This document shows positions 1 through 43,344 of a stretch of DNA of 43,344 bases, in pieces. Source of the DNA: Flavobacterium psychrophilum (lineage in GTDB: Bacteria; Bacteroidota; Bacteroidia; Flavobacteriales; Flavobacteriaceae). A model generated the notes under the pieces. That model was not told where the DNA came from. It was given only the letters and a program-made list of their open reading frames with translations, and searched no databases. Location of the stretch: positions 1 through 43,344 of the forward strand of contig CALPPS020000010.1 in assembly GCA_943325515.2 (NCBI GenBank), given 5' to 3'. The translations under genes were made by a program, and so were the position numbers. Every line of letters starts with the position of its first letter. The first letter of the stretch is position 1.

Positions 1-132
1 ATATTGCGCTACCTCAACTTTTTCAGCAACCGATTTAGCGAGAGGTCTAAGTATTTGTGAAAGTAAATCTATATCTAAAACGCTAATAGCATGAACGATA
101 TAGTAAATAGTGTATTCTTTTTCTACTTTCAT
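1..132 (-). CDS. Hypothetical protein, 3' part outside window
   Basis: An open frame begins with ATG at 132 and runs without a stop for 44 codons to the left window edge. The visible N-terminus starts MKVEKEYTIYYIVHAISVLD, with a mix of charged and hydrophobic residues and no signal peptide. Its ATG overlaps the TGA of the upstream membrane-protein gene in an ATGA arrangement, so translation of the two is probably coupled and this is the last visible gene of the minus-strand operon beginning near 2012. Family not recognised; the missing C-terminal part prevents any functional call. Confidence 0.6.
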   Translation of the reverse strand, partial: MKVEKEYTIYYIVHAISVLDIDLLSQILRPLAKSVAEKVEVAQY

Positions 133-563
133 TGTTTTAAGCTTTTTATTGAATGAAAAATAATTGCCACTGGAGCACCAAGTAATACTGAAGTTCCAAA
201 AATACGGTAATAGGTAAAACTATAATAGTCGGTACTAAAAAGGTAAATGTAGAGTTCAATGCCTTCAATTATACCAAAAGCTACTAAAATCCCAATTAAA
301 TAGTTAAATAAGAAGGGCTTTAAAAAGTTCACAATAAACTTAAAGTTTAAAGTACTTGTTGGAAATTTGTAAGTTAGAAATATCCAAAAAGCTGCTCCAA
401 TTGGTGCGCCATAAATAATGGCATTTTTACAAACTCTCCGCCAAGAAGAACGCCAAAAAAATTCCTTTAGTATTGAATAATTTAAATGAATAATAGCCAA
501 CATCCAATAAGCTAATATTGTTCCTATAATATAAAACAAGAGTATTTTTTTAAACTTTTTCAT
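129..563 (-). CDS. Four-helix integral membrane protein with internal duplication
   Basis: Small membrane protein of unknown function, 144 residues. Four hydrophobic segments are visible at about residues 7-27, 47-65, 84-108 and 120-138. The two halves resemble each other: a segment with an LF-Y-IG-IL pattern comes first, and a segment with GAPIGAAF or GAPVAIIF follows 43-45 residues later, so the protein looks like a tandem copy of a two-helix unit. I chose the ATG at 563, four bases after the upstream gene's stop; an in-frame ATG at 587 would overlap that gene by 20 bases and add eight residues. The stop overlaps the next gene's start (ATGA). Gene order suggests it works with the soluble proteins of the same operon, but no function is recognised. 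Confidence 0.65.
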   Translation of the reverse strand: MKKFKKILLFYIIGTILAYWMLAIIHLNYSILKEFFWRSSWRRVCKNAIIYGAPIGAAFWIFLTYKFPTSTLNFKFIVNFLKPFLFNYLIGILVAFGIIEGIELYIYLFSTDYYSFTYYRIFGTSVLLGAPVAIIFHSIKSLKQ

Positions 564-567
564 AGGG

Positions 568-1005
568 TTATTGATTATTGTTTTCATAGTTCATTTCAAT
601 ATATAAAGGTCCCATTAAACGATGTTCAATAGTAGAAGTAAATTCAAACTCAGCATCAGAAACTAAAGCAGTTCCAACTTGTTTAAATTGAATTATGTCA
701 TTGTCACCAGAAAAATAAACTGCCATTCCAGTAACTATATCGTTAAACAAAGTTTCTTTAATGGTTATTTTCTGAAACATTAAATCACTAGGTCTTAAGG
801 AAACCAATGCTAAATCTTCTTCTGGATATTCAGGTATAATTGTGGTTCCTGAAATATAAATTCGATTGGGATTAAGAGTAAAAAGTACCATTTCATTTGC
901 AGCATCCTCTTCTTGAATGACAACAAAATAAGCTTCTTTCTCTTCTTTATTTCGTTTGTAATTTTTAAAACGAACTACTTGTCCAATTTTAAATTGTCTT
1001 TTCAT
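568..1005 (-). CDS. Hypothetical soluble protein with possible SH3-like N-terminus
   Basis: A 145-residue acidic protein without signal peptide or membrane segment. The N-terminal part (FKIGQVVRFKNYKRNKEEKE, then AYFVVIQ) alternates hydrophobic and polar residues with a GQVV-turn, reminiscent of a small SH3-like beta barrel; this is inference from pattern only. The remainder predicts mostly beta strands and ends in an Asn-rich tail. It lies 70 bases downstream of the coiled-coil gene and directly upstream of the four-helix membrane protein, in the same direction, so an operon is likely. Family not recognised. Confidence 0.6.
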   Translation of the reverse strand: MKRQFKIGQVVRFKNYKRNKEEKEAYFVVIQEEDAANEMVLFTLNPNRIYISGTTIIPEYPEEDLALVSLRPSDLMFQKITIKETLFNDIVTGMAVYFSGDNDIIQFKQVGTALVSDAEFEFTSTIEHRLMGPLYIEMNYENNNQ

Positions 1006-1075
1006 AAAATAATAATTTTAAAATTAATTGTGAATGTTTGCTTTGTTAAAGCTTATTTTTCAAGTATAAAAAAAA

Positions 1076-1519
1076 TCAATTAGTAAAAATATGCTTGTAT
1101 TTATTGTAATATTGTTGCAATCGATGTATTTCTTCTCTAGCTGTGTTTGCTTTTTTAAAATCATGATTTTTTGTTAAATTCTCTTTTATTATGGTAAGCT
1201 CCTCTATTTTACTTTCAACCTTTTTTAAAAAGACTTCATCAACCTCTTTGAATTGTAATAATGTCAATGTAATAAATAGCAATTCATCTAAATTTTGGGA
1301 ATTTAATTCTAGGCTGTTATACTTTTTTTTCAACTCCAACTCTATTACTTCTAATTGTTTATACAAATCTTTACTTACCTCTCCAATTTCTCTTAGACCT
1401 TCAGAATAGCCATATTTTTTCAAGGATTTATCAAAACGGACCTTGTTTTTATAAAGTGCTACTTTTAAAGTGAAAATTTGATATAGTATACTTTCTTTTA
1501 ATTGTTTTATCTGTTGCAT
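1076..1519 (-). CDS. Coiled-coil protein with UVR-like C-terminal motif
   Basis: A 147-residue, highly charged, predicted all-helical protein with no signal peptide. Residues about 55-75 and 90-140 have heptad-like spacing of Leu/Ile/Val with Lys/Glu, suggesting coiled coils. Near the C-terminus (about residues 118-136) the pattern HDFKKANTAREEIHRLQ resembles the UVR helical hairpin of UvrB/UvrC and ClpC-type proteins (typical form DFEKAAxLRDxIxxL). That resemblance is short and could be convergent. The gene follows the NGGWI protein by 25 bases on the same strand and probably belongs to one transcript with it. Function unknown. Confidence 0.6.
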   Translation of the reverse strand: MQQIKQLKESILYQIFTLKVALYKNKVRFDKSLKKYGYSEGLREIGEVSKDLYKQLEVIELELKKKYNSLELNSQNLDELLFITLTLLQFKEVDEVFLKKVESKIEELTIIKENLTKNHDFKKANTAREEIHRLQQYYNKYKHIFTN

Positions 1520-1544
1520 TTAATTAATTATTAAAAATAGTTTG

Positions 1545-2012
1545 TTAATTCTCGTTTATTATTCTAATTAATGTAGGTGCATTATGTTGCAATGCTACTC
1601 TGAAAAAATTGAAGTAGGTTCCTTCGGCTAGTCTCTCAATAATATCAATATGTTTTACACTCTTTGGTAAGGCTGGAAAAAGCAAAGAGAAATGATGCAC
1701 TTGACCTTTACTTTTAAAGTAATACTTTGATGGAGCCAATGGGATATTGATAGCACTAACCATTCTATAGCGTGTTTCAGAACCTATAGGCCTAATAAAA
1801 CAACCCGAATCCATTTGTATCCATCCACCATTAACATACATTTTTGGTGCGATATACACAAAGTCAATTCTGGTGAAGTCATCATCCAGACTGATTTTTT
1901 CAATACCCAAATGTTCGTTTGGTGTAAATTTGGAAATAGGGTTTTTGAACACCTCTGGTTCAATTTTTTTTAGAAGCTCTTCTTGAGTTTCTGTTTCATA
2001 ATTTGTTTTCAT
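1545..2012 (-). CDS. NGGWI-motif protein, copy A (paralogue of the gene at 4135)
   Basis: A 155-residue protein with a predicted beta-rich domain at about residues 35-140. Key blocks are TRIDFVYIAPKMYVNGGWI, RYRMVSAINIPLAP and FSLLFPALPKSVKHIDIIE. The same blocks occur in the same order in the protein encoded at 4135-4551, so the two are paralogues. The pattern also resembles a domain common in Bacteroidota secreted proteins (strand, GxWI, then FPPLPKGxxxIDFIE near its end), but no signal peptide is seen here. The frame stays open upstream to 2120, but that stretch is the terminator hairpin of the preceding gene, so I chose the ATG at 2012. It heads the operon that continues to the left edge. 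Confidence 0.65.
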   Translation of the reverse strand: MKTNYETETQEELLKKIEPEVFKNPISKFTPNEHLGIEKISLDDDFTRIDFVYIAPKMYVNGGWIQMDSGCFIRPIGSETRYRMVSAINIPLAPSKYYFKSKGQVHHFSLLFPALPKSVKHIDIIERLAEGTYFNFFRVALQHNAPTLIRIINEN

Positions 2013-2039
2013 AAATAGATTGTTTATAGATTTATGGGT

Positions 2040-2065
2040 CAAAATTATAATGGCACTCCGTACAA
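2040..2065 (-). promoter_or_regulatory. Putative promoter of the NGGWI-A operon
   Basis: On the minus strand a TAATTTTG (2047 to 2040) matches the flavobacterial -7 consensus TAnnTTTG, with a TTG at 2065-2063. The 15-base spacer is shorter than the usual 17-23. It lies between the lipoprotein terminator and the ATG at 2012. Confidence 0.4.
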
Positions 2066-2091
2066 TATATAAGGAGTTAAAAAAAAATAGT

Positions 2092-2121
2092 AAAAAAAAT
2101 GCCTTACGGGTGTAAGGCATT
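2092..2121 (-). terminator. Intrinsic terminator of the lipoprotein gene
   Basis: Perfect 10-bp stem AATGCCTTAC/GTAAGGCATT around a four-base loop, followed on the minus strand by eight T. It lies 22 bases after the lipoprotein stop codon and separates that gene from the NGGWI-A operon. Confidence 0.85.
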
Positions 2122-2143
2122 GATTAATAATTAGAGGAAATAA

Positions 2144-2665
2144 TTAGTCGACAAGATGTAATACTTTTTTAACTTGACTATAATCATTCCAATTGGTTTT
2201 TGGATTAGCCATTCTGTTTGACGGAGATATAATTACGTATCTGAAAGTTATTACTCCTGGATTTGGAATTGCAACAGCATTAGTACTTTGTGCATAAAAT
2301 GTAATATATCCCAATCCATAATTAAAACTAATATTAATATTAGTATTAGTATCTGGTAAAGGTGACCATTCCGTAATTCCATTTGCAGTATATTTTCTAA
2401 AAACAGAAACAATACCACTATCGACTACACTCTGAGTAATTGATGTAGCTCCAGTTAAATTTGCCGTCCATACTGACCCACCGTTTTGGGAAGTCCAATT
2501 TGTCGACGCAGTAGAAAATGGAGTTGAACCAAGTACATTTGCATTCCCATCAATCCCGTTTGCTCCTGCTGGCCCAGTTGCACCGTCAGCCCCATCTTTA
2601 GAGCAACTAATTGTTAGTAATGCAATAACTAAAACTAACCCTGTTTTAAAAAATGTTTTTTTCAT
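2144..2665 (-). CDS. Lipoprotein with short collagen-like Gly-X-Y stretch
   Basis: Predicted outer-membrane or periplasmic lipoprotein of 173 residues. The N-terminus is a classical signal (MKK, then a hydrophobic core) ending in a lipobox LTISC, so Cys21 would be lipidated. Directly after it is a collagen-like stretch of about six Gly-X-Y triplets (GADGATGPAGANGIDGNA). The rest is a Ser/Thr/Asn-rich, beta-predicted domain. Proteins of this layout are common in Bacteroidota and usually unassigned. It has its own terminator at 2092-2121 and lies 82 bases downstream of the small HTH gene, so it may be controlled by it. Function unknown. Confidence 0.75.
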   Translation of the reverse strand: MKKTFFKTGLVLVIALLTISCSKDGADGATGPAGANGIDGNANVLGSTPFSTASTNWTSQNGGSVWTANLTGATSITQSVVDSGIVSVFRKYTANGITEWSPLPDTNTNINISFNYGLGYITFYAQSTNAVAIPNPGVITFRYVIISPSNRMANPKTNWNDYSQVKKVLHLVD

Positions 2666-2720
2666 AATTAATTTAATTTTCCGTACTCTTATGGCTTTTC
2701 GGTTACGCCTCGTTTTTTAT

Positions 2721-2747
2721 AGTGGGTTCTGAACTCCACTTTTTTTG
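2721..2747 (+). terminator. Terminator-like hairpin facing the plus strand
   Basis: Hairpin AGTGG-GTTC-T-GAAC-T-CCACT (one bulged T) followed by seven T on the plus strand. No plus-strand gene lies upstream, so the transcript it would end is unexplained; on the minus strand it would sit in the leader of the lipoprotein mRNA, without a U-tract. Confidence 0.45.
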
Positions 2748-2963
2748 TTATCTAATAAATCTAAATTCGCAATCATTATTATATATATAGGACATTCTAT
2801 TGTAGTCATAAACAATAGGAGCGTTCAAGTAATTTTTCATAAATGAAATATAATTATATACTGTCCTTTCAGTCATAGAGAGTTTCGAAGCCAATTGCTT
2901 TGGGCTTCCTGTAATCTCTTTAACTATGAGATTATCTAATTCTATGATGATTCGTATATCCAA
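2748..2963 (-). CDS. Small helix-turn-helix protein
   Basis: A 71-residue protein that is little more than one winged-helix-type HTH: helix GSPKQLASKLSM, turn, recognition helix TERTVYNYISFMKN, then a wing ending IVYDYNRMSYIYN. Such stand-alone HTH proteins are frequent in Bacteroidota and usually described only as HTH-domain proteins. The visible start is TTG at 2963; an in-frame stop lies a few codons upstream and no ATG is available, so the start is uncertain. The gene is divergent to the WYL regulator across a 165-base gap and may co-regulate the lipoprotein that follows it. DNA binding is inferred from the fold, targets are unknown. Confidence 0.6.
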   Translation of the reverse strand: MDIRIIIELDNLIVKEITGSPKQLASKLSMTERTVYNYISFMKNYLNAPIVYDYNRMSYIYNNDCEFRFIR

Positions 2964-3155
2964 ATTGTTGCAATTTTAAAACTTGAAACTGAAACTGAAA
3001 TTCAGTAGGGGCACACCATTTTTTTTAGATTTTTAATGTCATTTTTATTTCCAATTTTTATTGTATTTATCAATTACTGAGCAAAGATTTATACCTAAAC
3101 CGCATAGTTCATACGGAATGATTTTTTTATGTATTTTTATAAAAAAAAATTAGCA

Positions 3156-4133
3156 ATGGATATTTCAAAATCTGCATACAGTAGGTATAGAGTTATAGAT
3201 AAAATGTTGAAAAACATATATAGACCCTATCCTAGTTTATTAGATATTCAAGAAGCTTGTGAGCGAAGTTTAGATAAAACACCTTCTTTGGATACTCTTG
3301 AAAAGGATATTAGAAACATGAAACTTTCAGATGTTTTTGAAGCTCCAATTGTTTTTTGTAGAAAAAATCTAGGATATTATTACGCTAACCCGAATTATTC
3401 TATAAACTCTATTCCTCTTACTGATAGTGATATATCAAGCATTAAAGAAGCCCTTGATTTGATAAAAAATCTAGGTGGTGGTAATAGGGTCAACGAACGA
3501 TTTAGTGATGCTATCCAGAAAATACTTGCTACTTATAAAGAAGAATTTCCGGATAGTGATACCAAAAGAAAAATAATTCTAACTGATTATGTTGAAGGTG
3601 CTAAAGGATATGAAAACTTTGATATTTTGTTTGCAGCTTGCAAAGACAAATCACCTATTTCTTTTGTACATTACTCATTTCAAAAAAGGGAATACAAATC
3701 TGTAATTGTTCATCCCATTTTGCTAAAAGAATTTGATAACCGATGGTATCTCATAGGATTTTCTGAACATCATAATTCCTTGCGAACCTTCGGTTTTGAT
3801 AGGATATATAAGCCAATTGCTTTAAGAAGAAAATATACAACGTCAACTCAAACTGATATTGATTTGTATTGCAACGATATATATGGTGTCTATCCGTACG
3901 AAAATCAATCCAAACAAATAGTGGTTTTTAGAACAACTCCACTTATCACAAACTATTTTGAATCTTATCCCATTCACGAAAGTCAAAAAGCCAAAAAAAA
4001 TCAATATGGATTTTGTGATTTTTCTATTGATGTAGTTCCCAGTTTAGAGCTAGTTAGAGAACTGCGTTCCTATGGTAAAGAAATAAAAGTTTTATCACCA
4101 GAATGGTTAGTAAAAGAAGTAAAAAATAATTAA
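3156..4133 (+). CDS. WYL-domain transcriptional regulator
   Basis: A 325-residue regulator of the HTH-WYL type. The N-terminus (about 1-65) carries a winged HTH (YSRYRVIDKMLKN, then SLDTLEKDIRNMK). The middle and C-terminal parts form the WYL domain, with NRWYLIGF containing the W-Y-L triad and RTFGFDRI after it, followed by the WCX-like C-terminal extension. WYL domains bind nucleic acid or nucleotide ligands, and family members (CapW, BrxR) control several phage-defence systems. I preferred the ATG at 3156 because relatives begin close to the SxxRYRxID block; an ATG at 3129 would add nine Lys-rich residues. The stop is one base from the next start, so the gene is probably co-translated with NGGWI copy B. 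Confidence 0.85.
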   Translation: MDISKSAYSRYRVIDKMLKNIYRPYPSLLDIQEACERSLDKTPSLDTLEKDIRNMKLSDVFEAPIVFCRKNLGYYYANPNYSINSIPLTDSDISSIKEALDLIKNLGGGNRVNERFSDAIQKILATYKEEFPDSDTKRKIILTDYVEGAKGYENFDILFAACKDKSPISFVHYSFQKREYKSVIVHPILLKEFDNRWYLIGFSEHHNSLRTFGFDRIYKPIALRRKYTTSTQTDIDLYCNDIYGVYPYENQSKQIVVFRTTPLITNYFESYPIHESQKAKKNQYGFCDFSIDVVPSLELVRELRSYGKEIKVLSPEWLVKEVKNN

Positions 4134-4134
4134 A

Positions 4135-4551
4135 ATGAAGCCTCAAAAAAAGAAATACATATTTCACCCGACAGTAATAAAAAACTACCGCGGAAACCCT
4201 GATTTACTTAGAATACATTTAACACCCGAATATACTAAAGTTGATTTTGGATATGTGGCCAAGGATATTTATATCAATGGAGGATGGATTAGAATTGCCC
4301 CAGAAACATTCATTGAAAATAAAATTACCAAGCAACGATATACACTTGTAAATGCTGAAAATATTCCAATTGCACCCATGCATCACTATTTTGAAACAAA
4401 AAAAGACTGGAGATACTTCTCTTTGATTTTTCCTCCAATTCCTCAAAATGATTGTTTGTTAAACATAATTGAAGTTGAAAATGGAACTCCAAATGATTTT
4501 AACTATTACAATATTGAATTAAAAATGGCTGATGCTATAGAAATTATATGA
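4135..4551 (+). CDS. NGGWI-motif protein, copy B (paralogue of the gene at 1545)
   Basis: A 138-residue soluble, beta-predicted protein. The blocks TKVDFGYVAKDIYINGGWI, RYTLVNAENIPIAPMHHYF and FSLIFPPIPQNDCLLNIIE match copy A block for block. Both lack a signal peptide. The gene starts one base after the WYL regulator's stop codon, so the two are almost certainly one operon. The conserved FPPxP-(10)-IIE ending resembles a domain found in Bacteroidota secreted proteins, but no catalytic residues stand out. It might be a ligand-binding or immunity-like partner of the regulator; this is speculation from context. Confidence 0.7.
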   Translation: MKPQKKKYIFHPTVIKNYRGNPDLLRIHLTPEYTKVDFGYVAKDIYINGGWIRIAPETFIENKITKQRYTLVNAENIPIAPMHHYFETKKDWRYFSLIFPPIPQNDCLLNIIEVENGTPNDFNYYNIELKMADAIEII

Positions 4552-4613
4552 TTACTTTTTTTATTTTCAATTATAATCTGCTAAAAATAATTTTATCTTT
4601 AAATTAGTTTAAA

Positions 4614-4666
4614 ACCCTATTTTTTTTGGGTATTCTGCTAGATATTACGACCCTATTTTTTTGGGT
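4614..4666. repeat. Pair of ACCCTA(T)nGGGT direct repeats
   Basis: Two nearly identical units, 4614-4631 and 4650-4666, each ACCCTA, seven or eight T in total, GGGT. Each could form a small hairpin. They lie between NGGWI-B and the DUF1016-type remnant. Role unknown. Confidence 0.6.
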
Positions 4667-4672
4667 TAATTG

Positions 4673-4960
4673 TCATGACAGTGTCACGACAATTTGAGAA
4701 TCGGTAAATTGTTCTGCAAACTGCATCATACGTCTCAAATTTCTTAATTCATAATTATTCCCGTATCGTTCTTTCAATTGTGTAGACAGTGGCACAATTT
4801 GTTTTCCGTATTCTGCCCGTTTGTTTTGTAGGATTTCTTGATACGATTACCAACTTGCCAAAACAAAATGGTTAAAGCACTATTAGCTTGTACCGCTACT
4901 TGTTGTTTGCTTTGCTCAATAAATTGTGATAACTCATTGAATAACTCATTTTCTGAAAAG
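4673..4960 (-). pseudogene. Truncated, frameshifted DUF1016 (YhcG-type) remnant
   Basis: Reading the minus strand from about 4960 gives ENELFNELSQFIEQSKQQVA, then a Val-Gln-Ala-Asn-Ser run and LTILFWQVGNRI. A frame change near 4835-4845 is needed to continue with ILQNKRAEYGKQIVPLSTQL, KERYGNNYELRNLRRMMQFA and FTDSQIVVTLS, where a TGA (4675-4673) ends it. These blocks match the N-terminal domain of DUF1016/YhcG proteins, which normally carry a PD-(D/E)XK nuclease domain afterwards; that domain is absent. There is no ATG start in frame and a TAA lies upstream. I read this as a decayed fragment. The remaining intergenic sequence (4552-4672 and 4961-5063) has only the repeats above and a short GC-rich patch at 4979-5002. 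Confidence 0.75.
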
Positions 4961-5063
4961 GAAATACCGTTGGTATTATCGTGCCGCGGCTTTGCGAAGC
5001 GACAACAACTTTAAAGTTTAGTTGTAAATAGGTACAATTTTCCGTTTGAGTAATTTCTATCTA

Positions 5064-5098
5064 AGAAAAATAAAACCAGCCGTTGCGCAAAAACGGCT
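5064..5098 (-). terminator. Terminator of the parDE operon
   Basis: Stem AGCCGTT/AACGGCT (5078-5084 with 5092-5098), followed on the minus strand by GG and a T-rich run. It begins right after the toxin stop codon. Confidence 0.75.
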
Positions 5099-5099
5099 A

Positions 5100-5393
5100 T
5101 TATAGGTGGTTTTTCATATCCATCATTACATGTAGAATTCTAACAACTTCAATTTCCTCAAGAGATACTATTTGATAGAAAATAATATGTTCAGCAGTTT
5201 TAAAGCCTAATACATTTTTTTCCACTATATCATAAGATTTTCCTTGATTTGGTTTATTTGCCAATTCCTGACAAGAATCCATAAGTAACGTGTAATAAAT
5301 CTCTGCTTGATTTTCAGACCAAGTCTTTACTGTATAATCCCAAATATCATTTAAATCTTCAACAGCTTTGTTGTTTAAATAAAACTTCGCCAT
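5100..5393 (-). CDS. parE: ParE-family toxin of a type II toxin-antitoxin module
   Basis: A 97-residue protein of the RelE/ParE fold. The N-terminal helix pair (VEDLNDIWDYTVKTWSENQA) and the C-terminal strands (FKTAEHIIFYQIVSLEEIEV, then RILHVMMD) with RILH near the end are typical of ParE, which poisons DNA gyrase in characterised members. The ATG overlaps the antitoxin stop by one base (TAATG), the usual translational coupling. ParE activity is inferred from family; ribosome-dependent RelE-like activity is less likely with this motif set and this partner. Confidence 0.88.
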   Translation of the reverse strand: MAKFYLNNKAVEDLNDIWDYTVKTWSENQAEIYYTLLMDSCQELANKPNQGKSYDIVEKNVLGFKTAEHIIFYQIVSLEEIEVVRILHVMMDMKNHL

Positions 5394-5635
5394 TACTTTT
5401 TTCTAGCCTTAAGAGTTTCCAAATGCTTTTTAGGATCAAAGTCAACTGCGCGACCACTTTCAATTCCTTCACGAATTGCATTTCGTAAAGTGATTATGCG
5501 GCTTTCTTCTTCTTCCAAAAGTCTAAGTCCAGCACGTACTACTTCACTAGCGTTGCTAAAGCGACCTTTCGAAACGGTTGTTTCTATAAAATTCTCGAAA
5601 TGATTTCCTAAAGATATTGATGTGTTTTTTCCCAT
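5393..5635 (-). CDS. parD: ParD-family antitoxin
   Basis: An 80-residue antitoxin. The N-terminus (KNTSISLGNHFENFIETTVS) is a ribbon-helix-helix DNA-binding domain, followed by the hallmark KGRFSNASEVVRAGLRLLEE. The C-terminal half (IREGIESGRAVDFDPKKHLE) is the usual flexible toxin-binding tail. The frame stays open to 5692, but the extra 19 codons cover the operator at 5649-5674, so I chose the ATG at 5635. ParD-ParE complexes repress their own promoter, which agrees with the operator-like repeats just upstream. The module sits beside gene debris, as TA loci in accessory regions often do. Confidence 0.9.
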   Translation of the reverse strand: MGKNTSISLGNHFENFIETTVSKGRFSNASEVVRAGLRLLEEEESRIITLRNAIREGIESGRAVDFDPKKHLETLKARKK

Positions 5636-5648
5636 GATTTCTTCATTT

Positions 5649-5674
5649 TTGGTAAAGTTACCAAATTTTGGTAA
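5649..5674. promoter_or_regulatory. Putative ParD operator, three TTGGTAA half-sites
   Basis: TTGGTAA at 5649-5655, its exact inverse TTACCAA at 5658-5664 (two-base spacer), and a third TTGGTAA at 5668-5674. The array ends 14 bases upstream of the parD ATG, the place expected for an autorepression site. Confidence 0.7.
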
Positions 5675-5692
5675 TGAGGCAAATACTTTCAT

Positions 5693-5914
5693 AGAAATTA
5701 TGGGAAAATCATCTATTCTCTAGATGTTGTTTTGCAAATAGGAAAGCTCATTCACCACGATTTTACAGCTGAAATTAAAGAATTTAACTCCACGTCAACT
5801 ATCGTAAACGAACCTCCCACAATTTATGCAAAGGAAGCCCCTGTAGCAGATTATTGGAAAGATAAGTACCTAAGGTTGTTAGAAGAATATAATTTGTTGT
5901 TGAAGCAGCGGTAA
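5693..5914 (+). pseudogene. Decapitated HTH (XRE-like) regulator remnant
   Basis: A plus-strand frame without a good start reads NYGKIIYSLDVVLQIGKLIH and HDF, then a linker and YWKDKYLRLLEEYNLLLKQR before the stop at 5912-5914. In Bacteroidota XRE regulators the end of the HTH often reads like IDxxLLLKISKxLxHDF, and the C-terminus often carries a KxKYxxLLExYxxLL helix. The fragment thus looks like the last HTH helix, linker and C-terminal helix of such a regulator whose 5' half is missing. A TTG at 5732 could start a 60-residue peptide, but I see no support for that. The break point lies beside the parD promoter, which suggests the TA module or a deletion cut the gene. Confidence 0.5.
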
Positions 5915-5955
5915 TCTAGACAACTTCGTGTCTTCGTTTTCACAAAAAGCATAGA

Positions 5956-6255
5956 TTATTTAATCCAATATCTATCGGGATTAAGGTAATTAGAAAGTAC
6001 CGCATAAATGAGAATACTTTTATTTGGTTCATCAATCCTAAAATGAATCATGTACTTAAATGTTTTCATTGGTAAACAATGAATGTCGTTATATCTGATT
6101 TGGAAATCTGGGTTTTTTTGTAAATGCTTTAAAGTAATTCTATACTCCGACAAGAATTTTTTACCAAAACCTTTTCTTCTGGAATTTAGAAAATTACGTG
6201 CTTCTTTTAAATCATCCTTTACTTTTGGATCTGCTATAATTGTATAATTTACCAT
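5956..6255 (-). CDS. RelE/ParE-superfamily toxin
   Basis: A 99-residue protein with the RelE/ParE layout: an N-terminal strand (YTIIADPKVKDDLKEARNFL), two helices containing the FGKKFLSEYRITLKHLQKNP block, and C-terminal strands (FKYMIHFRIDEPNKSILIYA). The ending NPDRYW is typical of many plasmid-stabilisation toxins of this superfamily. It follows its antitoxin by three bases. Whether it acts on gyrase or mRNA cannot be decided from the sequence. This is a second, distinct module only 200 bases from the parDE antitoxin. Confidence 0.82.
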   Translation of the reverse strand: MVNYTIIADPKVKDDLKEARNFLNSRRKGFGKKFLSEYRITLKHLQKNPDFQIRYNDIHCLPMKTFKYMIHFRIDEPNKSILIYAVLSNYLNPDRYWIK

Positions 6256-6258
6256 TGA

Positions 6259-6477
6259 TTATTCATCCAGATTATCAATCATATCAAAAGCATCAACTGG
6301 CTTGTTATCAAGTTTAATTCGTTTTAAAACCTCGTCTTTATGCCATTGAGGGGCATCATTAGTTTCTTGAGAATGTTTGTAAGCTAAAAAATCTATATAA
6401 TTTTCTACTTCGTCTATTAAGCTATCTGGTAAATTTTTCAATTTATCATTTACGTGTTTCAATGCTGTTGCTGTCAT
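6259..6477 (-). CDS. Antitoxin, DUF2281-like addiction-module component
   Basis: A 72-residue protein beginning MTATALKHVNDKLKNLPDSL, with the block LIDEVENYIDFLAYKHSQE that characterises DUF2281-type antitoxins, then an acidic C-terminal tail (DAFDMIDNLDE) suited to binding a basic toxin. The frame is open upstream to 6561 but that part overlaps rnhA and encodes a hydrophobic run, so I chose the ATG at 6477. It is the first gene of a two-gene operon with the toxin at 5956-6255 and lies 46 bases downstream of rnhA, from which read-through is possible. Confidence 0.78.
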   Translation of the reverse strand: MTATALKHVNDKLKNLPDSLIDEVENYIDFLAYKHSQETNDAPQWHKDEVLKRIKLDNKPVDAFDMIDNLDE

Positions 6478-6523
6478 AATTAAGTAGAATAAATAGTATA
6501 GTAAAAATATAAAAAAAATCAAA

Positions 6524-7003
6524 TCAAAGCAACTTCCCATCTTCCTTTTCATAAAAAGCATCGATGGATAAATTAGGTAAGCCCGAGGCGTAAACGGCTA
6601 ATTCATCGCAACGTTCGTTTTGAGGATGGTTGTTGTGGCCTTTTATCCATTTGAAATTCACTTGGTGCTGGCGGTAAATTTTTAAGAATCGTTTCCACAA
6701 ATCGGAATTCTTTCGGTTTACAAATTCTTTTTTCTCCCAACCTAACACCCATTTTTTCTCCACGGAATCCACTACATATTTAGAATCGGAAACTACTAAA
6801 ACTTTCGTATTCGGATTTTTTAGTTTTTCAAGGCCAACTATTACCGCTAACAATTCCATTCGGTTGTTGGTTGTCAATCGAAATCCTTCGTAGAATTCTT
6901 TTTTGTGTTGCGAACCAACCAATTCCATGACTACGCCATACCCACCGTTTCCAGGATTCCCTTTGGCTGCGCCGTCTGTGTAGATGTGGACTTGGTGGGA
7001 CAT
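6524..7003 (-). CDS. rnhA: Ribonuclease HI
   Basis: Cleaves the RNA strand of RNA-DNA hybrids in the cytoplasm. The 159-residue protein has the complete catalytic set: Asp10 in YTDGAAKGNPG, Glu50 in NNRMELLA, Asp73 in SDSKYV, and Asp133 in NERCDELA, with His123 in WIKGH. Length fits the family (about 155), with a short C-terminal extension (YEKEDGKLL). It follows purN by eight bases on the same strand, so the two are probably cotranscribed. Confidence 0.97.
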   Translation of the reverse strand: MSHQVHIYTDGAAKGNPGNGGYGVVMELVGSQHKKEFYEGFRLTTNNRMELLAVIVGLEKLKNPNTKVLVVSDSKYVVDSVEKKWVLGWEKKEFVNRKNSDLWKRFLKIYRQHQVNFKWIKGHNNHPQNERCDELAVYASGLPNLSIDAFYEKEDGKLL

Positions 7004-7006
7004 TTT

Positions 7007-7034
7007 TAGATTTAGGATTTAGGATTTAGGATTT
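7007..7034. repeat. Short heptamer repeat at the purN 3' end
   Basis: Three to four copies of a 7-base unit (ATTTAGG on the plus strand) cover the last purN codons and its stop. Such low-complexity runs recur at gene ends in this genus; no function is evident. Confidence 0.6.
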
Positions 7035-7581
7035 CTGCAATTACTTTTGGAAAATGTTCGTGTTCAAGCAGTTGTACTTTTTTTGCAATATCTTCTGGAG
7101 AATTACAATCTTCTACATTCACGGATTGCTGAAAAATGAACTCTCCTTCGTCGTAATGTTCGTTTACATAATGAATGGTGATGCCCGTTGCTGGTTCTTT
7201 GTTTTCAAAAACCGCTTGATGTACCTTCGAGCCATACATGCCTTTTCCGCCATGTTTTGGTAATAATGCTGGATGAATATTGATGATTTTGTTATAGTAT
7301 TGATGTACAATTTCTTCGGGCATTTTCCATAAAAAACCAGCAAGCACTATCAAATCAGGTTGTAATTTTTCAATTGCTTTCAATACAACGCCATCGTTTA
7401 GTTCAGTTCTATTGAAAACCAGTGAATTAATGTTTTGGTCTCTAGCTTTTTCTAAAACCTTTGCTTCTGGGTTGTTAGAAAAAACACCAACAATGGCAAC
7501 GGCATTATTTTTTTTAAAATATTGAATGATGTTTTCCACATTGGAACCAGTGCCTGAAGCAAAAAGCAAAATTCTTTTCAT
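7012..7581 (-). CDS. purN: Phosphoribosylglycinamide formyltransferase
   Basis: Transfers the formyl group of 10-formyltetrahydrofolate to GAR in purine synthesis. The 189-residue protein has the ASGTGSN phosphate-binding loop (8-14), the catalytic Asn101 and His103 in NIHPALLP, the conserved GMYG loop and Asp144 in HYDEGEF. Length is normal for the family. It is divergent to acpP across 177 bases, an arrangement common in Flavobacteriaceae, and precedes rnhA. Confidence 0.96.
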   Translation of the reverse strand: MKRILLFASGTGSNVENIIQYFKKNNAVAIVGVFSNNPEAKVLEKARDQNINSLVFNRTELNDGVVLKAIEKLQPDLIVLAGFLWKMPEEIVHQYYNKIINIHPALLPKHGGKGMYGSKVHQAVFENKEPATGITIHYVNEHYDEGEFIFQQSVNVEDCNSPEDIAKKVQLLEHEHFPKVIAEILNPKS

Positions 7582-7698
7582 GGTAAAATCAATTTTATTT
7601 GTACAAAAAAAAGAATAATAACTTGAATTAAAACCATGAATATGTAAGAATTTAAAATATATTTTTTAATTTCGTCGTCACATTTAGTAACAAAAAGG

Positions 7699-7727
7699 TT
7701 GTTTTAAAATAAAGTTTTTTATTTTTG
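7699..7727 (+). promoter_or_regulatory. Promoter of acpP
   Basis: TTG at 7699-7701 and TATTTTTG at 7720-7727 match the Bacteroidota -33/-7 pattern with an 18-base spacer, 31 bases before the acpP ATG. Confidence 0.7.
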
Positions 7728-7758
7728 CCAACAATTTAAAATTAAAAATCTAGAAATT

Positions 7759-7995
7759 ATGTCAGACATTGCATCAAGAGTTAAAGCGATTATCGTAGAC
7801 AAATTAGGCGTTGACGAAAACGAAGTTGTAACAGAAGCTAGCTTCACCAATGATTTAGGAGCTGATTCATTAGACACTGTTGAGCTTATTATGGAGTTCG
7901 AAAAAGAATTTGATATTCAAATTCCAGACGACCAAGCTGAAAACATTGCTACGGTAGGTCAAGCTATTTCTTACATCGAAGAAGCAAAAAAATAA
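7759..7995 (+). CDS. acpP: Acyl carrier protein
   Basis: Carries growing acyl chains on a 4'-phosphopantetheine arm during fatty-acid synthesis. The 78-residue acidic protein has the [10 protein letters not shown] motif with Ser37 as the attachment site, and the usual four-helix layout. It has its own strong promoter and terminator but is directly followed by fabF, a common Bacteroidota arrangement. High expression is expected from the promoter match and the strong hairpin after the gene. Confidence 0.98.
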
Positions 7996-8005
7996 TAAAT
8001 AATTT

Positions 8006-8040
8006 ACCCGTGAAGCATCATTATTTTTCACGGGTTTTTA
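8006..8040 (+). terminator. Terminator after acpP
   Basis: Stem ACCCGTGAA/TTCACGGGT (8006-8014 with 8027-8035) followed by a T-run. It would make acpP mRNA more abundant than downstream fabF. Confidence 0.88.
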
Positions 8041-8090
8041 TTATTTTTACTAAAAAAGTAGGCCCGATTGATATTCAATCTCAAAATATT

Positions 8091-8123
8091 GAAATACCCC
8101 TGTCTCTTTAAACATTAACTTTG
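8091..8123 (+). promoter_or_regulatory. Possible promoter of fabF
   Basis: TAACTTTG at 8116-8123 matches TAnnTTTG; the nearest TTG (8089-8091) is 24 bases away, slightly beyond the normal spacing. Located 50 bases before the fabF ATG, after the acpP terminator. Confidence 0.45.
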
Positions 8124-8172
8124 AAAGAAACATGGGTATTATTTGTTTAAATACAATTGTAAAAAACATATT

Positions 8173-9426
8173 ATGGCATTAAAGAGAGTTGTAGTAACAG
8201 GTTTAGGAGCATTAACACCCATAGGAAATTCCATTGAAGAATATTGGAATTCCTTAATTAATGGAGTTAGTGGTGCCGCGCCTATAACCTACTATGATAC
8301 TGAAAAGCACAAAACGAAGTTTGCTTGCGAAGTAAAAAATTTCAACATTGAAGATTTTATGGACCGCAAGGAAGCAAGAAGAATGGATAAATTTGCTCAA
8401 TATGCTGTTGCAGCAAGTGAGGAAGCTATCAATGACGCTGGAATTACTGCTGATAATGTTAATAAGCATAGAGTTGGGGTGATTTGGGGGGCAGGAATTG
8501 GTGGATTAGAAACTTTTCAAGAAGAAGTACTGAGCTACGCAGCTGGTGACGGAACGCCAAGATTTAATCCTTTTTTTATTCCAAAAATGATTGCTGATAT
8601 TGCCCCAGCTCACATTTCAATGCGAAATGGATTTATGGGACCAAATTATACAACTGTATCAGCGTGTGCTTCTTCTGCCAATGCATTGATAGATGCTTTT
8701 AACTATATTCGTTTAGGAATGTGTGATGTTATTATATCTGGAGGTTCAGAAGCAGCTGTAACTATAGCGGGCATGGGAGGATTTAATTCTATGCAAGCTC
8801 TATCAACCAGAAATGATAGTCCAGAAACTGCGTCAAGACCCTTTGATGCCACTCGTGACGGATTTGTGCTTGGTGAAGGCGCTGGAGCATTAGTATTAGA
8901 AGAATATGAACACGCAAAAGCACGTGGAGCAAAAATATATTGTGAAGTTGGCGGCGGCGGAATGTCGTCTGATGCTTATCATTTGACAGCACCTCATCCA
9001 GAAGGAATTGGTGTAATAGCAGTTATGGAAAACACTTTGCGTGATGCAGGAATGTCACCCCATCAAGTAGATCACATCAATACACACGGAACATCAACAC
9101 CACTTGGCGACGTGGCGGAATTGAAAGCTATTAGCGCGGTTTTTGGTGCTCATGCTAAAAATATCAATATCAATTCAACTAAATCAATGACTGGGCACTT
9201 GCTAGGTGCTGCAGGGGCTATTGAGGCTATAGCTTCTATTTTGGCCATGAAACATGGTATTATCCCTCCAACGATTAATCATACTGTTGTTGATGAGAAC
9301 ATTGACCCTTCTTTGAATTTAACTTTAAATAAAGCTCAAAAAAGAGAAGTGAATGTTGCTATGAGTAATACTTTTGGATTTGGCGGTCACAACGCATGTG
9401 TATTATTCAAAAAATTAGAAGACTAA
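8173..9426 (+). CDS. fabF: Beta-ketoacyl-ACP synthase II
   Basis: Condenses malonyl-ACP with acyl-ACP in fatty-acid elongation. The 417-residue protein shows the Cys-His-His triad: Cys165 in VSACASSANAL, His305 in NTHGTSTPLGD and His342 in SMTGHLLGAAGA. Start chosen at the ATG at 8173 (MALKRVVVTGLG), the usual N-terminus; an upstream in-frame ATG at 8143 adds ten Lys-rich residues not seen in the family. It is seven bases upstream of rnc and probably cotranscribed with it. Confidence 0.97.
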   Translation: MALKRVVVTGLGALTPIGNSIEEYWNSLINGVSGAAPITYYDTEKHKTKFACEVKNFNIEDFMDRKEARRMDKFAQYAVAASEEAINDAGITADNVNKHRVGVIWGAGIGGLETFQEEVLSYAAGDGTPRFNPFFIPKMIADIAPAHISMRNGFMGPNYTTVSACASSANALIDAFNYIRLGMCDVIISGGSEAAVTIAGMGGFNSMQALSTRNDSPETASRPFDATRDGFVLGEGAGALVLEEYEHAKARGAKIYCEVGGGGMSSDAYHLTAPHPEGIGVIAVMENTLRDAGMSPHQVDHINTHGTSTPLGDVAELKAISAVFGAHAKNININSTKSMTGHLLGAAGAIEAIASILAMKHGIIPPTINHTVVDENIDPSLNLTLNKAQKREVNVAMSNTFGFGGHNACVLFKKLED

Positions 9427-9433
9427 GTTTTAG

Positions 9434-10174
9434 ATGAAAATTCTAAAAAAAATATTTAAAATTTCCCGTTCGACAGAGGACGGGATTTTTTTTGACGAAA
9501 TCCAAAAAGTCATAGGATTTAAACCTCAATCTATAATATATTACCAAAAAGCATTTACACATCGTTCTACCAACAGAATCGATTTGAAAGGGAATCCAAT
9601 GAATTATGAAAGATTGGAGTTTTTAGGAGATGCTATGCTGAGTTCTGTCATAGCAGCTTATTTATATAATGAAGCGCCAGCTGGAGATGAAGGCTATTTA
9701 ACCAAAATGCGTTCTAAAATTGTAAGTCGCGAACACTTAAATGAGTTAGGCAGGGACTTAAATTTAATCCGATTTGTAGAAAGTAAAGTGCCGACGCAGC
9801 ATTTTGGCGAAAATATACACGGCAATATCTTTGAAGCCTTAGTAGGAGCTATTTTTTTAGATAAAGGATACAATTATTGTCAAAAATTTATTCAAAGAAG
9901 TGTTATTATACCTTATGTTGATATAGCAAAATTAGAAGGAAAAGTAATTAGCTACAAAAGTTTGTTGATTGAATGGTGCCAAAAAGAAAAAAAATCTTTT
10001 CATTATGATGTTTTTGATGATAATGGCATTGATGGGCAAAAATATTTTGGTGTAAAATTAAGCATCGACAACAAAGTTATTGCAAAAGCAAGAGCCACTT
10101 CAAAAAAGAAAGCAGAAGAAAAAGCTTCCCAACGCGCTTATTTTGCATTTCAAGAAAAAATTAACACAAAGTAA
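9434..10174 (+). CDS. rnc: Ribonuclease III
   Basis: Cleaves double-stranded RNA in rRNA maturation and mRNA turnover. The 246-residue protein has the signature ERLEFLGDA (59-67) with Asp66, the second catalytic segment NIFEALVGAIFLD with Glu135, and a C-terminal double-stranded-RNA-binding domain (about 170-240) ending in KKKAEEKASQRAYF. It follows fabF by seven bases, the usual Bacteroidota pairing. Confidence 0.96.
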   Translation: MKILKKIFKISRSTEDGIFFDEIQKVIGFKPQSIIYYQKAFTHRSTNRIDLKGNPMNYERLEFLGDAMLSSVIAAYLYNEAPAGDEGYLTKMRSKIVSREHLNELGRDLNLIRFVESKVPTQHFGENIHGNIFEALVGAIFLDKGYNYCQKFIQRSVIIPYVDIAKLEGKVISYKSLLIEWCQKEKKSFHYDVFDDNGIDGQKYFGVKLSIDNKVIAKARATSKKKAEEKASQRAYFAFQEKINTK

Positions 10175-10236
10175 GGCAGATTCTCAAAAAACTATAACGT
10201 TTTCGTTTATAAAATATCGATAACCTAAAATATTGT

Positions 10237-10269
10237 TTGTAATAATCTGTTTCAGATAAACTATATTTG
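10237..10269 (+). promoter_or_regulatory. Promoter of the IPExxxVDY gene and pyk
   Basis: TTG at 10237-10239 and TATATTTG at 10262-10269 with a 22-base spacer. The predicted start site leaves a leader of only about a dozen bases before the ATG at 10288. Confidence 0.6.
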
Positions 10270-10287
10270 TAGCTTAAATTGCAAAGT

Positions 10288-10776
10288 ATGGCCGTTCACA
10301 AATTGCCTCTTGGAGATTTTGACGAAATAGATTATCAATTAATTGCTATTCATTCGCCTTTGGAAGATTATCGGTTAGCCTATTATATTAATCAAAACTT
10401 GCCAATCAATTTAAGTAAAAACAGTTGTAATATTCAAATAAGTACTAAAGAAGGAGAGTCAGAATTTTCAAGATTTATTTTTGAAGACAAAAAAAAAGAT
10501 ATTTCATGGAATTTAATTCAAAATATAAATGATGTTTTTAGTTTATCTCAAACAAATAACCAAGGATTATTCGCAGAAAGCAATAACAAATTTTCAACAA
10601 AAATATATTTTATCCCAGAGTTTAAAAAGGTAAACTATTTTTTAAAAATTGAAAATGGCGAAGTTCCTATTGATGTAGAAACAATTACGAATTGTATAAA
10701 AAAAATAGATAGAGTCAGCACAGTTTACGCTGTAGAAGTTGAAAAAATAAAATCAAAAAATAATTTAATTTTTTAA
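10288..10776 (+). CDS. IPExxxVDY-family protein
   Basis: A 162-residue protein of a family named after its motif and found in Bacteroidota next to pyk. The motif here is IPEFKKVNY, with Asn in place of the usual Asp. The N-terminus contains DYRLAYYINQNL, also typical. No catalytic residues are known and no signal peptide or membrane segment is present. I chose the ATG at 10288; a TTG three codons earlier is possible. It ends five bases before pyk, so the two are cotranscribed, which hints at a link with glycolysis, though this is untested inference. Confidence 0.82.
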   Translation: MAVHKLPLGDFDEIDYQLIAIHSPLEDYRLAYYINQNLPINLSKNSCNIQISTKEGESEFSRFIFEDKKKDISWNLIQNINDVFSLSQTNNQGLFAESNNKFSTKIYFIPEFKKVNYFLKIENGEVPIDVETITNCIKKIDRVSTVYAVEVEKIKSKNNLIF

Positions 10777-10781
10777 GTATA

Positions 10782-12212
10782 ATGCCAACAAGAAAAAAAA
10801 CCAAAATTGTAGCAACACTTGGTCCTGCATGTAGTTCTAGAGAAGTGATAAAAAAAATGATTGATGCAGGTGTAAATGTTTTTCGCATCAATTTTTCCCA
10901 TGCCGATTATGAAGATGTAAAAGAAAGAATTGATATCATCAGAAGTTTGGATGATGAATTTGGATACAATACAGCAATTTTGGCTGATTTACAAGGGCCG
11001 AAACTTCGCGTGGGAGTTATGAAAGAAGATGTAGTAGTTAGCCCTGGAGACATCATTACATTTCAAACTGCCGAAGATGTTTTGGGCACAAAAGAACGCG
11101 TTTATATGAACTACAAAGAGTTTCCTCGCGATGTAAAACCGGGGGAATTTATTCTTTTAGATGATGGAAAATTGATGTTTGAAGCTCTTGAAACAAATGG
11201 ATCCACTGAAGTAGTTTGTAAAGTAATTCAAGGTGGACCTTTAAAATCAAAAAAAGGAGTAAATCTTCCTAATACAAAAGTTTCACTTCCTGCTTTGACT
11301 CAAAAAGATATTAAAGATGCTATATTTGCTATTGAACAAAAAGTAGATTGGATAGCGCTTTCATTTGTTAGAACACCAAAAGATTTAGAGGAATTGCAAG
11401 ATTTAATTGCAAAACATTCAGATTGTAAAATTCCTATAATTGCCAAAATTGAAAAACCAGAAGCGGTAGAAAATATAGATAAAATTGTTGCTTTTTGTGA
11501 CGGTTTGATGGTTGCTCGTGGTGACCTTGGAGTAGAAATTCCAGCACATGAAGTTCCATTAATTCAGAAAAAATTAATTCTTAGAGCAAAAACAGCGCGC
11601 ATCCCAGTAATTGTAGCCACGCAAATGATGGAAACAATGATTACTAGTTTAACACCAACAAGAGCTGAGGTAAATGATGTTGCGAATTCTGTAATGGATG
11701 GAGCTGATGCTGTAATGCTTTCAGGAGAAACTTCAGTTGGAAATTATCCAGTAGAAGTTATCGAAAAAATGACACAAATTATTGAAGCAGTGGAAGACTC
11801 TCCATTAATTAATGTTCCGCAAAATCCTCCTCATGTAAGAACAAAAAGGTTTATTACTAAATCAATTTGTTATCATGCTGCAACTATGGCAAATGATATT
11901 AAAGCTAAAGCTATTTCAACATTAACAAATAGCGGATATACAGCTTTTCAAATATCGGCTTGGAGACCAAAAGCACATATTTTAGTTTATACTTCCAACA
12001 AAAGAATTTTAAATCAGTTAAATTTACTTTGGGGGGTTAATGCTTTTTACTACGACAAATTTGTAAGTACTGATGATACCGTTGATGACATCAATCGAAT
12101 TGCTAAAGACAATGGCTATGTAAACAAAGGGGATATGCTTATCAATCTTGCCGCTATGCCTGTTGCTGAAAAAGGAATGGTAAATACTCTTAGAATTTCA
12201 GAAATAGAATAA
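10782..12212 (+). CDS. pyk: Pyruvate kinase
   Basis: Converts phosphoenolpyruvate and ADP to pyruvate and ATP. The 476-residue protein has RINFSH (35-40), the signature IPIIAKIEKPEAV with Lys222 and Glu224, ARGDLGVE with Asp248, and the A/B/C domain layout of bacterial pyruvate kinases. Length is normal. The preceding IPExxxVDY gene and this one share a promoter. Confidence 0.97.
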   Translation: MPTRKKTKIVATLGPACSSREVIKKMIDAGVNVFRINFSHADYEDVKERIDIIRSLDDEFGYNTAILADLQGPKLRVGVMKEDVVVSPGDIITFQTAEDVLGTKERVYMNYKEFPRDVKPGEFILLDDGKLMFEALETNGSTEVVCKVIQGGPLKSKKGVNLPNTKVSLPALTQKDIKDAIFAIEQKVDWIALSFVRTPKDLEELQDLIAKHSDCKIPIIAKIEKPEAVENIDKIVAFCDGLMVARGDLGVEIPAHEVPLIQKKLILRAKTARIPVIVATQMMETMITSLTPTRAEVNDVANSVMDGADAVMLSGETSVGNYPVEVIEKMTQIIEAVEDSPLINVPQNPPHVRTKRFITKSICYHAATMANDIKAKAISTLTNSGYTAFQISAWRPKAHILVYTSNKRILNQLNLLWGVNAFYYDKFVSTDDTVDDINRIAKDNGYVNKGDMLINLAAMPVAEKGMVNTLRISEIE

Positions 12213-12237
12213 ATAATTACTTTTAAATATTAATAAT

Positions 12238-12993
12238 ATGAATTCAAATAATCCATTTTTTAAAACAAAATCGTTTAAAGAAAATAACGAAGTAACTCAT
12301 GAAGCTGTTGTTATAGATTATAACGACACTATGACTGTTTCGGGAACTATTAATAAAAGTTTCCTAATGTTAGTTTTATTGATTGCTAGTGCTGCCATTA
12401 CTTGGATAATGACCTTTAACGGACAAAACCCTATGATGCTAACTATTGGAGGCGCCATTGTTGGGTTTATTTTAGTGCTTATCGCAACATTTAAACCGCA
12501 ATCCTCTGGATATCTCGCACCAGGTTATGCTATTTTTGAAGGTTTATTCATTGGGGGTATTTCGGCAATTTTTGAAGCTATGTATCCCGGTATTGTAATA
12601 CAAGCGGTGAGTTGCACTTTTGTAACCTTTATGGTTTGTTTCGGACTTTATAAATATGAAATAGTTAAGGTTAATGAAAAATTCAGATCTGTTGTTATTG
12701 CTGCTACTTTAGCCATTGCTACTTATTATTTGATATCTTGGTTATTAACGCTATTCACAAGCTTTCAACCTGTACATTATGGAAATTCTATGATGAGTAT
12801 TGGGATTAGTGCTATTGTAATTATTGTTGCAGCTCTTAATTTATTTTTAGATTTTGACCAAATAGAAAAAGGAGTGCAACAAAAAATGCCAAAATACATG
12901 GAATGGTATGGCGCTATGGGATTAATGATAACCTTAGTTTGGCTTTATATAGAGTTTTTACGATTGCTTTCAAAGATTTCAAGAAGAGATTAA
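12238..12993 (+). CDS. Bax inhibitor-1/YccA family membrane protein
   Basis: Integral inner-membrane protein of 251 residues with about seven hydrophobic segments starting near residue 40. The block APGYAIFEGLFIGGISAIFE is characteristic of the BI-1/YccA family (YbhL/YccA type), as are the conserved Asp residues near the end of the last segments (LDFDQIE). Family members act as pH-sensitive calcium leak channels or modulate the FtsH protease; the role here is not known. It lies 25 bases after pyk and ends at a strong terminator. Confidence 0.88.
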   Translation: MNSNNPFFKTKSFKENNEVTHEAVVIDYNDTMTVSGTINKSFLMLVLLIASAAITWIMTFNGQNPMMLTIGGAIVGFILVLIATFKPQSSGYLAPGYAIFEGLFIGGISAIFEAMYPGIVIQAVSCTFVTFMVCFGLYKYEIVKVNEKFRSVVIAATLAIATYYLISWLLTLFTSFQPVHYGNSMMSIGISAIVIIVAALNLFLDFDQIEKGVQQKMPKYMEWYGAMGLMITLVWLYIEFLRLLSKISRRD

Positions 12994-13012
12994 CATTTCA
13001 CTCACTATATTT

Positions 13013-13038
13013 AAACCAACTCTCGAGTTGGTTTTTTT
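13013..13038 (+). terminator. Terminator after the BI-1/YccA gene
   Basis: Perfect stem AAACCAACT/AGTTGGTTT with a CTCG loop and a T-run. It ends the rightward transcript just before convergent dinB. Confidence 0.9.
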
Positions 13039-13042
13039 ATAT

Positions 13043-14125
13043 CTAAAACTCAAATTTCAATTGAACAATAATTGTCTTCTTGATTTCGGTGTTTAAATTA
13101 TTTAAGGAAATACCAAGTAATCGGACTGATTCTTTCATCTTTTCCTGAAACAGAAGCTCTATAGCTACTTCTAGTAGTAATCCTTTATCACAAATAAAAT
13201 AGGGCAAAGTCTTGCTTCTAGTTTGTGTCGTAAAATCACTGTATTTGATTTTTAAGGTTACTGTTTTTCCTGAGATGTTTTGTTTTTTTAAACGATTTTC
13301 CAATTCGTTGGCTATCCGTTCCAGTTTTTCTATCATAAAAATTTCGGAAGTCAAGTTTTCGTTAAATGTATGTTCAGCCGCTACTGATTTTGTAATTCGA
13401 TTGGGTTTCACTTCGCTATTGTGAATACCTCTAACTATGTTATAGAAATGCAACCCACTTTTGCTAAAATGTTCCTCTAGAAATTCTCTTGATTTTGATT
13501 TTAAATCTTTTCCCGTAAAAATCCCTAAATGGTACATCTTATCTCTAGTAACTTTGCCAATACCATAGAATTTTTTGATGTCTAGATTTTCCAAAAAAGT
13601 TTCTACTTCTTCAGGATTTACCGTTTTTTGTCCGTTGGGTTTGTTATAATCGCTAGCAATTTTTGCTACAAATTTATTAATTGAAATTCCAGCAGATGCG
13701 TTAAGTCCAACTTCTTCAAAAATTTGTTTTCTAATTTCTTGTGCGATTAAAGAAGCGCTAGGATTTCCCTTTTTGTTTTGGGTAACATCTAGATAAGCTT
13801 CATCCAGAGACAAAGGTTCAACCAAATCGGTGTATTCGTGAAAAATTTTTCTGATTTGTTTTGAAATTTCTTTATAACGGTCAAATCTTGGGCGAACAAA
13901 TAGTAATTCGGGGCAATTTCTTTTGGCTTGAATACCACTCATGGCACTACGAACTCCAAATTTCCTAGCTTCATAACTAGCTGCTGAAACCACACCACGA
14001 ACTTCACTTCCGCCAACGGCCAATGGTTTTCCTTTTAATGCAGGATTGTCCATTTGCTCCACAGAAGCATAAAAAGAATCCATATCTATATGAATGATTT
14101 TTCGAAAAGAAATCGGTTCAGCCAT
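13043..14125 (-). CDS. dinB: DNA polymerase IV
   Basis: Y-family polymerase for translesion synthesis. The 360-residue protein contains HIDMDSFYASVEQ (Asp14) and SLDEAYLDVT (Asp108, Glu109), then helix-hairpin-helix (KFYGIGKVTRDKM) and little-finger domains. Length is typical. It is divergent to the CYTH gene across 40 bases. No SOS box is recognisable, since Bacteroidota LexA sites are poorly defined. Confidence 0.96.
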   Translation of the reverse strand: MAEPISFRKIIHIDMDSFYASVEQMDNPALKGKPLAVGGSEVRGVVSAASYEARKFGVRSAMSGIQAKRNCPELLFVRPRFDRYKEISKQIRKIFHEYTDLVEPLSLDEAYLDVTQNKKGNPSASLIAQEIRKQIFEEVGLNASAGISINKFVAKIASDYNKPNGQKTVNPEEVETFLENLDIKKFYGIGKVTRDKMYHLGIFTGKDLKSKSREFLEEHFSKSGLHFYNIVRGIHNSEVKPNRITKSVAAEHTFNENLTSEIFMIEKLERIANELENRLKKQNISGKTVTLKIKYSDFTTQTRSKTLPYFICDKGLLLEVAIELLFQEKMKESVRLLGISLNNLNTEIKKTIIVQLKFEF

Positions 14126-14165
14126 ATCACAAATTTATAGTATCTTTCGATAAAATTTGCATCCA

Positions 14166-14633
14166 ATGATAGAAATAGAACGAAAATTTTTAGTTCTTTC
14201 TGATGGCTTTATTTCAGCTGCTTTTTCTAAAAAAAGAATTGTTCAAGGGTATTTAAATTCAAACCCAGAACGCACTGTTCGTGTTAGAATTAAAACCGAT
14301 AAAGCTTTTTTAACCATTAAAGGAAAAGGAAATGAAACTGGCACCACCCGATTAGAATGGGAAAGAGAAATAGCCGTTTCTGATGCCGAAAAATTATTAA
14401 CTATTTGCGAAAGCGGAATGATAGATAAAATTCGTCACGAAGTGAAAGTTGGCAATCATGTTTATGAAGTAGATGTTTTTTCAGGAGATAATGAAGGATT
14501 GATAATAGCCGAAATAGAACTACAATCGGAAGAGGAGGTTTTTGAAAAACCACATTGGCTTGGAAAAGAAGTTACTAATGACGAGCGATTTTATAATGCT
14601 TTTTTAAGCAATTTTCCTTTCAAAGATTGGTAA
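14166..14633 (+). CDS. CYTH-domain protein (tripolyphosphatase-like)
   Basis: A 155-residue single-domain CYTH protein. The N-terminus MIEIERKFLV has the ExExK hallmark (Glu3, Glu5, Lys7), followed by RVRIKTDKAFLTIKGKG and WEREI, which together line the triphosphate tunnel. Characterised small bacterial members hydrolyse inorganic triphosphate. The chosen ATG puts the ExExK motif at the usual place; an upstream TTG adds three residues. It converges with the RlpA-like gene, two bases apart. Confidence 0.9.
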   Translation: MIEIERKFLVLSDGFISAAFSKKRIVQGYLNSNPERTVRVRIKTDKAFLTIKGKGNETGTTRLEWEREIAVSDAEKLLTICESGMIDKIRHEVKVGNHVYEVDVFSGDNEGLIIAEIELQSEEEVFEKPHWLGKEVTNDERFYNAFLSNFPFKDW

Positions 14634-14635
14634 TT

Positions 14636-15184
14636 TTAGTTTGCTTCAACTTCAAGTTTAACAATTACAGCTCCAGAATTTTTATTGTCTGCTAATTCCA
14701 TAAAAGCTTTTTTTGTTAAATCAATTTCACGAACTTTTGAGAATGGCCCGCGATCTGTAATTTCTACAATAACTGATTTTCCATTGACTTCATTAGTTAC
14801 TCTTACTTTTGTTCCAAAAGGTAATTTTTTGTGAGCGGCTGTGTATTTTGTATTATCAAATCGAGCGCCACTTGCAGTTCTTCTACCATGAAATTTTTGA
14901 GCATAATAAGAAGCATGGGCATTTCTTTTGTAGAATTTAAATTTTAAATTGACTTCGGTTTTAACTGAATCGGCGATTTCCGTAATCTCCTTTATTTCTT
15001 TAGTTTTTAGCGAGTCTTTTTTTGAAAGTACTGCTACTTTTGTTTTCACTTTATCCTCTTTTACCAATACCGCCTTTACTTTATCTTTGTTTTTATCTTT
15101 TTGTTGTGCATAAGCTGATGAAAAACTCGCAGATAAAAGGGTTGTTATAATTGATAAAAAGAATATTTTTATTTTGTTATTCAT
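14636..15184 (-). CDS. RlpA-like septal ring or cell-wall protein
   Basis: Exported 182-residue protein. A signal peptide (MNNKIKIFFLSIITTLLSAS, cleavage near AYA-QQ) is followed by a Lys/Asp-rich linker and a double-psi beta-barrel domain (about 90-180). Family blocks are ASYYAQKFHGRRTASGARFD, AAHKKLPFGTKVRVTN and ITDRGPF followed by IDLTKKAF. RlpA proteins bind peptidoglycan without stem peptides and in some species cleave it. No SPOR domain is present, as is common in Bacteroidota. Export to the periplasm is likely. Confidence 0.88.
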   Translation of the reverse strand: MNNKIKIFFLSIITTLLSASFSSAYAQQKDKNKDKVKAVLVKEDKVKTKVAVLSKKDSLKTKEIKEITEIADSVKTEVNLKFKFYKRNAHASYYAQKFHGRRTASGARFDNTKYTAAHKKLPFGTKVRVTNEVNGKSVIVEITDRGPFSKVREIDLTKKAFMELADNKNSGAVIVKLEVEAN

Positions 15185-15235
15185 TGTTTACTTTTTAAAA
15201 GTATAAATTGATTTTCAAAAACTATACCTTGATAA

Positions 15236-15259
15236 AAAAAGTCCTTTTAAGGACTTTTT
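15236..15259 (-). terminator. Terminator after the small membrane-protein gene
   Basis: Symmetrical stem AAAAAGTCCTT/AAGGACTTTTT immediately after the stop at 15263; it has T-runs on both strands and could also work in the plus direction. Confidence 0.82.
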
Positions 15260-15262
15260 ATT

Positions 15263-15691
15263 TTATTTGTTAAACCACAAATTCCAAGGGATTCTACTCA
15301 AGATTAAGACTAATCCCAAGAAATAGAATAGTGCAATGGATTTAAATTTTGCAGTGTTTGTATCTCCTTTTTTGTGTTTTGACCATCCAATAGTAATTAA
15401 AACTATAGCTATCACATTAATTAGAGGATGCTCTAACCAAGTTAAACGCACATTTGATTCCGCCATTTGACCGATAGATGCAGCACCTAACGGAGAAATA
15501 AAATATAGAATCAAACCAACTACCAATTGAATGTGAGTTGCTACTAAACCAAACAAAGCTATTTTTCTGTCATTAGCGGTAAACACTTTCTTTGAAGACA
15601 TCCCAATAATGGAATTTATCACAGCTACTACTAATAAAAATAAGGCTAAATAAGCCCAACCAGAATGAAATTTTTGAATAAAATGATACAT
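15263..15691 (-). CDS. Four-helix membrane protein with conserved-looking histidines
   Basis: A 142-residue integral membrane protein with four hydrophobic segments (about 12-30, 44-65, 88-104, 117-135). Histidines stand at the membrane borders: HSGWAY near the N-terminus, THIQLVVGLILYF in helix 2 and LEHPL before helix 3, and Arg-Ile-Pro-Trp follows helix 4. The layout recalls small haem-binding membrane proteins, and flavobacterial relatives are sometimes labelled as cytochrome-like. No haem motif is proven. It has its own promoter and terminator and is probably monocistronic. Confidence 0.7.
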   Translation of the reverse strand: MYHFIQKFHSGWAYLALFLLVVAVINSIIGMSSKKVFTANDRKIALFGLVATHIQLVVGLILYFISPLGAASIGQMAESNVRLTWLEHPLINVIAIVLITIGWSKHKKGDTNTAKFKSIALFYFLGLVLILSRIPWNLWFNK

Positions 15692-15711
15692 AGTGTTATT
15701 TTTTAGAAAAA

Positions 15712-15719
15712 CAAATATA
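15712..15719 (-). promoter_or_regulatory. Putative -7 element of the small membrane-protein gene
   Basis: Minus-strand TATATTTG (TAnnTTTG) 20 bases before the ATG at 15691; no clear TTG upstream. Confidence 0.5.
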
Positions 15720-15773
15720 GAGAAAAGAGATAAAAAAACGGCACTAATTAGAGAGGTTTTAGGATATGTTCTA

Positions 15774-17417
15774 TTATTTGTTTTTCAGAAAATGGTTTAA
15801 TAAAAATTCTGTAGAACTATCGTGTTTTTTTACAACTCCAGAATGAATTTCTTCTAAAATAGAATTAGCTAATTGTTTTCCAAGTTCAACGCCCCATTGA
15901 TCATAACTAAAGATATTCCAGATTACACCTTGAACAAAAATTTTGTGTTCGTATAATGCAACTAATGAACCTAGCGATTTTGGAGTTAATTTTTGAATTA
16001 ATAGGGTATTTGTTGGTTTATTTCCAGTAAATACTTTAAAAGGTAACAGAAAATCAGCTTTGTCTCCTGTAATGTTTTGCTTAACAAATTCAGCATTTAC
16101 TTGTGCTGCAGTTTTGCCATTAAGTAAAGCTTCTGTCTGCGCAAAAAAGTTGGACATCAACTTGTCATGATGGTCTTGATTGCCATATAGCGGCTCAACA
16201 AAACCTATAAAATCAGTTGGAATAAGTTTTGTTCCTTGATGAATTAATTGAAAAAATGCATGTTGGGAATTGGTTCCTGGTTCGCCCCAAATGATAGTTC
16301 CAGTTTGATAATTTACAGGTTTTCCATCACGGCCTATGCTCTTTCCGTTGCTTTCCATGATGCCTTGTTGAAGATAGGGTGCTAATTTTTGCAAGTATTG
16401 GGTATAAGGGATTAAAGCTTCGCTTTCGGCACCAAAAAAGTTATTGTACCAGATACTTAATAGCGCTAAAACAACAGGAATATTTTTGTCAAAAGTTTCA
16501 TTTTTGAAATGAATATCCATTTTGTGAGCCCCTTCTAATAAATCGTCAAAATGATCAAAACCAACTGCTAAACTAATTGATAAACCAACCGCACTCCATA
16601 GTGAAAAACGTCCACCAACCCAATCCCACATTGGGAAAATATTATCGGGATTGATGCCAAATTCTGTAACATTTTGAATGTTAGTTGAAACTGCCACAAA
16701 ATGTTTTGCAACATCTTCTTGTTTTGCCGTTTTCAAAAACCAAGCTCGAATAGTTTCAGCATTGGTAAGTGTTTCTTGTGTAGTAAATGTTTTAGAAGCA
16801 ATTACGAAAAGTGTGGTTTCGGGATTTATTTTTTTTATAATTTCATTTACATGATCCCCATCAACATTGGATACAAAATGAATATTCAAATGATTTTTGT
16901 AAAACTGCAATCCTTCAACAACCATTGCTGGACCAAGGTCTGAACCACCAATCCCGATATTAACTACATCTGTAAACGCTTTTCCTGTGAACCCTTTTCT
17001 TTGTCCTGAAATAACTTCATTACAAAACTTTTTTATTTTATCTTTTACTTCAAAAATTTCTGGAATTATATTTTCCCCATCAACTTTTATGGAAGTATTT
17101 TTGGGAGAACGCAAAGCGGTATGGAGTACTGCTCTATTTTCGGTTTGATTGATGTTTTCTCCACCAAAATAGGCATCAATAGCTGCTTTCAAATTCACTT
17201 CTTTTGCCAAATCTTGAAGTAAATTAAAAGTATCTTGATTGATACTGTTTTTGGAATAATCTAGTAAGAAATCATCCCACTGAATGTTAAATTTTTCTGC
17301 TCTTGTTGTATCATTTGCAAACATTTCCTTTATAGAAATGGTTTTCATTTGAGCATAATGTTGATTTAATTTTTCCCAAGCAGAGGTCTTTGTGGGATTT
17401 ATATCTTGTAAAGTCAT
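15774..17417 (-). CDS. pgi: Glucose-6-phosphate isomerase
   Basis: Interconverts glucose-6-phosphate and fructose-6-phosphate. The 547-residue protein has [14 protein letters not shown], the family signature in [33 protein letters not shown] and a conserved Lys region near the C-terminus. Length matches the long bacterial/eukaryotic form (about 550). It lies 90 bases downstream of the M23 gene and has its own -7 element, with an unusual palindrome between them. Confidence 0.97.
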
Positions 17418-17435
17418 TTTTTATATTTTAAATGT

Positions 17436-17443
17436 CAAATTTA
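17436..17443 (-). promoter_or_regulatory. Putative -7 element of pgi
   Basis: Minus-strand TAAATTTG (17443 to 17436), 18 bases before the pgi ATG. The -33 element is unclear. Confidence 0.45.
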
Positions 17444-17474
17444 CAAATATGATTCGTATAAAATTCAGTAAATT

Positions 17475-17496
17475 TCAACTTCAACGTTGTAGTTGA
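17475..17496. repeat. 22-base near-perfect palindrome upstream of pgi
   Basis: Half-sites TCAACTTCAAC and GTTGTAGTTGA meet at 17485/17486 with a single mismatched pair. It lies between the M23 stop and the pgi promoter. No U-tract follows on the minus strand, so an operator is at least as likely as a terminator. Confidence 0.6.
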
Positions 17497-17507
17497 TTAA
17501 AAAAATA

Positions 17508-18749
17508 TTATTTCTTTGTATTTGTCTTAGCTACACTGTCTAAAGTTCTTTTTAGAGGTTTCATATATTCCAAATATTTTTGTTTGTATTTAGAATCCAT
17601 AGGAGTTGAAGTAGGAAGCTTTAAGCGTAAAGCATCTACCTGTACTCCATTTTTCCAAAAACGATAACATACATGTGGTCCAGTTGCCAATCCAGTACTT
17701 CCTACTTTCCCAATTACTTGTCCTTGGGTTACTCTTTGTCCGCGGCGAACTACTATTTTTGACATGTGTAGGTATTGAGTTGAGTAAGTTCTATCGTGTT
17801 TTACTTTTACAAAATTTCCGTTGCCGGTAGTATAACCGGCTTGTTCTACAACTCCCGCTGCGGTTGTCATAATTGGAGTTCCTGTTGGCGCTGCATAATC
17901 TGTACCATTGTGAGCTTTCCAAATTTTTTGTACAGGATGAAATCTGCTTCTGGTATAACGGGAAGTGATATTTACAAATTTTAAAGGTGCTTTCAAGAAG
18001 AAATTTTTTAATGTTTTACCTTCTTCATCAAAAAATTGTTGTTTGTTAGTACTCCCATCGGGAGAAAAAGGAAAGGCATAAATATTTTTACCTTTATATT
18101 CAAAAAAAGCAGCTTTTAAACTGTCAACTCCGTCATAAATAGTATCATTTATATATCTTTCCGAAAAGGTCAAGCCAAATTTATCTCCTTTTTGTAATTT
18201 AAAAAAGTCAATAGACCAAGCATAAACTTTTGCAATTCTTGTCGCTAATGATGGGTCAACATCAAGATTTTGTAATGTTTCGGATAAAGAACCATTTAAT
18301 GCACCAGCAATTGTTCTAGTTTTTAAAGTTAATGGCCTGGTTTTTTTGTAAGCCATTATGGTATCCCTAAAATCTACAATATAATAATTCAAACGGTCGG
18401 GTTGATAAATAAAAACTTGAATTTTATTGGTTTTATCTTTAGTTCTCAGAATAGTATATGCTTTCCCAATTCTAATGGTTCTAACATCAAAAGTATCTTT
18501 TACTTTGGCAACAATATCAAATACTTGTTGCCCTTTTAAGTTTTGGGTTTCTAATAAACTTCCAAAAGTATCACCGGATTGTATAGTATCATTGACAACA
18601 TTGAAATCATGCAGATTAAAACCAAAATCTACTAATTTGTATTTAGGTTTTCCTGCAAAAATTTCTTCCTCTTTAGCTTTTTCACAAGAACTTAACGAAA
18701 AAACAAAAAGACAAAAAACACAAAAAAGTTTAAGGGATTTATAAATCAT
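17508..18749 (-). CDS. M23 (LytM-like) peptidase lipoprotein with altered zinc ligand
   Basis: A 413-residue putative lipoprotein; the N-terminal signal ends in SLSSC, with Cys22 as the lipidation site. An N-terminal region of about 240 residues resembles the OapA/LysM-like part of MepM-type enzymes. The LytM domain (about 258-385) has HNGTDY with His280 and Asp284 and GPHVCYRFW with His359. The second His of the usual HxH motif, a zinc ligand, is Cys361. Cys can bind zinc, so activity on peptidoglycan cross-links is possible but not assured. It starts four bases after the tryptophan dioxygenase gene. Confidence 0.88.
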   Translation of the reverse strand: MIYKSLKLFCVFCLFVFSLSSCEKAKEEEIFAGKPKYKLVDFGFNLHDFNVVNDTIQSGDTFGSLLETQNLKGQQVFDIVAKVKDTFDVRTIRIGKAYTILRTKDKTNKIQVFIYQPDRLNYYIVDFRDTIMAYKKTRPLTLKTRTIAGALNGSLSETLQNLDVDPSLATRIAKVYAWSIDFFKLQKGDKFGLTFSERYINDTIYDGVDSLKAAFFEYKGKNIYAFPFSPDGSTNKQQFFDEEGKTLKNFFLKAPLKFVNITSRYTRSRFHPVQKIWKAHNGTDYAAPTGTPIMTTAAGVVEQAGYTTGNGNFVKVKHDRTYSTQYLHMSKIVVRRGQRVTQGQVIGKVGSTGLATGPHVCYRFWKNGVQVDALRLKLPTSTPMDSKYKQKYLEYMKPLKRTLDSVAKTNTKK

Positions 18750-18753
18750 ATTA

Positions 18754-19683
18754 TTATTCCTCGCCCCAATTTTTTAATTCCTCTTCACTCCACAACTCTG
18801 GAAAAAATATCCTCCTTTGGTATTTTGGATGCATGTATTTTTTCCAATCGCTTCCACCTGTTGCTTCTCCAGAACCTTGTCCGCTATCAATATATTTTTT
18901 GGCAGCATTTAAATGTCCCATAACCCAAGTGATGTTAATTGTATGGTCATAATGACGCATGGCATTAACTAATGCTTCATTTTTTTGGTCTTCTAAAGGA
19001 AGTTGTTTGAATTTTTGCCAAATATTTATAGTATTATATTCTTCCATACAACGAAGAAATTCTTCTTTATATTTTCTTTCAAATTCTAATATTAAAAATG
19101 ATTTTTCACCTGTTTGATAATCTTTTCCAGCAGCTTGCCAATACAAATGTTCAAAGGCATGAGTGTAAGGTGTATTCCTGTCAATAGTTGATCTAAAACG
19201 ATAATCAATCAAATTTATCAAATCTGTTGAGGAGAATTCGATTAGTCTGTATTGTGCGCTTTGAAATCCGCTTGCGGGTGTTAAAGTATTTCTGAATTTC
19301 ATATACTGAGCCACTTCCATTCCGTCACCCATAATGTCAAATGAAGTGGTTAGCATATCAAAATAGCGGCTTATTCTTCTTAGTTTTTCGGTAAAAAAAT
19401 CAGTTTTTGGTTTTTCAGTATGACACAATTGATTTATTTCCCAAAGTATCATTTTGAACAATAATTCGTTTACTTGATGGTACATGATAAAAACCATTTC
19501 ATCAGGCAAAACAGTTCTTTGAGTTTGTAAATTTAATAAGGCATCGGTTTGAATATAATCCCAATAAGTTATAGGTTTTGACCAAATAAGTCCTTCTAAA
19601 TGGGTTTCGGTTTTTTGATTTATAGCTTCAAATTTTTTTTCTAAAGCCTCTAAAATTTGATCCGTATTGTTTTTATTACTCAT
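18754..19683 (-). CDS. kynA: Tryptophan 2,3-dioxygenase
   Basis: Haem enzyme that opens the indole ring of tryptophan to N-formylkynurenine, first step of the kynurenine route. The 309-residue protein shows TYWDYIQTDALLNLQ, the MYHQVNELLFKMILWE helix, FRNTLTPASGFQSAQYR, and the C-terminal RHYDHTINITWVMGHLNAA with the probable proximal His, followed by GSGEATGGSDWKKYM. Start ATG overlaps the upstream stop by one base (TAATG), so it is co-translated with the DUF3108 gene. No kynurenine formamidase or kynureninase gene is in the window. Confidence 0.95.
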   Translation of the reverse strand: MSNKNNTDQILEALEKKFEAINQKTETHLEGLIWSKPITYWDYIQTDALLNLQTQRTVLPDEMVFIMYHQVNELLFKMILWEINQLCHTEKPKTDFFTEKLRRISRYFDMLTTSFDIMGDGMEVAQYMKFRNTLTPASGFQSAQYRLIEFSSTDLINLIDYRFRSTIDRNTPYTHAFEHLYWQAAGKDYQTGEKSFLILEFERKYKEEFLRCMEEYNTINIWQKFKQLPLEDQKNEALVNAMRHYDHTINITWVMGHLNAAKKYIDSGQGSGEATGGSDWKKYMHPKYQRRIFFPELWSEEELKNWGEE

Positions 19684-20459
19684 TAGTCATTTAATTTTAC
19701 CATAAATGGATTTTTTAACCCTTTGAAGCCCTCTAATTCTCCTTTTATTGAGCCCACTGCTAAACTGGCTTTTATTCTCAAAGGGATCTTATTTTCGTCA
19801 TCGGAAATCCAAACCGTTAAGCTTTCTTCTTCTTTAAAAACTCTACCAGATTGAACTATTGGTCTAAATATCATTGTTGGTGCAGTTCCAAATTTAGTTT
19901 TTATATTTTCTCTTCCTATGAATTTTAACTTAAACTTAAAGGTTTCATTATCAAAAAACATGTCGACAATAACCGATTCTCCTACTTTTAGTTTGTCAAT
20001 ATTTGGGTAGTTTCTTAAAAAATAAAAAGTAGAAATAATATCCTGTACATTTTCTGTAACTGGGAATGTTTTTTCTGTTTTGTTTTTATAATCTTTAATA
20101 AGTACTTTATTAGCATCTTGATTAAAAAACCCTTCTTGATTTTTAGTGTAACCACCTTCGTCTATTTGTCTGACAAATTGATAGGGCCTATTCGACGTTT
20201 TATCAAAATAACTTTCATAATTATCATTAACTTTAAAGAAAAACCTTGACATGCCTACTGTATATCCTTTACCAATGGCATGGTAAACTTTTTTGTTGTT
20301 TTTAATAGCTTCTTGAACTTCGAGTGTGGCGTATCCCGCATTGATAAAACCGTAATGTATCCTGAATTTAAACCACTCACCAACATCATAAGCTTCAGGG
20401 TTTTGAGAGTCAAAACCTACCGTGATAAAAAGCAATAATAGGAAGAAATATTTTTTCAT
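19683..20459 (-). CDS. DUF3108 protein, exported
   Basis: A 258-residue exported protein: signal peptide (MKKYFFLLLLFITVGFDSQ), then the DUF3108 region with GEWFKFRIHYGFINAGYATL, the YHAIGKGYTVG strand and a C-terminal VWISDDENKIPLRIK block. The predicted beta fold and envelope location fit a periplasmic or outer-membrane-associated role; family function is unknown. It is the first gene of an operon with kynA and the M23 lipoprotein. Confidence 0.85.
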   Translation of the reverse strand: MKKYFFLLLLFITVGFDSQNPEAYDVGEWFKFRIHYGFINAGYATLEVQEAIKNNKKVYHAIGKGYTVGMSRFFFKVNDNYESYFDKTSNRPYQFVRQIDEGGYTKNQEGFFNQDANKVLIKDYKNKTEKTFPVTENVQDIISTFYFLRNYPNIDKLKVGESVIVDMFFDNETFKFKLKFIGRENIKTKFGTAPTMIFRPIVQSGRVFKEEESLTVWISDDENKIPLRIKASLAVGSIKGELEGFKGLKNPFMVKLND

Positions 20460-20499
20460 GTTTTAATTGTTTTTTATTCAGTATTTACAATATCCATTC

Positions 20500-20530
20500 C
20501 AAATATATTAAAACAAAAAAACTCAATCAA
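20500..20530 (-). promoter_or_regulatory. Promoter of the DUF3108-kynA-M23 operon
   Basis: Minus-strand TTG at 20530-20528 and TATATTTG at 20507-20500, spacer 20 bases, 40 bases before the ATG. The -33 element overlaps the hppD terminator hairpin. Confidence 0.6.
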
Positions 20531-20549
20531 ATTAATGATTGAGTTTTTA
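20515..20549 (-). terminator. Terminator of the hmgA-hppD operon
   Basis: Stem ACTCAATCA/TGATTGAGT, extended by A-T pairs, with a minus-strand T-run. It lies about 200 bases beyond the hppD stop; the stretch 20550-20750 between them holds only a weak AAGGA/TCCTT hairpin. Confidence 0.72.
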
Positions 20550-20750
20550 TGATATTAACCAACCAAAAAACTATAAATTATGAAAATTTATGTAAAAAAA
20601 TAAGGAAACCACTCCTTGATTTTTGTTGGTACAAATATACTGTAATCTGTTGCAGAATTAAAAGTAAAATTTCAACTTTAACAGATTTTTAGCAAAAAAA
20701 TATTAACTATATCGTTATATTTTATTAATTCTGTAATGACATCTCTTTTT

Positions 20751-21911
20751 TTATAATGTTCCTCGCAACATTTGTTCTCTCTCGATAGACTCAAATAGAG
20801 CTTTAAAATTTCCAGCTCCAAATCCTTTTGCACCCATTCTTTGAATAATTTCAAAAAATAATGTTGGGCGATCTTCCACTGGCTTCGTGAAAATTTGTAG
20901 TAAATAACCGTCTTCATCTGCATCAACCATAATGGCTAGTTTTTCAATTTCATTGATATCTTCTTTCATCATATCCATATGAACTCCTAATCTTTCAGGA
21001 ATTGCTTGATAGTAGGCATGTGGTGGTGCTGACAAGAACTCAACACCTCTAGCTCTAAGCTGAGAAACTGTCGTAATAATATCATCAGTAGCAATTGCAA
21101 TGTGTTGTACTCCTGGACCACCATAAAAATCTAAATATTCTTCAATTTGAGATCTTTTCTTTCCTTCTGCAGGTTCGTTTATTGGAAATTTAATTCTTCC
21201 ATTTCCGTTACTCATAACCTTACTCATCAAGGCAGAATATTCGGTATGAATTTGTTTGTCATCAAACGATAAGAAATTGACAAATCCCATAACATCTTCG
21301 TAGAATTTAACCCATTGGTTCATTTCTCCCCAACCTACATTTCCAACCATGTGGTCAATATATTTTAATCCAACAGCTGATGGGTTGTAATCTGATTTCC
21401 ATTCTTTATATCCAGGAAGGAAAATACCATTGTAATTTTTACGTTCCACAAAAATATGAACTGTTTCACCATAGGTGTATATTCCTGAACGAACGACTTC
21501 TCCATGTTCATCTTTTTCAACGGTAGGTTCCATAAATGGACGAGCACCACGTTTTGTAGTTTCTTCAAATGATTTTGTAGCATCTTCCACCCATAGTGCT
21601 ACTACTTTTACCCCATCACCATGTTTAACGATGTGTTGATTGATGGGAGAATCAGGATTTAAAGGTGTAGTTAATACTAAACGGATTTTATCTTGTTTTA
21701 ATACATAGCTTGCTCTGTCTTTTACACCGGTTTCTAGACCTGAATAAGCCAAAGACTGATACCCAAATGCTGTTTTGTAATAATGTGCAGATTGTTTTGC
21801 GTTCCCAACATAAAACTCAACATAATCTGTGCCTAAAAGTGGAAGGAAATCTTGTGCGTCTTTAAATATCTTTTCTAAACCGTATTCAACGGATTTTACT
21901 TCTTTACTCAT
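20751..21911 (-). CDS. hppD: 4-Hydroxyphenylpyruvate dioxygenase
   Basis: Non-haem iron enzyme making homogentisate from 4-hydroxyphenylpyruvate in tyrosine breakdown. The 386-residue protein has two vicinal-oxygen-chelate halves. Iron ligands are visible as the His in YIDHMVGNV, the His in GVQHIAIATDD, and the Glu in PTLFFEIIQRMG, which is followed by the C-terminal GFGAGNFKALFESIEREQ block. I chose the ATG at 21911 (MSKEVKSVEYG) over an upstream GTG at 21929. It follows hmgA by about 70 bases and shares its transcript. Confidence 0.95.
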   Translation of the reverse strand: MSKEVKSVEYGLEKIFKDAQDFLPLLGTDYVEFYVGNAKQSAHYYKTAFGYQSLAYSGLETGVKDRASYVLKQDKIRLVLTTPLNPDSPINQHIVKHGDGVKVVALWVEDATKSFEETTKRGARPFMEPTVEKDEHGEVVRSGIYTYGETVHIFVERKNYNGIFLPGYKEWKSDYNPSAVGLKYIDHMVGNVGWGEMNQWVKFYEDVMGFVNFLSFDDKQIHTEYSALMSKVMSNGNGRIKFPINEPAEGKKRSQIEEYLDFYGGPGVQHIAIATDDIITTVSQLRARGVEFLSAPPHAYYQAIPERLGVHMDMMKEDINEIEKLAIMVDADEDGYLLQIFTKPVEDRPTLFFEIIQRMGAKGFGAGNFKALFESIEREQMLRGTL

Positions 21912-21980
21912 GATGTTTATTTTAGCCACAAATACACGAATAAAGTGAAATTCGTGGAGCTTAATTTAGTATTTAATTGT

Positions 21981-23138
21981 TTACTCTACCCAAGATTTAT
22001 AATATTGACCGTCGTCTAATCCTATAGCTTCTTCAGTTACCATTAATGGGCGGAATGTGTCTACCATAACGGCTAATTCTTGTGTCACGGTTTGGCCGAT
22101 GCTACGTTCCATTGCTCCGGGTGCTGGTCCGTGCGGAATTCCTTTCGGATGTAATGTAATATGACCTTGTTCGATATTATTTCTTGACATAAAATCGCCA
22201 TCAACGTAATACAAAACCTCATCGCTATCGATGTTGCTGTGATTGTATGGAGCTGGAATCGCTTTTGGATGGTAATCATACAACCTTGGACAGAACGAAC
22301 AAACCACAAAAGTAGCTGTTTCAAAAGTTTGGTGAACAGGCGGCGGCTGGTGCACACGACCTGTTATTGGTTCAAAATTATGAATGCTGAATCCATAAGG
22401 GAAATTGTATCCATCCCAACCAACAACGTCAAAAGGATGCGTGGCATAAACCATTTCGTGTATCATCCCTTCCTTTTTGATTTTGATTGTAAAATCGCCT
22501 TTTTCATCGTGTGTTTCCAGTTCGGTGGGCAATTTGAAATCGCGTTCGCAAAAAGGAGAATGTTCTAAATGTTGGCCTGATGCGTTTTTGTATCGTTTTG
22601 GAGTATAAAATGGTGTATATGACTCGACATAAAACAATCGGTTATCTTCAGTTTGGAATTCAATTTGGTAAATCATTCCGCGTGGAATGATAAGATAATC
22701 TCCGTATTCAAATTGGATATTTCCCATCATAGTGCGGAGTTTTCCTTTTCCTTTATGGATAAAAATCATTTCATCAGCATCGGCGTTTTTGTAGAAATAG
22801 CTTGTTAATGATTTTCTTGGCGCTGCCAATCCGATAATACAATCGCGGTTAACAAGCATTGCTTTTCTGCTTTCTAGAAAATCATCTTCGGGTTTTAATT
22901 CGAAGCCTTTTAGAAGTAATGATTTGATGTTTTTGCCAATGGCAATCTTTGGTTCTACTGAATATGATTTGGTTATTTCCTTGACTTGAGTTGGTCTGTG
23001 AGTGTGATATAGCAATGAAGAATGTCCATGAAATCCTTCGGTACCGAACAGCTGTTCGTAGTACAAACCACCTGCTGGTTTTTCAAACTGCGTGTGTCTT
23101 TTTTGTGGGAAATCGCCAAGTTTATGGTATAGTGGCAT
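21981..23138 (-). CDS. hmgA: Homogentisate 1,2-dioxygenase
   Basis: Opens the homogentisate ring to maleylacetoacetate. The 385-residue protein is of the shorter bacterial type. Visible blocks are YNHSNIDSDEVLYYVDGDF and HPKGIPHGP, which carry the cupin metal-site residues, and the N-terminal MPLYHKLGDFPQKRHTQFEK. It precedes hppD in an operon. Its upstream region (23139-23399) holds AT-rich TTTGAAAAT repeats and the permease terminator but no clear promoter. Confidence 0.94.
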   Translation of the reverse strand: MPLYHKLGDFPQKRHTQFEKPAGGLYYEQLFGTEGFHGHSSLLYHTHRPTQVKEITKSYSVEPKIAIGKNIKSLLLKGFELKPEDDFLESRKAMLVNRDCIIGLAAPRKSLTSYFYKNADADEMIFIHKGKGKLRTMMGNIQFEYGDYLIIPRGMIYQIEFQTEDNRLFYVESYTPFYTPKRYKNASGQHLEHSPFCERDFKLPTELETHDEKGDFTIKIKKEGMIHEMVYATHPFDVVGWDGYNFPYGFSIHNFEPITGRVHQPPPVHQTFETATFVVCSFCPRLYDYHPKAIPAPYNHSNIDSDEVLYYVDGDFMSRNNIEQGHITLHPKGIPHGPAPGAMERSIGQTVTQELAVMVDTFRPLMVTEEAIGLDDGQYYKSWVE

Positions 23139-23335
23139 AGTATTTTAATTTGAAAATTTGAAAATGAGATAATTTGAAAATGGATTCAAATTATTATTTA
23201 TTCGCATTAAAAAAACTCATTCAGGATTTCTCTTGATAAGGAATTTTAGATATATTAATAAATTATCCCATTTTTTCATATAACAAATATCGGTAAAATA
23301 TAAATGCTGAAAATGATATTTATTAATTTTTTAAA

Positions 23336-23381
23336 AACAAAAAAGGATTAAAAAGTTAAAAAAACTAATTAATCCTTTTTT
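23336..23381 (-). terminator. Terminator after the amino-acid permease
   Basis: Stem AAAAAAGGATTA/TAATCCTTTTTT (23339-23350 with 23370-23381) with a 19-base loop and a minus-strand T-rich tail, 19 bases after the permease stop. Confidence 0.75.
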
Positions 23382-23399
23382 AAGAATATTTTAAAAAAA

Positions 23400-24872
23400 T
23401 TATTTTGGGTTATTCAAATTACTGTTTTTCTTGCTGTACACAAAATAAATCACCAATCCGATGGCTAACCATGCAATAAGTCGTAACCAATTGGTCCAGC
23501 CTAATCCGTAAATCATGGCGAGGCAAACAAAAATACCTAATATTGGAACAAAAGGCACAAATGGTGTTTTGAATTCACGTTTCATATCAGGCTCTGTTTT
23601 ACGCAACACAATTACAGATATACAAACTAAGATAAAGGCGAAAAGTGTTCCGATACTGGTCATGTCTCCCACTATATCACCAGGTATAAAGGCTGCAAAA
23701 AGCCCAACAATAGCCAAAATTACTAGATTAGCTTTGTATGGCGTTTTAAATTTCGGGTGTAAATGGCTAAATGCTTTTGGCAGTAGACCATCTTTACCCA
23801 TGGCATAAAACACTCTTGATTGGCCTAATAACATTACTAAAATTACTGAGGAGAATCCAGCCAAAATAGCAACAGTTACGAACTGTGCCAACCATCCATA
23901 GCCCGGCATTGCTGATGTTATGGCATTCGCTACAGACGCTTCTTTCCCGCCGTTTCTGAAAAAATCTACGGATTCAAGACCGGTTAATACGTGCGCAAAA
24001 AGAATATACAAAATGGTACAAACCGCTAACGAGCCTAAAATTCCGATTGGCATATTGCGTTTAGGGTTTATAGTTTCTTGTGCTGCAGTACTCACAGCAT
24101 CAAAACCTATGAAGGCAAAGAAAACCGTTCCGGCTGCACCGAGTATTCCCATGATACCACCAAAATTATGGCCAACACCATGTTCATCAGTGAATATTGA
24201 AGTAGGGGGTATGTAAGGAGTATGGTTTTCAGGCTTGATAAAATGCCATCCGAAAATAATGATCATTACTACAATTGCTACTTTGGCAACAACGATAATC
24301 CCGTTTACAAAAGCGGATTCTTGTGTTCCTTTTATTAACAATAAACTTATTGCTGCAACGATAAAAAAGGCCGGTAAGTTAATTATTCCACTAACACCAT
24401 CTGCAGAATGTTGAAAAGGAGAATGACACCATTCATAAGGAATAGGATTGACATGGAGCACATTGACCAGCAGATTATTGAGATATTCACTCCAAGCTAT
24501 TCCAACGGTGGCGGCACCTACCGCATATTCTAAAATTAAATCCCAGCCAATAATCCAAGCCAAAAGTTCGCCCATGGTCGCATAGGTATAAGTATAAGCA
24601 CTACCAGAAATTGGAATAGATGAAGATAATTCAGCATAACAAAGCCCAGCTAAAGCACAACCAATTGCAGCAACTATAAAACCAATAGTTACCGAAGGAC
24701 CTGCATTTTGAGCCGCCGCCGTTGCGGTTCTAACAAATAATCCAGCTCCAATAATAGCTCCAATTCCTAGGGCAACAAGTGACCAAGCAGTTAAAGTTCT
24801 TTTTAATCCTTTTTCTGATTCTGACGCTTCAGCAAGAAGTAACGCCATAGGTTTTCTTTTCCAAATTGACAT
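23400..24872 (-). CDS. APC-superfamily amino-acid permease (CAT/YfnA-like)
   Basis: Inner-membrane transporter of 490 residues with about twelve or more hydrophobic segments. The first segment has the APC hallmark GIGAIIGAGLFV, and a central FFAFIGFDAVSTAAQE helix matches the cationic amino-acid transporter subgroup. Substrate cannot be read from the sequence; the neighbouring tryptophan and tyrosine degradation genes make aromatic or branched amino acids plausible, but members of this group often carry basic amino acids. It has its own promoter and terminator. Confidence 0.9.
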   Translation of the reverse strand: MSIWKRKPMALLLAEASESEKGLKRTLTAWSLVALGIGAIIGAGLFVRTATAAAQNAGPSVTIGFIVAAIGCALAGLCYAELSSSIPISGSAYTYTYATMGELLAWIIGWDLILEYAVGAATVGIAWSEYLNNLLVNVLHVNPIPYEWCHSPFQHSADGVSGIINLPAFFIVAAISLLLIKGTQESAFVNGIIVVAKVAIVVMIIIFGWHFIKPENHTPYIPPTSIFTDEHGVGHNFGGIMGILGAAGTVFFAFIGFDAVSTAAQETINPKRNMPIGILGSLAVCTILYILFAHVLTGLESVDFFRNGGKEASVANAITSAMPGYGWLAQFVTVAILAGFSSVILVMLLGQSRVFYAMGKDGLLPKAFSHLHPKFKTPYKANLVILAIVGLFAAFIPGDIVGDMTSIGTLFAFILVCISVIVLRKTEPDMKREFKTPFVPFVPILGIFVCLAMIYGLGWTNWLRLIAWLAIGLVIYFVYSKKNSNLNNPK

Positions 24873-24899
24873 AAATAGTTAGTTTAATTAATAGTTTTT

Positions 24900-24907
24900 C
24901 AAATATA
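24900..24907 (-). promoter_or_regulatory. Putative -7 element of the permease gene
   Basis: Minus-strand TATATTTG, 27 bases before the ATG at 24872; no clear TTG upstream. Confidence 0.45.
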
Positions 24908-24960
24908 GTTTATTGTTTCAGATAATTAAAAAAATATAATTTTTTGAATGTATTTTATAA

Positions 24961-27243
24961 TTAGAACCAAAATCCAATACTAAAATAAGTATAACCTTTT
25001 CTTTGTTCAGGCGACCAAGAATGTTTTATTTCAATAGGACCAATCACAGACTCTAATCCATATCCTATTGCGTATCCATTATATTTTGGTTTTGAAAACC
25101 AATTTCCACTTGAGAACAAATCATCTTGAACATTAGCATAATTTGCTGAAAAATTCACGTGGTTTTTTTTGTAAAATTCATAGTCAATTGTAAAACAAGA
25201 TTTAATAAAGCTATCTGCTGAAATACTTAAAAAATCATAACCATAAAAATGTTTGAAGTTGTTGATAGTATTAAAACCATATCCGCCAAGCACAAAATCA
25301 AAAAAATGAACACTGTCTTTACCAAAAGCTAATCCTGCATCAGTTTGTATTTTTAATGTCACTTTTTTATAAAATGTTTTGACTAATCCAATTTCCGCTT
25401 TTGCAATAGAATATCGGTTAAAGTCATTTGTATAGTCTGAAGAATAAAGATAAGATTGAACATCACCTGAAAAAAACCATCCTTTTTTTGGAAATAAATT
25501 ATTGTCAAAAGAGTCATATTTCAGGTAACCAAATACACTACCATATTTGCTGTTTTCAAATGTTGGAGAGATACTACCTAAATTTTCGGATTTAATTTTT
25601 AACTGTTTAAATTCTATTCCTGCTCCAATTAAAAATTTTTGAATAAAAACAGTCTGCAAATAAGCTTGATTAGTGAAATCTGAAAAATCGATATTAATAG
25701 TGTTCAATCCTAGTTGTGTTAAGATTTCACCATCCTTGAAATCGGTTGTGAGGTTTCTATTAAATTGATTAAATCTTGATTTCATACCAAAACTCCAATA
25801 AAAACCATTGTCTATATAATAGTCCAAATTATATCTAATATTATCGCCAAGGCCAATATCTAGTGAGACAACATCATTTTTAAAAAGTGATTTTTTTTGG
25901 GTTAAGTTTGCTAAGAGAGCGCTTTTATATAAACCATCATAATGTAATCCAAATTTCAAAAAGGTTTTGTTTGGATTTTCAGTAAGGTTTAATTTCAACT
26001 CATCAGCGTCTTGATAGCTTTTGAGTGTGTAATTTATTCTGCTAAAATTTTGAGTGGCATTGATATTATTAATTCCTGTTTTTAAATCTTCATAGGTGAT
26101 TTTATTGCCATTTACAAAACGAAGTTTTCCCAAAACATAGGCTCTAGTATAATTATCAATTTTATTAAGACTAATATTTTTTATAAGTAAAGTATCTTTT
26201 TTAACATTTAAATAATTTACTTTGTTTTCTATAGATGGCTTTGTAAGAAGTTTTAATTTTTCTAATTCTAGCATTGTCGCTTCTTCTCCTTTTTTTACAA
26301 TTTCTTGGCCTTCATTAAAAGAAATTACACCATAATTAGAGACGTCTGGTTTTATATAAATATCAGTTATCTTCTTTTTTTCATGCATACTTTTTATCAT
26401 ATCCAAATTCGTTATTTGAACTAAAATTCTTGTGGCATCATTAAGTGATTTTCTGTTTTTTAAATCATCTTGAACATCTACTCCGATAATGATATCAGCC
26501 CCCATATTTCTTACTTCTTCAACAGGATAATTGTTAACCACACCACCATCAATTAATAATCTTCCCTCAATTTCCACAGGAGAAAACAATGAAGGAAATG
26601 CTGAGCTAGCTAGCATTGCTTGAGCTAAATAACCACTTCGTAAAATAACAGGTTCACCATTTTCAATATCTGTGGCAACACATAAAAATGGTATTGGAAG
26701 TTTATCAAAATCTTTAATATACCTCACTTTGTGTGTCAATTTACTTAATAAACTATAATTATACATCCCTTTTGAAAGGGCAATAGGAATTCCAATTTTT
26801 AATTTATGAAATGGTAATGAAATGGCATATAATTCGTCATTTCGTTTTTCATAAAAACTTTTTGAAGAACGTGGAATATAATCTTGCAACAATTCGTCAA
26901 AATTAGTGTTGTAAAAAATAGAATCTATTTGTGTGGCACTATATCCAGAAGCATATAATCCACCAACTACAGCACCCATACTAGTTCCTCCTATATAGTC
27001 AATTTTAACGCCTGCTTTTTCAAGAGCTTTTAAAACACCAATATGAGCAAATCCTTTGGCGCCACCACCGCTGAGCACTAGACCAATTTTAGGACGGTTT
27101 GTTTTTTCTTGGGAATAGCAAGAATGAGTAAACAACAATAAAGCAATAGGCAATAGGCAATAGGCAATAGAAGATGAGGCAATAGCAACATAATGACTTT
27201 TGGCTAATGACTTTTGGCTAATGGCTAGTGGCACTTTATACAT
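24961..27243 (-). CDS. Patatin-like phospholipase with outer-membrane barrel
   Basis: A 760-residue exported protein. After an unusual signal peptide (cleavage near CYSQ) comes the patatin domain (about 50-250) with the SGGGAKG oxyanion loop, GTSMG with nucleophile Ser88, and DGG in LLIDGGVVNNYP. A POTRA-like segment (about 335-400) and a C-terminal Omp85-type barrel follow; the last residues end in Phe (YFSIGFWF), as in barrel proteins. The layout is that of PlpD-type autotransporters, which show lipase activity. The ATG lies directly after the uvrC stop (TAAATG). Its first 45 codons consist largely of short tandem repeats. Confidence 0.92.
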   Translation of the reverse strand: MYKVPLAISQKSLAKSHYVAIASSSIAYCLLPIALLLFTHSCYSQEKTNRPKIGLVLSGGGAKGFAHIGVLKALEKAGVKIDYIGGTSMGAVVGGLYASGYSATQIDSIFYNTNFDELLQDYIPRSSKSFYEKRNDELYAISLPFHKLKIGIPIALSKGMYNYSLLSKLTHKVRYIKDFDKLPIPFLCVATDIENGEPVILRSGYLAQAMLASSAFPSLFSPVEIEGRLLIDGGVVNNYPVEEVRNMGADIIIGVDVQDDLKNRKSLNDATRILVQITNLDMIKSMHEKKKITDIYIKPDVSNYGVISFNEGQEIVKKGEEATMLELEKLKLLTKPSIENKVNYLNVKKDTLLIKNISLNKIDNYTRAYVLGKLRFVNGNKITYEDLKTGINNINATQNFSRINYTLKSYQDADELKLNLTENPNKTFLKFGLHYDGLYKSALLANLTQKKSLFKNDVVSLDIGLGDNIRYNLDYYIDNGFYWSFGMKSRFNQFNRNLTTDFKDGEILTQLGLNTINIDFSDFTNQAYLQTVFIQKFLIGAGIEFKQLKIKSENLGSISPTFENSKYGSVFGYLKYDSFDNNLFPKKGWFFSGDVQSYLYSSDYTNDFNRYSIAKAEIGLVKTFYKKVTLKIQTDAGLAFGKDSVHFFDFVLGGYGFNTINNFKHFYGYDFLSISADSFIKSCFTIDYEFYKKNHVNFSANYANVQDDLFSSGNWFSKPKYNGYAIGYGLESVIGPIEIKHSWSPEQRKGYTYFSIGFWF
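27144..27170. repeat. Heptanucleotide tandem repeat in the signal-peptide coding region
   Basis: Just under four copies of CAATAGG (27144-27150, 27151-27157, 27158-27164, 27165-27170 partial). On the coding strand the units encode IAYCLLPIALL. Because seven is not a multiple of three, gain or loss of a unit shifts the reading frame. Confidence 0.85.
27191..27225. repeat. 14-base tandem repeat near the patatin start
   Basis: Two exact copies of TAATGACTTTTGGC (27191-27204, 27205-27218) plus a partial third, coding for the LAISQKSLAKSHY part of the N-terminus. A change in copy number would also shift the frame. Confidence 0.85.
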
Positions 27244-29043
27244 TTAGGAATTACTAATGTTGTAAAATTCGGAAATTTTTTTTGCTTTTGACACACCTAC
27301 AACGTCAGAAATTTCTTTTTCTGTCGCTAATTGTAATCTTTTAACACTTTTGAAGTGTTTTATTAAGGTTAACATAGTTTTTTCACCAATTCCTGGAATG
27401 GTTTCCATAGTAGTTTGCAAGGCTGTTTTACTTCGTTTATCTCTATGATGTGTAATTCCAAATCGGTGTGCTTCGTTGCGAAGGTGTTGTATGATTTTTA
27501 AAGTTTCCGATTTTTTATCTAAATATAATGGTACTGAATCACCCGGATAAAACAACTCTTCCAATCTCTTGGCTATGCCAATAATAGCAATTTTACCTCG
27601 TAAACCTAAATCATCAATACTTTTTAAAGCAGACGACAATTGTCCTTTTCCACCATCTATAATTATCAGTTGTGGTAATGGTTGATTTTCATCCAATAAT
27701 CGTTTGTATCTTCTATAAACTACTTCTTCCATAGAAGCAAAATCATTCGGCCCTTCTACAGTTTTGATATTAAAATGGCGATAGTCTTTCTTACTTGGTT
27801 TTCCGTCTTTAAAAACCACACAAGCCGAAACTGGATTTGTGCCTTGAATATTAGAATTATCAAAACATTCAATATGTCTTGGCTCTTCAGAAAGGCGTAA
27901 ATCTTTTTGCATCTGCGCCATTATTCTATTAGTGTGTCGCTCAGGATCAACAATTTGAATTTGTTTCAATTGTTCTAAGCGCTGGTATTTTGCATTGCGT
28001 TGTGACAGTTCTAGTATTTGTTTTTTATCACCAAGTTGAGGCACGGTAACTTTTATTGTATCGCCAAAATCTAAAGAGAATGGTAAAATAATTTCTTTGG
28101 TTATCAAGTTAAAACGCTCTCGAAGTTCTACAACGGCTAATTCTAATAGTTCTTCATCGGTTTCGTCCAATTTCTTTTTCAGTTCCAAAGTAAAAGAACG
28201 AATAATAGCACCATGAGAAATTTGAAGAAAATTAACATAGGCCATTGTTTCATCAGAAACGATTGAAAAAACATCTACATTGGATATTTTTGGATTTAAA
28301 ATCGTAGAACGTGATTGGTAATTTTCTAAAACTTCAATTTTTTCTTTGATTTTTTGTGCGGCTTCAAAGTTCATTTCTGTTGCCAATTCTTGCATGAGTT
28401 TTTTAAAATCGCGCATACTGTTTTTAAAGTTTCCTTTTAGAATTTCGCGAATGGCATCAACTTGTTTTTGGTAATTTTCTAGCGTTTCATATCCTTCACA
28501 TGGTCCTTTGCAGTTTCCAAGATGATACTCCAAACACACTTTATATTTATTCGATTTGATATTGGCTTCACTTAAATCATAGTTACAGGTTCGTAGTGGA
28601 TATAATTCTTTTATTAAATCCAAAATTGTATTGACCGTCTTAAAATTGGTGTAGGGGCCAAAATATTCTGAGCCATCTTTTACCATTCTTCTGGTGGGAA
28701 AAATGCGTGAAAATGGTTCTTTTTTGATGCATATCCAAGGATAGGTTTTATCATCCTTGAGCATTACATTATAGCGAGGTTGTAATTTTTTGATGAGGTT
28801 GTTTTCAAGCAACAAGGCATCGGCTTCCGAAGAAACGACAATGTGTTTTATTTCTATAATTTTTTTAACCAAGACATTAGTTTTGGCATTATCGTGAAGC
28901 TTGTTGAAATAGGAAGCAACTCTTTTTTTTAAGTTTTTAGCTTTGCCTACATAAAGTATTTTTCCTTCTTTGTCATAATACTGATATACGCCAGGATTAT
29001 TTGGCAAAGATTGTATTTGAAGTTCTAAAGTAGGAGTTGACAT
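27244..29043 (-). CDS. uvrC: UvrABC excinuclease subunit C
   Basis: Makes both incisions in nucleotide excision repair. The 599-residue protein has the GIY-YIG domain (GVYQYYDKEGKILYVGKAKN), a UVR motif (NFEAAQKIKEKIEVLE, about 205-220), the UvrC RNase-H-like domain (HIECFDNSNIQGT, then IIDGGKGQLSSAL) and tandem helix-hairpin-helix motifs (IPGIGEKTMLTLIKHF, then VVGVSKAKKI). Length is normal. Its start is divergent to the cyclo-ligase gene with overlapping promoters. Confidence 0.97.
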   Translation of the reverse strand: MSTPTLELQIQSLPNNPGVYQYYDKEGKILYVGKAKNLKKRVASYFNKLHDNAKTNVLVKKIIEIKHIVVSSEADALLLENNLIKKLQPRYNVMLKDDKTYPWICIKKEPFSRIFPTRRMVKDGSEYFGPYTNFKTVNTILDLIKELYPLRTCNYDLSEANIKSNKYKVCLEYHLGNCKGPCEGYETLENYQKQVDAIREILKGNFKNSMRDFKKLMQELATEMNFEAAQKIKEKIEVLENYQSRSTILNPKISNVDVFSIVSDETMAYVNFLQISHGAIIRSFTLELKKKLDETDEELLELAVVELRERFNLITKEIILPFSLDFGDTIKVTVPQLGDKKQILELSQRNAKYQRLEQLKQIQIVDPERHTNRIMAQMQKDLRLSEEPRHIECFDNSNIQGTNPVSACVVFKDGKPSKKDYRHFNIKTVEGPNDFASMEEVVYRRYKRLLDENQPLPQLIIIDGGKGQLSSALKSIDDLGLRGKIAIIGIAKRLEELFYPGDSVPLYLDKKSETLKIIQHLRNEAHRFGITHHRDKRSKTALQTTMETIPGIGEKTMLTLIKHFKSVKRLQLATEKEISDVVGVSKAKKISEFYNISNS

Positions 29044-29056
29044 TAAGAATTTTTGA

Positions 29057-29091
29057 TTGATTCCAAAGTTATAAAAATTAAAGTACTTTTG
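29057..29091 (+). promoter_or_regulatory. Promoter of the cyclo-ligase gene, possibly leaderless
   Basis: TACTTTTG at 29084-29091 with TTG at 29057-29059 (24-base spacer). Only four bases separate the -7 element from the ATG, so the mRNA could begin at or within a base or two of the start codon. Confidence 0.5.
29064..29071 (-). promoter_or_regulatory. Putative -7 element of uvrC
   Basis: Minus-strand TAACTTTG, 20 bases before the uvrC ATG, within the 52-base divergent gap. Confidence 0.5.
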
Positions 29092-29095
29092 AATT

Positions 29096-29686
29096 ATGAA
29101 TAAAAAGGACTTACGTAAAAAATATAAAGAATTACGTCAGCAACTTTCCGAAGCTGAAGTTGAAGATAAAAGCATGTCAATTGCTAACCGTTTGCTACAA
29201 TTGGATGTTATGCCTAACGGCAGACAAGTTTGGGATAATACTTATTTTCATTTGTATATTACTATTGAGGAGCATAAGGAAATAGATACTGAGTTTATTC
29301 TGCAAATTTTAGCGGGAAAGGATAAAGAAATTGTGGTAGCCAAAAGTAATTTCGAAACCCTAGAAATGACTAATTATTTATTGACAGAAAACACTAAATT
29401 TCAAAAAAATGGATATAATATATATGAACCATTAGACGGAATTGAAGTGCCCCATTCAAAAATTGATGTAGTTTTTGTTCCATTATTGGCTTATGATAAA
29501 AAAGGGAACAGAGTGGGCTATGGCAAAGGGTTTTATGATCACTTCCTTTCAAAATGCCGAGAAGATGTTGTCAAAATTGGTTTATCTTTTTTTGAGCCTG
29601 AAGAAGTTGTTGAAGATGTTAATGAAACCGATATTCTCCTGGATTATTGTGTAACGCCTACAACTGTGTATAACTTTCAACTATAG
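29096..29686 (+). CDS. 5-Formyltetrahydrofolate cyclo-ligase
   Basis: Converts 5-formyl-THF to 5,10-methenyl-THF with ATP, recycling folate. The 196-residue protein has the N-terminal KKDLRKKYKELRQQL and the C-terminal signature VFVPLLAYDKKGNRVGYGKG followed by FYD. It matches the YgfA/FAU1 family in length. Its 3' end overlaps the convergent lspA stop by six bases. Promoter elements lie immediately upstream of the ATG. Confidence 0.93.
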   Translation: MNKKDLRKKYKELRQQLSEAEVEDKSMSIANRLLQLDVMPNGRQVWDNTYFHLYITIEEHKEIDTEFILQILAGKDKEIVVAKSNFETLEMTNYLLTENTKFQKNGYNIYEPLDGIEVPHSKIDVVFVPLLAYDKKGNRVGYGKGFYDHFLSKCREDVVKIGLSFFEPEEVVEDVNETDILLDYCVTPTTVYNFQL

Positions 29687-30286
29687 TTTTTTAGTAAAAG
29701 CTTTTTTGTTAAACACAATTAAAATCCCTACTCCTGTTGAAATAGACATATCTGCAATGTTGAAAATAGCATTAAAAAATTTAAAAGTATGGCCACCCCA
29801 AATTGGCAACCATTTCGGGAAATTTCCTTCCAAAATGGGAAAATAAAGCATATCTACTACTCGTCCGTAAAACCATGTTCCATAAGGATTGTTTGAAAAA
29901 ATAGTTGATAAATGGCCATAACTGTCATCAAAAATTACTCCATAGAATACCGAGTCAATAATGTTTCCAACTGCACCAGCAAAAATTAGCGCAATAGCCA
30001 CCATTAAATAATTAGAACTTTGTTTTTTGCTAGAATCATATAACCAATATCCAATTCCAAATACAGCAAAAATCCTGAAAATAGTTAAAATTAATTTTCC
30101 ATACATTCCAGGGATTTTTGTTCCCCAAGCCATTCCTTCATTTTCAATTAGGAGTATTTTGAACCAATTTGCCACATCAACTTGACCCGCTTCACCATAA
30201 ATAAAATGGGTTTTAATATATATCTTGACGAATTGGTCAACCAATAAAATAATTGCGATGATTAAAATGGAATTTCGTAATGACAT
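29681..30286 (-). CDS. lspA: Lipoprotein signal peptidase (SPase II)
   Basis: Membrane aspartyl protease that cleaves prolipoproteins. The 201-residue protein has four hydrophobic helices, the DQFVKIYI N-terminal block, and the catalytic Asp pair in GNIIDSVFYG and FNIADMSISTG. The frame is open to 30358, but that extension covers a -7 element, so I chose the ATG at 30286. Upstream is the ileS-dksA operon, ended by a terminator, so lspA is likely driven by its own promoter. It is needed for the lipoproteins in this window. Confidence 0.95.
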   Translation of the reverse strand: MSLRNSILIIAIILLVDQFVKIYIKTHFIYGEAGQVDVANWFKILLIENEGMAWGTKIPGMYGKLILTIFRIFAVFGIGYWLYDSSKKQSSNYLMVAIALIFAGAVGNIIDSVFYGVIFDDSYGHLSTIFSNNPYGTWFYGRVVDMLYFPILEGNFPKWLPIWGGHTFKFFNAIFNIADMSISTGVGILIVFNKKAFTKKL

Positions 30287-30305
30287 CTTCAGGAAATTAA
30301 TGGCG

Positions 30306-30313
30306 CAAAAATA
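30306..30313 (-). promoter_or_regulatory. Putative -7 element of lspA
   Basis: Minus-strand TATTTTTG, 19 bases before the lspA ATG and just beyond the dksA terminator. Confidence 0.5.
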
Positions 30314-30325
30314 GACTTTTTTTCT

Positions 30326-30355
30326 AAAAAAAATAACGCTCCAATTTTGGAGCGT
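30326..30355 (-). terminator. Terminator after the DksA/TraR-like gene
   Basis: Perfect stem ACGCTCCAA/TTGGAGCGT with a minus-strand run of T. It separates ileS-dksA from lspA. Confidence 0.88.
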
Positions 30356-30380
30356 CAAATTTAATTTACGATTAAGCTTT

Positions 30381-30761
30381 TTATCGTTGCAAATTTTTTG
30401 CTTCGATACTCATGGTTGCATGAGGAACTATTTTCAATCTTTCTTTAGAAATAAGTTTTCCTGTTACTTTGCAAACACCATAAGTTTTGTTTTCTACACG
30501 GAAAAGAGCATTTTTTAAATCACGAATAAATTTTTCTTGACGAATTGCCAATTGAGAGTTGGCTTCTTTAGACATCGTTTCGCTACCTTCTTCAAATGCT
30601 TTAAACGTTGGCGATGTATCGTCAGTTCCATTGTTTAAGTCGTTCATGTAAGCGCTTTTAATTAATTCTAAATCGGATTTTGCTTTTTCAATTTTATTTA
30701 CAATAATTTCTTTGAACTCTGCTAAATCAGCATCTGAGTATCTCATTTTTTCTTCTACCAT
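30381..30761 (-). CDS. DksA/TraR-family protein with degenerate zinc finger
   Basis: A 126-residue coiled-coil protein of the DksA/TraR type, which binds RNA polymerase through its secondary channel. The long N-terminal helices (about 10-92) and the YGVCKVTGKLISKERLKIVP block identify the family. Of the four zinc Cys only Cys97 remains; the others are Thr100, Ser118 and Ala121 by alignment of the motif by eye. Bacteroidota relatives often show the same loss. The gene starts 12 bases after ileS and shares its transcript. Confidence 0.88.
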   Translation of the reverse strand: MVEEKMRYSDADLAEFKEIIVNKIEKAKSDLELIKSAYMNDLNNGTDDTSPTFKAFEEGSETMSKEANSQLAIRQEKFIRDLKNALFRVENKTYGVCKVTGKLISKERLKIVPHATMSIEAKNLQR

Positions 30762-30773
30762 AATCTTTCTTAA

Positions 30774-33700
30774 TTATTTAGAAATTAATATTCTTGTTTT
30801 TATCTCATCAAATTCTATCTCAGATCCATTTTTCAATTCATTTTCTAAAACTAAAGTTTCAGTTAGTGTTTCCGATTTGATATAGTTTTCGTTTTCTTTT
30901 ATAGCTTTTGCTAATGTATCATTATTTTGTATATAAACTTTAATTTTATCAGTCACATCAAATCCACTATCTTTTCTAAGGTTTTGAATTCTGTTAACTA
31001 ATTCTCTTGCAATTCCTTCATTTTTCAATTCATCTGTTAGTGTGATATCTAATGCAACAGTAATTCCATTTGCATTAGCTACTAGCCAACCTGGTATATC
31101 TTGAGAAGTAATTTCAACATCTTCGGATGTTAAAATTATACTTTTTCCTGAAATAACAAGCGTTAGTTCTCCTTTACTATCTAATTCGTTGATTTGTTCT
31201 GGTGTAAAACTTTGTATCTCTTTGGAAATCAACCCCATGTCTTTTCCAAATCGTGGCCCAAGCGCTTTGAAATTTGGCTTAATTTGCTTCACTAACACAC
31301 CCGATGCGTCATCTAAAAGTTCGATTTCTTTTACGTTTACTTCGGCTTTTATAAGGTCAGAAACCGCTTCGATTTCAGCTCTTTGATTCTCGTCAAGTAT
31401 TGGAATTAGTATCTTTTGTAAAGGTTGGCGTACTTTAATCATTTCCTTTTTTCGAAGCGATAAAACTAATGATGAAACCGTCTGTGCTTTCATCATTTTG
31501 CTCTCCAACGATTTATCAACAAAGTTTTCAACCGAAACCGGGAATTTTGCTAAATGAACACTAGTAAATTCCTCGTTATGAGTAGTGTTAACTAAATCTC
31601 GATATAATTTATCCATAAAGAAAGGAGCAATCGGAGCCGATAATTTGGCAACATTCAACAAACAAGTATAAAGCGTTTGATACGCTGCAATTTTATCTAT
31701 TCCGTATTCGCCTTTCCAGAATCTTCTTCTGCACAAACGAACATACCAATTACTCAAATTCTCCTGAACAAAATCAGAAATTGCACGAGCAGCTTTGGTA
31801 GGTTCGTAATCAGCATAAGCTTCATCAACCACTTTGATCAAAGTATGTAGTTCAGATAAAATCCAACGGTCAATTTCAGGTCGATCATCTAACGGAATTT
31901 CAGCTTCTGCATATTTGAATTCGTCTATATTAGCATATAAAGCAAAAAATGAGTAGGTATTATATAAAGTTCCAAAAAACTTACGACGCACTTCGGCAAT
32001 TCCCTCCAAATCAAATTTTAAATTATCCCAAGGATTAGCATTTGAAATCATATACCAGCGCGTTGCATCTGGACCATATTCTTCTAAAGTAGTAAATGGG
32101 TCAACTGCATTTCCGAGGCGTTTGGACATTTTTTGTCCGTTTTTGTCTAAAACTAATCCGTTTGATACTACGTTTTTATAGGCAATTTTATCAAAAACCA
32201 AGGTTCCAATAGCGTGTAATGTATAAAACCAACCCCGAGTTTGATCCACACCTTCCGCAATAAAATCGGCTGGGAAATCTTTGTTTTCGTCAATCTTGTC
32301 TTTATTTTCAAATGGATAATGCCATTGAGCATAAGGCATTGCTCCACTATCAAACCAAACGTCAATTAAATCACTTTCACGTTTCATCGGTTTTCCTGAA
32401 GCGGAAACTAACGTTATTTCGTCAACTACATTTTTATGTAAATCAACTAAATCATAATTAGCTTCATTCATATTTCCGATTTCAAAACCCTTAAAAGGAT
32501 TTGCTGTTTGAAAACCTGCTGCAATTGATTTTTCAATTTCTAAATACAACTCTTCGACTGAACCAATTAAGATTTCTTCGGTTCCGTCTTCGGTTCTCCA
32601 AATTGGCAATGGAATTCCCCAATAGCGAGAACGCGACAAGTTCCAATCGTTTGCATTTTTTAACCAATTTCCGAAACGACCTTCTCCAGTTGCTTTTGGT
32701 TTCCAGTTGATGGTTTCGTTTAAATCGAACATTCTGTCTTTGATTTCGGTTACTTTAATGAACCAAGAATCTAACGGATAATATAAAATGGGTTTGTCTG
32801 TTCTCCAACAATGTGGGTAACTATGAACGTATTTTTCTACTTTGAAAGCCTTGTTTTCTTCTTTTAATTGGATGGCAATTTCCACGTCAGTTGAGCGTTC
32901 TGGCGCTTCGCTATCATTATAATATTCGTTTTTAACGTATTTTCCAGATAAATTACCTAATCCTTCAATGAATTTACCTTGCAAATCAACCAAAGGAACT
33001 GAATTCCCGTTTTCGTCAAGAACCAACATTGGCGGTATTTCTGGAGAAGCTTCTTTGGCAACTTTGGCATCATCTGCTCCGAAAGTAGGTGCAGTGTGTA
33101 CAATCCCTGTTCCGTCTTCTGTGGTGACAAAATCTCCTGAAATTACTCTGAATGCATTTTCAGCATTTTCATACGGTAAAGCCAATTTCATTAATTGTTC
33201 GTATCGAATTCCAACTAAATCTGAACCTTTACATTCGGTAATAATTTTGTATGGGATATTTTTATCTCCTTCATTGAAATTCTCAAAATCATGAGCTTCA
33301 GTAGAAACAAAAAAACCTTTCCCGAATTGTTTTCCGACCAAGTTTTTAGCTAAAATTACTTTTGTTGGACGAAAGGTGTATTGATTGAAAGTTTCAACCA
33401 AAACATAGTCAATTTTTGGACCAACAGTCAAAGCAGTGTTTGATGGTAATGTCCAAGGCGTTGTTGTCCAAGCTAAAATGTAAACCTCTCCAAAACCTTG
33501 AAGAAAGCTAGGTAACGTTTCTACTTTTGTTTTAAACTGCGCCACGACCGTTGTATCGGTTACATCTCTATAACTTCCTGGTTGGTTTACTTCATGAGAT
33601 GATAATCCTGTGCCCGCTTTTGGCGAATACGGTTGAATGGTGTAACCTTTGTATAGTAAACCTTTGTTATAAATTTGTTTTAACAACCACCAAACGCTTT

Positions 33701-34175
33701 CCATATATTTGGATTTGTAGGTCACATATGGATGTTCCATATCTACCCAATAGCCCATTTTTTCGGTCAAGTCGTTCCACACGTCGGTGTAACGCATTAC
33801 GGTTCGTTTACAAGCTTCATTGTATTCTTCTACCGAAATGGTTTTTCCGATGTCTTCTTTGGTAATTCCTAATTCTTTTTCAGTTCCAAGTTCTACTGGC
33901 AAACCGTGTGTGTCCCAACCCGCTTTACGTTTTACTTGAAACCCTTTTTGAGTTTTATAGCGACAAAAAATATCTTTAATAGCACGCGCCATCACGTGGT
34001 GAATTCCTGGTAATCCATTTGCAGAAGGTGGCCCTTCAAAAAACACATAAGGAGTTGCCCCTTCACGGGAAGTTATACTTTGTTCAAAGACGTTATTTTT
34101 TTTCCAAAAATCAAGAATTTCAGATGCCACAGTGGGCAGGTCAAGTCCTTTGTATTCAGTAAACTTAGCACTCAT
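30774..34175 (-). CDS. ileS: Isoleucyl-tRNA synthetase, type 2-like with GIHH signature
   Basis: Charges tRNA-Ile with isoleucine. The 1133-residue protein is longer than E. coli IleRS (938) and resembles the type 2 form. The class I signature in PPSANGLPGIHHVMAR reads GIHH (Gly57-His60) instead of HIGH, that is with the first and third residues swapped. The second signature is canonical, KMSKRLGN. The editing domain and a long C-terminal part are present. GXHH variants of type 2 IleRS have been linked with very high mupirocin resistance; this copy is the only ileS seen in the window. It heads an operon with the DksA-like gene. Confidence 0.96.
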   Translation of the reverse strand: MSAKFTEYKGLDLPTVASEILDFWKKNNVFEQSITSREGATPYVFFEGPPSANGLPGIHHVMARAIKDIFCRYKTQKGFQVKRKAGWDTHGLPVELGTEKELGITKEDIGKTISVEEYNEACKRTVMRYTDVWNDLTEKMGYWVDMEHPYVTYKSKYMESVWWLLKQIYNKGLLYKGYTIQPYSPKAGTGLSSHEVNQPGSYRDVTDTTVVAQFKTKVETLPSFLQGFGEVYILAWTTTPWTLPSNTALTVGPKIDYVLVETFNQYTFRPTKVILAKNLVGKQFGKGFFVSTEAHDFENFNEGDKNIPYKIITECKGSDLVGIRYEQLMKLALPYENAENAFRVISGDFVTTEDGTGIVHTAPTFGADDAKVAKEASPEIPPMLVLDENGNSVPLVDLQGKFIEGLGNLSGKYVKNEYYNDSEAPERSTDVEIAIQLKEENKAFKVEKYVHSYPHCWRTDKPILYYPLDSWFIKVTEIKDRMFDLNETINWKPKATGEGRFGNWLKNANDWNLSRSRYWGIPLPIWRTEDGTEEILIGSVEELYLEIEKSIAAGFQTANPFKGFEIGNMNEANYDLVDLHKNVVDEITLVSASGKPMKRESDLIDVWFDSGAMPYAQWHYPFENKDKIDENKDFPADFIAEGVDQTRGWFYTLHAIGTLVFDKIAYKNVVSNGLVLDKNGQKMSKRLGNAVDPFTTLEEYGPDATRWYMISNANPWDNLKFDLEGIAEVRRKFFGTLYNTYSFFALYANIDEFKYAEAEIPLDDRPEIDRWILSELHTLIKVVDEAYADYEPTKAARAISDFVQENLSNWYVRLCRRRFWKGEYGIDKIAAYQTLYTCLLNVAKLSAPIAPFFMDKLYRDLVNTTHNEEFTSVHLAKFPVSVENFVDKSLESKMMKAQTVSSLVLSLRKKEMIKVRQPLQKILIPILDENQRAEIEAVSDLIKAEVNVKEIELLDDASGVLVKQIKPNFKALGPRFGKDMGLISKEIQSFTPEQINELDSKGELTLVISGKSIILTSEDVEITSQDIPGWLVANANGITVALDITLTDELKNEGIARELVNRIQNLRKDSGFDVTDKIKVYIQNNDTLAKAIKENENYIKSETLTETLVLENELKNGSEIEFDEIKTRILISK

Positions 34176-34309
34176 TTTTGTGGGTTTCTTTAATCAGTTT
34201 GCGAAAGTAGTAAAATTAAGTTGAAAGTCATAAAGACATAAAGTCAAAAGTTGAAGTTTTGAATTGAAATAAAGAGTTTGATAGAATTATTATTTGCGAC
34301 TATGTCTAT

Positions 34310-35137
34310 TTATTTCTTTTCAAGAATTTTTTTGGAAATCTTTTCTACTTCATTTAATAGTAAAGGATAAGCTGGTTCAGCCATTCCAGAATGGTTAAAT
34401 CCTTGTAGTTCGTAAAGTCGAATATCTTTATTTTTGTTTAGTTTCATCATTCGAAAGAAATAGGCATTTTCTTCGTAACGCCCTAATAATTCCATTTCGC
34501 GATCACCTGTTATGAGCAAAATAGGAGGTGTATCTGCGCGAACAAAATTTATTGGGGCATACTTATCAATAGTTGGTTGTGTGCTTTTTATTCCTTGCTC
34601 TTTTCGTATCGTAAAATGTGTAATGACTTGTCCGCTAAAAGAAATTAATCCTGCTATATCCATTGGGTCAATGCTGTATTTGGCCAAATAAGATTTATCC
34701 ATAACAATAATAGTTCCCAAATAAGCTCCTGCAGAATGTCCGGAAACAAAAATTAGTTTTTTATTACCGCCATATTTTTCAATGTTATTGAATGCCCAGG
34801 AAACTGCTGCCGCCGCATCTTCAATATAGGCTGGTGCACTGACATTTGGAGAGAGTCTATATTCTACAGCAACTATGGCATAGCCTTTATCCATTAATGC
34901 TTTTGGAATTTGTTTTTTGCCTTTTGTTAGCCCTCCTCCATGAAACCAAATGATTGTAGCAAAATCTTTTTTATTTTCGGGATAATATATATCAAGAGTA
35001 CATTGAGTGTCAATATATGAATCCTTTTTATTTATGGTTTCGTCATAATAATGAATGTCGTTCTCCGTATTGTATTTTTGTTGCGCAATTGCAAAAGATA
35101 CATTTGCAAAAAATAAAAAGATAAATAATTTTTTCAT
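34310..35137 (-). CDS. Exported alpha/beta-hydrolase (esterase/lipase, HSL-like)
   Basis: A 275-residue periplasmic or secreted hydrolase. Signal peptide MKKLFIFLFFANVSFAIAQ is followed by the alpha/beta-hydrolase_3 layout: WFHGGG oxyanion motif (66-69), GHSAG with nucleophile Ser135, a likely Asp in ITGDREM and His in GFNHSGM. Substrate unknown; relatives act on short acyl esters. Monocistronic, with its own promoter. Confidence 0.88.
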   Translation of the reverse strand: MKKLFIFLFFANVSFAIAQQKYNTENDIHYYDETINKKDSYIDTQCTLDIYYPENKKDFATIIWFHGGGLTKGKKQIPKALMDKGYAIVAVEYRLSPNVSAPAYIEDAAAAVSWAFNNIEKYGGNKKLIFVSGHSAGAYLGTIIVMDKSYLAKYSIDPMDIAGLISFSGQVITHFTIRKEQGIKSTQPTIDKYAPINFVRADTPPILLITGDREMELLGRYEENAYFFRMMKLNKNKDIRLYELQGFNHSGMAEPAYPLLLNEVEKISKKILEKK

Positions 35138-35154
35138 TTAGATAAATTAATTTT

Positions 35155-35182
35155 CAAAGTTATCAAAAGTAAAACAAAGCAA
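35155..35182 (-). promoter_or_regulatory. Promoter of the esterase gene
   Basis: Minus-strand TTG at 35182-35180 and TAACTTTG at 35162-35155 with a 17-base spacer, 17 bases before the ATG. Confidence 0.62.
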
Positions 35183-35208
35183 CACTATCAATTTTTTTTG
35201 GATTCTTT

Positions 35209-35922
35209 TTAACTAAAAATTTCTTTTAAAACCTCAAGAGATTTTGGTTTTTTAAATCCATCTAGGTGAATGCTGTAATATTCCAAAAGAATTTTTAGTA
35301 GTATTTGACGTTCTATTCCTGCAAATACTTTTTGGTCGGAATCAAATTTTAAAGCGATTAGTTTTTTAAACAAAAAAGTTTCATGTTCACTAAGACAACT
35401 TGTTCCTAAAAATGGAGTAAAGTAACCCTCTTTCATTTCGAAATGGTTACCTTCAATCTCTGAAGTGTCGGGATAAAAGCCTAAAAATTTTGTTACTTCT
35501 AGCAGTAAAATTATATGGAAGTTTGATGTTTCTTCATGCGTATCGAGCCAAAGCAATGCGGTTTCTAAAAAAGTGAAAAGACTCTCGTTTTTTTCTTCTT
35601 CTTGTATGCTATGATGCAGCATTTCGGATAGAAAAATAACAATAGTGCTTTTAATAACATCAGTATTTATGGTTTGATAGGCTGTAGCTAGTTTTATTTC
35701 TTTGAAGTGTTCTAGTGTGCCTTTATTTTTGTGACTCGCTTCAATTTCGAGAAGTGTCAAGGGTTGAAAATAGGCAATTTTTTGATTGGATTTTTTGCTA
35801 GAAAAAGCACTTTGTACAAAATAGCTTTTCAATCCATCACTTTCGGTAAAGCATTTTACAATGAGACTTTTTTCCTGATATTTTATGGATGAAATTACTA
35901 TGGCTTTAGTTTTAACTAACAT
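35209..35922 (-). CDS. recO: DNA repair protein RecO
   Basis: Loads RecA onto SSB-coated DNA with RecR. The 237-residue protein has the N-terminal OB fold (MLVKTKAIVISSIKYQEKSL, then VKCFTESDG), SYFVQSAF and the helical C-terminal half. Zinc Cys residues of some RecO are absent. The frame is open to 36036 inside porZ; I chose the ATG at 35922, which overlaps the porZ stop by one base (TAATG), so expression is coupled to porZ. Confidence 0.92.
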   Translation of the reverse strand: MLVKTKAIVISSIKYQEKSLIVKCFTESDGLKSYFVQSAFSSKKSNQKIAYFQPLTLLEIEASHKNKGTLEHFKEIKLATAYQTINTDVIKSTIVIFLSEMLHHSIQEEEKNESLFTFLETALLWLDTHEETSNFHIILLLEVTKFLGFYPDTSEIEGNHFEMKEGYFTPFLGTSCLSEHETFLFKKLIALKFDSDQKVFAGIERQILLKILLEYYSIHLDGFKKPKSLEVLKEIFS

Positions 35923-38219
35923 TATCTTACAATCATCACCTTTTTTACAGCAGTTTCTGAAGCGTCTTCTGCGGCGATAAAAATCATGTAAACACCTGAA
36001 GCTACCTTGTGTTTTCCAAATGCAGTGGTGTCCCATTCAATAGTTCCACCTTCGGAAGTGGTTTCGTAAACTAAGTTACCTTCAATATCAGTGATTTTAA
36101 TATTAGCTTTAGAAATTAATCCAGCAATTTTTACGGTTCCAACAAATTCTGGGCGAACAGGATTTGGATATACATAAACATCTTTCAGACTATCGGCAGG
36201 TTTAGTTGAATTTCCTTGAAAGGAAACCATCCCTTTATCAGTCGCAAAAAAGATTTCGCCAGTTATGGGATTAATATCAATATCATTGATTACATTACTT
36301 GGAAGAGGGGAATTGTCTTTAGTAAAATGATAGATAGTTTCTTGTCCGTTTGATGAAAAAAGAAAGGCCCCAGAGTCGACAGTTCCAATCCATTTTTGAT
36401 TGGAACCATTAACCACAATATCAGTAATAAATTGTTCGTAAAGTAATTCTGAACCTATGCCATTTTCTTCAATAACTATTCGATTCGTTTTCATTTGCTC
36501 CGTCTCGTTATAACTGCTGGTGCTTCCTAGTATTCTTAATCCTTTGGTTGTTCCAATCCATAATTGACTTCTATTATCAACTGCTAATGCTCTAACATCA
36601 TTAGTAGGAAGATTACCAAGATCTTCTCCAAAAGTTATTTTTTTGAATACGTTTGTATTTTCATTGAATGCAATAACACCATCAGAAACTGAACAAATCC
36701 ATTTGGTGCCATTTTTGTCAATCGTCATTCTTCCCATTATAAGAGATTGATAGTTATTTATAATGTTTTCCATATTATAAGATTGCCATTGACCGTTTGA
36801 CCGCAAAACTTTTAAGCCATTTTTTATAAAGGTATTCGTAACCCATAAATCTCCTTTTCTATCATAGACAGTACCATTAATTCTTATACTTATGTTAGGG
36901 CCATCAAAAGTTAAACTTTCCAAACCGCTGTTTGATTGGTTAAATAGTGTAGTTGGAATATCGTTTTCTATTTTTAGCAATCCACTATGAAAGGAACTTA
37001 TATAAACTTGTGTTTCATCATTAGGATTTACTATAATTCTAGATAATGCTTTTGCGCCCAAAACATCAGATTTCGGAATGTTTAACCATCCTGATGGAGT
37101 ATATTTGCTTATTCCGAAACTTACAGGTTGTCCAATATTTAAGAAGATGTAAGGATTATAACTGACATCATAACCGCCATAAACTGCCCACAAATTTGAT
37201 GATGAACCGTTAATGGCAAAAATATAATTTCTTGATGGACCGTTTGGCATGATAAATTCAAAGTTTGTTGGAGCAGTAATGGTTGATGTTAGTAAACCAT
37301 TCTCATTTGTGCCAATAAATATGGTTTCATTTATTACTGTTGCACAAGAGAAATTAACTTGGTTTGAGGTTATTTGAGAATTTTGGATATGAATAATTTG
37401 ACTTAATGCTTGGTTATAAATATATACATGATTTAACGTGGTAACAACTAGATAATCTGCATTGGCTCGTATATCTAGTCCAGCTTGCTCCAAAGAAAAA
37501 ATTTGTTCAAAAAAAGTGCTGATATATTTGTAGATGATATTATTGGAATTCATTCCAATCAGTTGATTGTTGAAAGTAACTAATCCTTTCCAACTGCCAG
37601 CATCAAAAACTTGCCACTGAGCAAAATCATTTAAATTAGGATTAGAGATAGCTGCTTTTCTAATGCCATTTAATTGAGTTACTGCATAAATCTCATTGTT
37701 AAATATAGCCGTTTGGTAAACTTTTACTTGTTGTCCATTTGGACCTATAAAATAAGTGTCACCAAATTCAAGTGAAGCCAATTTATATTCCACTATACCG
37801 AAATCACATGAAACATAAACTACACCATCATATTCCATAAAATGATTTATTTTCTTAATGTTTGTAGGTATGTTTTTATTAATAATATCAACCACATTGA
37901 TTATACTTCCATCGGCATCATTAAAGATAATTATTAATCCGTTTTCATAACCTACAATTGTTTTATTGAAGGTATCGCTGTGATACATTGCAGAAATGGT
38001 TTGACCAGATAAACCATTTATTGTGTTGATGGTTTGCAAATCATTTGAAACTAGATTTTTTGAAAATAAAGCATTTTCTGCAGCGGCATAAATTTTATTT
38101 TCAGATTCTGAGATGTCTTTGATTTGATTATATGAAAAATAACCTTTCCAATTTGGGTTTGTTTGAGCAAAACCAATTTGAAAAATAATTAGCAAACAAA
38201 ACAGAACAGATTTTTTCAT
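35922..38219 (-). CDS. porZ: PorZ-like type IX secretion protein with C-terminal sorting domain
   Basis: A 765-residue cell-surface protein. Signal peptide MKKSVLFCLLIIFQIGFAQ, then two beta-propeller-like regions with repeated LWIGTTKGLRI and WVTN-type blades, and a C-terminal T9SS sorting domain beginning VYPNPVRPEFVGTVKI and ending in KKVMIVR. In Porphyromonas PorZ is part of the attachment complex that links cargo to A-LPS. Length (about 770) fits. It is cotranscribed with recO. Confidence 0.9.
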   Translation of the reverse strand: MKKSVLFCLLIIFQIGFAQTNPNWKGYFSYNQIKDISESENKIYAAAENALFSKNLVSNDLQTINTINGLSGQTISAMYHSDTFNKTIVGYENGLIIIFNDADGSIINVVDIINKNIPTNIKKINHFMEYDGVVYVSCDFGIVEYKLASLEFGDTYFIGPNGQQVKVYQTAIFNNEIYAVTQLNGIRKAAISNPNLNDFAQWQVFDAGSWKGLVTFNNQLIGMNSNNIIYKYISTFFEQIFSLEQAGLDIRANADYLVVTTLNHVYIYNQALSQIIHIQNSQITSNQVNFSCATVINETIFIGTNENGLLTSTITAPTNFEFIMPNGPSRNYIFAINGSSSNLWAVYGGYDVSYNPYIFLNIGQPVSFGISKYTPSGWLNIPKSDVLGAKALSRIIVNPNDETQVYISSFHSGLLKIENDIPTTLFNQSNSGLESLTFDGPNISIRINGTVYDRKGDLWVTNTFIKNGLKVLRSNGQWQSYNMENIINNYQSLIMGRMTIDKNGTKWICSVSDGVIAFNENTNVFKKITFGEDLGNLPTNDVRALAVDNRSQLWIGTTKGLRILGSTSSYNETEQMKTNRIVIEENGIGSELLYEQFITDIVVNGSNQKWIGTVDSGAFLFSSNGQETIYHFTKDNSPLPSNVINDIDINPITGEIFFATDKGMVSFQGNSTKPADSLKDVYVYPNPVRPEFVGTVKIAGLISKANIKITDIEGNLVYETTSEGGTIEWDTTAFGKHKVASGVYMIFIAAEDASETAVKKVMIVR

Positions 38220-38237
38220 TTTACTGAATTTGAACTA

Positions 38238-38245
38238 CAAATATA
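38238..38245 (-). promoter_or_regulatory. Putative -7 element of porZ
   Basis: Minus-strand TATATTTG 18 bases before the porZ ATG; no clear TTG upstream. Confidence 0.5.
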
Positions 38246-38280
38246 GTATAAACGAAAAAATTATCGGTTTGGTATTTTTC

Positions 38281-38310
38281 AAAAAAAATGCCTTCATTTC
38301 TGAAGACATT
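38281..38310 (-). terminator. Terminator of gdhA
   Basis: On the minus strand AATGTCTTCA and TGAAGGCATT pair (one G-U) around a GAAA tetraloop, followed by a T-run. It lies about 30 bases after the gdhA stop. Confidence 0.88.
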
Positions 38311-38340
38311 TTTTTGGTTAAGGTTGGTTTATTCTTGAAA

Positions 38341-39696
<1,356 letters not shown>

Positions 39697-39709
39697 TTAC
39701 TATTTTTAA

Positions 39710-39740
39710 GAAAACGTTTTCGTAAAATCGTACAAATATA
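39710..39740 (-). promoter_or_regulatory. gdhA promoter with palindromic operator-like site
   Basis: Minus-strand TATATTTG at 39740-39733 is followed by the perfect palindrome GAAAACGTTTTC (39710-39721), just downstream of the expected start of transcription. The palindrome resembles operators of LacI/GalR-type regulators. Confidence 0.55.
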
Positions 39741-39889
39741 CATTTTATTGAAATATTGGCATAATTTTTTTGAATTCTATTTTTTTATAATGGCAATTAA
39801 AATTAATTTTTTTACCAAAGGGGATTTAAATTAATTTATGACTTTTTGCCTCTTAGGGTTAAATTATTTTTTTTTGATAGCTAATTTTA

Positions 39890-39897
39890 TATATTTG
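39890..39897 (+). promoter_or_regulatory. Putative -7 element of the beta-barrel gene
   Basis: TATATTTG 26 bases before the ATG at 39924; the nearest TTG is only 13 bases upstream, so the -33 element is uncertain. Confidence 0.45.
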
Positions 39898-39923
39898 CTC
39901 TTGATTGAGCTGAAAAAAAATCC

Positions 39924-40688
39924 ATGTATAAGAAAATCTTTATAACGATTGTTTTAGTATTTACTATAGCAAGCTTAAATGCCCAATTTTCTGGTCGTTT
40001 GTATGGAGAAATTGGTATAACGGCTGGAGTAGCAAATTTTAAATCTGATTTTGGAGAAAGAGGTAGTTTTCAAAATTATATTCAAAACAACGGTTTCATT
40101 GTGACAGGGGTTTATTTTTTATCTTTTGATAACAATTATTCTAATCTTACCGATTATTTTAAATTGAGATTAGAACTATCTTATATGAATTGTGATATGA
40201 CGCATTACGGCAAGTGGGTTGACCCATCTAACCAAGGTGTTTTAGCAACACAATTAAGGGCTATGAAAGGAAATGTTCAGGCAGAAACTTTTGGAGTTCA
40301 ATTAGAGTATTATCCATTTGGGCAAGATGATAATACGAGAGAAGATGGATTAATTCCTTACATTAGTTTTGGAGGTCAAATAAGTAATTATTCAACTAAT
40401 ATAAGTTCTAGTTTAGGCCCATTAGATACTCCAATAAGTACCCCGGTTAAATATTTAAATGGAGGAATCAAACCAGATAGCAATGGTATAGTCCCATCTT
40501 TATCAACTAGTATTGGGTCAAGGTATAAGTTAACAACCTATACTTCATTAGTTTTAGATTTAAGACTACAATGTTATTTTTCTGACTGGGTTGATGGCAT
40601 GAATCCAAATAAGACCCTATATCCTGAAAACAAATCAAATGACTGGTTAACTTCGTTTAACGTAGGTTATATTTGGTACTTCAAATAA
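39924..40688 (+). CDS. THC0290_0291-type outer-membrane beta-barrel protein
   Basis: A 254-residue exported protein: signal peptide MYKKIFITIVLVFTIASLNA, then alternating beta strands with aromatic residues and a C-terminus ending in aromatic VGYIWYFK, as in outer-membrane barrels. Blocks EIGITAGVANFKSDFGERG, TQLRAMKGN, LEYYPFG, and SIGSRYKLTTYTSLVLDLRL followed by YFSDWVDGMNP recall the flavobacterial THC0290_0291 family as I remember it. Function unknown. It converges with hflX, one base apart. Confidence 0.72.
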   Translation: MYKKIFITIVLVFTIASLNAQFSGRLYGEIGITAGVANFKSDFGERGSFQNYIQNNGFIVTGVYFLSFDNNYSNLTDYFKLRLELSYMNCDMTHYGKWVDPSNQGVLATQLRAMKGNVQAETFGVQLEYYPFGQDDNTREDGLIPYISFGGQISNYSTNISSSLGPLDTPISTPVKYLNGGIKPDSNGIVPSLSTSIGSRYKLTTYTSLVLDLRLQCYFSDWVDGMNPNKTLYPENKSNDWLTSFNVGYIWYFK

Positions 40689-40689
40689 T

Positions 40690-41910
40690 TTAATTTTCTA
40701 AAGCATTCGCATAATCAGGGTATAAAAATTTATTGTAAGGGAAACGAGTTATATGAATTTCTCTGACAGCTTCATATACTTTTGCTCTAAATTCTTCGAA
40801 ATTTTCTTTATTAGTTGCTGAAATAAATAAAGTATTTTTTTCTCCTGCATTGTTCATCCAGGTTGCTTTCCATTCTTCAAGTGTATAATGCTTATTTGTT
40901 TTTTCAGTAATTAGGTCGTCAGATTCTATTACTAAATGTTTGTAAGCATCTATTTTATTGAAAACCATAATAGTGGGTTTGTGGTGGCTTTTGATATCCT
41001 CTAAAATTTGATTTACAGAATTGACATGCTCTTCAAAATCAGGATGAGAAATATCAATTATATGCAATAATAAGTCTGCTTCACGAACTTCATCAAGGGT
41101 GCTTTTAAAAGATTCAATTAATTGAGTAGGCAGTTTTCTAATAAAACCAACGGTGTCAGAAAGTAAAAATGGTAAATTTTTAATAACCACTTTACGAACG
41201 GTTGTATCCAATGTGGCAAATAATTTATTTTCTACAAAAACGTCACTTTTGCTAATCACATTCATCAGAGTTGATTTCCCAACATTGGTATAACCCACTA
41301 AAGCCACTCGAACCATTGCGCCCCGATTACTTCTTTGGACAGACATTTGTTTGTCAATGGTTTTTATTTTTTCTTTAAGAAGAGCAATTCTATCCCTTAC
41401 GATTCGTCTGTCGGTTTCAATTTCTGTTTCTCCAGGGCCACGCAGACCAATTCCTCCTTTTTGCCTTTCTAAGTGAGTCCACATTCCAGATAATCTTGGT
41501 AATAAATATTGACATTGAGCCAATTCCACTTGAGTTCTAGCATAAGAAGTTTCTGCTCTTTGAGCAAAAATATCTAATATTAAATTTGTTCTATCTAAAA
41601 TTTTACAATCTAAAATTTTGGAAATATTTTTCTGTTGAGACGGAGAAAGTTCGTCGTCAAATATTACTGTAGAAACATTATTTTCTTTAATGTAATAACT
41701 GATTTCATCCATTTTTCCTGTGCCTAAAAAAGTCTTAGGATTGGGTCTTTCAAGTTTTTGAGAAAATCTCTTAATCACTTGACCGCCAGCAGTAAAAGTT
41801 AAAAAATCTAATTCATCAAGATATTCATTTAATTTATCTTCACTCTGATTTTGAGTAACTATTCCAACAATAACCGTTCTTTCAAAATTTAGTATTTCTT
41901 TTTCTATCAT
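40690..41910 (-). CDS. hflX: GTPase HflX
   Basis: Ribosome-associated GTPase that splits stalled or heat-damaged ribosomes. The 406-residue protein has the N-terminal HflX domain (FLGTGKMDEI, DDELSPSQQKN), the GGIGLRGPGETEIETDRR linker, and the GTPase motifs GYTNVGKST (G1), DTVGFIRKLP (G3) and NKID (G4). Length is typical. A -7 element TATTTTTG lies at 41935-41928 on the minus strand, 17 bases before the ATG. Confidence 0.96.
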   Translation of the reverse strand: MIEKEILNFERTVIVGIVTQNQSEDKLNEYLDELDFLTFTAGGQVIKRFSQKLERPNPKTFLGTGKMDEISYYIKENNVSTVIFDDELSPSQQKNISKILDCKILDRTNLILDIFAQRAETSYARTQVELAQCQYLLPRLSGMWTHLERQKGGIGLRGPGETEIETDRRIVRDRIALLKEKIKTIDKQMSVQRSNRGAMVRVALVGYTNVGKSTLMNVISKSDVFVENKLFATLDTTVRKVVIKNLPFLLSDTVGFIRKLPTQLIESFKSTLDEVREADLLLHIIDISHPDFEEHVNSVNQILEDIKSHHKPTIMVFNKIDAYKHLVIESDDLITEKTNKHYTLEEWKATWMNNAGEKNTLFISATNKENFEEFRAKVYEAVREIHITRFPYNKFLYPDYANALEN

Positions 41911-41927
41911 TAGATTTTATTGAAACA

Positions 41928-41935
41928 CAAAAATA
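41928..41935 (-). promoter_or_regulatory. Putative -7 element of hflX
   Basis: Minus-strand TATTTTTG 17 bases before the hflX ATG; no clear TTG upstream. Confidence 0.45.
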
Positions 41936-42041
41936 GTAATTTGTAACTTAAAAAGGCATTAATTAATTTAACAAAAACGCATTAAAATTCCAATAAATGA
42001 ATCAAAAAGAGTATAAAAGTTTCTTATTTCAGAAATTTTAC

Positions 42042-42049
42042 TAAATTTG
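42042..42049 (+). promoter_or_regulatory. Putative -7 element of the adhesin-like gene
   Basis: TAAATTTG 51 bases before the ATG at 42101; the leader between is AT-rich without a clear hairpin. Confidence 0.45.
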
Positions 42050-42100
42050 AACTTCAAAAATTCTAAAAAGTATACAATCAATCTACTAAATTTTTATCAC

Positions 42101-43344
42101 ATGAAAAAAATTATATTATTACTGTTGATGTCATTCTTCTCGTTTTCTGGCTACTCACAGTTAGCTTTGGAAGGATTTGAGACTCCAACAGGTGTTACGG
42201 GATCTCTTCCAGCAACTTGGACCTTAGGGACTGGGAATTGGTCAGTTTTTGAAAACAATTCACCTTCAACAGTTGGAACCTTTCAAAGCTGGGGATTCAA
42301 TGCTTTTGCTTCTACAATTCCCTATCAAGGTTCAAATTGTGCTTCTGTTAACAGAGAGTTTTTAGGCCCTGGGTTAAGTTCTGAAGATTACCTCTCAACA
42401 CCTTTAGTAACCATTCCTTCAAATGGTGAATTGCATTTTTACTCTAGAATTTTCTATCCTGTATTAAATCAAGGCATGTCCTATCAAATTAAAGTTGCTC
42501 CTTCAACCGCTTCACCAACCAATCCCTCAGCCTACATAATGGTTCAACAATGGGACGATACAGCATTTACCACCTCCTATGCGGAAAAAGTTATAAGTCT
42601 ATCAGCTTATGCTGGTCAACAGGTTTATGTAGCTTTTGTTAGAGTTTATAACCAACCTACCACTGTTACAAGTATCGACGGAGATCGTTGGTTAATTGAT
42701 AATGTGAGCATAGTTCAACAATGTTTAGACCCAACAGGACTAGCGGCCAATGGAATAACACAAACTTCAGCAAATTTAACTTGGGGAAATCCAAGCGGCG
42801 CAACTTCCTGGGAAATAGAAGTTATTCCTGCCACAGGCACTCCAACGGGTATAGGAACTGTTTATAATGGAACATTACCATATGCTGTAACTGTTACAAC
42901 TGCTGGAACAGCCTTTACACCTTCAACAGCATATAAATACTATGTGAGGGCTTTGTGTGGTTCTGGTGCAAGTAGTTTATGGGTTGGTCCTTTTCCATTT
43001 TCAACATCAACACCAGGGTTAAGCTGCGCTGCACCCATAGTAGTTACTTCTTTACCTTATTCTACAACCGACAATACGGCAAATTATTCCGATAACACGG
43101 CTATTGAAGCAAGTCCAGGAGCATCAGGATGTGGTTCTACAAATAACTATTTAAATGGGAATGATGTTGTTTATTCTTACACGGCAACAACAACTGGAGT
43201 AATTAATGTTTCTATGACTCCAACAGCTACTTATTCAGGAATATTTGTTTATAACAGTTGTGCAAATATTGGTGTTAGCTGTATTGCTGGTATAGCTAAT
43301 TCAGGAACAAATGTTAGAGCATTTGATTTGCCAGTAACAGCAGG
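42101..43344 (+). CDS. Secreted adhesin-like protein, 3' part outside window
   Basis: An open frame from ATG 42101 runs 414 codons to the right edge without a stop. A signal peptide (MKKIILLLLMSFFSFSGYSQ) precedes a choice-of-anchor-J-like beta-sandwich (about 22-205; LALEGFETPTG, TWTLGTGNWSVFENN, DGDRWLIDNVSIV). A fibronectin type III-like domain follows (about 208-305; CLDPTGLAANG, SANLTWGNPSGATSWEIEV, YYVRALCGSG), then a third Cys-containing domain (about 309-414; CAAPIVVTSLPYSTTDN, NDVVYSYTATTTG). This architecture is typical of large surface proteins exported by the type IX secretion system; the sorting domain would lie outside the window. Probable role: adhesion or macromolecule binding. 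Confidence 0.85.
   Translation, partial: MKKIILLLLMSFFSFSGYSQLALEGFETPTGVTGSLPATWTLGTGNWSVFENNSPSTVGTFQSWGFNAFASTIPYQGSNCASVNREFLGPGLSSEDYLSTPLVTIPSNGELHFYSRIFYPVLNQGMSYQIKVAPSTASPTNPSAYIMVQQWDDTAFTTSYAEKVISLSAYAGQQVYVAFVRVYNQPTTVTSIDGDRWLIDNVSIVQQCLDPTGLAANGITQTSANLTWGNPSGATSWEIEVIPATGTPTGIGTVYNGTLPYAVTVTTAGTAFTPSTAYKYYVRALCGSGASSLWVGPFPFSTSTPGLSCAAPIVVTSLPYSTTDNTANYSDNTAIEASPGASGCGSTNNYLNGNDVVYSYTATTTGVINVSMTPTATYSGIFVYNSCANIGVSCIAGIANSGTNVRAFDLPVTA

What the first reader, a model, noticed from the sequence alone, without database searches (positions are those of the whole stretch)
1545..4551. Paralogous NGGWI proteins flanking a WYL regulator and a mini-HTH: candidate new system
Two soluble proteins share the blocks NGGWI, RYxxVxAxNIPxAP and FSLxFPPxPxxxxxxxIIE. 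Copy A heads a leftward operon (coiled coil, small beta protein, duplicated membrane protein, unknown). Copy B starts one base after a WYL regulator facing right. Between them lie a stand-alone HTH gene and a collagen-like lipoprotein. WYL regulators often control phage-defence or stress modules. The idea that the NGGWI protein is a ligand sensor or modulator for the regulator, with the membrane protein as effector, is inference.
Basis: partly seen in the sequence, partly recalled or inferred. Interest (0 to 1): 0.72.

Follow-up and report, generated by a model that had tools for sequence, protein, structure and literature searches.

The report
WYL regulator with paired partner proteins
A bacterial gene switch of the WYL type travels with a small partner protein of unknown family, and the same short DNA sign marks its own genes and a second gene group that carries a sister of that partner, so the stretch looks like one self-contained, undescribed control module.

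Summary
In 29 of 31 loci found with copy B, a WYL gene (in two of them broken) lies directly upstream, -23 to +5 nt; the other two loci start at a contig end. Searching 395 genomes of the class with WYL alone, the 13 best matches all have an NGGWI gene next; the next 8 loci have none (G002). The main new result is an inverted repeat, CCGYA-N7-TRCGG, 36-40 nt before WYL in 16 of 16 and 35-46 nt before the leftward operon in 15 of 15 testable Flavobacterium-type loci. In 11 genomes, 17 of 24 exact sites lie at this locus. So WYL most likely controls its own operon and the copy A operon. The window's coiled coil is kin to UVR-motif coils beside NGGWI genes in distant Bacteroidota. Mini-HTH, DUF805 RNA and lipoprotein form a separate inserted unit. 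Phage defence is not supported. Sign of control, ligand and effector are inferred or unknown.

The parts
1..132 (-). Last gene of the leftward operon in view, cut by the window edge (44 residues left); resembles the protein at L001:7186-7644
   Evidence: translation; same sequence in the L001 protein listed (by eye)
129..587 (-). Membrane protein, longer form (152 aa); forms of 67-84 aa in other loci match its first half
   Evidence: relatives in 11 of 31 loci
568..1005 (-). [not shown]
1076..1519 (-). Coiled coil, relative of UVR-motif coils found beside NGGWI genes in distant Bacteroidota
   Evidence: profile of six other coils hits it at E 2e-8 among 3347 ORFs; UVR motif over Pfam cut-off in L212 only
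1545..2012 (-). NGGWI copy A (155 aa), first gene of the leftward operon
2040..2047 (-). -7 box TAATTTTG of the copy A promoter, 10 bp after the operator
   Evidence: same spacing in 16 of 16 promoters of this side
2058..2074 (.). WYL-type operator before copy A, CCGTACAATATATAAGG (9 of 10 positions)
2098..2121 (-). Terminator-like hairpin that ends the lipoprotein unit
2144..2665 (-). Collagen-like lipoprotein (inserted unit)
   Evidence: relatives in 8 loci, window counted
2675..2744 (-). DUF805 RNA (RF03081), leader of the lipoprotein
   Evidence: 81.7 bits, gathering score 51.1
2748..2963 (-). Mini-HTH protein (71 aa)
   Evidence: HTH matches below cut-off; in 12 other loci
2988..3006 (.). 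Candidate operator of the mini-HTH, ACTGAAACTGAAATTCAGT
   Evidence: 13 of 13 mini-HTH loci
3100..3116 (.). WYL operator before WYL, CCGCATAGTTCATACGG (10 of 10 positions)
3156..4133 (+). WYL-WCX transcription factor (most likely start 3156; the ORF opens at 3129)
4135..4551 (+). NGGWI copy B (138 aa), one base after WYL; Ig-like beta sandwich in the model

Best explanation
This is a self-contained two-operon module of Bacteroidota. A WYL-WCX regulator is made together with its NGGWI partner B. As a dimer it binds the 17-bp repeat CCGYA-N7-TRCGG at its own promoter and at the promoter of the leftward operon, which carries the sister protein A and variable companions (UVR-motif coil, beta protein, membrane protein). 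Shown by sequence: the WYL-B coupling, the repeat at both promoters, its fixed 10-bp distance to the -7 box on the A side, and its gathering at this locus in 11 genomes. Inferred: the WYL protein is what binds the repeat; its WYL domain senses a nucleic-acid-type ligand; it activates the A promoter when it holds the ligand, as SiwR does in mycobacteria (about 55% against repression 45%); B (and A, by feedback) adjusts the regulator by direct contact (about 50%). The output is probably a stress response, and its biochemical nature is unknown.
For: WYL directly before B in 29 of 31 loci, -23 to +5 nt. WYL-only search: 13 of 13 best matches have NGGWI next, 0 of the next 8 loci (G002). In a tree of 49 WYL proteins, 27 of 28 coupled rows form one all-coupled group (support 100/99). 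WYL and B distances correlate, r 0.94 over 28 loci. Operator: of 29 WYL starts, 18 score 9-10 of 10 and three more have a perfect ACGCA-N7-TGCGT; A side 15 of 15 testable Flavobacterium-type loci plus L030; also before DUF932 genes in L020, L021, L022; before WYL in five of the nine newly found loci; 17 of 24 exact genomic sites at the locus. -7 box exactly 10 bp after it in 16 of 16 A-side promoters, at any other offset in at most 2 of 16. SiwR is a homodimer that binds a 19-bp imperfect palindrome between -35 and -10 of a neighbouring operon and activates it (passages, PMC10693628). The best sequence matches with solved structures are chains of the PafBC entries.
Against: No expression, binding or genetic data exist here. 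CapW and BrxR, also wHTH-WYL proteins, are repressors at such palindromes (passages). The missing -33 TTG is not a sign of activation: 54 ordinary -7 boxes from the same loci show no clear -33 peak either. On the WYL side the distance to the -7 box is 15 or 16 bp in most, not 10. No operator before WYL in L018, L021, L029, L030, doubtful in L023-L025, none near WYL in G923, G781, G867, G983. For MCGCA-N7-TGCGK in six distant genomes, 40 sites against 17 for the reversed control, only 9 of the 40 at NGGWI loci, so a wider regulon there is possible. The exact pattern is no commoner genome-wide than its reversed control (24 against 26). No WYL-NGGWI fusion among the 120 listed of 238 hits. WYL-A distances correlate less, r 0.47 over 19 loci.
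Confidence: 0.62

Rival explanations
1. A phage-defence module under a WYL repressor of the CapW/BrxR kind: the repressor lets go on infection and the membrane protein or other companions act as the effector.
For: WYL regulators of defence bind palindromes at promoters; the spacing of R219, F221, R225 in alignment A4 equals that of CapW R183, F185, R189; patchy occurrence (6 strong of 299 Flavobacterium genomes); single defence-like neighbours such as a NERD-UvrD protein in L001 and one reverse transcriptase (the RT is L023:3693-4772 by eye).
Against: Of the 8 module proteins only the WYL protein matches PADLOC; among 142 neighbour proteins, one per sequence cluster, no PADLOC family is matched by more than two, and many of the Pfam families listed are housekeeping enzymes (25 of 121 shown); no copy of B in viral contigs, phages or plasmids and none of A in viral contigs.
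Confidence: 0.15
2. B and A are not regulators at all: they are ordinary cytosolic beta-sandwich proteins that serve the same output, and B merely shares a transcript with its regulator.
For: The fold is a common Ig-like sandwich; related domains occur in secreted proteins and as single genes without WYL; an NGGWI domain is fused to an AAA+ ATPase in L021, which speaks for a working rather than a regulating role.
Against: B, not A, is the one found with WYL throughout and that changes in step with it.
Confidence: 0.3
3. The WYL protein is a plain autorepressor of both operons, released by a small molecule; stress and nucleic acids have no part in it.
For: By my count of positions the repeat overlaps or adjoins the -33 region at both promoters; repression by occlusion is common.
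Against: The exact 10-bp spacing to the -7 box recurs in distant promoters (L021, L022, L028, L121; read by eye; L031 has 11 and L027 15), which a simple road-block would not need.
Confidence: 0.3

Closest known systems
SiwR of Mycobacterium smegmatis (WYL activator of a neighbouring operon)
   Same: WYL regulator with a palindrome just upstream of the -10 region of an adjacent operon (passages of PMC10693628)
   Different: SiwR controls DinB-like genes; no NGGWI partner was mentioned in the passages seen; here two operators and a co-translated partner
CapW and BrxR (WYL repressors of defence systems)
   Same: wHTH-WYL plan with a C-terminal dimerisation/WCX part, palindromes at the promoters (passages)
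   Different: they control CBASS or BREX; here no defence genes, and a partner protein travels with the regulator
PafBC
   Same: best sequence matches with solved structures are chains of PafBC entries (E 6e-11); WYL domains
   Different: heterodimer of two WYL proteins with a DNA-damage regulon (passages); here one WYL protein plus a non-WYL partner and, in Flavobacterium-type genomes, a local regulon
Ig-like beta-sandwich proteins YcdA, YjhA and MPT63
   Different: lipoprotein or secreted (YjhA recalled), no significant sequence match; fold likeness only

Membership tests
WYL-WCX transcription factor | WYL and WCX domains over cut-off | tested here: met
   47.6 and 29.8 bits against 21.8 and 23.9
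WYL-WCX transcription factor | N-terminal winged HTH | tested here: inconclusive
   no HTH family listed for the WYL protein; the residues before the WYL domain look like one by eye
WYL-WCX transcription factor | palindromic site at its promoter | tested here: met
   sequence only; binding not tested
WYL-WCX transcription factor | binds DNA as a dimer and senses a ligand | not testable with these tools
   needs purified protein
Known anti-phage defence system | defence effector beside the regulator | tested here: not met
   PADLOC matches only the WYL protein among 8 module proteins; no family in more than two of 142 neighbours, one per cluster; single defence-like genes do occur
UVR-motif proteins (PF02151) | UVR motif over Pfam's cut-off | tested here: inconclusive
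   window coil: no UVR match; met in L212 with 23.9 against 21.5; 19.2 and 18.9 in L025 and L118; the window coil is kin to these
DUF805 RNA (RF03081) | score over the gathering score | tested here: met
   81.7 against 51.1 bits
Ig-like domains of the YcdA/YjhA/MPT63 kind | same fold and sequence kinship | tested here: inconclusive
   [not shown]

The most novel reading that the evidence does not exclude
NGGWI proteins are a new class of partner proteins of WYL regulators: B, made at the ribosome next to WYL, sets the regulator's response, and A, made from the target operon under the same operator, competes with B or closes a feedback loop while it recruits UVR-coil and AAA-type partners (fusions in L021 and L211) to act on nucleic acid. 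This would be a Bacteroidota stress circuit in which a regulator and its target each carry one half of a paralogous pair.
Probability: 0.33. Interest if true: 0.78.

Novelty: new variant of a known kind. Interest (0 to 1): 0.6.

Why it matters
WYL regulators are widespread and the ligands of most are unknown (recalled). A WYL clade bound to one small partner, with a short operator at two promoters, gives a ready test bed: binding, partner contact, ligand and the sign of control can each be tested with two promoters and two proteins. It also gives a first context for a beta-sandwich family: copies A and B match no Pfam or NCBIfam model. The library searches (listings, with the start of the abstracts) turned up no description of it; that library lacks most subscription journals.

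Tried and rejected
Phage defence: scanned the 8 module proteins and 142 neighbours against PADLOC. The 142 are one per sequence cluster, 110-900 aa, within 6 kb before and 5 kb after WYL-B in L001-L031; larger and smaller proteins and the window's own neighbours were left out, and only 25 of 155 families are shown, so this is a partial test. Mobile origin: B found in no viral contig, phage or plasmid, A in no viral contig (A was not searched in phages or plasmids). WYL-NGGWI fusion: none among the 120 listed of 238 hits. Activation from lack of a -33 box: dropped, since the control set of 54 ordinary boxes shows no clear -33 peak. DUF805 RNA as part of the core: dropped, since it is over cut-off in 59 of 121 Flavobacterium genomes and none of the 28 fetched DUF805 loci outside this locus (about 3 kb each, two of them 1.7 kb) has the mini-HTH. 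Solved relatives of NGGWI: one chance-level match, CARD8, E 0.21. Fold of the beta protein: no clear match. A sigma-70 promoter scan found no more than shuffles (27 against 30.2); that model does not fit Bacteroidota (recalled). Papers on DUF805 RNA: none held the phrase, and the eight with DUF805 (listing) were not followed.

Absence from the fold lists excludes no family. E-values within scripts are for small sets of ORFs. In some searches only part of each genome's candidates was scored (at most 5 to 12), so rare members may be missed.
Full report
What is in the window. The locus at 1-4551 holds two transcription directions. To the right: a WYL-WCX regulator (likely start 3156) and, one base later, NGGWI copy B. 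To the left: a mini-HTH, a DUF805 RNA and a collagen-like lipoprotein that end in a hairpin with a T-run (2098-2121); then copy A, a coiled coil, a small beta protein, a membrane protein and a cut gene. A and B are paralogues. Neither matches Pfam, NCBIfam or PADLOC. No whole genome is held for the window.

Coupling of B to WYL. A profile of B, turned into two short peptide patterns, found 31 loci in one genome for each of 84,980 species. 29 have a WYL gene directly upstream; L014 and L015 start at the contig end. L017 keeps only fragments of WYL and B, and WYL in L026 is split in two frames. The distance between stop and nearest plausible start is -23 to +5 nt, in lineages whose WYL proteins are down to 34% identical to the window's. 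A second NGGWI gene lies in 19 of these 31 loci; in L021 an NGGWI domain heads a 677-aa AAA+ protein. 'Flavobacterium-type' below is my label for L001-L013, L016, L019 and the window.

Whole genomes. In 20 genomes behind these loci, 38 of 39 NGGWI matches lie within about 5 kb of a WYL gene; the exception, G019:C103, has none in the 8 kb read. In 299 genomes of the genus of F. luteum the NGGWI profile gave 16 with a match, six of them strong (E below 1e-40). The WYL profile gave five matches at E 1e-154 or better, the next at 4e-69. These five are the strong six less G005, the genome of the decayed L017. All five had already given loci (G021 and G046 hold the contigs of L003 and L012), so this adds only that no WYL of this kind stands alone in the sample. 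In the phylum sample 10 of 395 genomes matched the NGGWI profile, only the centre genome strongly.

Reverse test. In 395 genomes of the class, searched with WYL alone, the 13 best matches (E 3.2e-99 or better) all have an NGGWI gene downstream, and 0 of the next 8 loci do (G002 is L004). In two of the 13 (G867, G983) the gap is 76-83 nt, and in G989 the B gene is split. Nine of the 13 (eight genomes) had not been seen before. In a tree of 49 WYL proteins, 27 of 28 coupled rows form one all-coupled group (100/99); the exception, L121, has only a weak NGGWI relative beside it, not B.

The operator. Upstream of WYL lies an inverted repeat, CCGYA-N7-TRCGG. Of 29 loci where the WYL start could be set (window included), 18 score 9-10 of 10; L027, L028 and L031 have a perfect ACGCA-N7-TGCGT; L022 has a 16-bp form; L023-L025 are doubtful; L018, L021, L029 and L030 have none. 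In the 16 Flavobacterium-type loci it lies 36-40 nt before the start codon; in L020 28 and in L026 53. The same repeat lies 35-46 nt before the first gene of the leftward operon, whichever gene is first, in 15 of 15 testable Flavobacterium-type loci (L002 is cut off) and in L030 (distances corrected for the inner Met where the ORF opens early). L001 and L008 lack the HTH unit and have one shared operator. In the nine newly found loci (scored with A or C at the first and G or T at the last position) it lies before WYL in five (G1027, G801, G884 twice, G989) and before the second NGGWI gene in G781, and was not found near WYL in G923, G867 and G983. In 11 whole genomes the exact pattern has 24 sites, 17 of them at this locus; the reversed control pattern has 26, so the genome-wide number is background and the gathering at the locus is the signal. 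In the window, exact or one-mismatch sites are only these two, but 13 of 100 shuffles reach two; the evidence is the position across loci, not the count. The DUF932 genes next to the module in L020, L021 and L022 also have the repeat. In six distant genomes the variant MCGCA-N7-TGCGK has 40 sites against 17 for the control, 9 of the 40 at NGGWI loci, so the regulon may be wider there.

Geometry. On the A side a TAnnTTTG box (5 or 6 of 6 matches) lies exactly 10 bp after the operator in 16 of 16 promoters; any other offset reaches that in at most 2 of 16. On the WYL side offset 15 does so in 12 of 18 and offset 16 in 5, but offset 7 also in 7. The promoter consensus of Bacteroidota is recalled. 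I first read the missing -33 TTG as a sign of activation, but 54 ordinary boxes have no clear -33 peak either, so that argument is void. What remains for activation is the fixed spacing and the likeness to SiwR. This is weak; I put activation at about 55%.

Companions. A profile of six coils from other loci finds the window's coil at E 2e-8 among 3347 ORFs; the other hits at 1e-4 or better are all in NGGWI loci, one of them inside an ATPase-like protein in L211. The set searched is rich in NGGWI loci, with some control loci. The UVR motif is over cut-off only in L212 of the coils scanned. AAA or DnaA-type ATPase domains are over cut-off in L021, L122 (not a WYL locus) and L214, and below it in L211. 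vWA domains are over cut-off in L210 and L215 and below it in L009. A fusion of NGGWI to AAA+ (L021) and of a UVR-like coil to an ATPase-like protein (L211) link the three kinds. What they do is not known.

The inserted unit. In 13 of 13 loci with the mini-HTH a 19-base motif ACTGAAAYTGAAWTTCAGT lies 5-26 nt before it (17 or more of 19 positions; 14 such matches in all in 455,703 bases). Of 17 loci scanned beside the window, the 12 with the mini-HTH all have a DUF805 RNA right after it and the other five do not; of these five, L028 has DUF805b. Elsewhere in Flavobacterium DUF805 RNAs are common, and the mini-HTH was not beside the 28 that were read. The HTH unit therefore sits between WYL and A as a module of its own, present in many but not all Flavobacterium-type loci.

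Function. Defence models among the neighbours are scattered singles, and many of the Pfam families listed are housekeeping enzymes. I take a stress role over defence on the strength of SiwR and PafBC, which is analogy. Membership in the WYL-WCX family is met by domains; that it works like SiwR is a likeness, not a membership.

Papers. Only passages were read of PMC9122601, PMC9122588, PMC11804915, PMC10693628 and PMC12839542 (in the last only reference-list lines). The searches listed no paper on this module.

Noticed in passing
window 2675-3006: Mini-HTH with its own 19-base operator, followed by a DUF805 RNA and a lipoprotein; lipoprotein families differ between loci while HTH and RNA stay.
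   Followed up: partly
L126-L155 (28 of 30): DUF805 RNA is common in Flavobacterium (59 of 121 genomes over cut-off; up to five matches a genome in the table), without the mini-HTH in the 28 loci read.
   Followed up: partly
L021:11647-13680: NGGWI domain at the N-terminus of an AAA+ ATPase (677 aa), downstream of WYL, B and a DUF932 gene.
   Followed up: partly
L122:766-1914: Weak NGGWI relative (107 aa) directly beside a DnaA-like ATPase, without WYL in the 8 kb read.
   Followed up: partly
L202, L204, L207: WYL proteins just outside the NGGWI-coupled group with operator-like repeats upstream (9 of 10 in a looser scheme); L202 holds a relative of the L021 AAA+ protein.
   Followed up: no
window 5100-5692: Small two-gene unit that looks like ParE and ParD (by eye) between copy B and an rnhA-purN-acpP region (by eye); in L019 that region follows copy B directly.
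   Followed up: no
L017, and L198/L215: Decayed copies: fragments of WYL and B near a contig end in Flavobacterium fluvii (L017); B split in two frames in G989.
   Followed up: no
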